Source: Nymphaea colorata (lineage: Eukaryota > Streptophyta > Magnoliopsida > Nymphaeales > Nymphaeaceae). Taken from it: a stretch of DNA of 64,000 nt. The notes under the pieces are model-generated. The model searched no databases. It was not told the DNA's origin and saw nothing but the letters and a program-made list of their open reading frames with translations. This document shows positions 1-64,000 of this stretch, in pieces. Where the stretch lies: assembly GCF_008831285.2 (NCBI RefSeq), contig NC_045147.1:15168854-15232853 (forward strand), written 5' to 3'. Position numbers and translations under genes: made by a program. Numbering within the stretch: the first letter of the stretch is position 1; each line of letters opens with the position of its first letter.

Positions 1-94
1 GTTTTCTCCTTATCACGTGCCGCTGTTTTTCTCTTGATGCTAATCTTGTACCACAATTTGATCCATGTTTTTCTTTCTCTGCTTTGCTATGCAG

Positions 95-756
95 TATTAC
101 TATGGCTCACGGCTGCACCCTTCAGGTAAGCAAAATATCAGCGTCGATCGTCTAATTAACAGGGAAAAAGTAGATATATGAGGGAATTATTTCTGTTTCC
201 TGTTCAATTTGCTTTCACCTTTATTGAGTTACTTCAGATAGGCCAGGCTTTTGCACTTACCAACTTATTGCAACTTACCAATGGCCATCTAGCGGCACTC
301 GATTTAGAGAAAATTAAATGAGATAACCCTCGCTTTTACTCTATGACCTGAGGATTCAACATTCTAACATACTATATGCTTTATAATTCAAAGAAAAAAT
401 GTATTTTTCTCGTTTTACAAAGGATATGTAGAACTCAAGCTTACAAAAACAAAAAGATACATATAAACGTGTTGAAAAATATATTATGTAGCTTAATTTG
501 TTGCTGCATCACAGCTTAGGGTTGCTGTTTTGATGGAACATCCATGATTTGATTCTTTGATCCACGATATGCAGAGTGTGGGGCGAGGTGCTCGTACCGG
601 TGTTCAGCAACACACCACCGGAAGCCATGCATGTTCTTTTGCCAGAAGTGCTGCGCCAAGTGCCTCTGTGTTCCTCCCGGCACCTACGGCAACAGGGAGT
701 ACTGCCCATGCTATAACAACTGGAAGACCCAGGAAGGAGGCCCCAAGTGCCCCTAA
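95..756 (+). CDS. GASA/snakin-type cysteine-rich peptide, 3' part (gene cut by window edge)
   Basis: The last two coding exons of a gibberellin-regulated GASA/snakin gene are visible: exon 95-125 (31 nt, YYYGSRLHPS, then a split codon) and exon 575-756, joined by a GT..AG intron of 449 nt (donor gtaag at 126, acceptor gcag ending at 574). The last exon encodes the complete GASA domain. It has all 12 cysteines in family spacing, including the CC pair, the C-L-C-V-P-P-G-T-Y-G block and C-P-C-Y, and it ends K-C-P-stop at 754-756. Family knowledge: these are secreted, disulfide-rich peptides linked to growth, redox and defence. The signal-peptide exon must lie left of position 1. A close tandem paralogue lies at 2766-4903 with identical sizes for these two exons. 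Function in this species is inferred from the domain. Confidence 0.93.
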
Positions 757-1211
757 ATGCATCTTCCCACATTCTTATAGATATATATAAGTTGAAGTTG
801 AAGCAGAAGTACGTAGGAGATCTTTGGTCCAGAGAGGACCATAGCGTTAGCAGCTTTTGGGAATGGAATCTGGCTATGGAGATGAACTTGGAAGGCTTAT
901 TTTTAATCCAATCACGTTCAAACTCGTAGTTTACCTTCCATTCGTAGTTGGCATACTATTTATACTATGCAGTCATGCTCTTACTGTTAAGGACGAAGCT
1001 CACTCAGCTCGAGTTAGCTAGCCTCATCATGAATACACTACTCTATAAATTATTGGTTTACTAGTGAATTCTTCATTGGCATCATGTTTGGGGATGGTAT
1101 CTAATACATTGCTTGGCGCACAACTTTAGTTTGATAACTAGCTAAACTTTCTCCTCAACAGCACTAGTGTTGATCGGCAATGGCTCGTTAGTGTTAATAC
1201 TCCTGGGTTTC
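757..1211 (+). other. 3' flank of the first GASA gene, shared with the second copy
   Basis: This is non-coding sequence after the stop. It aligns by eye with the stretch after the second GASA gene (about 4904-5340), for example the runs around GAACTTGGAA(G/C)GCTT, CTCACTC(A/T)GCT and TAATACATTGCTT. It should contain the 3' UTR, but no poly(A) site can be fixed. Short open frames here differ between the two copies and are not taken as genes. Confidence 0.6.
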
Positions 1212-1640
1212 TCACAAATCCATGGTTAATCGATGCATACTGGAACAGATTATTGACTGAAAAAACATTGCGACTGTGAAGTATTGAAGGGCACCGATGA
1301 ACTGACCATATTCAGTGGAACCAGGGTACAGATCTCTGTTATACAAAGATAACTCGTTGTTTGGAGACAAAGGAGTGGAGACTAGTTTTGCATCGTCCGC
1401 ATTCGTCTTCTCAAAGCTACTCAGCGAGTTAATTTTTGTTGTGTCATCAACGTGTGAAACGTAGGAACACATTCAATTCCAAGGAAAAAGAAAATATATC
1501 CAAATCCTTGACTTGATTAACGATTCTTTACCAAGAAATAACAATGAGATGGTAAACAACCGTAGGAGCTTTCTGCAATTAAGATGTCATCAACATAAAC
1601 CATGACAAATGACAAATAAAGAGGGATCCCCATACTCTTC
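1212..1640 (-). mobile_element. Ty1/copia reverse transcriptase relic
   Basis: Read on the minus strand, about 1610-1585 encodes a V-Y-V-D-D-I-L-I active-site block. This is followed by a K-D-L-G-Y-I-F-F-F-L-G-I-E-like stretch, and then by a region at 1440-1250 resembling the copia segment AK.VSTPLSPN..L, TEY.Q.IGALQY and the FMH..T block. It is interrupted by frameshifts and is non-functional. No LTRs were identified. A shorter, further-decayed copy of the same fragment lies at about 5340-5575, after the second GASA gene, so the insertion predates the GASA duplication. Confidence 0.8.
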
Positions 1641-2640
1641 TAGAGAGCGAGGTGTCAATTTTGGATCCGTGAAAGATCGTACGAAGCTAAAATGAAATCA
1701 AGCAACGAAACGAAGCTCGAGCATTTGTTTCAGTCAGTGGGGAGCATTGTGTTACAACCTGCTGATCGTCTGAGGCTGGATACTCAACATGATATGCGTT
1801 CTTATACTTTGAACACACGAAAAAAAGTGGATAGCTCTTGATTAATCTTGAGGCTTGAACATATGAAAAAAGGTGGATAGATCACCTCACGATAAAATCG
1901 CTGTCTTTTAGAAGAAATCAACTTCTGATATCAATGGCTGCCGGCGTAAAGCCGGTGGTAGTTTTACAGTCGCTACTTCTAGTTAGCTACAACTGATAAG
2001 TTGGTCTGCACATATCACGGCGGAGCCGTGGAAGCCTGAGAAACTTTTCTCCTTGTATTGCGACAATCAGGGTTTGTCTTTTTTACTCTACCAAACACAC
2101 TAAAGAAGCTCGAAAGAAATTAAGAACAAGCTGTTGCCTTATCACATGGGCATGATAGCGGAATTAACGGCCTGAAGACTCGTGCTCTGTCTGAAGTTAA
2201 ACGGTTTCCAAGTTCCGTGAGCGACGAAGAAAAAGCCCGTTTCTCTCCCAATTTCCAATCCGCCCAATTGATTAAAAAACTGAGCTACCAATCGATTATC
2301 CAGCACTTTCTTTTTTCTATAAAATATGTATGTAATTGTATATAAATGTTGTTAAGATAGGAAAAATTACAGCTGCAAGGGAAGATATCGTTTATCAATG
2401 TTGGGCCCATTTTCTTAGATATGCCGTCTGTTACACTTTGTCAAAAACAGGAAAAAGAACATTTTACTATTTTCAATGTCCAATTTTGAGAGGAAACTAA
2501 GTGTGAAATCCATCCAGATTTTGAAGCGTATAAATTTGACCTGCCGACGTTCTATGAGGAAAAGATCCAGCACCTTGTGCCCATCACGCAATTCGCGCCG
2601 ATCTTTTTGCCTTTGAAAATTGCTTGATTTCCCTCCAAAA
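1641..2640. other. Intergenic, no gene recognised
   Basis: AT-rich sequence between the copia relic and the second GASA promoter. There are no long frames, no recognised domain and no clear repeat structure. It probably contains older transposon debris from the adjacent relic. Confidence 0.5.
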
Positions 2641-2682
2641 TAATGAACAGTCTTCTCGCTAATGCATCCTCAACGGGGACAG

Positions 2683-2694
2683 CCATAAATAAGG
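2683..2694 (+). promoter_or_regulatory. Candidate TATA element of the second GASA gene
   Basis: The stretch CCATAAATAAGG lies about 75-80 nt upstream of the ATG at 2766. That would give a 5' UTR of roughly 50 nt, which is pyrimidine-rich as is usual in plants. The assignment rests only on position and base composition. Confidence 0.4.
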
Positions 2695-2765
2695 AGAGCC
2701 TTCTCCTCCATTGCTCAACACTTCCCAAAAGCGTAGCAGCTGCCACTTGGTCATCCAAAGCCACC

Positions 2766-4903
2766 ATGGCCCGTTTTCACTTTCTCTCCCTGCTGCTCAT
2801 GCTCATGCTCAGCCTTGCCCAGGCTTTTCTCTCCTCTTTATCTAATGCTCAAGTAAGTTGCTTTCCTTTACATGCTCCAGTAGTCTAACGGCTTGTTTGG
2901 TTGGGAAATGACCTTGTTTTTTTGGTTGGCTAATTAGATTAGAAAGGAGAGAAAGAGAGAAAAATGAAGAAATTGTATTTAGTTGGGATGGGAGGAAAAT
3001 GAAAGGAAAGGAAGGATTATGTACTGCAATCCCTTTCAAATCTAATAGATTGAGAAAGAAAAAAAGAAAAATGAAGAACAAGCCTTTTTTATTCCTACAC
3101 TGTCATTTCCTTTCATTTACATTCAAACGACCTTTTAAACCACTTCTTTTCTTTTTTTTTTCTTTTGATTTCTTTTCTTTCCTTTTTTTTTTATCTTCCT
3201 TTCTCACAAGAGTGCGCTCAACGCAATACGAGTGCGGGTACGCAACTAAGGTGGTCAAACAAGAGTAAGGTGTAACCAGTACTAAAATTGTTTTTTTTAA
3301 CTCACACCTGATTTCCGTTGTTTGTTTTTTTTTTCAAATTTCTATCAAAGATCGCCTGCGTGCCTTTCTGGCCCCTTCTCTCTAGCAATGTCGACCTTGC
3401 AGGCTCGCCCCTTTGCTGCTGCTTCGTCTCTTCCACCGGCAGCTTCATATCCATCCGGCGACCGGAGTCTGCATTATCGTCTCCGTCCGACATGTTTCCT
3501 TTTTTCCCTGTTTCTTCTTTCCCTATTTCCTCTTCTTTGTCCATCTTCGTCGTCCCTCTTCTTCGTCCCCCTTCTTCGTCCCTCTTTGTGCCTCCTCTTA
3601 GTCCCTTCTTCTTTGCCCTTCCTCTTCGTCACTCTTCCCTGTGATTCTTGCTCTGCACCTGCAGCTTCTATTGAATTTTTTTCTGCATTTTAATTTATGA
3701 TGGAATATTTATTTCATTGCTAGATGTGAACTTGCATTTCAAGTTTGAAATCTGAAGACCATGGGCTTCTTTTGCCGTAACCTAGGTTTGTGTGTGTGTG
3801 AGATTTAGCGTCTTCAACTTGATTCATTTTGTGTGGCTCAGCAGTGAACACTGAACAGACATTCTTCGTACCTCTTTTTTTTTCATGTCACTGTATATCC
3901 TCTCTGCCGTGGATTGCTGCTTTTGTTTTATATTCTGATCTGGATTCATTCTGATTCTTCCTTCCTACTGCTGCAGGACTATTATTTAATAATTTTATCG
4001 TTTATAGACAATTTTCTGTCATATATATTATATACATATTATTATTATTATTATAGATTATTAATAATAATAAAATACTCTAAATTTTTTGAGATAGGGT
4101 TTAGGGTTTAATGTCGCGCTGGCACCCCCTACTCAAGTGACATAGCCGCTAGGAACTTGAGAGCGTTTGATTAGGCAGATCAAGTCCGACTCGGCCCACC
4201 CCGTCACCCCAAATCGAATCTCAAACGGATGATTTTTAGGCTACAGCTGAGTTTGAGATCCAAGTTGGGGGTGAATGCTGAAATCCAACTCTGGGTTTCA
4301 GCTATAGTGGATCTAAATCCCCTCCTATCTGAGATCCGTGGGGAATCAAACTCTAACCTTGAGTTTATTCATTTACTTTTTTGTATTCCAAAAGAGAGGT
4401 TGAAGTACTAATAGCAATCCTTATCCTGTGCATGACTGAATGAATTTGCTGAAAACGTTCATACGACAGTGGCATTCCTGTCGTCTGTTTTCTCCTTCTA
4501 ATTCTGTACTGGAAGAGGGTCCATGTTTAACTTTCTTTACTTTGTTATGTAGGGTTACTATGGCTCGCAGCTTTACCCTTCCGGTAAGAGGAAAATGTCA
4601 GCGTCGATCGTCTAATTAAAGTAGATATATAAGAGAAAGATTTTCCTGTGCAATTTCAGGTAAGAGGATTGTTGTTTTGGTAAACCATCCATGATTTGAT
4701 TCTTTGATCCACGACATGCAGAGTGTGGGGAGAGGTGCTCGTACCGGTGTTCAGCAACTCACCACCGGAGGCCCTGCATGTTCTTTTGCCAGAAATGCTG
4801 TGCCATGTGCCTATGTGTTCCTCCCGGCACCTACGGCAACAGGGAATACTGCCCATGCTATAACAATTGGAAGAACAAGGCCGGCCGCTCCAATTGTCCC
4901 TGA
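2766..4903 (+). CDS. GASA/snakin-type secreted cysteine-rich peptide (99 aa, three exons)
   Basis: Complete gene. Exon 1 is 2766-2852 (87 nt; start in a strong GCCACCATGG context), exon 2 is 4553-4583 (31 nt) and exon 3 is 4722-4903. Introns are GT..AG, 1700 and 138 nt, and phases agree. Residues 1-28 form a signal peptide with a leucine/methionine-rich core and a likely cleavage near S-N-A-Q. A short linker (GYYGSQLYPS) follows, then a C-terminal GASA domain of about 60 residues with all 12 cysteines. The family encodes apoplastic peptides often induced by gibberellin. Compared with the first copy, the penultimate residues are N-C-P instead of K-C-P, and A-M-C replaces A-K-C. Exon and intron borders match the first copy, so the two are tandem duplicates. 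Intron 1 contains a MITE-like insertion. Confidence 0.95.
2886..3141. mobile_element. MITE-like insertion in GASA intron 1
   Basis: The left end GGCTTGTTTGGTTGGGAAATG and the right end, which reads GGTCGTTTGAATGTAAATG on the other strand, form imperfect inverted ends about 255 bp apart, around a purine-rich then pyrimidine-rich interior. Ends of this kind are common in plant MITEs. No clean target duplication was found, so class and exact borders are uncertain. Confidence 0.4.
3142..4552. other. Remainder of GASA intron 1
   Basis: A strongly pyrimidine-rich stretch runs about 3150-3660, with long T and CTT/TTC runs, and an AT-rich TTATTA microsatellite lies around 4035-4080. Open frames here are products of low-complexity sequence. 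The last about 70 nt before exon 2 align with sequence before the matching exon of the first GASA gene (positions 1-94), showing the duplicated block starts inside this intron or earlier. Confidence 0.6.
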
Positions 4904-5639
4904 ATGCGTCTTCACCCTTTCTTTAGTCCCGAGAAGACCATAGCACTAGCGACTTTTGATAATGGAATTTAGCTTTCAGGATGAACTTGGAACGCTTCTT
5001 TGCAATCCAATCAGGTTCAAACTCGTCGTATACCGACCATTTCTTTTTGTCATACTGTATTTACTATGCAGTCGTGTTCTTAATGTAAAAGGACGAGGCT
5101 CACTCTGCTCCGAGTTAGCTTGCCGCATTTTGTTATCCATGGTAGTTGAAGATAATCTTGCATACTAGTAAAGTACTGATTTACCAGTAAATTTTTCATT
5201 GGCATCCTGTTTGGGAATGGTATTTAATACATTGCTTTGACGCGCAACTTTGATCTGATAACTAGCTAAACTTTTCTCTTCCCCATAACAATAGTGTTGA
5301 TGGGCGATGGATTGTTAGCGTTACTACTCCTGCGTTTCTCACGAGTCCATGGTTAATCGATACATACTGGAACAGATTATGGACTGAGAAACGTTGCGAC
5401 AGTGAAGTATTGAGGAGCACCGACGAATTGACTATACTTAGACTTGAACCAGGCTACAGATCTCTGTAATTCAAACGATAGGAGACAAGTTTTGCATCAT
5501 CCGCAATTGTCTTCTTAAGGAACTCGGCGAATTATTTTTGTTATGTCATCAACATGTGAAGACGTAGGATCAGAGCCCACTGCTCCGCATTCAGCCTATT
5601 ATAGGCATCCTGTGTCCTTATCAGATCTATCTCCTGTCA
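4904..5639. other. 3' flank of second GASA gene with decayed copia relic
   Basis: This aligns with 757-1490 after the first GASA gene. The segment 5340-5575 is the same minus-strand copia reverse-transcriptase fragment as at 1212-1472 (shared stretch around TACTGGAACAGATTAT), but shorter and with more indels. It marks the right part of the tandem duplication. Confidence 0.7.
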
Positions 5640-6090
5640 GTTATCATGGCTAACCTGATGATCAACGATCTGCATCTGGCTTTATCTCCGTATTTCTACT
5701 TCAGAATCTCTCTTTGAGCTCACAAAAACAGGGCACTGTTGCACGATCCAGCACAGATTTAGGGTATGGGACCCTTGCTGGATCGTTTTCTAAGCTTCTT
5801 TAGCTTAGTTCTTTGCTTCAAGAACTCTGTTTTCCGTCAACTGCTTCAGAACTTGGCATAACAACTTAGGCACCACTTATCTTGCAGCAAATATTATTTC
5901 CCATGCTCGCCCGATCCATATTAAATTATGGGACTTAGTTTATCAAAAAGCCTTCCAGTTTATTTCCAGCAATGATAAAATCGAAGATACTCTTACTAAA
6001 CCTCAACTGACTGCTGAGTTTCGTTCCAAGCTGAACGTGCGATCTCCCCTACTCAGCTTGCGGGTTGTGTTGAGCCAACTGGTTCCAAAT
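5640..6090 (+). mobile_element. Ty1/copia RNase H / integrase-distal relic
   Basis: The plus strand encodes, across several frameshifts, the C-terminal copia polyprotein signature: D-D-Q-R-S-A-S-G-F, then S-S-Q-K-Q-G-T-V-A-R-S-S-T, then H-A-R-P-I-H-I-K-L-W-D and F-I-S-S-N-D-K-I-E-D-T-L-T-K-P. These match the RNase H blocks D..R.ST.G, SSKKQ..VA.SS.EAE, H.R.KHI..D and IPS.DQ.AD..TKP. Non-functional. It lies head to head with the minus-strand reverse-transcriptase relic next to it, so these are separate insertion remnants or a rearranged one. Confidence 0.85.
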
Positions 6091-7980
6091 CTGATCCTAC
6101 CAAACCATTTTTTCTGCAGTAAATCACGCAGAGAGATCAAACCCAGTGGCAAGAAAGTCTTCAGGATGTAAATCTATTAAAATCCATCATGCCTTAAATT
6201 TTTGAAAAACTGGAAACTGCCAATGTATAAAACAGGGTAGAATGGAAACCCTAACTCTCGAATGAAAACTATGAAAGTGTTCTTTGGTTCATTTTAGAAC
6301 ATGCATATTGTTAATTTTCTGTTATAATTTTCAGCACCTGATTTTAATCTTTTATGGTAGAAACCTTCCTTCCAAGAACACGGTGAAGGCTTCTAGTTAA
6401 CATCAAATTGAGAAAAGAATGCACAAGCCCATGTTTAAAATGGTGTAGTCTTGACAGATTTATGTCCATTGGATCTTCAGACTCAATGAACTCTGTGACG
6501 TGAAAATTTCGGAATAAAAAAAAAACAATTCACAGTTTTTAGAATCTTACAAACATTGTTGAAGAGATTTCAACAGTTTTTTCTCCAAGTTCGTTGAACT
6601 GATCTTATTGGCACCAACTTGGTTGATTTGATATGGGTTCTCCTTTGAATCAAATTATAGTATCTGCAGCTGTACTCCTTAACGATTAAGAATCAATGTG
6701 ATTTGTTCTTATGCCATGGAATTTTATCTTTCAGACCAGAAGTCATCACGGCTGTCAAATCCCATTACATTCATTCGCCATATTTTAAGCACATCGATTC
6801 CAATGTCTCTTACATTTGACGCTTCTTTTGTTTCCATATACATAAATAAGAAAAGCTCAACCATTGATTGGTTATGCTCACGTTAAGCTAAAGCCTGGCT
6901 CAAACTTATAACCACAAGCAGAAAGGGAGCTTGAACACCCTCTGTTTCAGTTTGTTTTACTCGTTTATCATCTGCCATCTTGATAAGATCGTGTTGCCTT
7001 TCAAAATTTTAATGGCATCGTCTTGTGACACGATTGAAACCTTCTTCTGGCCCACACAGCAACTTCATGGCTACTTTTTCATCCAAAAAGCTACGAACTC
7101 CACCTCCGAACTGTTATTTTCAGTGGGTAATCAATGCGCTTCCTAGGAAATGATTTGGCAGACAGGTTAAAGTTGCCTCGCCAGCTAATGGCAGATTCTC
7201 ATCAGAACTTGCATGTGCCTTTTTTTCCCCTTACACTTGCAGTCTCTATCTTCGGGCAACAGAACAAGTTGGGGGATGAAAGCACTCCGCTCTTTTTACT
7301 CTCCTGGTTTTTTTCTTTTCTCCCCGGGCACCCTATCGATGATAGAGACGATGATCGGAGGTCGACCTCATCCCACTGCGGCGGGCCATCCATGTCTGTC
7401 TTTCATGTCAATGTGGCGAGCACCACTGCAGTTGGCACTTGCTCATGGCCGCCACTATATGCTGAAAGGGACCTGAGAGCTTGAGAGCAGAGCACAACCG
7501 CACACTTGTGATCTTTCTGACGGAAGATGAACTTATCGCAACGTTGTCTGCTCCACCAATGAGTTGTTTTTAAGGCGTCCCATCTTGTAGACAACTACTT
7601 TCGCTATATATGTTGAATGCCATGTCGCAATTATTGTTATTAGCCGATTGAGAAAGCCAACTTATAATGTGCTCGCTAGCTGGGATTTCTGGTTATCATA
7701 GCGTTGGAGGCGTATGAAGCCTGATCCTAATTTAACAGGTTTCCCCTGTTCTTGTACACCCAAAATAAAAATAGTAAGAGAAGTTGAGGGTTTAGGGGTG
7801 TTATTATAATTTTCTGCCTTAAGCATCTTGTGTATTCCTTGTTATTCTAAATAGCAGAGACTTAGTGATGCCAAGAACTTTTGTGTGCTTTTGTCCCTTT
7901 TTTTTTTTAAATTTTGATTTAGCAAAAACCACCTTCGGCATAGAACTTCTATGACCATACCCTTATGCTTTCAGGGTTTT
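6091..7980. other. Intergenic, no gene recognised
   Basis: There is no supported gene. Frames up to 116 codons at about 7134-7484 overlap each other on both strands, have low-complexity composition and show no known domain, so they are not called. Confidence 0.5.
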
Positions 7981-7983
7981 GGT

Positions 7984-8183
7984 TTGCTTCAGAGTTTCGC
8001 TAAACTTATGGTATACTCTTCAACTTGAGTGTCGTGCTTGCTATTTTAACAACTTAAAAGAAATAACACACCGGAACTAGTTTGCTAGTTTGCTTCAAAG
8101 ATAGGTTAGACTTATGATCCCCGCTTCAACTTAAGTGTTGCACTTGCTAACTTTAACAACTTAGAGAAATAACACACCCGAAT
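7984..8183 (+). repeat. Imperfect tandem duplication, unit about 100 bp
   Basis: Copy 1 is 7984-8080 and copy 2 is 8090-8183. Shared landmarks in order are TTGCTTCA(G/A)AG, ACTTATG, CTTCAACTT(G/A)AGTG, TTTAACAACTTA and AGAAATAACACACC. The copies are diverged, so the event is not recent. Confidence 0.75.
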
Positions 8184-9634
8184 GTGAGTGTGCTTTCATC
8201 CTTGCTTCTTCTTAACCTCAAGAGTTTGATGGGGGATCGTTCTTAACACTTTGCCCCTTAAGTGAGTTGATCAAACTGGCTATATATGGCGCAATTAATG
8301 GGTTTTTTTTAAGTAATAAGAAAATAATTTTAGCACATGAAGACATACACACACGCACATATCACTATATGCATGCGTGCCTGATTTTATGTTTGTGTGA
8401 TGGAAAGGTGGAGTATTTGTAAAAATATTCAGATGCACATACGTTAATATGTAGGAAAAGCCAATGTTGCTGAGTGTCGTATTGTTACTGGATGAATCAA
8501 ATTCAAAAGTTTGTCCCTAAAAAAGACTACAAATTGTAATTAAAATCATAATAAAATTAATCAATACAAATTTAGTGACTGATCTTTAAACGGCAAATTT
8601 TAAATTTTAACCATGCTAGCACACGGCACATGTCATTAATTATTATCTATTATTAGGCTGGTTCTTAAGTAACCTTGATAGCGAACATATGGCTCTTGTA
8701 AGGTGGAGCTCCCATCCTGATCAAGCTGCTATTTCAGCAGCCGCTCGGAATCGGCGATCAACGCGAGCTTAATAGACCAGCAGGAACTTGAAGAATGGAA
8801 AAGCTAGTGACAGTAACTACATGATCATACCAATAATTAGGCAGTTTCATCGTCAAAAGCCGGCCGACAAATTCCACGCGACGTACATGAATTATAAGTT
8901 TCTTCTTCACCTTCCACCTTAACCCCATTTTGCTAACCCTTTCGTCATACAAACCTCCAAGAGCAGCAAAGTTCCAATTTCACAGATTCGATTAGTTGCA
9001 GTTACTCCTTCATTTTAAACATGTACAATTCCAAAGTCCCAACTTGGCAGACCAGACGCCACTCGCCTCAGAATTCTCGAGAATTGAAGCACAAATGCAG
9101 AAGCCACTGCTACTTCTTTGGATTTACCGCAGAGATGGGGAATGTGAGTTTGGCCCACTGAGTTAGTAGTACTGCCACTCACATGGGGTTGGCCCATCTT
9201 GGTCTGGCCTTGCCTGGAGATTGGTCGCCATGAAAGATGCTTCCATCAATTGCCGGTATTATAATCGTCTCTGAGGCATCGTGCAGTAGGAATCTGAGCT
9301 CTAATGGGCCACTGAGGGGTTGCAGGGATAGACGATAGAGGCTGCCCTTGATGGCTCTTGTCAGCTCGGTGGTGGTGGTGGGTCTCACTTATACTCAACA
9401 GCATCACATGGAGCTACCTCACAGAGTCGCCGTCTGATTGACTGGACCCTACCATTGTCGTGATCATTCTGGAGATTGATCCACGAAGGCAGGAACAGTG
9501 GAGTCACAAGCTTGTGCTCGTAGAGATTAACTGTGTTCTTCTTCACGTATTTCCCACTTTTCCAAGATCTGATTTTAGTTCATTCAGAGTTTGTGGATGG
9601 GTTGATCTCCTTGTGAACTGTGTTTTGGATTCGC
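8184..9634. other. Intergenic, no gene recognised
   Basis: Mostly AT-rich. The stretch 9000-9450 is less AT-rich and has frames of 60-69 codons on the minus strand, but they match no family I know, lack a coherent start/splice structure and are not called as genes. Confidence 0.45.
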
Positions 9635-9797
9635 AGAGTACAGAGTGAAAAGAGCCGAAGGTTGAAAAAACCAGTTTCAAAGTAGGACTTGTTGAATTTT
9701 ATGGATACCACACCTGATTTTTGGGTGCACAAAGAGTACTGAGTGGAATGAGTCAAAGGTTGAAGGAACCAGTCTCAGATTAGGTGTTGTTGATTAA
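9635..9797 (+). repeat. Imperfect tandem duplication, period about 97 bp
   Basis: The block GAGTACAGAGTG...GAAGGTTGAAAAAACCAGT...GTAGGACTTGTTGA is repeated as GAGTACTGAGTG...AAAGGTTGAAGGAACCAGT...TTAGGTGTTGTTGA starting near 9733. It is diverged and non-coding. Confidence 0.65.
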
Positions 9798-12349
9798 TTC
9801 ATTTCATATATATATATGATCCAAGTAGTGTTAACATCAGCTTGTATCAATCATAAGGGTTTCTTTTCTTTTGGTTTTAATTTTTCAATTAAGTGACAAT
9901 AATTTTCTAGGAAAATTAAACTAGAAAATGAAGAACGAGTTATATAAGGACGTCGTTATATAAGGATTTTTTATTTATTTTAATCCCTGCCCATGAAATT
10001 CCTTCCTACAACTAGGGATGTTAATGAATCGAGTTCCGATCATATGCCTCATCAAAATTCGAATATGAAAAAAAGTTGTGCATCCAACAAAGAAATTCTA
10101 CCGCATTCATTTATACTTGGAGATGACATTTGATTAGATTCATATTCAGATTTAGATTCAACTAAATATTCTGTTGGAATCAGATTTGGATTTGAATTAA
10201 GTTTCAAATAAGTATCCTACATCCAATATGTGTTTTTCAAAATCGTTTCTTAACAATGACATTGTGGTTCAAAGTGGCGTAGTTATAAACTGCTCACACC
10301 AGTTTCTTAAAAGTTCTTTATTTTTAAATGAGAATCTTAAATATTTATCTTTATATATATAAGTGCCCCATCAGATTTGAGTATTTTAAAAACAGCAGTA
10401 AATTTTTTTGGCTCCGCCACTGCTGGTTTAGATCCGATTGTATATGTGTTTAAAAGTCAAATTCGAATCCAGATGTGAAAATAAAAGCTAGATTCAAATT
10501 GAAAACTTAAAATTTGGATTTGGATATCCTACGAGATTTTCTTCATTCATATCTGAACCCAAATTCACCTACTCCATGTGCTGTTTCTTATATTAGTCCA
10601 GCGACGAATTGACGGTCATGAAAATCATTTGACTAGCAGATCTCTCATTTCTCTCTCCACATCCTTGTCATATGTCACGGTTGATTTACGCACCAAAAAC
10701 CAATGCTCTTTTAAGTTTATTATGTTGTTCTAACGAACGCCGGATGTGCTAAAAATAACATTCATGTGAAATGCCTTTGGAACGGAAGATACTTTCATAT
10801 CATAGCACAACTCGGGTTATTGCATTTGAATACATATATAATATATTTACATGTAAGCACGCCCCGATGTCCTGCTTACCTTTGAACAATTTGAAATCGC
10901 CAAAATCAACCTGCCGCATCTCTACTCCTACCGAGTTGGCCATTAATTCTTGATTCGAAAATGAAAGTGCGTCGGATGCACGTCAAATCGTAGACATCGT
11001 TGTATATATTTATTCAAGTAGTCCTTACGGTCCTTTTCATGTGCGTATTCTCGATCGACTAGTTTTATTTTTTAATGATAAAGGTCAGTGAGACCTCTTC
11101 GGATATAGTTCTTATGATTTTCATTTGGCAAATGGAACAATGTTGATATTCGTGGTGGATACATAAAACAATTTATTACCAAACACCCATGTATATTTTA
11201 CTTGGTTCATGCACACACACAATTTTTTTATTTTTAAGATTTTTCAATTCAAAGGAACTCAATCACTGGAGTGAGAGGCCGAAGTTTCATCTCTTTCTTT
11301 ACTTGCTTTTTTTTTTACTTTCTTCTGTCTGTAAATCTTCAAGTCTTTAGCTTTCCTCAGCCTACTTCCAGCCATTACGTGTCTGTTGCCCTCAGCAGCT
11401 AGCACGAGAGGGACGCATGCCTTTCCAGAGACTTGAATAAAAATCCAAGATATTAGAGATGAGAGGAATTATAAAAGTAACAAGATAGTCATTCTAAATA
11501 AAATCAGATAAACTTCCTAGAAATAATACTTCATAATCGAGATAATAAATAAAAGTTATGGATGTTCATCCTGTCCTAACTAAGCATATCGAAAATCAGA
11601 ACGGAAGATAGAAAACAATTAAAAATGTGTAATGTCATCGCCAAGGGAGATTACAGGGTGATGATCTCCGGCCACTTTGGTCTAATCGATGTTGCTTTTC
11701 CGTCCCTTTCCTGTTCTTGCCAGTGGCGCCATTGCTGTGGGGGCCGTCAATTCCCTTGTGGTCTACGGGAACACTGACTTGTTGGAAGAACTATAAATTT
11801 AATGCTGTTTAATGCTCGACGTATGTCAAATGCTCATTTGGTAACGATCTCTGATTGCATTGAAAAATGACCAAATGCAATGTGCATGACATGTAGATGG
11901 GGAACTAGAAGAATTTAAGTTCATGGTGCCAACTTTCGGGATCATAAAATCCAATGTGGACACTAAATTTTCATGATATTTTCATTTTTTCTTTTCAATT
12001 TCTTCAAAAAACGGTCTGGTTTTTGGTTCTTCATCTCTTTTTTTTTTGTTATCTCATGTCCTTTTGGCCCTGTTTGATGTACATATATTTTACTGCGCAT
12101 CGAAGAAAACTTACCTTTTTTATACGGCTTTTTACATTCAAATCAAACACATGAAAAATTACCATGTCAAATTCAATGGATAGGGTAATTTTACCTTGAA
12201 AAAAAGTCAGACATGGAGAGGTCCAATTTTTTATCATGTATTATTTTCCATGGTAATTTTACTGCTCAAAATTTGAATCTGCCATCAACCAGGACCTTTA
12301 AGTGACGATCCTGACAACTCCACCAAGTTTGGCTATAAGGCTATACTAG

Positions 12350-12395
<46 letters not shown>

Positions 12396-12599
12396 TTGCA
12401 TTTCTTGGTCTCACCTTTTGCAAATTTTTAGTAGAATTCACTATTTTAAATAGTTTCTAGTAAAAAAGTAATGTTCTAATCTTTGAGAAAGTAGATCTCA
12501 TGGGCGGCTAGTTTTCATTTCAACTTCTAATTTTCATTTCAACTTCTTGTTATGCAAACAAAGGGACACTGATGGGCGGCCTATTCTCACTCAACACCA
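9798..12599. other. Gene-free stretch with transposon-like segment and AT microsatellite
   Basis: No gene is supported. About 10011-10570 is rich in variants of GGATTTGGAT / ATTCGAATC / AGATTCAAAT in both orientations, a composition often seen in old non-autonomous plant transposons, but no ends were found. A (TA)n microsatellite occupies about 12352-12390. Confidence 0.45.
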
Positions 12600-12607
12600 C
12601 TAGAAAG

Positions 12608-13841
12608 TAGGGCTGCACAACGAGTCGAGTCAACTCGGGCTCGACTCGAACTCGCTCGGAAAAACTCGACTCGAGCTCGACTCGTTTATAAACGAGTTGA
12701 GTTCGAGCTGAAAGTTAAATTCAAATCAATAAATGAGTTGAGTTCGAGTTGTAAGAACTCGACTCGTTTATGCTCGGCTCGGCTCGGCTCGATTATTGAA
12801 ATTCGTTTCGTTTAATTATATGAACCGGTTCACCGAGTCACCGATTCACCGATTTAGGTTAAACATTTTTTGTTTATTATGTTTTCATCTTTTAACACTT
12901 TCGTTTCAACTTCTCCCTGTCGCTCTCTCATTTCTACCGCCCACGGCTGCAGCAACCCACCACCACTCCGCCCACGGCTGCAACGACTCACCACCGCTCT
13001 CTCTCCTCTCTACCACTCACCGCGGCACATGCCATGACCACCACCACTCACCTGATGTGCAACGGCGCCAAAGCAGTGGAAGGGACATTGGGGCTAACGT
13101 TAGGGTTCCTCCGATTCTAATCACCTCTCCTCACGACGGAAAGATGCAATAAGGGTAACGATGCAACCATCCAGTAGAGTCCGGCCACTATATTGGTTCG
13201 TCTCTCTTCTCCCCTTTCCCTGAAACCCTAGTGTTCCTTTGAAGCTCTGCCATACATGTTTAGGGCTTTTTTCACAGGTGGATGTCAAGATGGAGGTCGC
13301 CGAAAGACAGATGAAGAAGAGTTGATCTCAATGCCCTCCATGACATGCCCACAGAGGAGCTCATGAGACTCTTCCATGCCCTAGCTCAAATAAGGTTTGT
13401 ATCTCTCACACTCTATTTTCCATCCTCCTCTCTCTCTCTTTCTCTTTTATATGGTTTTCCATCTTTTTGACGAATGTGTAGGTTCCAGAGAGGTTTGAAG
13501 AGGAAGCTGATGGCATTGATCAAGAAAATGCACAAATCAGTAATAAATCTCTTCCTTAAATTTCATTTTGGTTGAGAAACATGTTCCTGGTTGAGTTTGA
13601 ATTGGGGTTTCATGGTGGATTTTGTTTGCTTGCATTTTGCCTTTTTTTTTTTGTTGTACCGTACAAGTTTAAAAAAACAAGTCATAAACGAGTTAATCGA
13701 GTTAAGGGAGTCGAGCTCGAGCTTGTGTCATGGAGCTTTAATCGAGTTAAGGGAGTCGAGCTCGAGCTTGTGTCATGGAGCTTGACTCGAGTTCGAGCTG
13801 GGCAAGCTCCAGCTCGACTAGACTGTGTGCAGGCAGCCCTA
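12608..13841. mobile_element. hAT-like non-autonomous element carrying an RPS15 gene fragment (Pack-hAT)
   Basis: The element begins TAGGGCTGC and ends GCAGCCCTA, giving 8-9 bp inverted ends. It is flanked by a perfect 8-bp direct repeat CTAGAAAG (12600-12607 and 13842-13849), the hAT target-site duplication length. Both subterminal regions are dense in GAGCTCGA/CTCGACTCG motifs in opposite orientations. The middle (about 12890-13560) differs in composition and holds the ribosomal protein S15 fragment annotated separately. No transposase frame is present, so movement would have needed an autonomous relative. Shorter elements with the same ends lie at 21873-22038 and 38331-38749. Confidence 0.85.
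13277..13541 (+). pseudogene. Captured fragment of cytosolic ribosomal protein S15 gene (uS19 family)
   Basis: Exon A (about 13277-13394) ends V-D-L-N-A-L-H-D-M-P-T-E-E-L-M-R-L-F-H-A then L-A-Q-I-R, and exon B (13482-about 13541) continues F-Q-R-G-L-K-R-K-L-M-A-L-I-K-K-M. Between them is an intact GTTTGT...GTGTAG intron of 87 nt, and the reading frame is kept across it. This matches the N-terminal part of plant 40S S15 (V-D-L-D-A-L-L-D-M, then R-R-F-Q-R-G-L-K-R-K-P-M-A-L-I-K-K). Upstream, a CCCTAG-containing leader and an acceptor TTTTTTCACAG|G suggest that the original 5' region was also captured. The N-terminal codons (MEVAERQMKKS) are out of frame with the S15 frame, and the C-terminal two thirds are missing. 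Retention of the intron means capture at DNA level, not through mRNA. Confidence 0.85.
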
Positions 13842-13849
13842 CTAGAAAG

Positions 13850-14556
13850 TGATCTTATATTAGAAACTTTTCAAAGAGGGCTGAAATTTTTGGACTTCGG
13901 AAGCGGAGCCTTCTGACTTGAGTCTCTTTACTTCTCATAGAAACGTGAAAAGGATGTGCTTGACGTAAGCAATGCATAGATGAACGCGGTGCGATAATCA
14001 GAGTTTGTGAATTTAATGCTTTACAGTATCGGCTCTCCCTTGTATAAGGTATTGGCCAACACATATTAATTGTGCTTGGTATCGAGTCTATTCACTCTTT
14101 TCCCTTACTTGAGTCTAAAAGTAATATAAATATACAACCCCACATCCACATGAGCCATGAATTTTGTATCGGCATCATATGGGCTGATATTGACAACACA
14201 AATAATGCATGGTGCACTGAAACCGATGTGACAACACGCAAAACATGGTTTTCTTTAACAAAGAGAGACAGTCGATTGATTTTACAAAAGAACTTGTAAG
14301 AAGTCCTCTAATAATCTAAAAATAATCTGAAAACTTGCACATGTATGTATGAATGAGAATATGCAATTTTATCTTAAATCAGTTGCAAATGACAATTATC
14401 ATGTCCGTGTTACTATGTGGATTCAATGACGTGAATTTCGTGTTTGTGCAGTGAAATGAAGCGAGGGACTGTGGACGAATTTGTATGTGAGATTTTTCTT
14501 AATTATCGGCATTAGGACTAATAATCCGCGACAAAACAAACACGACTTAAATTAAA
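13850..14556. other. Intergenic, nothing recognised
   Basis: AT-rich sequence right of the Pack-hAT with no supported frame or repeat. Confidence 0.5.
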
Positions 14557-15000
14557 TGACCGGCTGCTTCTTTCTTTATGCTCCTGATCGGGTCCACAGG
14601 CCCAGGCTGCTCGGACCTTGTACCAGCACCCACCGGGGCCCGCTTCCAGATTTCAATGCCCCGGCCCCACTGCCCGACCCAGAGGTGTAACAAATTATTG
14701 AGGTCCCATTCCCAACTCTGGCGTGAGCCCACGTGCTGGTGACAGGTTACACAGTGAGTCAAGCTAAACTCCATTGATGATAAAGTCAAAGGAGCACGCG
14801 GATGCGGCTCGTTTTTCTGCTGCTTCTCGAGTCTTGACGGGAAGACGAGGTCGGCTACTCGGTCAAAGTCAACTAAATGTGAGCATAAAATATTGATCGG
14901 GTCTCTTCCAGCCGCCCGGCAAATTTAGCCGTTGACCGGACTTCGACCTCTTGGTGCCGGCGCAGGCGCCACCACTTTATATCTCCACGCCGCAAGCTTA
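14557..15000 (+). promoter_or_regulatory. Orphan promoter-like segment with W-box cluster
   Basis: A GC-richer island contains six TTGAC/GTCAA W-box cores within 180 bp (near 14758, 14785, 14834, 14862, 14868 and 14932) and then a TATA-like CTTTATATCTCC at 14975-14986 on the plus strand. W-boxes are the known binding sites of WRKY factors. No open frame or splice-consistent gene follows. It may be a promoter left behind by a lost gene, part of an unseen non-coding transcript, or chance. Confidence 0.4.
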
Positions 15001-16294
15001 TCCGAAACAAATTGTAACATTCCTTTACGACCTTTTAGGTATTTTAAGACCTTTTATTTGTAATTAACTGTCATAATTTTTTTTTTTTCATTTGTTCTTT
15101 TTTAAACAATTTGTGAACTACCACCCAGGCGCTGTTAACACTTGAATTCAAAATTAATTTTTATTTATTGACATTATTAATGAACAATGAATTCAAATGT
15201 ACTTTTCCGTTGTGTTTAGTTCGCTTAATTACCCACTTCATTGTTTACCTTTTTCACCCATCAAGAGTTGGAAATAAACAATAAGTGCTCGACTTAACTC
15301 CACTTGCACATGCTCATCGCTTAATGATCAGCAGTTTGTATGAGTTTTCAGATCCTAGCGTTAATGCAAAGCAGGTAGTTGAAGTGTTTGTAGAATTTTC
15401 CTCATCATTTTTTAATAAGTGGAAAAGCAAGTAAACTTTTTTTTGGAGAAATTGTAGCTAACCAAACACCCAAAAAAAAAAGAAGAAGTTATTTTGGAGC
15501 ATCTGGAACTTTACAATGTTATCAACTGATAAAAGGCCACAAAGATGTTCAAAATTTGGACAAGTTCCCATCAAAACCAGCAGGTAAAGCACTGATCTCT
15601 TGACCTTCTTTAACTCAAGATTTCAAAGTTAATACATCAAAGTAAATAGAAAGAGACGCCAAAAACCAAACAGTAATCAAAAGGGAGGAAGTGCATATCC
15701 ATTAGCAAGAACGACAAGACTTGAGAGGAAGCAAACAAAAGGAGACAGGAAAGGAAGTGCATTTCCTGGTAACTGTGGTACAGGCAAAGAAAAAGCTGCA
15801 GTTTCTCGACTAGGAGGAAAAGCGAGTTCGCCGCTTCATGAGCTTAATAGAACCAGGCACTACTGTTGATCACTAGGAAATACAAATCCCCATCATCCCA
15901 GAGCAGGAGCACGAGAAGATTCTGCAGCAAAAGGAGCAGAGGTAAAGGGGTCCGCTTCTGCAGGCCGGTGAAAAGGACCGGACTGACTGCTCCTGGTCCT
16001 GGTCCTGACGTTTATCTTCTTCTTCTTCGGGAGTGCCTTCTCTGCGATTCCTAAGCTTCATCTTTTTCCTCTCCGAGGCAGCTCTGAGTCACAACCCACA
16101 ATGATGAAAGAAGGAAAAAGTTGAACGCCGAATGGAGATGGGAACAAATTTTGATTGTGAAGGTATCGAATGCAATGAGATAAAATTGACCACCCAACGA
16201 TCCGCATATTTGCACAGTGCCCAAGCACAAGGGTCTGTTTCAATTGAAGCGCACCAAAGCAAACGCGAATATACCTTCTTTCATACGTATGTAT
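15001..16294. other. Intergenic, no gene recognised
   Basis: No supported gene. A purine-rich segment at about 15860-16070 has overlapping frames on both strands, with a lysine/glutamate-rich minus-strand frame, but no domain that can be defended. Confidence 0.45.
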
Positions 16295-16376
16295 ATATGT
16301 ATATGTATTCTCGGACTCAAACATGCGCAGATGTTATATGTATATGTATTCTCGGACTCAAACATGCGCAGATGTT
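16295..16376 (+). repeat. Perfect 41-bp tandem duplication
   Basis: Two identical 41-bp units, 16295-16335 and 16336-16376, start ATATGTATATGTATTCTC and end GCGCAGATGTT. Identity indicates a very recent duplication. They lie about 1 kb beyond the stop codon of the DELLA gene and outside any supported coding sequence. Confidence 0.95.
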
Positions 16377-17360
16377 TCAACGCTCTTAAATCAAGAGAAC
16401 TGATCGAACTAAGGTAACAGCGAGACAGAAACAGGAGGAGACCATAGAAACAGCTCGATGCAGATGCTTGCATGCTGAAAGTTAACCATGTTAGAACTTC
16501 GATTTGAAGATGAGAGAATGGCCAGATTGACAGTTGGTCTAAGGGCATTTTGCCTGTCAATCTCTCCTCTTATCAGAGGAAGTGTTTCGACATCATCAGA
16601 AAGAAGCTACTGAAACAACCAAAAAGTTTACTTCAATCAAATTGAATGGAAAGAACAGGAAATTCTCTCCTTCACAAGAAAAAGGCCTATACCTAGCTGC
16701 TATTGATGGAATAAAGCTGTACTGCTTTCTCCTTAATATGATATATCAGTGTGCAGAAACTGACCATCAACACCCACCAATGTGCATCCTCATTAGTCAG
16801 TTCATTTCTCTCTATTGTCGGCATGATCTTCTGCTCATCATTCCCTCCAAAAAAAAGGCAAAATTATTAACAACTGTAAGGTATAGGGGTCTGCAGTATC
16901 AACCATAAAAGCCATCAAATAGGGGTGCAGTTTCTCTTTTGTGTATTAAAGCGTTTGAAATAAGGAAAGCAAAAGTGAAACCCCAAACCCAAAGAGTTCA
17001 ACTTGTTTTCATTGTTTCGTAGTTCGTGAACGAATCCACGAGGGTGTCATCAAACGACCCACTCTAGAAGGTTCGGGCAGCCATTGAACCACAATTTTTG
17101 AAGGCAAGCCGGGGAAAATAAAGCGAGCGAAAAAAGAGAATTACAGTATAAACTTAAAACACACAGAAGCTCCTCTTATTGATTTTCACATCTCCAAGCA
17201 GCAAAAATGTACAGCTAATACGTGGAAAATTAACAAGTGGAAGGTGGGGATGCCGAGCAAAGGAAAAAAGTGACTGGAATTGAGGATGCGTTCTCAGATT
17301 CAGAGAGAAGCGGAGGAAAAAAGCGCGATAGAGAGGTCCTCGTAATCATCAACGGACGGT
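16377..17360. other. Downstream region of the DELLA gene
   Basis: No protein-coding gene is supported. The part nearest 17360 should be the DELLA 3' UTR (minus strand), but the polyadenylation site cannot be located with confidence. Confidence 0.5.
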
Positions 17361-19187
17361 TCACGAGGAGGAGGACGCGGAAGAGGGGAGGAGCTGCCAG
17401 GCGGAGGTGGCGATGAGGGGGCGGGTGTGCCATCCGAGCATAAGGCACCCATTGTTCTCTTCCACCCTGTAACCGTCCCCACCGGCGAAGAGAGCCAGCA
17501 GCATGCTCGCCTGCTTGAACGCGTTGGATCCCAGGTGGACGGGAGCGAAGCCGGCCGCCCCCATTCTCGCCCTCCACTGCCCCAGCGTCTCGTGGCGCTC
17601 CACCCGCTCGGCACCCTCGCACGCCACGATGTTGCATATCTGCCGCCCGAGATACACTTCCGACATCACCTGGTCCTGTCCGGTAGCCGGCGACGACCCT
17701 CCTGTGCAGCCCTCGAGCGAGTCGAACAATGATGAGTAGTAGTGAAGAGCCTCCGTGAAGCGGTCAAGGAAAACTGGCCCATTGTGAGCGGCCTCCTGCT
17801 CGACCATCGTCACGATCTGTGGCTGGACGCTGCGCACCAGCGACAGCACCTTGTCCATTGCCCCCGGCTGCGCCAGCAGCTGATGGAGCTCGAAGATGGA
17901 GTTCACTGCCACCACCTCACCATCGGTGGGTCGGAGGTCGAGCATGTAGGCCTCGATGTCCGCCAGGCTTGCGGCCACGAGGCCACGGTACTCGAACTCG
18001 ACGTTGATGGTCTCCGCGAACTGGGCGAGCTTCCATCCGACCTCCTGCAAGGGGTCGGAGTTGTCCCGTTGGGGAGGGCCGACGCCGGTGAGGCGGAAAG
18101 CAGGCGGGCCGCCGGGGCGGAGTGCCAGTGCCTGCATGAGCGCCGGCCACTGCATCCCCTGCTTCATGCTGAAGTCGATCACGTGGACCCGGGGTTTGCC
18201 GGCGAAGGCCTCCAGGATGGCCTGGTTGGCAGTGAAGTGGGCGAACTTGAGGTATGGGCAAGCTTCGTAGAAATGCATCTGGAGGAGGTCGGAGAAGGCG
18301 TCATTAGGGGAATCACTCGGGTAAAGGCGGTAGATCCGGCGGGCGAGCGCCTCTGCGAAGAAGGTGGCGACCTTTCTCATTGCTCCTGCTTGAGAAGCCG
18401 CCAAGACGCCAATCTGCTTCACCAGTGCTTCTGCCAACTTGAGGTTGTCCTGCTGGATGGCCTCTGCGCAGGCCATCAGGGTGTGGACCAAACGGATGCC
18501 CGTCTCCTGCGAGTCCACCACCACCACTGGCCGCGGCTCCACCGGTGCTGGCGTCGGCACCGGTACCGCTTCCGACGCGAGGGGCTCCTCCAATTTCATA
18601 CGCTTCTTTTGCCTAGGAACCCCACGACCGTACACGACCCCCTCTATGCCTGAGATTTCGTCACTAAAATCTGGCGGTAGGAGAGGCGGGGGAAGAATTG
18701 TTTCCTTACCGCTGGCGGTGGAGGAAGATTCTGCCCGCTGGTGTTGAACGTGGTGTTCGGAACTCCAACCAGGATGACCGGCCGTGGCGGTTGTCGTGGT
18801 GGTGGTGGTGCTTGCCACGGTGGTTGTCCCGGAGAGATTGGTAGCCACGTCGCCCAGATTTGGGGAAGGCGGAGGGTTCAGCTCCGAGAGCATGGTCTCG
18901 ATCCAGGTCGCTATATCGGAGGGGTTGTAGTGCACGGTCTCGGAGGAGAGGTGCGATATGCCGTCCTCCTGAGCGCTGCCCATCACCATCTCCAATTGCT
19001 CCAGCTTCTGCGCCACCTCTGCCATGTCCGACGACCGGACGTTGTACCCCAAGGCCGCCAGCAGCTCGTCCACCCCGGCGTCGGGCTCCTCCATTTTGAC
19101 CTTTCCGGTGGCCGGACACTTGGCTCCGCCTTCTTCCGGAAACTGTAGCTGGTGATCCGGGCGATGATAATGGGGCTCCATCTTCAT
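17361..19187 (-). CDS. DELLA protein (GRAS family gibberellin-signalling repressor), 608 aa, intronless
   Basis: One uninterrupted frame runs from ATG at 19187 to TGA at 17361. N-terminal regulatory domain: DELLA motif [10 protein letters not shown] at residues 39-48, LExLE-type helix at about 62-67, and TVHYNP at 84-89. A Thr-rich linker (120-133) and a basic patch R-Q-K-K-R-M-K (192-198, possible nuclear signal) follow. The GRAS domain covers about 230-600: LHR1 from 230, V-H-V-I-D at 334-338, LHR2 at 390-440, PFYRE region with [12 protein letters not shown] at 473-484, R-V-E-R-H-E-T at 528-534, and the SAW end [13 protein letters not shown]. Family role: a nuclear transcription regulator that restrains growth until GID1 with bound gibberellin triggers its degradation. 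Both GID1-contact motifs are present, so it should respond to gibberellin. Length and the lack of introns are typical. The coding region is strongly GC-rich. Confidence 0.97.
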
Positions 19188-20040
19188 CTCTTCCTTCTTC
19201 TTTATCTCGTGCCTCTAAAGATCCCCTCTATCCTTTTACAACAAGCACCATGATTCTAGTACGTTTTCTCTCTCTCTCGCTGCTCTAAGGAGAGCTCGTG
19301 AAAGCTCACCTTCCAAGGATATGAAATTGCCCAAATAGTGATGAAATGCGTACAAGGAAGGGACGGGCGGTGAAAAGAGCAAGAGATAAGAAGGTAAAAA
19401 AGGAGGAAGGGGGGGAGAGCGAGAGACGGGATGCGACCTTTTATTGCGCAGAGAAAGAAAGACGTACGCTTGGTTTCGATTGCAGCAGTCTGGTTCGGTC
19501 TAAAAAGCGACGGAGAGGGAGGCGAGCGATGGAAGGGTCATGGCGGAGAAAGAGGAAGGAATTCTCTAGGAAAGGAGAAGCAAATCCAGACGAAGAGGAA
19601 GAGAGAGAGAGGGGAAGGGGGGAAGGAGGAGGTGGGATTCTCTCCCGCCCCCCCTTCGAGTGATAACAAAATATACGAGAGAGAGAGAGGCGTAGTGCCG
19701 TGACACAGCTGCAAACTTTCGACAACTTTTACCATTTTTCATCCTCCCCTTTCTGCGGTAAAAAGTCCTCCCTTTCTCTCATTTTCCTCCCCCTCTCTTC
19801 TGCTCTCTCTGTGAAGATGAAAAAAGGAGGAGGGCGCCCGTACGAGCCCCTTTCCTCCCCCCCTCTCTGACAAACCAAGTCGACACTGTGCATCAGTCGA
19901 CGTCGACGCCTGCATAATCGGCGCTTCTTACCACACACACGCACACATTCATCTCTCTCCGTTACGGGTGACGGAACGGAAACGCTCCCTCCCCATCCCC
20001 CTTTCCACCTCCTCAGGACGTGACGTCTCAATTATGCTCC
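19188..20040 (-). promoter_or_regulatory. 5' UTR and proximal promoter region of the DELLA gene
   Basis: Directly upstream of the DELLA start (minus-strand sense) the sequence is rich in GA/CT microsatellite-like runs (around 19265-19285, 19600-19625, 19675-19695 and 19780-19820). TATA-like candidates on the minus strand are AATAAAAGG (complement of about 19437-19445) and GTATATTTTG (complement of about 19664-19676). GA-rich leaders are common in plant developmental genes. Which candidate is used cannot be decided here. Confidence 0.4.
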
Positions 20041-21872
20041 CCCTTCTCTCCTCGTCCTTACGAATTTTTACTATAAAAAATATATTTTTTTGATATAACA
20101 AAGGGGACACGAGGAGACAAATACCATGAGGGAGTGGTCCCCACCCTGGCCTGAGAGGTTGGATGGGACTATTCGTTTCATTACCCGCACTGCACATGGA
20201 GTTTCTCGTTTCACGCTTCCTCCTGGTCCTCGCTCACAAATTATTTTTAAATCAGAGGTGTCCGAGGAGAGATATCTAAAGTTCGGTTTTATATTCGAAA
20301 TTGTCAGGGATTTTACATCAGTTTTTGTAATTCATATCTTCAATGGTAATTGTCTGACTTTTCCTCTATCTATTTTTTTTTAATTTCTTTAAATTTTCAT
20401 AAACAAATATTAAAGACTTTTAATTGTAAAACATTGGTAGGGACTTTGTATAATATATTTCCTAAGGAAAGGTATTACACCGTACGAATCGTTTCGTCTA
20501 TCGTTCATCACATTATATCTATCTGATAGACAAAATCTTGAGACGATGGATGAGAGAAAAGTCTGAATGGGTATTCAAATTTGCAGCATCTGTGAATTGC
20601 TCGCAGCCTGATGCATCGTACGAGCGACTGTGTGGGTATACGCTACAAAATTGAGCTTTCATCTCATATATCGAATCTCATGAAATGAATAATGAAAAGG
20701 CTAAGATTCCAATGTTTCTAATTAAAATTTTAGTATTAAATACCAACCGTAAATTCCTAGTTAAAGAGGCCAGAGTTCAAAATTTTCAAGTAAGGATCTG
20801 TTAGACAATTGGTAAGTGGGCAAAAGTTTTCTTAACCCTAGGAAGTGCCGGATAAGAACCGCCGGAGACTCCTCCGGCCAACTTAACGTGCAACTTATTC
20901 AGCATCTTTCCGGCGAACGGATGCTGGGGGTTAGGTAGCCCCCCCCCCCCCCCCACCTTTATAAATAAAGAATACAATGATTAACAACTAAAAAAAAAAA
21001 AGCAAAAAAGCTCTGCCAGGAGGCCCCTGCAAGCCCAAGGAAACTTATTGAGCTTCTTTAAATTCGGTTATTTGGGAGAAGGAAAATAAAAAGAAATAAA
21101 AAAGCAAACGCCTTTTACAGGAGCTTTTACGAAAAAAAAGGAAGAAAGAGATAAAGTCTATTAAATAAAGGCAAGGAAGGAGAATGAATCCCTGCATGAG
21201 TCCTCCACCGGAGCTCGCTCATTCACAATTTCTATTCCCGTTAAACAAAAGGACAATATTCCATTTGAAGTCAACTTTTAGATAGAAGCTCCACATCTTT
21301 TAAATGACACAACGTTCTCTGTGCTTTCCAAAGCTCTCCACTTGAGCTGAAACTTGAAAAGCTTTTCTCACCTTTTTCGAATGAAAAAGAAGAAAGGAAA
21401 AAGTCCATCATCCTCAAATCTCCGTGTCTAATATTTCAAGGAGGCAATGATAGAACTATAGAAGAATGCAACAAGGAACCAAGTTTTGGAGTCTCAGCAA
21501 TGTTGTAAAATTGGATTCTTCCAAAGAACCAGCCGGTTAGTTAAACTGCTACACAAAATCAAGCAAGCTCGAAGTTGACTCTTTTAATCCATGTAATTCG
21601 TTAAGGTGTTAACTGGTTTAACGTTAACTTGTATAAGCGTTAATTCTTATAACTTGTGAAAATTTGTTTTTACCCTAAAAAGTTAAAACCGATGAACTGG
21701 TTTTGACAAATATTATATAGAGTACAGATTTGCAAGTCGAGTCAAGTTCATGAAACTTGAACTCTCAATACTGGAAAGTCGGCAAGATCGAGCCAAGAAA
21801 GAGACATGACCCCCTCTACTGAAATGCCCTCTACTTCAATGAACCAGCACTTCAAAGTCTTTTCAATTCCAA
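20041..21872. other. Intergenic, no gene recognised
   Basis: AT-rich, with a 15-16 bp poly-C run near 20939-20954 and poly-A tracts. It has the composition of old repeat debris; no frame or domain is supported. Confidence 0.45.
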
Positions 21873-22038
21873 TAGGGCTGGGCGGTTGATAACTCACTCT
21901 CTTTCCGCATTTTCTAACTCGTTTATCATCTTTGTAAGCTCGAACTCGGCTCGTCTATAAATAAGTCGAGCACAAACCAAGTTGTTTCAAGCAAGTTTGA
22001 GTCGAGTTCGAGTTGACTTGGCTCTTTATACAGCCCTA
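21873..22038. mobile_element. Short hAT-like element of the TAGGGCTG family
   Basis: Starts TAGGGCTG, ends CAGCCCTA (perfect 8-bp inverted ends, 166 bp apart) and contains TCGAG/CTCGAACTCGG motifs like those of the Pack-hAT at 12608-13841. The flanking 8-mers (AATTCCAA and CCCTCGGG) do not match, so the target duplication is lost or the element is rearranged. Confidence 0.6.
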
Positions 22039-22799
22039 CCCTCGGGCTAAATAAATTCTTCAATAAAAAATAGCTAATTATCCTGATTTTACATAGACAA
22101 TAAGAAAAAATTGTTCAATAATAACATCAAACATGGAGCACCATGACAATTGGAAGAGAGATACCGGGAACTGTCCGGTTGTCCGTTTCCACGTCAGGAT
22201 CGAGTCTCCCAATGTTCAAGTATATATCTTCTTTCATTTTATATTTGTCTTCGTTGAACTTCTGAAAAATTAAATCCAGCACAAGAAAAAAAAAGGGGGA
22301 GATGGTACTTTGAAGCAAGATATGTCTTTTCGAAAAGATTCCTTTTGTAATTGTTTCAAAAGGTTAACGTTAGAAATTTTTACTTTCTATCGCAAATGCG
22401 TTGAGAAAATTCGTAATACTTGTTCGCTTTATTTGATACTCATCCATTTCTTTTCAATATTAAAAAAAAATAATAAAGGAAAAGGCAGTGATGCTTTGTG
22501 AATATATACCAAATTATTGAAAGATGCCAATCAGAGCAAGATTAGGTTTGTAAATGGATCGGGCTTTGGTGCAAAATCCTATTTACATGTAGAAATTCAC
22601 ATCTTAAGCTACTCATATTTAGAACCGAGTTTAGATGGGTTTGGTGATAAAAGTAAGATCCAGTTAGTAGGAATTGTAGTACGGGTTCACACTCTCTTCT
22701 GTCCAACTTCGAATCCGAATCTGGCACCCCACTGAACCCTGACCCTTTACATGAAAGGTCAGATCTTGAGCTAATCAGGAGAGGTCTGCCGAGAAACAT
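22039..22799. other. Intergenic, nothing recognised
   Basis: No gene or repeat is supported apart from short poly-A runs. Confidence 0.45.
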
Positions 22800-25700
22800 A
22801 AAGTGGGTAGCATGATTCTGCACATGCAGACATAAAATTACAGGAGTTTGTGCAGATTTTTATAATGGCTGCTCCTCCCTCATCCTTGAGAAATTTGCCA
22901 TCAAATTACGCCTCTGATGTTTAGTAAGATATGTTGATCGCTTGATGGAAAAGTTACAAGACTAAATTCATCATAGATTAGCCTGTGGAAGATCCGAGAC
23001 AGGCAGAATCTTTCAGGAGTTTGCAGAAAGTTCAGAACAGGCTCTCAAGTTTCATGAGACTTGTTAAGCATAGGTGATAGGTCCTTGCAAAAATATCCGA
23101 TTGTTATGGTTCCAATTATGTCAGAGAGCTAGAAATGTCTAATTTATATTTCAGAAGCAGTATTAGAGATATTCCATTTAAGTTACATGTCAATGTGTAC
23201 ACTTAATGGTAGTTGAAAAATAAAAATGAAAAGATATGTGTTGCATGAGTATGGTGGATCCGAAATAGGAATTCACTAGTGTTAGACACTGGGAATCGTA
23301 CGCAGATGTTCTGTAAACAGTCTATGAGGAAGATGGGTCATCTGAACTCTGTTTTCATAATGTTCATGCCTTTTCGGCAAAGTGATCTGGAAAAGTTTGG
23401 AATCAAAACCACACCAATATTGGCGTCATGGCTGAGTCTGCGAACTCTAGATAATGTTGAGGTAAATTGATTCACTGTTTCCACGTTTAGGAACAAAATT
23501 TGGTACGCTATCCAAAAACCTGAAAAGCAAGCTTAGGTTAGCCTTGTCGTGAAACTGGAAATATGACATTTCCAAAGAAGGCACCCAAGTGAGGTGATGT
23601 GGAATGAACAAGTGCCACAAATGGGCTTACAAACTTCAAAGGATAAGAACAAGTGTGAGGTAGAAAACAGAAAGGACCTAAGGAATACTGCACGCCATTA
23701 AACCCAAGTGAATGCACAAGGTGGATGGTGAATTCCATAAAGAACAGGACACTCCATCGCTTAAGTACCTGGCAAAGTGAAATGGCGCGCTTCACAGGGG
23801 AAGAGGATTTGATCGGAATGGATCTTGCCACAAAACTAATGATCCTTGGACATAAAGAACAATTGGTGCTGAAAGAACAATTTTTTTTATTTATTGAATG
23901 GTGGTGCTGTTAAAGAATTTGTCTGATCTTGCTCTTACGACAGATTTTTTTTCAAAAGGTAAGTTTGCACAGTAGCTTGATAACTCAAACTCATGTTTTC
24001 TGGTTTCATTGTTCCTCGCAACTGAATATGCAGATGGTTCTCTATGTCAAAAATCAAATCTCAATGTGAAATTATGTTGAGTGGACCGTATTTTGCAACT
24101 CAAAAAAGGTTCGGACTATTTATTTTAAGAGGCCATTTGGTCATCAAACAATTTGCTAAAAGTACGGGACTCCAAAATTGACCAAAATGCAGTGGATTAA
24201 ATGTCTTGGAGTTTGATCATTGCAGACCATGTATATCTACATGCAGATATCTAGAAACGAGATTCCTGAAGGAAGCATAGTCAGAGATGTCCTCTTCCGA
24301 TCCAAATTGATGGTTCAGAGTAGGATGCATGTCTCTGCAAGAAATTATTCTTCTGCTCAGATATGTTAAAACAGAAAGCTACCCAGTTGAGAAACAGATC
24401 AGCCAAATTATTTGTTCTGTCGGATGCAGGACCCAAGTCCTGAAACGCGGGTTGAAGTGTACAAAACCAAACATAGCAAGGAATTGTCAGGTAGCTTGAG
24501 CAGGGCATACAGATATCAAGCTATATTATCTTGTATGAAGCAGAACGCTTTGCAAAAGTTTCTGGTGCTCCTGCATGTTGTAAACTCATATGTAGTTCGT
24601 TTATATTGTTTTAAAAACATGGCAAAAACTGGATGATTTATCAGTGATTCGAGGGATGAAGCTTTCAGATTTAAATGGGCAAGTCACAGATTGCAACTAT
24701 GTTTTGTGTAGACCTCAGCATGCTTAGAGCAGAAGTCCTCTGATTGTGAATTTCAACCATAAACGAGTCTTACTATGCCGATTCCTGTGTCTCTGGCTCC
24801 TTTGAACTCTCTAAAATTTTTAGGAAAATCTGATGACGAAACAGAAACCAGGCATAACGTTTCTCCACATGCAGACATGAAAAACTAGAACTCGTCAGAT
24901 TTTTATAATGGCTGCATCCCCCTCATCCTTGGAAATTTTGCCATCAAATTACGACTAAGAAAAGCTAGATATGTAGGTTGCTTGGTCTAGTGAGCTCCCA
25001 AAATGGGGTGAATCTTTCAGGAGTCGCAGAATTTCAGAACAGCTATTGAAATTTCATCACACTTGTTACACATAGTCCCTTGTAAAAGTATCTAGTTGGA
25101 ACGGAACCATCGACACCCAAAAAGTAGGAAGAACTTTTAGACCCAGTATTTGAGAGAACTGATCTAGTGCGCCTTGGAATAGTGCGTGAATTTGTGATCG
25201 CATCCGTAATTGAAAAAAAAAAATCTGTTTTGGATGACTGTGGTACATCGTCGATACGAATTCATTACTGTTAAGACACTTGGAAAATGTATTCAAATGT
25301 TCGGTAAAATAGTTGGACAGGAACTTATTTCGAGAGGCTTAGAAAAGGGCCAACTTACAAAGGACATGGGTATATGCTTTTACTCTGTCTCTGTCCATAG
25401 CAGAGCAGCGATGATTTAGGTTTTCTCATAACTTCTAACGTGTTCAAATTAAATCACAGATCTTGGTGGATTGAGATCTGACATCTAAGGAACCCCAGAA
25501 AGATTTTCAGAGTTACATGGTATTTGATGGGTCATCTGTAGTATACTTTCTCTCGGTTTGGTGTTTTAATCCAACCTCGCCATCTAATTTTATTAACAGT
25601 GTGTTTATGCATGTGGTATCGAGTAACCCAGAAAAATGTGGATCAACCAGGAAGCATAAGTTATATGTTGAATCGGAGATTTTTATCTTTACACGAAAAA

Positions 25701-25830
25701 TTACAGGCTGAATCTTTCAGAAGTAAGGCACAGGATCAAGTTGCAATAAGTCTTGTTGAGACCACTGTATTGCAAATCAACATCCCCATAATTTTTTGGA
25801 AAATGTAAAACGAAATCGCGTCCTTCTCAA
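22800..25830 (+). repeat. Diverged direct duplication, two copies
   Basis: Copy 1 starts near 22830 and copy 2 near 24873. Shared blocks in the same order include CAGATTTTTATAATGGCTGC followed by CCTCATCCTTG and TTGCCATCAAATTACG, then GAATCTTTCAGGAGT with TTCAGAAC, then GAATTCA(C/T)TA(G/C)TGTTA. Near the right ends (about 24640-24850 and 25720-25830) CACAGATTGCAA and TTTTTAGGAAAATC match CACAGGATCAAGTTGCAA and TTTTTTGGAAAATG. Copy 1 carries about 1 kb of extra sequence. No protein is encoded; origin unknown. Confidence 0.6.
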
Positions 25831-28461
25831 GGTATATATTCAGCTAGACGTGCTACGATACCTAAGCTTTTCTGTTAGTGATCAAATTCAAAATGTTCCC
25901 TGAAATATGAGATGTGGAAGTTTGTTGGATATGGAGCTGAATATAAAGGTAATTTGCGTTGATATTCCCTGTGGAGAAGTGTGATGTGTCTAGACACGAA
26001 GCTTTCTGAAGAAAAATCATTTCTTCTGGCTGGTTCAAGGTTGATACTGAGGTTTCACAATGGCTGCAATGAAACAGAAGCCTATCATGTGAATGACAGA
26101 GATGAAGATCATCAAGTGGACGCCATCAATGATGGAGCTTAGTGTACCGCCAGCAGCAAATCGTCCAAGAACTGTAGCAACAAACAACAATATCCATAAC
26201 CAAGACAACTATATGACAGCAATGTCCATCCGTGGAGGAAATAATTGCAAGCAATTAATTAATCAAGGAGATGCTGATAAACAGAGAAGGAAATGCGCTC
26301 CATAGCCGACAAGAGCAAAGGCATGAATGTCATGGCATGAACTATGGTAGGAATTATTTTTAGAATCGATGAAGCTAAGGGGGCAATGCAGTTCGAATCC
26401 AAATTCTGTGTGCATTGTATATGTAAATCAGGCCACTGCAAATCTGAAACATTAACTCCAGACACCAAACATGGACCTCTAATGATACCAATATTTGAAG
26501 CATCCTTTCCATTCTTGAAATGAACGAGTGAGAGAGAGTAAGAGGAGTAGGTGACTTGCTTTACCAAAGTTCTACACATCCTTCTCAAAATGAAAAATGA
26601 TGCTATGGAAAATGAATGACAAAATTCAATCCTTTTAAAAAGTCCATAACTGGACCTTCCAATAATGCACCTGCTGGAGGGTATACCCCATAACCAGACC
26701 TAAGTGCTTCAAATTCCAAATAAACAATTGTATGTACTTTATGAATGGGTTTTTTAAATTAAAGAACAACTTAATGGTAGTATTTCCAGGGACAAAACTA
26801 AGCTTGCAGCCAACTAATAGATTATAGGCGGTAGAAAGCTATTTCCAGAGCCAATATTCTTAGAGACAATTTGGGCCTTCGTGTTCGTCCACAAAAGGAT
26901 CAAAAGCCAACTTCACAGAATTGACAATTTGAGAGCGCTAGATGCCCATTTCGCGGAAAATAGAACCCAAGCTCAAACATGTCACATAAATTTCATTTTC
27001 AGATCGCTTGATGAGAAGTGGTTCATGAAGAAATAGAGGTAAGTTCATCTAGTCAGAAGTTAGGTTAGGGACAAGCCTAATCTCAAGAAGATAGAATCAT
27101 AAAAGTATGGGCTGTTGTCACATCTTGAAGCTCAAAACATAACCGCGTCCAAAATTTTCCGCGTTCTTGTTTGACCTTTTCTAAACTATTTACGTTTTTA
27201 AATGCAAGGCTGTTTGATATGGTGCTCCTAGCTTGCTAGTGTTTATCTCTATTAATTTAATTATCATGGTACACTATCCATGCAGACTCGCATGCTAATA
27301 AACTTTTTACGTTTTTTATAAGAACTTTAACAATTTTATCTGATTCGATAATCGGTACATATAATGTAGACATAGATTTGGACACCATGTCGGTTACCAT
27401 GGTTTTGGTGTCTGCAATTGCCCAAGGAAACCTACAGAAATTTGTATGTATTGATATATGCCCTATTAATTTATATATTAGTATCTCTTAAAGGTCCAAA
27501 AAAGTCAAAATGCTAATACCCATTAGCCATAAATTTCTCGCTGATCTGCCACTGCATCTTGCCTATCATCTCAATATTATGTTGCCATTTACTAGACGGT
27601 GGGGAACAATATTCATAAGCGCAACACTTATATGGAGTACCATACACATACTGACATACATTTGGCCTTCAAGCAGTAAGCTGGCTTTATGTGGCAGGAA
27701 GACCGAAATCACACCGGCGGCTAGCCGTCTGAGTCCAAGCGCGGTCCGTGCGGACAGTGACGATTCAATTCCCGGGGCTAGACGACGGTACCTGTATGCG
27801 GCCAACGTCGACAAGGACCAACCTGCGTGACAGGAAAAGCAGCTGGAAAGCCTGGGAATACAAGATAAAAGGTTGGTGCTGGTGTAGTAGCTAGAACCAC
27901 ACGCATTTAGTTAATGGCAATATTCTAGCTCTTCTGTCAATGGTGGCATCGATCGGAGAGATGACTCTTCTTTCATTCTCAGGGCCAGGGCAAACTGTAG
28001 CAGCAAGTTTCTGTTTTTGATCGGTCGCTCTTTTTCATCTATTTCCAGCCACAGCTAGATCTCACTCGCTAGCCACTGTCGGCCTGCAGGGCCTTGTTTT
28101 TCGCGTGTGGCCATCTGAATCATGTCCCCGACAATCATAAAGGGGAAAAATTAAATGTCAAAACGGTATCAATCATCCTTTTTGACATTGTTTCTTTTCT
28201 GAATTCACAATTAGTGTATACACCCACCTTTCTCTTCGTTACCCGACTCCTTCTCGATAAACAGTCTCCATGCGTGATGACTAATCGTTTCACCTTCATA
28301 AAGTTTGTGGGTATGTTTACATGATATCCTAAAACCGGCATTTTTGGAAGTAGAATACCTTGCTGCCTCTGCATGATGGTTAAAACTGGGTTTGTATAAA
28401 ACCAATTTTGACAAAATGATGTTTATGAAAGGTAGTGAATAACTAGACCTGTGGTCAAGCC

Positions 28462-28502
<41 letters not shown>

Positions 28503-29640
28503 TACTGAAGGCACTCGATTCACCGGCCCAAGTTTGATGTAGGCCATGTCATGCAATTTTGAAGTCATGACAACATAATTTTAAATTTCTCCTACAAACT
28601 TTTGATGGGTTAGTATAGGCAGTGGCTCACGCCAGCCACATGTATCTCCACCATCAGCCTCATGTATCTCCACCATTCAACCAGATCTTCTCCTGCATGG
28701 TTTTTCATATAAAATGCCATGTTAAGTGGTTCTTGAGATCATCCCTAGGATCTCAGATTCATGGATTTAAAGTTGAGCCTCTTATCCTACTTTCATTCTA
28801 CGCTATTGACATCCTTCCTTTATTTGAACTAAGGATCTCTCAACAACACACTTTTTAATGCAGTTTGAGATTCCAGGCTATCAAACGAACTTAAACAAAG
28901 TTTCGAAAACAAATTAAAAACCAAGTTTTCATTAACAAAACCGAATGACTTTGTTTTTTCGCCGGCTTCTTTTACCTATTTTGCTCGATCCACTTCCTCT
29001 ACAGTAAAGAAAATAGCAACGAGATTTTGTATCACAAGTGTGAAAACACGAGATTGACTAAAACTTCGCTAGGTCAACTTCATATCATGAATGACGAGGG
29101 TTTCGATCATAAGCAAACTTAACTCGGGCATGAATTTCAACTGTAAAAGTGCTGAAGTATAACAATTGACAAGAAACGCTCAAGGGAAAGAGAGCGTCTG
29201 GTGAACGATTGGAGGAGGAGGGAGTAGGAGTGCGTTCCAAGGCACAATGATTACATCATTTCTCGAAAGCAGGAGTGAGGCATGGAATTGGGAAACGATG
29301 AACGTGCCCTTGACCAAGGTACACCTCCCCCTCTCGGTCGCCGGCCGCACCAGCAATTCAAGAGTTCATTGTTTATTTGAACAAACCTAAAAAGCAGGAT
29401 GAACTGATAAAAGTGAAAAAGAAGGCTCTAAAGGGAAAGAAAGGGAGCAAAAGGATGCCGTCGGAGCAAGGAAAATGAGTAAACATGCAAACCACGAAAA
29501 AGTATATATTAAAAAGGGGGACACTACAAAGACTGGCAGAAAGCATTTGCAAAACTAAACAAGCCTTTGGCTTTACGACTGACCAGCAACCAGTTCTCTC
29601 TCTACCATCTCCTCCACAGTCCCCTTTCTCTCCCTCGCTT
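25831..29640. other. Intergenic region upstream of the bHLH gene
   Basis: No supported gene. A (TA)n(TG)n compound microsatellite lies at 28462-28502. Short frames on both strands lack domains. Confidence 0.45.
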
Positions 29641-29658
29641 TCATATGCACATGTATTA

Positions 29659-29668
29659 GCATATATAG
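29659..29668 (+). promoter_or_regulatory. Candidate TATA box of the bHLH gene
   Basis: GCATATATAGA lies about 155 nt before the ATG at 29819. It predicts a 5' UTR of about 125 nt ending in a GA-rich run directly before the start codon. This is positional inference only. Confidence 0.45.
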
Positions 29669-29818
29669 ACATACATATAGTTGGATGGTACTGTGGATTA
29701 CCACCTTGTTCTTATAAACTTGAGGGAAGAAGCAATTACATTCATTCGTGTGCCCTCGATTCTTCCTGCAACTTCCTTCTACCACTTGTTGTAGAGAGTG
29801 AGCGTGAGAGAGAGAGAG

Positions 29819-30897
29819 ATGTGTGATAACAGAACAGAGAAACCTCTCGAGGGCTCAGAGAGTGCACCATTGTACAATGAACTACAGAATGACGTGATCG
29901 ATATGAACCCGGACGCAATGCATGGTTGGGGAGCATTACCAACGATGCCGGAAGCGTCAACCTTCTTCCCCTGGCCGATTCCCGTGGCTAACAGCTTTCA
30001 CTTCTCGCCAGTTCCGCCCAGGGATCACCACCACGACAATTTCTTTGGCTTTGCTCCCGGATCGAGGCCTTCGTCTTCCTCTCCTGCGTCAATCTTCCAA
30101 GGATACCATCGTCTCGGCCTCCAGTTTGGTTTCGAGCGGCCGGATTTGTTTCCAGGAGTCGGCATCTACGCCGGCACCGACCACGTAGGCTACGGCATCG
30201 GTGGCTCTCCTTCCCCGTTTGGCCTTCAGGCCGAGCTGTCGAAGCTGACGGCGCAGGAGATCATGGACGCTAAGGCGCTTGCCGCGTCCAAGAACCACAG
30301 CGAGGCAGAACGCAGGAGGCGAGGGCGCATCAATGGGCACCTTGACAAGCTACGTACTCTCCTCCCCAATGCAACAAAAGTAAGATCTCTGATGCCAAAG
30401 ACCAAAACGATGAATTAAAGTCACAAACTAATCGTATCTTGCCTTGTCTATATTTTGCTCTCTTCATGACCTAAACTCTACCACCAACATTACTGCACAA
30501 GGAGGACGATTCTTGATCAAGATATAAAAATACTCAAAATAGTATAAAAATACGTAGACTTCAGATCAGTTGGCCGAGGTTTTAAGCTCTAGTTAGTTAG
30601 AAAGACAGTCTAACGAAGTGTATGGGCACTATAACTTCTTTTGTTGATGCATCTTTTGTTCGTGGGGAGTTCCAAAAAAAAGACAGGAGGGAGTTTTTAG
30701 GTTGCTTGGATCTGTGTGATGCTTTCAGTGGTGCCATCCGGTTGATGTGAAAAAGAGAAACCAGACTGTCAAAAAAACATGCTTGGGGGAAAGGAATGTT
30801 GGGGTGGAAAAGAAAAACAGGCATTATTGTCAGTAAGTTCTTTATACGCGATATCCTTTTCGTTGGCCTAGGCATGCATGCAGGTCTAGGAAATTAC

Positions 30898-30929
<32 letters not shown>

Positions 30930-32361
30930 TGCCTTGAGGCTTGAACAGTATCCTTTCCACCTGATGAAATTGAACTGATTCGATCATGGTTGACAAAGGT
31001 ACATATCTTCTCAGAAACAAGAAGCTTTTGTTCCAGAATTTAGTCATCAACTTTTTTTTATGACCACAAAAATCCTGCATATAGATTTGTTTCTTACGAC
31101 TGGGACGCAGATAGTCACCAAATATTGCCTGCAGATCGGATATCCACAAGGTTCGAAACGATTAAAAACATCAGAAATTAAAGTGAAGCCATGGTATGAA
31201 GATTGCAAAGATGACCCATTGATCCTGTTTACCTAGAATCTGATGCGATGCCTGCAGTACTCTAGGATTCAATGTTTTCCTTGTTCGAGAATTCTGATGC
31301 TCACTCACCCTCATTATCGCTGCAATTTTGAGACAATTTGTAAGCGATTTCTGGAACAAATTTACGTACTTCTGGTACAAAAAAGCATCCGTATGTTTGT
31401 GATTTCGAAAATTTATTTTGAAAGAATCTCCGGTTAGGTTGCTAAACTCCAAATGTGTGTTTGTATAATATACCTATGATATCTATATATATGAGACTTT
31501 TTACATGCTTTTAGTTGAATGATGCATATTAATTGCTGGATTTCTGCGAAGCAACTGCAAAGTAAGGCAAAGTATACAATCCTCAGAATGCTGACTTCTC
31601 TCCTTATCTCCTTCTTCATTGAATCTCAACAGTAAGTGTTTAATAAATAGATAAATAAAAACAGAAACATAATTGTTCTGACAATGAGCCATTACATTGT
31701 GTATGATCCGTCAAAATGTCATTATCTTTTTTGTAGTCCATGATAAGCTCATATATTGCATCAGATAAAGAGAAAAGCCTAGAAACTTCAAAAATTGTAT
31801 TATCATATTTTATATATGTATGATTAAGTTGTTACGTGTATACATATGTACGTTTGTGCACACTCTCACTCATACACACACGATACGTATATGTATATGT
31901 ACAATCCTCTTGCCGTAGCTCCAAAATATCTGAGTATTATGATTATCACCGTTAAATCAATTGCAAGATCCTACTTACAAGGTGATATGTAATACAAGCG
32001 CATTCATTTTGCACTATGGAGCAAAAGCTGCTGGTATAAATAGGATACAAAATATTACGAAATACCAGTTTCTGTATATGTGTGTGCGCATACATTGTGA
32101 CATTGTTGTGTCGTTTCAAATTTTAGTTCCTAATAGTATTTTTTTTTCCTCATTCTAATGGAGTTTTCTGTGTAATTGCTCAATATATAACTGACATGCA
32201 TTAAGTTGGCTATTTTGATACCTTTACTTGTTTTTATGATATAAAGGTTAGCTGCTCAGATCGCACGCACTGAAAATTGTTGCTGAATAAAATAAATCTT
32301 TCGGTCACGAAATGGAATTAGTATATAAATTACTTACCATGTGAGGATTAAAAGGCACAAT

Positions 32362-32424
<63 letters not shown>

Positions 32425-32928
32425 AAAACATTAATTTGCTAAAATTTCGTTTTTTATTGATACTACATTGAGTAGTTTTAATAGGTTTCACAAAAGCGTG
32501 ATTTTCAATAATCACATTAACTTTTTGTGCGACATGGTATGCATAGTATGTTTCCTCTATTAAATTACTTGCCAGGTTTTTTTTTTTTCAGAGGGTTATA
32601 TTATTGAGATTTCAAGACCTATGTACTCTCATAACTCCCGGGCCAAAATAACTTGAACAACTCCCTTTAACTATATTGTGATTAAATGTACGATAGAGCA
32701 TTGAATAATGAGAAGATAACTAGAGTTTCTTAGTTACATCTTCTATATTGAGTTGCGAAGATCTTATCTATATAGAAAGAAAGTGAAAGGGCGAGAGGAG
32801 CTAGATTTTGACTTCTACTAATCGAAACAACTTACTGATTAGCTAGTTTTCTTATAAAATTCAACATGGAGAAAAAAAAACCTAATTGTTTGAGTTGTGG
32901 AGATCTCGTTTAACACACACACACACAC

Positions 32929-32999
<71 letters not shown>

Positions 33000-33802
33000 C
33001 ATGCTGATCAACCTCCTATGTGTAATTTCTGGTGTTTTCTTGGATTCACTAGGATACCATTCACATGGAAGCTCATCAATGATAAGTGGCGGTGGAGAAA
33101 CATTAGGATTCCGCTGCAATCTAGTATATTGATGAGAATGGGTCTTTAAGTGAAAACCTTGGTTGATATTTCATATGGATTTGGAATTTGAAGTGGAAGA
33201 TCTTAATTGAAAACTTTCGATTGTTATTGCATAGAAAACCTCTCTCCCTTCCCTTATACTGTAAGGGGACTCTGCGCATTAGATTAAGAGTATTTTATTG
33301 GTCGTCTCTTGCTTTCCGATATCAGACGGACAAGGCGTCGCTGCTGGCGGAGGTGATACAGCACGTGAAGGAGTTGAAGCGGCAGATGTTGGAGATCGCG
33401 GAGGTGAGCCCGGTGCCCACCGAGACGGACGAGCTGACGGTCGATCCCGACGAATCCCCCGGCGACGGCAAGCTTCTCATAAAGGCATCCATCTGCTGCG
33501 AGGACCGATCGGACCTCCTGTCCGACCTCATCAAGGCGCTCAAGTCCCTCCGCCTGCGCACCCTCAAGGCAGAGATCACCACGCTGGGCGGCCGCGTCAG
33601 GAACGTGCTTGTGGTCACCGGCGAGGACGCCGACCCCCACGACGGCGATCCCTCGTCGTCGTCTCTAGGCGTCCCTTCCATTGGGTGCATCCAGGAGGCG
33701 CTCAGGGCAGTCATGGAACGTCACGTCACTGATGACTCCACCACTTCCAGCCTCAAACGGCAGCGGACCAACCTCGCAGTGCTGGATCATAGGTCCATCT
33801 AA
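29819..33802 (+). CDS. bHLH transcription factor, TMO5/bHLH30-type (345 aa, two exons)
   Basis: Exon 1 is 29819-30379 (187 codons, donor AAA|GTAAGA) and exon 2 is 33326-33802 (acceptor TCAG|ACG, stop TAA). The 2946-nt intron is in phase 0 and splits the bHLH exactly between N-A-T-K and T-D-K-A-S-L-L-A-E-V. The basic region is H-S-E-A-E-R-R-R-R-G-R-I-N (160-172) with the H/E/R residues for E-box contact. Helix 2 and the following V-I-Q-H-V-K-E-L-K-R complete the domain, and a C-terminal ACT-like fold is suggested at about 225-300. The N-terminus is rich in Pro, Phe and His. The sequence signature is that of the Arabidopsis bHLH30/32(TMO5)/106/107 group, nuclear factors; TMO5 clade members pair with LHW and act in vascular cell division downstream of auxin. 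Odd point: G replaces the usual E in R-R-R-R-E-R-I-N. The ATG at 29819 is preferred because the frame upstream has no other ATG. Confidence 0.93.
30380..33325 (+). other. bHLH gene intron with microsatellites
   Basis: This 2.9-kb GT..AG intron contains (CT)n at about 30903-30930 and 32364-32420, and a compound (CA)n(TA)n at 32913-32998. No nested gene or recognisable transposon was found. The long CT and TA tracts are likely to vary in length between individuals. Confidence 0.8.
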
Positions 33803-34165
33803 TTCACCGGCAAAAACAATATACGAAGAAATAGTATAGACAAAAAAAAAACAAAAAACAGCAAAGAAGAAACGTCTCTTACAGGTTTGCACGTGATTCT
33901 TGGTCTCTTTTTTTTTTCTTCTTTTCTTTTTTTTTGGTGTGATTTCACGGCGTCAAAACGTCCAAAATAGTGATAGTCGTCGCTTCTTGCGCTTTGGTTG
34001 TGGCCGGTTTGCTATTTTATGGGTTGTGATTCGTATGGGAGTGGAGTACTTTGTAGATCTGGTCCCTATATATGCGGGACCAGAAAACTCTTTCCATGAT
34101 TGAAATGATATAGTATATACATGTGTTGTATTCTGAATGATCTATATAAACTTTTGCATGTCAGA

Positions 34166-34199
<34 letters not shown>

Positions 34200-34300
34200 G
34201 AATACCTTTTCCGTGATTACAGGTACATTCGGATCAACAAAGACATGCCTTCAGGATTTAAGCATTTCAGCAGAACGTATGCCTTTTCGTACGCGATGAA

Positions 34301-34337
<37 letters not shown>

Positions 34338-37300
34338 GTCTCTGAGAGTCTATGAAGATAGCTCGTGTTTAGGCATCAAGAGGCCTCATTATGACACCCA
34401 CTAATAGGAGTGGAGGACCAGAGAATGATGAGGGCGGGGTTGCTCTATTAGTTGGGTTGGGCCAATAAGGAACTGCTGCCAACATGGAGTACCCTAGGAG
34501 AACATATATATATATCATATGTGCCTTTCCTTGAAAAGCAGTAAATGGGGGAGGCTCGCTTGAGTTGTGCCCTTGACAAACAGCACTGCTATCTCTTCTT
34601 TGTGTTCACAAAAGAAAAAAGAAGGAAAAACTTGGTTCTGAAAGCCTGAAGGGCTTGTGAGTGGGGATAGCTTCATATTCAGTTTCGGGTTTCCTTTCAC
34701 AGGGTTTAATTAATCGTGACCAGCAGTCACCGAGACCAGGCTCATTAATGCCATGACATACATGTCAAGAACAAAAGGTGGCAGGAGAGATCCCTCGATC
34801 ATTCGAGTTGCAGTTTAACCGCGCTGATTAGACGGCATAAGTTTTGTGAGCTAGGGAAACCATCATTTCAACGAGTGAAAAAACGAAAGAAGGCAATGGC
34901 TTTTTATTACATGGTTCTACCTGTAAAGGCTTAATGATGTCCATGATGCTGGACTGTACCATCTAAATATACCAACCAGATCAAACTGAACTGACCTGAA
35001 TTGTCACAAGCATTCACTTTTTCTATAAGAAATCATGTATATATGAGCAGTGGACTTTCAGTCAAATTGTTGAATTTTGATTTTAACACCAAATCTAGTG
35101 ACCCATCCCAGTGTTACTCTGGTATAACAGATCTCATTAGACTTGAGTTTTGCAGAATCCAAGTTGGTAGGCTCTTAAATATTTCTCATGATCATGATTT
35201 CCTTGAAGACTATTTTCATGTCTCACTGTGCACCCTTACGTTCTTCAGGAAATATTTCACCAGAAATAGTACGAGCCTCTATATATACTAGGATAAGTTT
35301 GGGCTCCATACGGAATGCCTCTTGTCTGGACATGTCCATGGCTTCCGAAATATGCCTCTCAGTTTGCTGAAGGCATGCAACTTGATATTTCTCTAATATT
35401 TACTACTAAATATATTTTAGACCTCCAATAATCTGGCTATATAAAAAGCACCAGAGAACATTATATTCAAATTCTCGAGCCAATCTCATCGGATCCTGCT
35501 GATGGGTCTTCAAAGTGCACTACTTATTGGCGTTTTCTCTCGAGCGGAATGGTACAGCGTAAACATTCAACTTTGTTACAAAAACTGATTAAACACCACG
35601 TGCGGGAGATGCTTTATGAGAGCATCAACAATTCTATCTTCAGACGAAATGCCATCAATTGAATTCCAGAACTTTTCTAGCAATCTTGTTCTTTACAAAA
35701 TGCACATCATTCATCTCGTTTTTGGTTGCTATCCCTATGGAAGATCAGTGGGAGGCGGATAGTTAGCAAAAACATTGACACGCTTAAATAATTGGTATAC
35801 GGTTTGAAGCCAAGCGGACCATCTTGAAGAAATTTCTACAACTACATCATTAGCAATGTCTAAGTACTTTGCTTCCGTGCTAAATTGGAACAAAATATAC
35901 AACATGATGTTTCCAGGAAGTGCAAGAGAGAGGGCTGCCTCCTTATTAAATTCCATACCAATTAGGTATATTTGCATTCTACGGGGCAAGAAGTCCAATT
36001 CACCTACAGGGAATAGATAAAAAAAAAGTTTTTCCTTGAAGGTTTCAAGAAAAGTCCACAATGAAATAGTGGACTCGAGATACCTAGACCACGCGTGACA
36101 ATGCTCGACTAACGCAGAATAATGAGATATCAGGACCTTTCATAATAAGGTACTATAATGATCCAATGTACACACATTGCTAAATGATGCTTAGGAAACA
36201 TGGTAGAAAATAAAATTCTCGATGAAGACCTTGAGAAAGGTAGGCAGCATCTAATATTCCATGGAAAGAGTATGGACAACCAAGGTTCTGCAAGGAAAAT
36301 GGCTTCTCACGGAAAGAAACAAGAACTTTGGGTTATTGTGCGTGGTGTGAATGTGATCATCTTTCACATAGATAGCATGCATGAGTACCAGTTGTCCCTG
36401 GCGTCGTGGTACAGGTACGATTGTGATAGAAAATGTGTTTTATTAGAAAAAAAAAAAAACGCTAGAAGAACATCAAAGAAAAGGTCAACCGCAAAAAGAT
36501 TAAAAAACGTGTTTTTTTTTAATAAAACTTCAAAATGGAAAAATCACGAATAAAATGCTTTCCAATCACGTTTTTTTTTTACATCTTTTCACGGTTTTTA
36601 TGTCTTTTTCCAAGTTTTCGTTTCCCCCTTTTTTTATATATTCTAATACCATACTTTTATTTTCATATTTTTCACATTTTATTTTTAGTTTTATAGCTTT
36701 TCTTACATTTTTGTAAAGTTTTTCCCAAAAAACAACTTACAACTTTGCCGTATATACTCGAGAAAAATCTCAACGGAACACCATATTTGTGATAGTGGCT
36801 GGTGCCATAAGATTAGATGACGGTACCCAAAAATGTTGGTTTTAAGGACAGGTATTGAAGAGGGTGAGCAGTAGCATGCACATACGCTTTCATGTGAAAA
36901 AATAAACAGGAATTTTAGGTTTTTGCCATTTGGGACCCTTAGAAGAGTAAGGTAACGAGTGGGCTCAGGTTCATGGAAAAGTTCAATCAAGAGGCGTTTA
37001 GGAGGTAAAGTTTTATTGGACATGGTAAAGGCTTTAGGCTGATAGGCTTGACATAGAGTTCCTATGATCCGCAACAAACTTAAGACTAATCCATGAAATG
37101 AAACAATATTCCTCTTCGGCAGAGGCTAGCTTCATGGTTAGGATGTTCAATCATACTAGCTTAATCGACCATGTTAGTTTCCTCTTTGTCAGTACTTATA
37201 CACTCTTTTTCTTTAAATTGCTTGAAAAGTTGCGGTCATCGAAAAATGAAGTATTTGGAAGTCACAAGCACAAGTAGGGTTGATGCAGATGAAGGCATGG

Positions 37301-37632
37301 CTACTTGGGCCCCTTTGGCAAAAGGAACCATGCATATGATCTAAACCATTTTCATGCAGATTCATAGAATAGTTATAAGTTGTTCTTAATTATTGTCAAA
37401 CTGCCCTTTAATGTCTCCCCTGAACACAAATTGCTGCCTCACCTCAAATAAGCAAAACTAGTAACAACCAAGTTTCCAAAGATTTGTAATCTCATTAGAT
37501 GAAGTGGGGGGAGATATCTCAAAGAGGCCGAAGCCCCTCTTCCGATTCCCCACCCCGGGGGTTAAGGAAGCTTTTGTATTTAAAATCAAACCAGTCAGAT
37601 AATTAATTAGCAACGAAGAACGATAATGTTTG
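33803..37632. other. Intergenic, microsatellites only
   Basis: No supported gene. (AT)n lies at about 34169-34198 and (CT)n at about 34303-34334. Minus-strand frames of 108 codons (35735-36061) and 124 codons (36703-37077) have no recognised domain, and their AT-rich composition does not resemble the GC-rich exons of this window; they are not called. Confidence 0.45.
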
Positions 37633-37824
37633 TGTAACACCCCCAAAAGTTTAGTCTCGTATCAAAGATTGTGAGGGATCTTCAAGGACTTATAAAAGGA
37701 GGTCATTAATGAGATGACTGTCCTGGTTCCTAGCATTTTCAGGGTTAAAACCAAAACTGCTAGGGGCTGGGTTGGGATCTCTTAAACCAATGGCCCAAAC
37801 CTAAGAGTGAGTCAGGATGTTACA
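37633..37824. mobile_element. Possible solo LTR, 192 bp
   Basis: It starts TGTAACACCCCC and ends GGATGTTACA (TG..CA with short inverted ends), and contains a TATA-like CTTATAAAAGGAGG at about 37688-37701, as in small plant LTRs. The flanking 5-mers GTTTG and GTTGG differ at one position, which fits an aged target duplication. No internal domain or second LTR is seen. Confidence 0.45.
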
Positions 37825-38330
37825 GTTGGCACCCTTGATTGTCAATTTGGCTCACCATTTGCCACCAAAAGCAATATTGTTTGATGAGATTGCCGAAGTT
37901 TAATAACAACACCGTGGGGAAAAATTAACTGCATTGGTTGATTTAAAATTCTAGTCATGCAAAATCTGTTTTGTGTTTTCATGAAATTTAGAACTTCACC
38001 TTTATTGCAGAACAGCATCGTGGTAACAAATAATGACAAGGGATCTTTTTCTAAATGGATCTAATTGGACATGCAATTTAATCGTGCCTGCTTTAGCGCC
38101 ATTCGGATCATCAAATAAAATTTTACTAGGAAATATTTTGGACTCGTGAGAACGGATTTGTTTGAGCATCCATTTAAAAATAGATATGCTTCACATCTAC
38201 ATCATCTTCATATCCTTTTTCTTTTTTCTCTAATTCTACTTACAATGTGGCACACTCAAAATAAATAAAAATTATAAAGGGGATAAATGAAATTATAAAG
38301 TGAAGTGTTGGGAAAGGATGGTGGGGGGAG

Positions 38331-38749
38331 TAGGGCTGCACAACTAGCAGAGCCAGCTCGGGCTCCACTTAAACTTGCCGAAAAAACTTGGCTCGTGCTC
38401 GACTCATTTATAAACGAGCCGAGTTCGAGCTTACAAAGATACTCGAAACGAAAAACAAGTCAAGTTCGAGTTTCAAGAACTCGACTCGATTCGCAAACCG
38501 GTACCCTATATAATATTGTCAAAACTGGCTTAACAAGTTATACGAGTTAAAAATTACACGAGTTGTTGAATGAGTTAATGTTTACATCCATGCGTACATG
38601 ATAAGTTAATGTTGAATGAGTTAGCACCTAAATGAGTTAAATTGGTTAAACGAGTCAAGTTCAAGCCACGCTCGAGCTTGAGTTTTTTTTAGCTGAATCG
38701 AGTTTGAGCTGGCAAAGCTGGAGCTCAACTCGGCTAGTGTGCAGTCCTA
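38331..38749. mobile_element. hAT-like element of the TAGGGCTG family, 419 bp
   Basis: Starts TAGGGCTGCACAACTAG and ends CTAGTGTGCAGTCCTA, giving inverted ends with one or two mismatches. Subterminal GAGTTCGAG/CTCGACTC motifs match those in the Pack-hAT. Flanking 8-mers GGGGGGAG and GGGAGAGA are not a clean duplication. No coding content. Confidence 0.65.
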
Positions 38750-39628
38750 GGGAGAGAGATGGCGAGGTGAAAAGGAGAAGGCAAGGGGAGGAATGAGGCA
38801 GGGGCTCTCTTGTTTTTTTTGGAACTTTTTGAGGAAAGGCCAAAGACGAAAGAGGCGCGTGGGCTATGGGCACTAGGCCATGTTGCGGGGTCGGCCACTC
38901 AGGCAAACCCTCCTTCCCCGTGTCTCCTCTGGACCACTCACCCCTCTTTACTTACATCCTTTATTAATTGACCTGCTGAGGAGGAAGGACCAGTACTCTC
39001 CTTAGTTAATATATTATTTTTCCTTTCATATATACACACTACCGTCTTGGTATGCTGCGAATGACTCATGTGCGTGGCCGATACGGCCCATATTTTAAAA
39101 AATATACATGTTTTATCTTATCAGGTCGTTGTTGGGATTGAGGTTTTAGCCCCGGACATATTCAATTAGCATAGAAAGCATATTTCATGTCAACAGATAC
39201 TGTAATTGGTTCTGCAACTTAGAATCAAAATCCAAAGGCAATGAATGTGATAAAGAACCGTGGAGTAAATGGTGGTCTCTTGGGTTTCTCAAAAGAATCT
39301 GATAACTGTAAAAATGCTTAGTAATATGGATTAATTTTTATTACTAAGCATTTCTTGAAGTTGATGAAGCAATTATGATGGTCATAAATTGTCTTCATGA
39401 AACTCTATATAAAGGCAGGAAGGACTTGATTGATGAAGTGAGAAAAAGTGAAGACAACACAAAACTCTATTCTAAAACCCTATTCCTTTTATTGCCATTT
39501 TTCCTTCTCCAACGTATTTACAGAAAAATTTTGCTCTCTACTCTTCCGCTGCCCCAAATGAACAAACGAGTTAATAATGCTCCGTAGGCAGTCCCATGGC
39601 CAGAGTGAACCCAGAATCAGAGCTCAAC

Positions 39629-39668
<40 letters not shown>

Positions 39669-39884
39669 AGTACTTGCCTGGCCATGATATTTAATGACCT
39701 TTAATAACAGACAATATTCTTTAGAAACTTTTTTTTGTTTAACGACACAATAGAAAATATAGATTAGTTAAAAGTTAGAAAATATGTGCAGCTAATGGTT
39801 CATGATAATTTTAGGAATGGCTTAAGATTCTTTGAGCAATCACATGGCATATTTAGGTTATATATACGTTTTGGATTTACTTAA
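38750..39884. other. Intergenic with hairpin and AT microsatellite
   Basis: No gene is supported. A perfect 14-bp stem (39312-39325 with 39340-39353, loop 14 nt, AAATGCTTAGTAAT on the left arm) could be a MITE remnant or a small structured element. (TA)n runs about 39632-39666. Confidence 0.55.
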
Positions 39885-40270
39885 AGCTGAATTTATAAAA
39901 AAACGGTGCTCCTTTCTTCCAGACATGATTCTTTATAAGAGAACTTCTGCATCAATCATGTTCATCCTCGGATTAAAGTGAATAAGAATGACAAAAGAAC
40001 TCACTCTGTATAAAATGGGAAAAACTAAAAAATTACTCTTTACTCGACAGAAAAGACAACCAACAAAAAATAAAGAATACCATAGACCGAGAAAAACAAA
40101 AAGACCCAGTGATAACGACTTCAATCTTCAGGCCGTGTGACTTTGTATTGAAAGAAAGAATAAAGTTCAAGAAGGTTCCCTCTTCTCCCCCCTCCGCACC
40201 TGTTCATCGTGACAAGAACGAGGGCTCGTTCTCGTTGGAGCCATGAACGGAAACTGACGGCACTGGCATC

Positions 40271-41862
40271 TCATCCCTTGTATAAACCCAATAGAATGTA
40301 GTAGAAGAGCGTGATGGGCAAAGCTATCAGCATTCCAAAAATCACCCTGAAACATGTCAATGAGTTCCAGACAAGATCAAAAGGGTGATTTTTGATGTGT
40401 AAAAACAAATAAATTGAGAGAGAGAGAAAGAGCGAGAGTTGTCCTGACTCACCCTGTGCTGAGTATTTCGGGATGGACGTTGTATTCCTTGGCGAAAACG
40501 AAGGGGACAATGCCCTGCGGCAGTGATGCCTGATCCACAACAGAACACTTCGCCTTTTAGTTTGAATAGTTAGTGTACGGGACTACCATTCATTTTCCTT
40601 TTCCTTCTCTACAAATTCGTAAACAGTTACATTAATCCTTTGTTGCTTTTATGGATTAAACGATGCAAAAGTCAGAAAAAGGAAAAGAAAACGGCAGACC
40701 TGCACAATTGCGACGTGGAGGAGGATACTGCGCAATCCAACAGCAAGGGAAGCAGCAGCCATCACGGCCGGACCAACAAGGAATTTCACGCCCATAGAGG
40801 AGGCCGCCATTGTGTATCCGCACGCCATGATCCTCGGTTGCAATGCCATGAACAGCCCTGCAAATTTGCAATCCACCATCATCATGGTCACCAACATAAG
40901 CCAAGTATCTCAGCTAAACAAAAGCCGCCTATAGTAATCAACAATTGCCCCGACCTTCTTCACCAGCTAAGTGCTTTTACCCAAACTAAACATGGCCATC
41001 CCAAGACCAGCATCTGAAAGGATAGAGATGGACTTCGTAATAATGGCTGGCATGGTCACATTCCACCTGCAGAGGAACAGTTTAATAAACGAGTCAACAA
41101 TAGAACAAACCATTGAAGAAGGGAATCAGATTTGGTTGTTGGTTCAGTCAACGAAGAACAAAACTGACAGACCAACGAACAAGAAAGCAGGACTGGATTA
41201 CAGAATCTATCTACATCAACCGAACATCGAACATGGCATTAAGGAAGTAAACTAGAACAGATGGAAACTTAAGTAAGATCTCTGATACACGGATGATACA
41301 CAAGGTAAGAACGAGGAAGTACTTGAAACGAAGGACAAAGTAAGCCCGAATAGACTCACGTAAGTGTTGGGGTTCCTGATAAGCTTCCTCCCCACCATGA
41401 TGAGGATGAGCCTCCTCATCACTCTGGCCGGAGGCGTGGAAGTAGGTTAGCTGTCTCTGCGATTGGGGTCCATCTCCACCTTCACCTGGCACTCCCCTCT
41501 CTCTCGTCCCCCCGCGGCGCCCCAGTGTTCAATAAGCTAAACCCATCTCTCTGGTAAGCACCCTCTGAAATCTCACCTGAACCACCGCCAGAATCAAAAG
41601 GGAAAAGAACTGGACATTAATTAGGAAAATAGACGAGACGAACAAACCAGTAACAGCTAGTGAAGCAAGTAATCAAGAAGCAATCGGACCAACAAGGAGA
41701 ACGCACATGCACACCTTTAGTCGGAACACTGTTAATCTCCACCTCCTTCATACTCTGATCGTTCCCATAACCCGACTGACTCCCAAGGACGGGAAGATGC
41801 CCCGGCTCGGAATCCGGCGAACCGCTCGAGGTCCATACGTACATATGGAGGCCTTTACCACG
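40271..41862 (-). pseudogene. PIN auxin efflux carrier pseudogene, 5'-truncated and frameshifted
   Basis: Minus-strand relics of all six PIN exons: last exon 40271-40346, then 40453-40529, 40700-40857, 40981-41066, exon 2 at 41333-41576, and only the last about 45 codons of exon 1 (41715-about 41862). The four C-terminal exons are intact in frame and keep splice sites (for example [14 protein letters not shown]). Exon 2 has a one-base deletion, an in-frame TAA where the intact gene has an AAG Lys codon, W-to-G in M-V-W-R-K-L, and a 4-nt loss before its donor. The first about 360 codons (N-terminal membrane domain and most of the loop) are missing. The last exon reads past the usual end by Y-K-G. 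Compared with the intact gene at 52149-54947 it is a dead tandem duplicate, although transcription of the remnant cannot be excluded. Confidence 0.93.
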
Positions 41863-42823
41863 GGAGGAGTTAGAAGTTCCTGGTTGGGGAGCAGAGTAAC
41901 ACTTAAATTTTAAATTTCTATGGTCACTTTATACGTGATATTCCATTGTAGAGGTAAAACATTAATTCAAATTCTATTAAAAAATTTTAGTAGGAGACGA
42001 ACTTAGAACAAATGTACTGGAACTACAATACCTGGAATAAACTACGACCTATACCGTGGAAACTTAAGCCTGGGTAAATTTTTTGGGCTGTTGCTTTCCA
42101 ATCCTCTTTTTACATCAAGAAATGTACCATGAAAACTTTTATACACAAACAAACATGAAAATAAAATATGTAGAACATAAGTTCTAAATCATGGTATAAG
42201 ATGGTATATATGGGAACTGAAACTTTTGTTGCATCTAAAAGCAACCCAGTATTCAGTATTACCAATAATGGCTATTAGAGTTAAATACCAGGCAGCTAAT
42301 GCCCTGATAATAATACAACATGTAAATTAAAAATAATGTGTTGGGCATGAGTGTAAGAACTAAGAACAAACATTTACAATCACAATATATGATTTTACAT
42401 AATCATAGGCCACTGTGATCCATCATTAGTTCGTCATTATGAACTCTATCAACCATTAACACTTAATCACTATGTATCTAACCAATCATCCGTTTGATTA
42501 CACTACACTCAGTCACTGTACATTCGATCCAATCATTCAACAGATTTTGATACACTCGATCTCCATGCGTTAGATCAATCATTCATTTGATCGTTCAAAT
42601 ACATAGACAGGATATATATATAATGAGAGCATTAACCACGTAAACAAGGTTTCATGTAATCATCATATTCACAACATAAATTAATGAGCAATTGATATAG
42701 ATGCTCATTTTCAAGTAATGAATTTAACCCTGGAACTAAATGTGTTGCAGAACTTTTGGCTGGATCAGCTGCTGGAGGACTACAATTTTATGCAACAAGC
42801 CACTGGATTTGGACAGACTTGTT

Positions 42824-42858
<35 letters not shown>

Positions 42859-43850
42859 CTTTTTGGTTGCCTCTTGGTGGGTTTCGTTCGCAAGAAAAGG
42901 TTCCCGTACATGCTTTTTGTCTTCTGAGATTCAAGAGAAGGTGTTCACTGCCAAGGAAATCTTCAAAGTTCCTTTGCAGTGTGTATCCTGATTTTGAGAG
43001 GATGATGTTAGACATCGTCAGATTGCATTGTAAAGTTCCAAATACTATCTTTTTATGGAGTTTGTTCACATCCAAATCACTCAGTAACATACAGAAGTGG
43101 AGTAAGTGGTGAGCATATAATCCATGGTTGTTTTCTAGTTCAGCACAATGGTGGAGAAAAGAAAAATTCTTTTCTGACTTTTTATTAGACTGGTGCAGAA
43201 CTGCAAATGCATGGTAGCAGAATTTGAGTATTCCAACTTTAGTTGAGTTCCTGTCGATTTGAATTAATGGCATTATGCTCGATTTCTTCAGTCTATGAAG
43301 ACTGAATGAGTCGATTGTTCGATTTCACAGGGAATGCTTCTTTCCTCAATTCTGCAACTAATGCAACAATCCTCTCTAAAATTCGGGGGTGTGATGTACA
43401 TGTGACCGTATTTAAGCAGGAGGGTTACAGAGGTGGCACAGAATAAGATCTGGAGAAACGATTCCATCAAATTTTGATCACATAGCGACTGCCAACATCA
43501 TGTTCCAACACAAAGCATATAACAAGCATGAATATGTCTGCCATTTTTACTGTGAGAATGACAGAACGTGTTTGAATGGTGGGAAAGGTATGGGACTTTG
43601 AAATCCCGTTGAAACAGGGTGGGGAGTGTCTTCTGGCAACCTCCACCAAATCCCCCCCCAAAATGAGGATTTTCCATTTCCATCCGTAAGGTGCAAGAGA
43701 AAGAAGGGACGAGAATGTTTCCGACTGGTTGCCCCACACCTCTCTTTGAAAGAAGCATTATTATGTTACTTTGTCTCCTCTGTTTCCTCATTAAAACCCA
43801 TTTGTCTTAAAAAAATTATGAGAACAATATGTTTTAAGCTATACAATGCT

Positions 43851-43896
<46 letters not shown>

Positions 43897-44384
43897 ATCT
43901 GAATCACTAATAGAACTAACCTGCACTGGTCTTTCATCACCGTAACCTTTTAGTTTACGTTTCAGGTTGAACAAGAACGTGCTTTCCTAGAAAACGAGGA
44001 TCATGGTCATCATAAGAAAAAGAATCTCTGAGAACTTAGACCGCTAGCGTAGATCTCATCTCAGATCAAACAGATAAAATTCTTCACTGTCCCAACTAAG
44101 CGAATGATGGCTTTTAAACAGACAGCGAAACTTTATTGTGGGACTAATAATTTTTGAACCCTTGTAAGGTGTGATTCACACATTAGTTTCAGACACTCGA
44201 AATTCGAAAACTCGTCCAATATGACATGTAGGTAGAAGCGGTGAAGTTTGTATTTCATTTCGAATCAATTAATTACTTGTGAAAGACTCGATATCAAAAT
44301 GAAACCTTCAGTTGTATCTGACATTTAGATTCATTTCTAAACAAATAAATGGTTACTTGAGGGTAAATTAAAGAACTAGATCCT
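41863..44384. other. Sequence upstream of the PIN pseudogene
   Basis: Non-coding. About 42745-43180 is homologous to 61695-62395 upstream of the intact PIN. It contains a (TG)n tract at about 42830-42855 and (TA)n at about 43853-43896. A 161-codon minus-strand frame at 42788-43273 runs through the TG repeat, is not conserved in the other copy and is not called. Confidence 0.55.
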
Positions 44385-44890
44385 ATGTCACCTGAATGCG
44401 GGGTGCGCGGGGTGCGGGTGCCGGTGCCGGTGCGGCACATCTCAAAAAAATTAGGTGCGGCGGTGCGGTGAAGATATTTTATTAATATTAATATTAATAT
44501 TATTATTATTATTAATTTTTCGTAGAAATTGAATAACACAATTAAATTATACCTTTTTATGATAGTGGGAAAAAATCAAAAAAGAAATGTTTGAAAAAAA
44601 TGCAAACAGATCGTTTTATGAAAGCCACCGTTCTTTAGTCCTGTATCGTTTTTTTTTAAGAAAAAAGAGAACATATAATATATCTATAAATGTATTGAAT
44701 TAGATGCAACGGCCGATGGGGATTTGATTTTGTGGATTTTTAATCTGGTTTTAAAACCATACACGCAGATGAACTTGGTTTGGATTTGGTTTCGACTCGA
44801 AACTTGATCTAACTCCCCTGGGTGCGGTTTGTGCGCCTCATCATCGGGTGCGGAACGCACCCGAACCCCGCACCCGCAATGCGTCAGTGC
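44385..44890. mobile_element. Possible non-autonomous transposon with GC-rich inverted ends
   Basis: The left part reads TGCGGGGTGCGCGGGGTGCG and the right part, on the opposite strand, GCATTGCGGGTGCGGGGTTC, bracketing an AT-rich interior with TAATATTA repeats. Such GGGTGCGGGTGC ends occur in plant hAT-like elements. No target duplication was found, and the distal duplicate lacks it as far as can be seen. Confidence 0.4.
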
Positions 44891-45110
44891 GAGCTCTTGG
44901 AAAACGCACCCAATGATGACTTTGAGGGAGGAGGTTTTGGGAATATAGTAAAAGCAAGAAATAAATATAATGACATTATTTAACGGTTCAACAAAGTCCA
45001 AAAAAAAAAAAAGATAATTAGGTCTTCTAATGAAGGCAAAATAGTTTTTCTGCTTTGGAACAACTCTTAATTAGATTTTAGCTTTATAAATACAGCTATT
45101 TGACTTGATA

Positions 45111-47939
45111 AATTGAAAAAAAAACATGTCTTTTTTCATTTTGTTCTCCCCAGAACATAAGCCTTCAATTTTCATAGTTTCCAAGACTCCTAACCTTTGT
45201 CTGGATCATCTAAACCCTCCAATATTCTTGGGCAAAAACTAGTATAGTTTAATTCATACTTGAACATTTAAAACCTTGATGTTGATCTATTGAACTGTTT
45301 AATTCCTTGATGAATTATAATTCTCGTATAAAATGAAGAAGAAAAAAACAGGCAGGGATTAGGATCATAACATACAAATTAAATGTGGGAGAATGGGTTG
45401 GCTCAGTGTTACATTATCTGAGAGATTTTAAGAAAATCCAATGGCTATTGTACTTTAAATTTAACTTATAGCCACTTTTTAGGAGAAAACTATGAACAGA
45501 CTTAAATCGACTGCAAGAACCATGAACTTGGGTCAATTTGATCACTCAGGCCGTCTTAATTGGTATTAACTAATCAATCTTCGAAACTCAGACTACGAGT
45601 TCAATAAAGTTGAACTACTCCTTGGGAGCCATTTTGCATTAAGAACTTTCATGAATCTCTTTCAAAAGTGAGGCTGATTCAAGAAATACTCATTCATATG
45701 TTTCATAAATATACGTCAATTTTATGGAAGATTTATGTAATACTCACAAGACCTTTTTAAGGTCAACGGCCCCATAAAAAAGAGCTGGTGGGCATCAAAA
45801 TCCCAAGAGTAGGTCCTTGGTTGAGGCATAGTTGGCTGACTCGTCGAGTTGGCTCGGGAATCACTCAAGTCAGCTTGAATCGCTAGAAAAACCTCGCCAT
45901 GAGTCAAGGTCGGCTCGACTTGCCCCTGATACGCTCCTGACTTGGCCCTAACTCGCCCAATTCAGATCATTTTAAAACTCGATCAAGTCGATGAGTCAAT
46001 TCACCGAGTTGATGAGTCAATTCATTGAACCGGTTATCTTCTGATCGGAATCTGAATTACGGTTTGCCAACTATAGCTTAAGAAAGCAGAAAACCTACAC
46101 GAATGTGTGGGGAATATATGCATAAAACAATTGAGTTCATATCCTGTATAAAAATCCTTTGTTCAAAACGGAGACTCGAGCTTTTACCCTGAATTTCAAC
46201 GCCTTCTTAAATTCCAGGTAGGTATAAATTCTAGAACAAATCATTGAGCCTTAAAGACACTGGATTGACTACTTTCTGGTTGTGCATTTTGCCGCAGGCG
46301 TGCTTTGCACGCGCATAGCCTACACTTATCCCTGTTTATATATTACTCCCTTCTCCCCTGTTGTCGCTTGGAATCATAAATGTCAGCTTCCGGCGTCATC
46401 GGTTCGTTCACCCTGTTGATGTAAACGGTTTGAATTTGAGATTTAATTAGCTTTAGTTCTGACATTTATGTGTAACTTCATTGAATTTTTGCTCTATCTC
46501 AATCAGATATTAGATTTAGATCCAAACTTGGTCATAAAACTATACGCTGAACCTAAAATTAATTTCTTGATCAGATACTGACTAATTAGACCTGAAATGG
46601 ATCTCTGATCGAAATACATCTTGATCCATGTGCATGTCTTTGTTGAAACTAATTATTTTATTACATATCTACGTCCTTGTGAATCGTGATTAGTAAAATA
46701 AAAACTAGTGCTTGTATTTCTAAACTTTCGATCGAAGAATTAACCCGAGAGTTGATTTGAAATATTGTTTTAAATAAAAGGCAGGGCTATTGATCAAGGA
46801 TGAATCTGTGACTGCATGGTTTATAAAGACCAATTAATTAATACCCAAAAACTCTTTTCTTTTCATGCAGAACAATCTACGTAAGCGCAGAAGCACTTCC
46901 ATATCTCATCAAGTGCAGACCAAAATTCGATGAGATAGACGTGATTTGATCGCAAATAAATGCACTCGAAGGAGACACGGCTCTACTTTCTTATGTTTAT
47001 CCTTGAGTTTTTTTTATTGGGTAGTGTTCTGCTGTCTGTTCCTCAACTCATTTATATATAAGATTGGCAATTTTACTAATGAAAGTTCATGTTTATGCTC
47101 ATAATTTTTATATGGGTTCTGTTTCATTGTCGGCGTCTCAACCAGTGTAAAATATTTAAAAAAAATCAAAAAACAATTATAATTTAAAACTAGCGTTTCT
47201 AATTTTGCCATCTTCTAGTTGTTACAGTAAGCTGGGATCAATCATCAATGGTCAAGGAGACAGGAGCACGTAATCTTGCTGCATATAAGGGAAGCAGGGT
47301 GGCATCATCACTGCTCTCATCATCGTTTTCTCAACGATAAGACCTTTTTCAAACCGCTCAATCGATGAAACATCCGTCGGTTTTCGAGTCCAAACCGGCG
47401 AACTATCTATACAGCATATCCCTCCGCTGACTCGAAATCAATATTTTGGTAAGCAGAACTCAGAATTTGATCTCCTGACGCTTGTAAGAACGTGGGAAAT
47501 GGCCTATGACTTCTGAACGTCGCGATCGATCGTCCTTGTTGTATATCAAAATAACATGACAACCTTTATTAAACAAACTGAGTAGATCACCCTCCTCGAT
47601 TAATTATTTTGTTCACCTGATCACTTGAATAAATATAGGCTAAAGGGGATTAGAATTTGGGAATCCAGTAAGTCTATCAATAGTTTGCACAATTTTTAAA
47701 CATTTCATCAAGTCTCAATAATCTATTGTTGTATATATAAGCTGAAATCTTCCGGCCATCTTGAGCTTTGTCTAATCATAGTCTTTTGATGGATTGCATT
47801 TCCCAAACGTAATTAAACATGTCGTCTGATGCAATGCATTGGGCACGTACTATGAGAGGCTGGAAGCTTTCTCCATCGAACGAACATAAGCAAAGAGAAT
47901 ATAACATCATTTAAAACAATTGTACCTTCCTATGGTCAA
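45111..47939. other. Intergenic, gene-free
   Basis: No supported gene. About 45835-46040 is rich in GAGTCGGCTCGA / CGAGTTGATGAGTCAATTC motifs and is probably a further non-autonomous element, but without clear ends. Confidence 0.45.
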
Positions 47940-49420
47940 TTTTAAATGGAGTAATTACAACGGTATCAGAGTGAGTTTGGCATTCAATTATAAATGAGTC
48001 CAACATCTAATAACACATCTTCTTAAAAAGTGGTGGATTGCAACACTCTTATTTTAGATGCATGTATGAGGAAAGACCTGAAAATTGTTTTGCATTGAAG
48101 CTCATTTTGGAGATTCCTGATGGGTTTACATTCTGGTTTATCGTATTGCCAAGTGTTCGTGTTCGTAATCACTATATCTATTCTTTGAAAGGCCATCTGT
48201 GAGCTAAAATACTACAACTTCCCAATTGGGGTTAAGTTTATCAAGCTTGAGTCTCGCAATCCCTCTAGAAGTTAAAGATGAAAACAGAGTAACTCTGGTA
48301 TTGTTAGGTGGCAAGGTGGTCCGGAGAGTGGTCACTATCACGTTTCAGTGTAATCTACCTCTAAACCGTAAAAAGTCTTGAAGCATACACTATGAAAACC
48401 CAAGGAAGCGGGCATATGGAGTCCAATAACCTCTTTTAGGGGCGGTGGAATGAACCACTCACCCTTAAAAAATAAATAAATAAAACTATGGTAACTATGG
48501 TAGCTGCTTTTGCTTTTCCATTATGCAAAAAGATGAGGACATATGATCATCATCTTGGTATGTTTGGATGACATCATTTGTGATGGCAACAAACTTCTTA
48601 AGAGCAGACAAATTATGCTATGCTTCGGTACAAAAAGATATTTAGGGAAATTAAGATAAGCTTTTTCCAAACTATGGTCGGACTAAAAGGGGCTCGTCTA
48701 ACTCTTTTGAAAAAAAATATATTTATGCTCTTAATTTTCTAAACTAGACCAAACAAATTTCTATACCAAGTCTCGATGCTTACCTACTAAAACGAATTAT
48801 AAATTTTAGTCAACCAAAGATGATCGCATAAAATCATGCCAAGCGGCCTCATGAACTAGTCGGCAATATTGTTCCACTTTACTTCTCAGTCACTCAGTCC
48901 AACGTCATTGCACATGTAGTTAGTGAAGTTATCTAACAAATGCATATATTGATCACTTACAGATTTCAAGGCAATCGAATGCAATACATCAAACGGATAA
49001 TTGGACGAGGACTTTAGATGAAATAATGGAGTAGTCATGTCTTGGTAAATATACCAAGCTATTTAGTGTGTCTCATTTAAAAACTTGTGGCTCTGCCACC
49101 AAACCAAACTAAATAATTAAATATGCATGACCGTATATGTCAATCCAACAATAAAATTGAAGTTTAGTGCCATGAGAGAATCAACTTCTGAGTTAGTTTG
49201 GATGAAGTTACTTCCAAGTCAGATATGCTTTCATAGCAATGCACAGGACCCCGAATAATATATTGTGACAATCAAGCTGCCATAATCACAGCATTCAATC
49301 TCGCTCTAAAATTTGACTTCAGCTATACTAGAAAAAACCCACTAAATGTCTAATCTGGACCGTCTTCATGAAAAGTCATCCATGTCAAAGACAGTAGCAG
49401 AGCCACATATGAACCAGGGT
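47940..49420 (+). mobile_element. Ty1/copia relic (RT to RNase H)
   Basis: An ACGGTATCAGAGTG sequence at about 47960 resembles the copia initiator-tRNA primer site. Downstream on the plus strand, near 48550-48600, I-L-V-C-L-D-D-I-I-C-D-G-N matches the reverse-transcriptase Y-V-D-D block with C-L replacing Y-V. The region about 48870-48990 matches the segment around TRPDI..V and FKA, and 49170-49310 gives S-T-S-E-L-V-W-M-K then I-I-Y-C-D-N-Q-A-A-I, the RNase H blocks. Many stops and frameshifts make it inactive. Confidence 0.7.
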
Positions 49421-51837
49421 GACCACGTGCGCTCCCCAACTTGCTAAAATTCCTTTCGTCCAAATATATATATTCACATATCAGTGCCACCTTTCAAACT
49501 TAGCTATGGCATGTTGTGAGCAAGTTGGTAGCTATCGTTATCTTCACCCCCAACTTGACATTGGGATGTTGAATATTTGCGTTATCATGGCTGAGCTACC
49601 TTATTGTTTCACCATTATTATCTATACAACTAATAATGTTGTTTGCCCTCTACTCTCTTATCATGCACATCCCTTTCAAAGTCATACTTTGCAGGAAGAT
49701 AGGTATCTGACTTTCATGTCATGAGGTTGACGACATAACTGACTCGGACTCGGACTGGCAGGCCTGTGAAAGTTCGATCATCAGTTTAATTACTGTGAAT
49801 GTTACATTCGCTCAATGGGTACGAATCCGAAGGCATACTAGCCCCACTGCTCAGGTTCTAAATTACTATGTGCTAAACCATAGTCGACAATTTTTGTGGC
49901 CCAATTACATTGAATTTGCATACTTATAAAAAGATAGTTGGCTTAACAGGGACATCATCTTGTTGGCAATTTCTCAAACTCATATCCTTCACGTATTAAG
50001 TCATAATTTCAATTCCATACACAAACTTTTCTTCCGTGAGTATTTTCCACAAATCGGCGTGTGCTGATGTGATGATCTCTGTATGGAAAAAACAAGGAGT
50101 GATGAGTTAGAGTATGGATGAATGGATTTGTTAATGGATATAAAAAAGAAGAGGATGGATTTCAAATTTTCAAAAAAAAATGACGAACATGAAGCTCTGG
50201 GGACTATCACCGGAAAATTTTTAATCAAAGTTACTGTGGTTAACATCGGGATTTCTATTTTTGTTACTCTTGTGGCTTCTTGCCCTCTAGATAAACCGGA
50301 CAAAGCAACAATTTTTTCAAGGGAATCTGCGGAACAAATAATCAACAGCCGTTTGGATTTGCTTTGACTCGTTATCGAAACTATGAACCTGAGAAAAGAC
50401 AGGCTACTGCCTATCTATCTAAATAAATTTAATAAGAAAAACAGAGAAAGACGACATGTTCGTCATCAACCGCAAAGCTTGTCTAAACCATAACGACAAA
50501 AACCTTGGCCAACAAAAAGGCAAAACATCTGATCAGCAACAAAAACTAATACAATGATATTTACTGAAAACTTCTGTGAAGGCGGCCCCAAATTGCAGAT
50601 CTGAAGCTGCTCACGGAAAAAAAAATACAAAATTATAAATTGGAAATATTTTTAGATATAATAATGTTAATGATACATAGGTATTTAATGCTTCAACCTG
50701 AGATATACAACAAAGTTCTTATGAATATTGATATGTCCCGGGAGTATCATAGAAAAAGGCCTGACAACAATATCTCAAGGCAAGGTTGGTGTCCGGGTAG
50801 TGTTAATGGTCCCATTTACCACTTGGATCTTCTTCATACACGCGACTTCAAGAACTAAGAATCTCGCAAGCCATTTTAGTTAATAAACTAACCAGCAGAG
50901 CTGCAGAAATGTTCAGTGCATCAAAATGCGTTAGAGATGCGAAGCAGACTAGCTGTGGTGCAGCAAAAATTAATAAAAAACATCTAATCAGATTCAGATC
51001 TCTGGCAACAAAACCAGATTCAGACCACTTGCAGCCGAACTAACCGGTTAAAACCAGACCACTCGGAACCTTACTGACCAGTTAAATCCTGTAATAAATC
51101 ATCTAACCAGTTAGATCCTGTCATAAATTTCACAGTGAACTAAACCAAAAGTTGGCCAGTAGAAGAGCTGCACGGACGGAATCTAGCTCTGAACAAGGTG
51201 GCGGCAACAGAGGCCCTCCAGTTAGTAGACGGACTAGCCGCACCTGCTGCTCGCAGCACACCAGACCTGTGCCCATAATCCCTCTCTCCCTCTTTAGAGC
51301 TGTGCCCGGAATCTCTCTCTCTCTCTCTAAAATGGAGAAGCTATATTATACATACAAAATTGGTTCAAGGAAGTACTAATATTCGTAAGATTCCAACTCA
51401 ACGACTCCTAATCACTCATTATTCTCGTATATATTTTTTTATGGGCACACTTAATATGCGGTTACTTTTCCAAAGCGAAGTGGGCGTTAAAAGAAGGGAA
51501 GTAAGAACACGCGCAATTATGCCGAGAGACAAGATGGGCCCTCGCGCAACAGTGGTGTCGTGGAGTATGCCAAACCAGTCTACGTCAAAGAAGGTTGCAA
51601 AGAGAAAAACCAAAACCAAAAGCAAAAGCACAGACCAAGTACCTGAACAGTAACAGCAACAGCCTTTGTCCATATGCATCTCTGCCAAAACATGGGCCTC
51701 CTGTGGCTCTCAACCTCTCCCTCCCTCTCTCTCTCTCAGTTTATACATACATATATGATTATTTTACTGCTTGTGTTGATGGACATAAAAAAAACCGTGA
51801 AGATGGACATTCAAACATATTCTAGGAATTGACTTGC
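49421..51837. other. Intergenic, gene-free
   Basis: No supported gene. Near 51040-51130 the phrase ACCAGTTA(A/G)ATCCTGT is repeated. A CT run lies at about 51313-51330. Short frames are not conserved between strands or copies. Confidence 0.45.
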
Positions 51838-52148
51838 TGCTGAATTTATAAAAAGAACGGTTGTTTGATTTACAGACATGATTCTTAAGCTAAGAGAACT
51901 TCCACATCAATCACAAGAAGTTCTTTCGTTCAAGTACACTGGTCAGCAGGACACCCATCGTTCATTCCCCTCCCCCCCCCCCAACCAAATAACAACGAAA
52001 AATGCTCAGAAAGAAAAGATTGTTCCCTCTATCTCCCTGCTTCTGCCACTGTTTGTCACGAGAACAAGTGTTCGTTTGGTGAATGGTCTTCGAGCAGTAC
52101 GCAGAAACGGGGGAGAACTGAAATCTCATTACTTGCAAGAGTCTCTAC

Positions 52149-54947
52149 TTATAGGCCCATTAGAATGTAGTACACGAGCGTGATGGGCAGAGCTATCAGC
52201 ATTCCAAAAATCACTCTGAAACATGTAAACGGAAAAGTTTTGAGGGAAACCCACGTATTTTAACCAGAGAGACAAGATATAAAGGGTGATTTTGCTGTGT
52301 AAAAACAAAAATAAATGCAGAGAGAGGGAGAGCTGTCCTAACTCACCCAGTGCTGAGTATATCAGGATGTACGTTGTACTCCTTGGCGAAGACGAAGGGG
52401 ACAATGCCCTGCGGCAGTGCTGCCTGTTCCACAACAAAACACTGCACCTTTTAGTTTTATATAAGAAATATGGGACTACCACTTTCTTTGCTTTCCTTTT
52501 CCCCGTAGCCGTAAACAGTAAAATTCCTTTATGCCTTTCACTGATTCAACGAAGCAAAATCAGAAAAAGGAAAAGAAAAAAAAAAAGCAGGAAGGGGACA
52601 GGAGTAGAGAGCAAATTTCTTTTAGGTGTACTGCCAGCTAAAGAAAGAAAAAGAGGGATTCGGATTGTCTGGAAGAGGCAGACCTGCACAATGGCGACGT
52701 GAAGGAGGACACCACGCAATCCAACAGCAATGGAAGCAGCAGCCATCACGGCCGGACCCGCAAGGAATCTCACGGCCATGGAAAAGGCCGCGATTGTGTT
52801 TCCGCACGCTATGATCCTCGGTTGCAATGCCATGAACAGCCCTGCAATCCACCATCATCACGGCCACCAACATAAGCCAAGTATCTCAGCCATAAAAAAC
52901 CGCCCATAGTAACCAAGAATTGCCTCTCTCTCTCACTCTCTCTCTCTCCCTTGAAGAAACGGAAGCCAGTCGAGTGCTTTACCCAAGCTAAACATAGCCA
53001 TTCCAAGACCAGCATCTGAAAGGATAGAGATGGACTTCGCAATGATGGCTGGCATGGCCACATTCCACCTGCATAGTAAAGTTTAAGTCAACAATTAAAC
53101 AAACCATTAAAGAAGAAAACTAGACTTGGTTGTTGGTTTAGTTGTTACTATCTTTATCCTTTGGACATAAATAAAACTAACAGACAATTGAACAACTTAT
53201 TACAGAATCTATCTCAATCAACCAAACATCGGAGATCGCATTCAGGAAGTAAACTAGAACAGATCAAAATAGAGCCTGAAATCTCTCTCTCTCTCTCACG
53301 TGCATATACAGGGTAAGAACGAGTAAGTACTTGAACGAAACGAGGGACCAAGTAAGGCCGACGAGACTCGAGTAAGTGTTGGGGTTCCTGATAAGCTTCC
53401 TCCACACCATGATGAGGATGAGCCTCGTCATCACGCTGGCCGGAGGCATGGAAGTGGGCTTGCCCTCTCTGGCATCGGACTCCATCTCCACCTTCACGCA
53501 CTGCCCCTCCCTCTCGTCCCCTTGCAGCACCCCAGCGTTCCCGAAGGTAAACCCCTCTCTCTGGTAATCCTCCCAATTCATCTCCCCTTCACCCACCAAC
53601 AGAAGAAAAAAATTTAAAGTATTCAATATTCAGAAAATAAAAGAGACCAACAAACCAGAAAGAGCAACGCAATCAACTAATCAAGAAGCAATCGGACCAC
53701 AGAGAAGGAAAAAGATAAGGCACACCTTTGGCCGCAGCACTGTTCATCTTCACCTCCTTCACATTCTGATCGTTCCCATACTCTGATTGACCGCCAAAGA
53801 CATGATGAAGCCCCGCCTCGGATACCGGTGAAGCGCTCGAGCTCCACACGAACATATGGAGGTCCTTGCCAGGCTCGTCGCTCTGCGTCGTCTGAAACGC
53901 CCCACTGTTGGCCTTCCCTAACAGTACCGCCGGAGGTCCTGAAGGCTGCTGCGGTTTGGGGGAAAACATCCCGGTGTTCGGGGCCGGATACTGCACGGCA
54001 CCAGTAGCAAACCGCCCCCTAGAAGGCGGGGGAGGAAGAGAACCAGGATGGTGATGGTAATGGTGAGAATCTTCGTCGTAGTTAGAAGGCCGAGGAGTCT
54101 GCCCCTTGGGGAAGCCGTCGCCGGGGCCGAAGCTCGAGTGGCGCGGGCTGCGGCCGCTGGCGCCGGTGACCATGGAATAGAAATCAGTATGGTTGAAGCT
54201 GGAGCCCCTCGGCGTCGGGTTGCGCGAGGATTGCAGCGAGTAGATCTCCGCGTTGGTGAGGTTCGAAGGACGAGGAGTAAGGCCCTGATGCCGCGAGAAG
54301 ATTTCCGATCTCGACGACGTCGACTTGCGCACCGTGACGTGCAGCTTCCCGTCCTCCCCGACCTCCGCCTCCGTCTGGAGCGGCTCCCGCCCGTCCAGCG
54401 ACATGACGTCGGAGTCCACCTTGAACGACACGATGGAGCCGGCGGTGCCCGGAAATTGTTCCGTGATCAGCATCCGCGCGCCTCTGTACTCGAACATGAA
54501 GAGCATCAGGGTGTACCAGATGATGCATTGCAGGACGACGATCTGAACCATGAGCGAGCCCGAGAACTCGCCGTACATGCCCTTCAGCAAAGGAATGCCC
54601 ATCACTAGGGTGTTGGGGAGCGTCGAGAGGGAGAAGAGGGTGATGGTCCATTCCAAGCATCCCCTCCGGCTAACGTTGGCCCAAACGGCCAGCAGCCCAA
54701 GCACGATGAGCTTCTGCAGCGTGTCCGCGATGATGAAGCGGAGGTTCATTGTGTAGGGGTCATTGGTGGAGATGAAATGAAAGGAGAGGAGCGGCACGGC
54801 GAAGAGGGCCACGAAGCGGTTGATCCCGGAGCACTGGTCGGGGGTGAAGATCTTCCACCATTTCACGGAGCCGTAGGCGAGTATCATGGCCACGTAAAGC
54901 GGCACCATCGCGGTCATCACGTGGTAGAAGTCTGCTGCGGTGATCAT
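52149..54947 (-). CDS. PIN-type auxin efflux carrier (long canonical PIN, 621 aa, six exons)
   Basis: Exons in coding order: 54947-53726, 53586-53331, 53068-52983, 52841-52684, 52423-52347, 52215-52149 (stop TAA). All introns are GT..AG and the phases join without error. The start sits in GCCGCCACCATGATC. Residues 1-160 form the N-terminal membrane domain (start as in PIN1, with [11 protein letters not shown] at 110-120). Residues 165-455 are the long cytosolic loop with three TPRxS sites (TPRPS 224-228, TPRGS 245-249, TPRPS 284-288) used by PID/WAG-type kinases. Residues 458-621 are the C-terminal membrane domain with N-P-N-T-Y at 475-479 and the end [13 protein letters not shown]. Family role: plasma-membrane auxin export giving directional transport. 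Features are mixed between PIN1 (N-terminus) and PIN3 (F-I-S-T-N, S-F-K-V-D-S-D), so subgroup is not assigned. A decayed duplicate lies about 12 kb away. Confidence 0.97.
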
Positions 54948-54966
54948 GGTGGCGGCAAACGAGCAT
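54760..54966 (-). promoter_or_regulatory. Upstream ORF overlapping the PIN start codon
   Basis: A 68-codon ORF begins at an ATG 19 nt before the PIN ATG (54966), in a different frame, and ends at TGA (54760) inside exon 1. Its start context (CAC before ATG) is weak, while the PIN start context is near optimal, so leaky scanning is expected. Overlap with the GC-rich exon may by itself explain the length. It is recorded as a possible translation modifier, not as a protein gene. Confidence 0.5.
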
Positions 54967-55493
54967 GTGCTTCCTCACCACTGCTATGCCAATTAAATTC
55001 GAAGACAAAGACGGATGGGAACTACAAAAGAGCAATACCACCAAATAACAGGAGGAAGAGCAGGAGGCGTTCAGGACTTATGATTTCTCAGACACGTTGC
55101 TGCTAATGAAGGCAGGTCTCTGGTTTAGTGAAAGGCGGAGGAGGAACAAGAAGAAGAAGGCAGGCAGGTATTGAGAGGAGCGAAAGATCTCGGTCTCCAA
55201 CGCTGACAAGGAGACCACACGATGGCACTGTTTTTCATCTCAAATCGCTTGTTCACAAGGCAAAAAAAAAAAATGGGTTTCTAAAAAGCTAGACTTTTGA
55301 GTTGGTCCCCCTTCTTTACCTCTCACCTTTGCTTTGCTTTTAGCAGATGTGGGGAGAGGGACAAGAGAGCAGGAAGAAAGCCAAAACGAAAGAAGACGCG
55401 AGCGAGAAAGAAAGAAAAAGAAACAAGTCTCGAAGATTGAACGCCCAAGGAGAGAGATGGGGATGAATTGGATTGGATTGGGTTGGTTCTCGA

Positions 55494-55506
55494 GACTTAT
55501 ATACAG
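55494..55506 (-). promoter_or_regulatory. TATA box and pyrimidine-rich leader of the PIN gene
   Basis: On the minus strand CTGTATATAAGTC lies about 550 nt before the PIN start. The sequence between it and the ATG is rich in CT/TTTC runs (about 55330-55470), as in many plant 5' UTRs. Predicted transcription start near 55465, leader about 520 nt unless spliced. Confidence 0.6.
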
Positions 55507-55799
55507 CAGAAACTCTCTCGAATTACGAGAATCCAAAGTAATGAATGTCTTTTTGAAGGCCAATTTGGGAAAAGCTCCCAACAGCAAAGCAACCGGAGAT
55601 TCTTTCTGGCCTCTGTTTCCCGTTGGGGGTGAATTTCTTTACAGAAAGAAAAAGAGAAAGGGAGTTGGATTTTGGAGTAAAGTGGGAAGCTGCGTGGTGT
55701 TGAAAATGATGAGGCTCGAGGCTGTGAGCAGGTCGACGGCAGACCGCAGCTGCTTTGAGTCCTTATGAGGCTCTGCCTGTCCCCCATGCCGCATTTTTA

Positions 55800-56935
55800 T
55801 TCTTCCTGGGACTTGATGCTCTTTTGTCCTTCTTTTTTTTTTTCTTTTGGGGCATTCATTATTCCACTTCTTCTTCTTGCAGGCGTCGGTTCGCCGGAAA
55901 TTCTAAAGGCGCCTTTCCGGTCCACTGCGGAACGATGGCCAAGGAACTGCGTCCGCTCATGAGCGTCGCCGTCGGCATGTCTATCATAATAAATTTTATT
56001 CATTTAACTTAAATTGCCTATATTCTGAGGAAGACATTTCAAAGTCTCATTCCAGCGGATGTGCTCTGATTCGGTTAGGTTTGCCTGAAGAGCGAATAAT
56101 TTTTTTTTTTCTGATATTCTTGATTGTTAGGCGAGTTTTGAGTGGTCAAGGTCTCGGGTATGTTTACGGAGTTTCTAGATAAATTGGATTATAGTATTCG
56201 AAAATTTTCTGCACGATTATATTTAATCTATGGAGAAGCTTCTGTCTAGAGGCTTTCCTTTTAGATATAGTCTTAGATATGGATCTCTTGTTTTTATATA
56301 TGAATTTCGACGTCGTTGACGATTCTTAGAAGGTGAAACTTTATTTTTGGCATATTATTGCCTATAATTAAAAAAAAATACTAAAACCCATTTTTGCAGA
56401 GTTCCAAATAAGGACGTAAACTTCTGTTAACCTAAGAAACTAAATTTGTTAGTTAAAAGAGTATAACATAATACAATGATAAGGGTAATATTGAAATTAA
56501 GAAACTGATTTTATGGTTTTGATACTTTTCATAAAAAAGTGGCTTTTATTAACAAAATTGTGGAATATATACCCTCTTGGGATTGTAGAAAAATCTAGGC
56601 CAAAAAATGCGGGCTTATTCCTCGAAATGTTTCACACTCAAGCATAAATTAGCTAGTTGCAGTTAAACAGCTAATTTATGCTTCAACAATGTCATTTTGA
56701 ATTGAAAATTAGTTTTAACTGCTGAAAAAAAAAGATCACTTTTATTTTGACCCTAATTCATAGGATTCATCCGATGCTTTGGCTTTTATTCATGCCTGAC
56801 TGTTAATATGAATATTTTTAAAAGACATTGGTTGGAGTTCTAACCTAAACACGGATCTTCCTTTTGAGGAGTATATATATATATATATATATATACTCTC
56901 TGTGTGTGTGCACGCGCATGCGCTAAAAACCTGTT
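55800..56935. other. Upstream of PIN, with a perfect hairpin
   Basis: No gene. A perfect 15-bp stem (56640-56654 and 56669-56683, arm AAGCATAAATTAGCT, 14-nt loop) lies about 1.7 kb before the PIN start. (TA)n followed by TGTG lies at about 56873-56910. Confidence 0.6.
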
Positions 56936-56943
56936 CCTAGAAA

Positions 56944-57135
56944 TAGGGGCGGAGGGAGGGGGGCCGCCTAGGCCATGGCCCCACCTTAACTAACTTAGAA
57001 AAAAAATTACATTAAAAAAATTTAAAAATTTTAATTATACAATGCATTTTTTTTATTTGGGTTCAGTTTGACCCTACCCAAATTCGAAGTTTGATTATTT
57101 GGCCCACCCCTCAACAAAATCTTGGCTCCACCCTA
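56944..57135. mobile_element. hAT-like MITE with perfect 8-bp target duplication
   Basis: A 192-bp element starts TAGGGGCGGAGGGAG and ends CTTGGCTCCACCCTA (imperfect inverted ends, TAGGG(G/T)(C/G)GGAG). It is flanked by perfect direct repeats CCTAGAAA at 56936-56943 and 57136-57143. The 8-bp duplication and GGCGGAG-type end indicate a hAT relative. No coding capacity. Confidence 0.85.
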
Positions 57136-57284
57136 CCTAGAAAGATGAATTTATGTGTTATGCATGTGCCGGTACATGGATCCCATATACTAGTCTATAT
57201 GCAAAATGAACAGTTAAGGGTGATCATATAGTTGCATGAGATGACAAATTCATCACTTTATATCGTATAAATGGCAATCTATTT

Positions 57285-57370
57285 AAGGTTGTGTGCACTT
57301 GTTCAATACAAAAGCTGTTTTCTAAGCAAGGTTGTGTGCACTTGTTCAATACAAAAGCTGTTTTCTAAGT
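57285..57370 (+). repeat. 43-bp tandem duplication, 42 of 43 identical
   Basis: Units 57285-57327 and 57328-57370 begin AAGGTTGTGTGCACTTG and end TTTTCTAAG(C/T). Near identity indicates a recent event. Non-coding. Confidence 0.95.
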
Positions 57371-57751
57371 GGTTTGGCCGAAACTAGGCATGTATGCTAT
57401 GGATGAATGAGCCCGGCAGCGGCATACGAGTGAGTTGTGAGTGTTTAAAAAGATTGTATCACACGCTCTTGTAATATTTAAAACCTCACAACCCAAGAAA
57501 ATTTGATGTATGCTAATTAGGTTGGGAATGGGGAATTCATTTGTACTCAACCCGGACTAGCTAGAGGGCCGGGGTCCTGTCCGGCCAGGGTCTTTATTGT
57601 ATTGGTGACTTTTGGGCGGAGGCTAGCGGCGGGGTCCTAGAAGGGGCGCAACAAAAGCAAGCATATGACTGAGAAGATGATGAAAGATTTTTTAAAGAAT
57701 ATCTCATTCAAGACACAAACACATGGTTTCATCTGTCTTATTTAATTGACA

Positions 57752-57900
57752 CAGGGGCTGAGGGAGGGGGGTCCACCTAGGCCATGGCCCCACCCCAACT
57801 AATTGAAAAAAAAAAATACATTGAAAAAATTGAAAAATTTTAGTTTGCTAACTAAAAAACAAAGTTGTGATCAATAAATTTAGTAAGCATTAACTTAACT
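57752..57900. mobile_element. Left end of a second hAT-like element
   Basis: CAGGGGCTGAGGGAGGGGGG followed by CCTAGGCCATGGCCCCACC resembles the first about 100 bp of the element at 56944, including the A-rich stretch after it. No right end or target duplication could be found, so it is a fragment or its partner end has been lost. Confidence 0.55.
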
Positions 57901-58499
57901 AAGAATTTGTTTATGAAACGACGTAGCGAATCTATTGTCTCCTCTGAAAGTAACAAACATCTGTTTTGCCATATTAAATATTTTAGTGCATAATTTAACA
58001 TGTTAATTTTCTAGTAATATGTTAAATTATGTGCTTGGAATTATTAGTTTTAGAAGCATTTGAGATTATTACCCCCAACAAGCCTCACACTAATAGTTTT
58101 ACAACTGCTATGTTGGAATATGTTTCTTACCAGTGTTTATTACATCATTCCAAACAGTCCAACCTTGGATCTGCAATGTAACATTACTATGTATTCAGTG
58201 TATGAATTGAACCATAATAGAAAATTCAGTGCATGTTATCTATGATATAATTGCAAAAAATGTTAATAGCACTTACATCGAATTAAAAAAAAAATAACAA
58301 GATTGAAGAAATAATGTTGCACCTTGAAAAGTACTCTTCATGTAATGTCTAAATGTATTATAAAATTGAAATGCGAGCACGATAACAAAGCAGACACCTT
58401 CAGTTTCTTAAGAATGAAGGCCAAGGCTATACAAATTATGGTATTTAAATATTGGAGTGCCCTATAAAAGCTAATTTGTTGAAATTTGAAAAATCGTAC

Positions 58500-60240
58500 T
58501 TGCCTATCTTTTTTGAAACATGAGTTGAAGAAAGGTTATTAAATGTACATGGATAAGGTAAAACTTATTATTATTAGTGAATATCAAGTTGTTAATAATA
58601 GTGTTGTTCCACATTATCATGGAAAAACAATGAGTTATATGAAAAGCCTCATAAAATGTGTGATTTCAAAGATTGCCTTGAAGAATTTTACCATATATAT
58701 GAAGGTAAAACCATTGATGATAAAATCAAGTCATAAAAGACCAAATATCACATGATAATAGATAATTAGTTGTACATATAAAAGATTAAAAGAAGTCCAA
58801 TTTGCAAGATGCTTACAAGGTATCCTATTCGAGTATTTTATGCTTACTATGGAACCAAATTCTTTTCTGAAGGGCCATGAGGATATTTATAAAGATGAAC
58901 TATGTCCACAAAGTAATGTGCAAAATAACATATTATTTGCATGAAACAATGTTTATGATCTAGTGAAAAAATATAAAGATTAATTAAATTCTTTTATACA
59001 ATTAAAGTGAGGCCACAATTTGAAGTATTACATGAAAAGAGATAAATACAATAATGCAAGTTTGGTTCTGGAAGGCTTTAAATTTTTTATTTCAATGAGC
59101 TTTTCTCATCAATGGTGAAGATATTGCCAATTTAATTAGCTAGCAGTAAATTTGCCCCAAGTTTATGTCAATTTCAGTAGCAAATAAACGTGAATATGGC
59201 ATTTCCTTGTAAGAACTTGAAGAAGATGGTATATACAAAGCACTTGAAGAAACTTAAGGTGAAAGATAAAAATAAAATAGTTTACAAATTAACAATTGAA
59301 TTGCAAAATAGCACCAAAACAATTATACAAGAAGTTTGAACCAGTCGAAGTTGACTGTGACTACAGAGTACTATTGGTGGATAATTGTTTGTATGCCAAT
59401 AAATAATATGAAAGTATAATAACTTCATCATTTTCCATATTTATCTCGTACACACATTTATTACTGGCACGATACGATAAAGAATGTGTCGTATTAAATA
59501 AAACAAACTTTTGAGAACGCATAAATTAGTTTCCAATAAAAAAATCAAGGTAATGAGACACCTTTTGCAAGTCCTTTTAAAAAGTTGAAGTCTATGTCGA
59601 AGATATATGATGAGAACATTGCTCGCTTAGCAATGAGAAGCTTGATGCATGTAATGGCATGTATTCAAACTAGCGTAGCGCATGTAATTGACAAATTACT
59701 TGCAATTATATGTGAAAAAACAATGCATTGCATTTGAGACTAAGTTTTAAGTGTCATATACATAGGTACTGAAAATTTTAGCTTTGTTTTGAAAATGCTG
59801 AAGAGATGAAAGGAACTCACAAATGAAATTTCATGAGTATATGTATGGAGAATGGAGAAACTAAGTATCTCCTAAGCTATATCTTTGCTTTTAAAAAAAG
59901 GAATTTCTTAGCAGTCAAGTTGCATTGTTGGCCTCCAGCGCAAAAGCTATGAGTAATTACACAGTTGAAGGATTCAATGAAATGTCACAAATGAAGGTCA
60001 CTGTCAAAGATTTGGCGTTAGTTTAGAAAAGTATATGGTTGTTTGTGACAAGCATAGTGCTAAGCCTCTATTAGAAGTTTGCTATATAAATGGAAATGAA
60101 AATATATTAACTTACGTTATATTGAGTGGTCAGAAATATCATATGGTTGAAGTTATATATTGAGTTGAAAACGATTCACAGTAATGGCAAACATATAAAA
60201 TTAAATAAAGTATAGATTCTTGATCAGTGGAGTTGCCGCT
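58500..60240 (+). mobile_element. Heavily decayed Ty1/copia relic
   Basis: Only fragments are readable. Near 59330-59400, K-Q-L-Y-K-K-F-E and D-N-C-L-Y resemble the RT block KQWYKRFD..DHCVY. Near 59590-59690, M-S-K-I-Y then R-S-L-M-H-V-M-A-C-I-Q-T-S-V-A-H-V resembles the block YASAVGSLMY.M.CTRPDIAHAV. Near 60030-60070, E-K-Y-M-V-V-C-D-K-H-S-A resembles the RNase H block. The region is AT-rich with many stops; the left border is uncertain. Confidence 0.55.
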
Positions 60241-61690
60241 AATTGATATTTGATTATAAAGGTCAATCACCATGTAAGGTAATATCTCCCTTCACGAGTG
60301 TGGAATGGGGAGAATATTTGAGAGTTTGAGTTAATTCTAATTTCAAAGGTCCACTTCTTGAGTCTTTATGTTATAGAAAGACAAACGTCTGCAGTTTGAC
60401 TATGAAGGCCTATATATTTTTCATGGTTCAAATATTAGATTCTTTCCATATGAGCATGCAAGTCAATTACATTCTCAAAAAGGAAAAAATAAAAAATAAA
60501 GCACAATAAGTTGATTTCATACAGATGTAATATAATCCGCGCCTACGTCCATTGCTCCCACCACATTCGAAATCATTCACTTCGTAAGACTTCCATTATA
60601 TAATGACATTAATTTGCTGTGTGACTTTGAGAATATTTATCGGGACGAGGATTTGATGCCCTTGTTGACAGAAAGATTTCTCATAGAGAAAAATCTTATT
60701 ATAACCAGAAGATTTTCATGGCTTGAACAAGACCTTATGTGAAGTTGAATCATGAATGGCTTGTTCTCGTTATTTTTCCTGTTTATAACAAAACAGTTTT
60801 ACACCGTAACATTGTTGAAGCATGTCGTTGCTTTTAGCTCTTTCGTTCATGCTTCTTGGTTAATATGACATGTTGATTTTATTGCTATTCATGGGTTGAT
60901 TTTCTTGGTTATTATCCGTCCCCCAAATCTAGCTAGGATGTTTGTGCTTTTGTCATTTCATGGTAGCAAGTTGGATTCCTTTCCTTTTCCCTCTCCAAAC
61001 AATTTGTTCTTGTGGCTTCTGGTTTTCTAGTTGTCAATGCACAACAAATAAAATGAGCACTATTTGGATTTCCTTTTTTGTATTCTATGATTAATCAAGC
61101 ATATATTGATTGGTCCCTTTTACATTTCTTAAGCTTATGTTTTGTTTAGGAATTGCTGTTTCACAACATCATTGTATCTTCGAACATGGCAAAAGGGGTG
61201 GAATAATCGCTGCTATGTCTCCTTGATCAATAAGAGCCAAATCCGCCTAATTTATATTTTTCAAAAAGTAGTATTTTACTGAACTAAACACTTCTTGCTT
61301 TGTTACTGATATGTATAGATTGTTTCTGGTGGACCTGATTGGGAAGTGCCTTTGGGAATCTGTTGGGAGATAACCCGTTCTTTTGCTTTCACTTAATGTC
61401 TATGCATACGTCTTACTTTTCAAAGAGGACTTGTCTGCTTGTGTTCACAAGTTATGTATGCATATATATAATCCATATATGCATGCACCAAAGAAGAACA
61501 TCGGCTTCTCCTTGCATGGGGAGAAGCACATACACAGATATATCTATGTATTTTGCATTTTCCGGTTGACCGAAAGAACGAATTAAATGTGCCAAAGCTC
61601 GTTATCGTGTAGCTAGTCTAAGAAACCAAAAAGAAAAATTGAAAAGTTAGGCATTTGCTTTCTGAAGAATAATGATACCCCTCGAACTAA
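60241..61690. other. Intergenic, no gene recognised
   Basis: AT-rich, no supported frame. It may include the rest of the copia relic and its lost LTR. Confidence 0.4.
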
Positions 61691-61694
61691 ATCT

Positions 61695-62395
61695 GTCACA
61701 GACCTTTTGGGTGGATCAGCCTGTATAATCCTTCTTTTCAATTGGCTATTGGTGGGTTTTTTTTTCTACATGTTTTTTTGTCTTCTTAGTTTCAAGAGAA
61801 GATCGTCTTTGCTGCCAAGAAAAATCCTTCAAGTTTCTATCCGTTATGTATCATAATTTTAAAAAGATGATGCGGAACGTCATCAGTGTTGCGTTGGAAA
61901 GTTCCAAATACTATCTCTTAATGGAGCTTGTTCATATCCTAATCACTCAGTAACATATAGGAGTGGAGTGGGTGGTGGCCATATATCTTACTTAGTAGAA
62001 TAAAAAAAAAAAAGATAATGGTTTGAAGATTAATGATTGCATAAGCTTGAAAAGGCTTGTCTAATCGGTAGGTTAATTAGCTTGACGAATGTCTTTGACA
62101 GTAGATTGGGAGCAAGTAGGCGGCTAGTTTCCGTTTTGAATCTTTCAAGTGTCAACTTAACTAACGTGTAAATTAAAGAGTAACGGGGTTGTGCTTCAAA
62201 ACATAAAAAAGCAGACCTTGTATCCTATAAAGACAAGGGATTGAGTGGCAATTTTAGCTGTGTCTTTTGGATGGTAGGATGAAGTACCCCTCCTTTTCAA
62301 CCAAAGTTAGTTTAACTAAAATTGTTTTTATGGTTTGTACCTGCACACTGTTCTGGAAACCACATTCTTTTGCAGTTCAGCAAAATGGTGGAGAA
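61695..62395. other. Conserved non-coding block shared with 42745-43180
   Basis: About 400 bp of alignable sequence in pieces, shared with the proximal duplicate. Conserved pieces include AAGTTCCAAATACTATCT and AATCACTCAGTAACATA. No frame is preserved between the two copies, so it is not coding. It lies about 7 kb upstream of the intact PIN start and about 1 kb upstream of the truncated PIN copy. Confidence 0.7.
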
Positions 62396-64000
62396 AAGAA
62401 ATAGATAAACTATTTTTCAATTTTATAGGAACTACTTTCAAAGATCCCCCATACAGAGAAATTTCTGGTTCATCAGTTTCAGCAGAACAAGTAAACCTGC
62501 AAGTCGCAACATTCAGTAGTGCACGTAAGAAGTTCATGATAGGCAACTGGCGGTGGACGCTTTTTCTCTTTTTATTCTCAAGAGAGTTGACTGGTTTCTC
62601 ACTCTTTCTTTATTATGAACTGTACCTGGTCGCTTATTCTCTGCGTTATTCTCTGCGTTTTCTCCAAGGAAATTCAGCTACGGTATAAAGACGAATGTGC
62701 TATATAAAGGGACATCAATGACTGATGTTGTTGACTGTTTCTAGTTCGTACGCATACTATTGTCATGCAACTGCTTCTTTTGCTTGAGACTGTGCACTTA
62801 GTTTTTGCAGTCGAGTTTCATTCACAATTCAGCGACAATTCATGAACCAACATTCTCATGTAACTCCATTTCCACAGAACCAACATTAATGGCAACAGTG
62901 GCGGAGAGAAACAATTTCTTGAGGGAAGTTTTCACTTATATACATAACATAGCGAATATTAAGGAAATTAATTTGAAAATAAAAGAAACCTTGAGGTGCA
63001 CCTGTGACTCCCCCAATGCAAATGCGTGCTTCAAAACTTTTTCGGGTCCAACTCATCGGTTGAACACAAATTGAAAACGGAGCACATATATGAGGATGTG
63101 AAGATAATAATACTATTGATCTTGCGCTGGTTCTGAGGGAGTCGGATGATACTTTGCATTCTTAATTTTGAGTTGTTTTATTCGTCCTTCTTTTTCAAAT
63201 CACGATCCTCAGGGGGCATAGAATAAGAATAGAGAACAAGAAATAAATCCAACAACTACAGTACTTAAGGGTTTAACCAAGTAAAAAGAACTGAAAGAGC
63301 AAGGTACCGAAGCTAATTATGTCTTCTAATGAAGGAAAAATAATATTTCTGCCTTACAACACTTTTAGTTGGATTTTTAGCTTCAGGCTCACATTAGACA
63401 TCCCATGCAAAGAACAAACGACTGAAAAGTGTAGCAAAATCCACCATTATAAATATATGAAATTAAGAAAAAAGTTAAGTTTAATAGCTTAAAGAGCTAA
63501 AGAGAACCCGTTACCTGGCACACAAACAATGTGGGATATGTCAGGAAATGTTTCGCTTCTTTCTTTTTCCTCTTGCTTCATTATTACATAAAAACATTTT
63601 TAATTCATGAAATACGTATTTTACTCATTGCCGTGCCAAGGTATTTTTTCTTGCGAAATTTTAGTTCTATAACCATCAGACGCGTAGATTTGTCTTAACT
63701 GGTGTCTCCCTTTTTACACACATTCAGGGTAAAAATATTAAGCATTAATGAGACGAGAAATGTGGTTGGGTAGGAGTAGGAGAAAGAGAAAGAAAGAGAA
63801 ACAGGGGAGGGAGAAGGACGGAGATGTATATAAATAAGTGAACATATTAAGATGGGTCTTTGAGGGGCTCACATACTGTACTGGCCTTAGCGTAATGAGG
63901 TAGAGTGCGGCACCAAGTTGATGATGTATTGTTTTTACTTTATTTTGGAGGTCTTTTTCAATTCGAAAGTTAAGTTTGTTATTGTTTACAGTTTAAAGGA
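62396..64000. other. Right end of the window, no gene recognised
   Basis: The part up to about 63400 is the edge of the segmental duplication. Beyond it is AT-rich sequence without a supported frame; purine-rich GAGAAAGAGAAAG runs at about 63775-63815 are low complexity. A 117-codon plus-strand frame at 62335-62688 starts inside the shared block and is not conserved in the other copy. Confidence 0.45.

Follow-up and report, generated by a model that had tools for sequence, protein, structure and literature searches.

A very probable Pack-hAT transposon carrying part of an RPS15 gene in Nymphaea colorata

How does a piece of a ribosomal protein gene, intron included, come to lie between the ends of a small DNA transposon? 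The question is raised by positions 12608-13841 of the window, that is, of the whole 64,000-nucleotide stretch analysed here (C10:15168854-15232853 of a 408-Mb assembly of 783 contigs). The initial annotation had read this segment as a hAT-like element containing exons of ribosomal protein S15 (uS19), a reading that gains support from the donor gene, the repeated ends and the copies at multiple sites described below. We consider it very probable (about 0.95) that the segment is a non-autonomous hAT-type element, a Pack-hAT, that captured about 630 bp of the RPS15 gene on contig C1, later lost the exon with the ATG and spread with the remainder as passenger DNA.

Ends, target duplication and relatives in the window

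The element spans 1,234 bp in total; its inverted ends agree perfectly over 9 bp and its target-site duplication over 8 bp, with TAGGGCTGC, GCAGCCCTA and CTAGAAAG exactly as first described. It is organized as follows.

12600..12607, no strand: left copy of the 8-bp target-site duplication, CTAGAAAG, read from the sequence
12608..12616, + strand: left terminal inverted repeat, TAGGGCTGC, common to loci L003, L039, L049 and others
12608..13196, + strand: 5′ transposon backbone, its subterminal part rich in CTCGA/TCGAG
13047..13163, + strand: 117-bp stretch (element 440-556) where the match rows of many copies break, a statement at the level of match rows
13640..13841, + strand: 3′ transposon backbone, holding a perfect 45-bp tandem duplication (13693-13782)
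13833..13841, − strand: right terminal inverted repeat, GCAGCCCTA, from the sequence and other loci
13842..13849, no strand: right copy of the target-site duplication, CTAGAAAG, read from the sequence

The ends of hAT elements are short and inverted, with the consensus start YARNG. Here each end begins with TAGGG, and the 8-bp length of the duplication is also that expected of a hAT element. Like plant Pack-MULEs, this is a DNA transposon that captures gene fragments; however, Pack-MULEs are Mutator-like, with long terminal inverted repeats and 9-bp target duplications, and the 9-bp perfect ends and 8-bp duplication place the present element outside that group. Beyond the perfect 9 bp the inverted similarity is only loose; when reversed, the right end can be aligned with the left-end profile along some 80 positions (E 6e-5).

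After exclusion of simple sequence, a scan of the window for pairs of perfect 9-bp inverted ends, separated by 80-6000 bp and each bordered by one copy of a perfect 8-bp direct repeat, returned this element alone. As the same scan gave a hit in three of 50 Markov-simulated windows, and as taking the duplication at a wrong offset gave seven hits in total over 60 scans, the ends and duplication, taken by themselves, are no more than moderately improbable as a chance result and are thus suggestive. Without the filter, 773 pairs were obtained in the window, and the 40 listed consisted of 39 TA repeats and this element (control: a hit in one of 50 shuffled windows). The element is settled as real by the fact that other insertions start and stop at identical bases while their flanks differ. 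A blastn comparison between the element and the remainder of the window brought up two relatives.

21929..22038, − strand: 5′ end of a third family member, in reverse orientation
38331..38749, + strand: related 419-bp element with similar ends and no S15 insert, whose 8-bp flanks match poorly

Alignments of the three members have a common first base. Within the element, 17 and 15 of the 20 outermost bases agree, compared with 3, 3 and 7 of 20 in the flanks examined. Ends confined to a single copy would have told against the initial annotation; they recur in the window and, as shown below, in the genome.

Several other features of the window should be recorded. A DELLA/GRAS protein frame of 608 amino acids lies at 17361-19187 on the minus strand (Pfam DELLA and GRAS), and the end of the reversed family member at 22038 is less than 3 kb upstream of it. 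A helix-loop-helix protein frame (Pfam HLH) occupies 29819-30418 on the plus strand, and a membrane transport protein frame (Pfam Mem_trans), which we take to be PIN-like, occupies 53673-54947 on the minus strand. Perfect or near-perfect two-copy tandem duplications are found at 57285-57369 (43-bp unit) and 16289-16376 (41-bp unit). Rfam gave no match over the whole window at gathering thresholds.

The S15 segment and its donor gene

Using a plant uS19 sequence as a tblastn query, we found residues 24-69 at 13315-13539 (E 2e-8), with 29 codons within this interval corresponding to an intron; the next-best match in the window had an E of 0.17. The sole significant match therefore lies inside the element, and no S15 pseudogene was seen to run past 12608 or 13841. 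Against PDB chains the spliced piece matched uS19 of 4v7e and 8auv (E about 1-2e-11), presumably both plant ribosomes. A Pfam scan with the spliced piece, 50 residues long, returned a single unrelated row below threshold and no S15 family.

A uS19 protein search of the genome returned 23 rows: three from an RPS15 gene on C1 (17145266-17148029, minus strand), three from an RPS15 gene on C6 (9245077-9249408, plus strand), two from C624 and 15 from copies of the element, the broken S15 piece of the window itself not being among them. The C624 frame (5576-6006, locus L048) is uS19-like, lies on a 30-kb contig and is just 56% identical to plant uS19; it is possibly a contaminant or a divergent copy. 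Exon 1 of both RPS15 genes stops at the ATG, and exons 2 and 3 of the C1 gene end near residues 50 and 69, as read from the genomic sequence rather than from a transcript.

Element positions 593-662 match the 5′ UTR of the C1 gene at 82%, and positions 653-998 match the same gene from the end of intron 1 through intron 3 at 78%. Sequence comparison assigns the captured piece to this C1 gene, of which about 630 bp, from the 5′ UTR to intron 3 and including introns, were taken. The comparison with genomic RPS15 loci that had been proposed thus yields a donor on C1. Since the introns of this gene came along and are present in the element, the capture took place at the DNA level, as had been claimed. 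The element hence contains identifiable host gene DNA with the donor still elsewhere in the genome, as in Pack-TYPE elements. The C6 gene was rejected as donor: for this element only the surroundings of exons 2 and 3 match it, and where the match extends over intron 2, in several other copies, it stands at 66-71%, compared with 82-86% to C1 in the same copies. Between exons 3 and 4 of the C6 gene there is a 338-bp stretch (L030, 3981-4318) which resembles part of locus L038 at 85% and may be another repeat inside the intron. In the copy in the window the captured parts are the following.

13200..13269, + strand: RPS15 5′ UTR piece (donor 2255-2325, by donor comparison), joined to the end of intron 1 via a deletion of about 128 bp
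13278..13394, + strand: RPS15 exon 2, which, compared with the donor gene, is frameshifted and has suffered a net loss of 26 bp
13395..13481, + strand: RPS15 intron 2, 87 bp, GT..AG (tblastn and donor comparison)
13482..13539, + strand: RPS15 exon 3 (tblastn and donor comparison)
13540..13639, + strand: start of RPS15 intron 3 (to 13605 by blastn of the copy itself, beyond that by the alignment of all copies)

The intact GT..AG intron of the initial annotation is therefore there, and the interval given for S15 (13277-13541) does contain it, although the capture is wider, at about 13200-13639. The description as two in-frame pieces is true of the part between residue 24 and the intron and of the passage across the intron, but not of the rest of exon 2, owing to the 26-bp net deletion and frameshift. 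The CpG observed/expected ratio is 0.24 in the S15 stretch, which is short, compared with 0.74 in the window; methylation decay would fit this depletion.

Copies in the genome and the order of events

The DNA search of the genome with the element gave 101 match rows from the 40 of 1802 candidates that were scored, so that the copy numbers below are lower bounds. We examined 39 element loci (34 of 37 extracted stretches and five loci from the DNA search; the element of the window is L001). An automatic scan found ends and a duplication in 18 of them; the duplication is perfect over 8 bp in 16 (ATAGTGAC, TTGATATC, CTCAAATC, GCTGGGGA and GTTGATGG being examples), 7/8 in L058 and 6/8 in L037. The scan detected none in the other 21, to which truncation, divergence and the limits of the scan may each contribute.

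Matches to the C1 gene are present in 22 of the 39 loci; in L052 there is a weak one of 40 bp, and 16 loci have backbone without S15. Leaving out L043, which is only a remnant, we aligned 21 S15 copies. Comparison of their flanks identified L003, L006, L046 and L047 as one duplicated insertion and L031, L032, L033 and L045 as another; with 13 further copies at single sites, this makes 15 distinct sites. The suggested search for copies with the insert has thus returned at least 21 at 15 sites, counting that of the window. Seven S15 copies have a perfect duplication by the scan (L001, L003, L006, L034, L039, L046 and L047), four of them representing one insertion, and L037, with its 6/8, is likewise an S15 copy. 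The 117-bp stretch at 13047..13163 is crossed by a single match in six copies (L002-L007), of which four are one duplicated insertion.

The captured DNA moves with the element, with largely common borders. The left match border falls at donor position 2253-2255 in 19 of the 21 copies (exceptions L033 and L041) and the right one at 2878-2883 in 18 (exceptions L034, L040 and the element of the window). Column by column, agreement with the donor is 0.34-0.52 before the left border and 0.76-0.93 after it, and at the right border it drops from 0.72 to 0.16. As at least 21 copies at 15 sites mostly share borders, a single capture followed by amplification is likeliest. Twenty of the 21 copies, including that of the window, lack donor positions of about 2326-2453 or more, that is, the ATG exon and most of intron 1. 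The remaining copy, L042 (C6:9.47 Mb), retains the whole segment continuously at 85% identity to the donor; it has the left end TAGGGCTGC, a matching right end and, by eye, the flank repeat GATGTCAG with one extra base. L042 groups with the gene (support 95/93) in a tree from which the truncated L040 was omitted and in which six of 18 inner branches have support below 80. Capture, then deletion, then spread is the simplest history.

Portions of the 5′ backbone (12608..13196) are common to relatives without S15, two of which mark its border with the captured DNA. L058 and L060 share the backbone up to or nearly to CCGGCCACTAT and then diverge, whereas the S15 copies continue into donor sequence. 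At this left junction backbone and donor both have the five bases ACTAT, a likeness suggestive of repair using short homology. An ancestral element took about 630 bp of the C1 gene (5′ UTR, exon 1, intron 1, exon 2, intron 2, exon 3 and into intron 3), most likely by template switching during repair of an excision break, which ACTAT would fit. The ATG exon and most of intron 1 were deleted after capture in the lineage of 20 of the 21 copies, and the element then moved to many sites (15 flanks for 21 copies, several with their own 8-bp duplications). At 1.2 kb it is probably too short for a hAT transposase gene, and a transposase acting in trans, recognizing the common ends and subterminal repeats, would presumably have mobilized it.

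Interiors were compared for 11 of the 17 loci with no or nearly no S15. Three sets could be distinguished, namely L050/L052-L056, L057/L058/L060 and L049/L051, and at E 1e-8 no interior of one set matches one of another. The interiors of L049-L058 and L060, lying between similar ends, are possibly further captures. In L052 a 34-bp stretch is 91% like element 681-714, in the exon-2 part (40 bp at 82% to the gene); this locus is perhaps a recombinant of two interior types, or the likeness is perhaps due to chance.

Coding state, rival explanations and known hAT captures

The S15 piece is decaying passenger DNA with no working reading frame: read from exon 2, stops are present in all 20 copies that span exons 2 and 3 (L040 being truncated). 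We may wonder whether it nevertheless functions, being transcribed and giving small RNAs or a spliced S15-containing transcript. The 5′ UTR piece has been kept, exon 2 read alone is stop-free in several copies, and the GT and AG of intron 2 are retained in 20 of the 20 copies spanning this intron. However, 74 of 211 intron columns are invariant anyway, so that the kept splice sites are weak evidence, and we rejected constraint on them. The 20 copies spanning both exons differ from the gene by 0.070-0.145 in their exons and by 0.156-0.237 in their introns, a pattern that could arise if the element decays neutrally while the gene is under constraint. The leader of the initial annotation is a genuine RPS15 5′ UTR, but the self-promoted expression that it implied is unsupported, because a TATA-like sequence of the donor lies at or immediately before the start of the captured stretch, so that a full promoter was probably not taken, and because the ATG exon is deleted. 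With stops in every copy spanning both exons, function of the captured piece appears very unlikely. Nor did we retain the idea that the element encodes another protein, a Pfam scan of two of its 13 stop-free stretches of at least 45 amino acids having given no hit.

The broken reading frame is pseudogene-like, as it would be if a transposon had landed in or beside an existing RPS15 pseudogene or retrocopy. Yet a retrocopy would not be expected to hold the donor intron sequence found here, and mostly the same borders recur with the same backbone in 21 copies at 15 sites; moreover, there is no S15 similarity outside the element within the window, and the copies are not one large segmental duplication, only two groups of four sharing flanks. 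The intron sequence and repeated borders lead us to reject this origin, whose residual probability is close to nil. A different route of capture deserves somewhat more credit while still being unlikely: two elements flanking an RPS15 segment could have been co-mobilized by their outer ends, tandem insertion and re-mobilization having been proposed for Pack-TYPE elements of several superfamilies, including hAT, in PMC8903248. Against it, blastn of the element versus 7.5 kb around the donor gene found nothing element-like besides the S15 match, and the left junction is located inside the backbone, at the point common to the relatives without S15, rather than at an element end. Capture of the C1 segment into an existing hAT-type backbone thus remains our preferred reading.

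The view that hAT elements are much less known for gene capture is correct insofar as such cases are reported as rare, but they have been in print since 2008 and 2011 (PMC2528002 and PMC3260210). PMC3260210 describes gene fragments in two Ds2 and nine Ds-l4 maize elements, terms this rare for hAT elements and reports that Ds2-22 holds exons 5 and 6 of an ILR1-like gene with their intron. Our element resembles these Ds2-22 and Ds-l4 elements in being a hAT with an 8-bp duplication and subterminal repeats, and resembles Ds2-22 in carrying exon-intron-exon DNA whose source gene lies on another chromosome; it differs from the Ds elements described there in its ends and family, in its ribosomal protein donor and in the presence of the fragment at no fewer than 15 sites. 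The grapevine Hatvine-6 hAT elements carry intron and exon sequences of host genes, according to PMC2528002, and share with our family the common ends, the variable interiors and the intron/exon matches to host genes. They also share a transposase coding sequence, whereas none was detected here in the two frames scanned with Pfam. The name Pack-hAT is itself in print for maize and rice elements, and as presented in PMC8903248 these have inverted ends, an 8-bp duplication, captured coding DNA and a non-autonomous nature in common with ours, the species and end families being different. Among the matches listed in the literature on hAT, transduplication and ribosomal protein S15, no title names a capture of S15.

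It is tempting to go further and see a hAT family unusually prone to interior swapping, in which at least four interiors, showing no similarity to one another at the threshold applied, lie between similar ends. Its S15 version would then spread an RPS15 segment that has a 5′ UTR and splice sites and might be exonized or produce small RNAs. We regard this as improbable; if true, the spread segment could feed back on the RPS15 gene. The present case clearly illustrates a process known from other plants and is ordinary in kind; published examples of hAT capture already include introns, so that the general picture stays as it was. It is, however, a well-resolved hAT gene capture, with the donor, both borders, a copy of the whole segment, the later deletion, the amplification and relatives without S15 in one genome. 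Because all these stages are visible together, the family is useful for studying how hAT elements acquire DNA.
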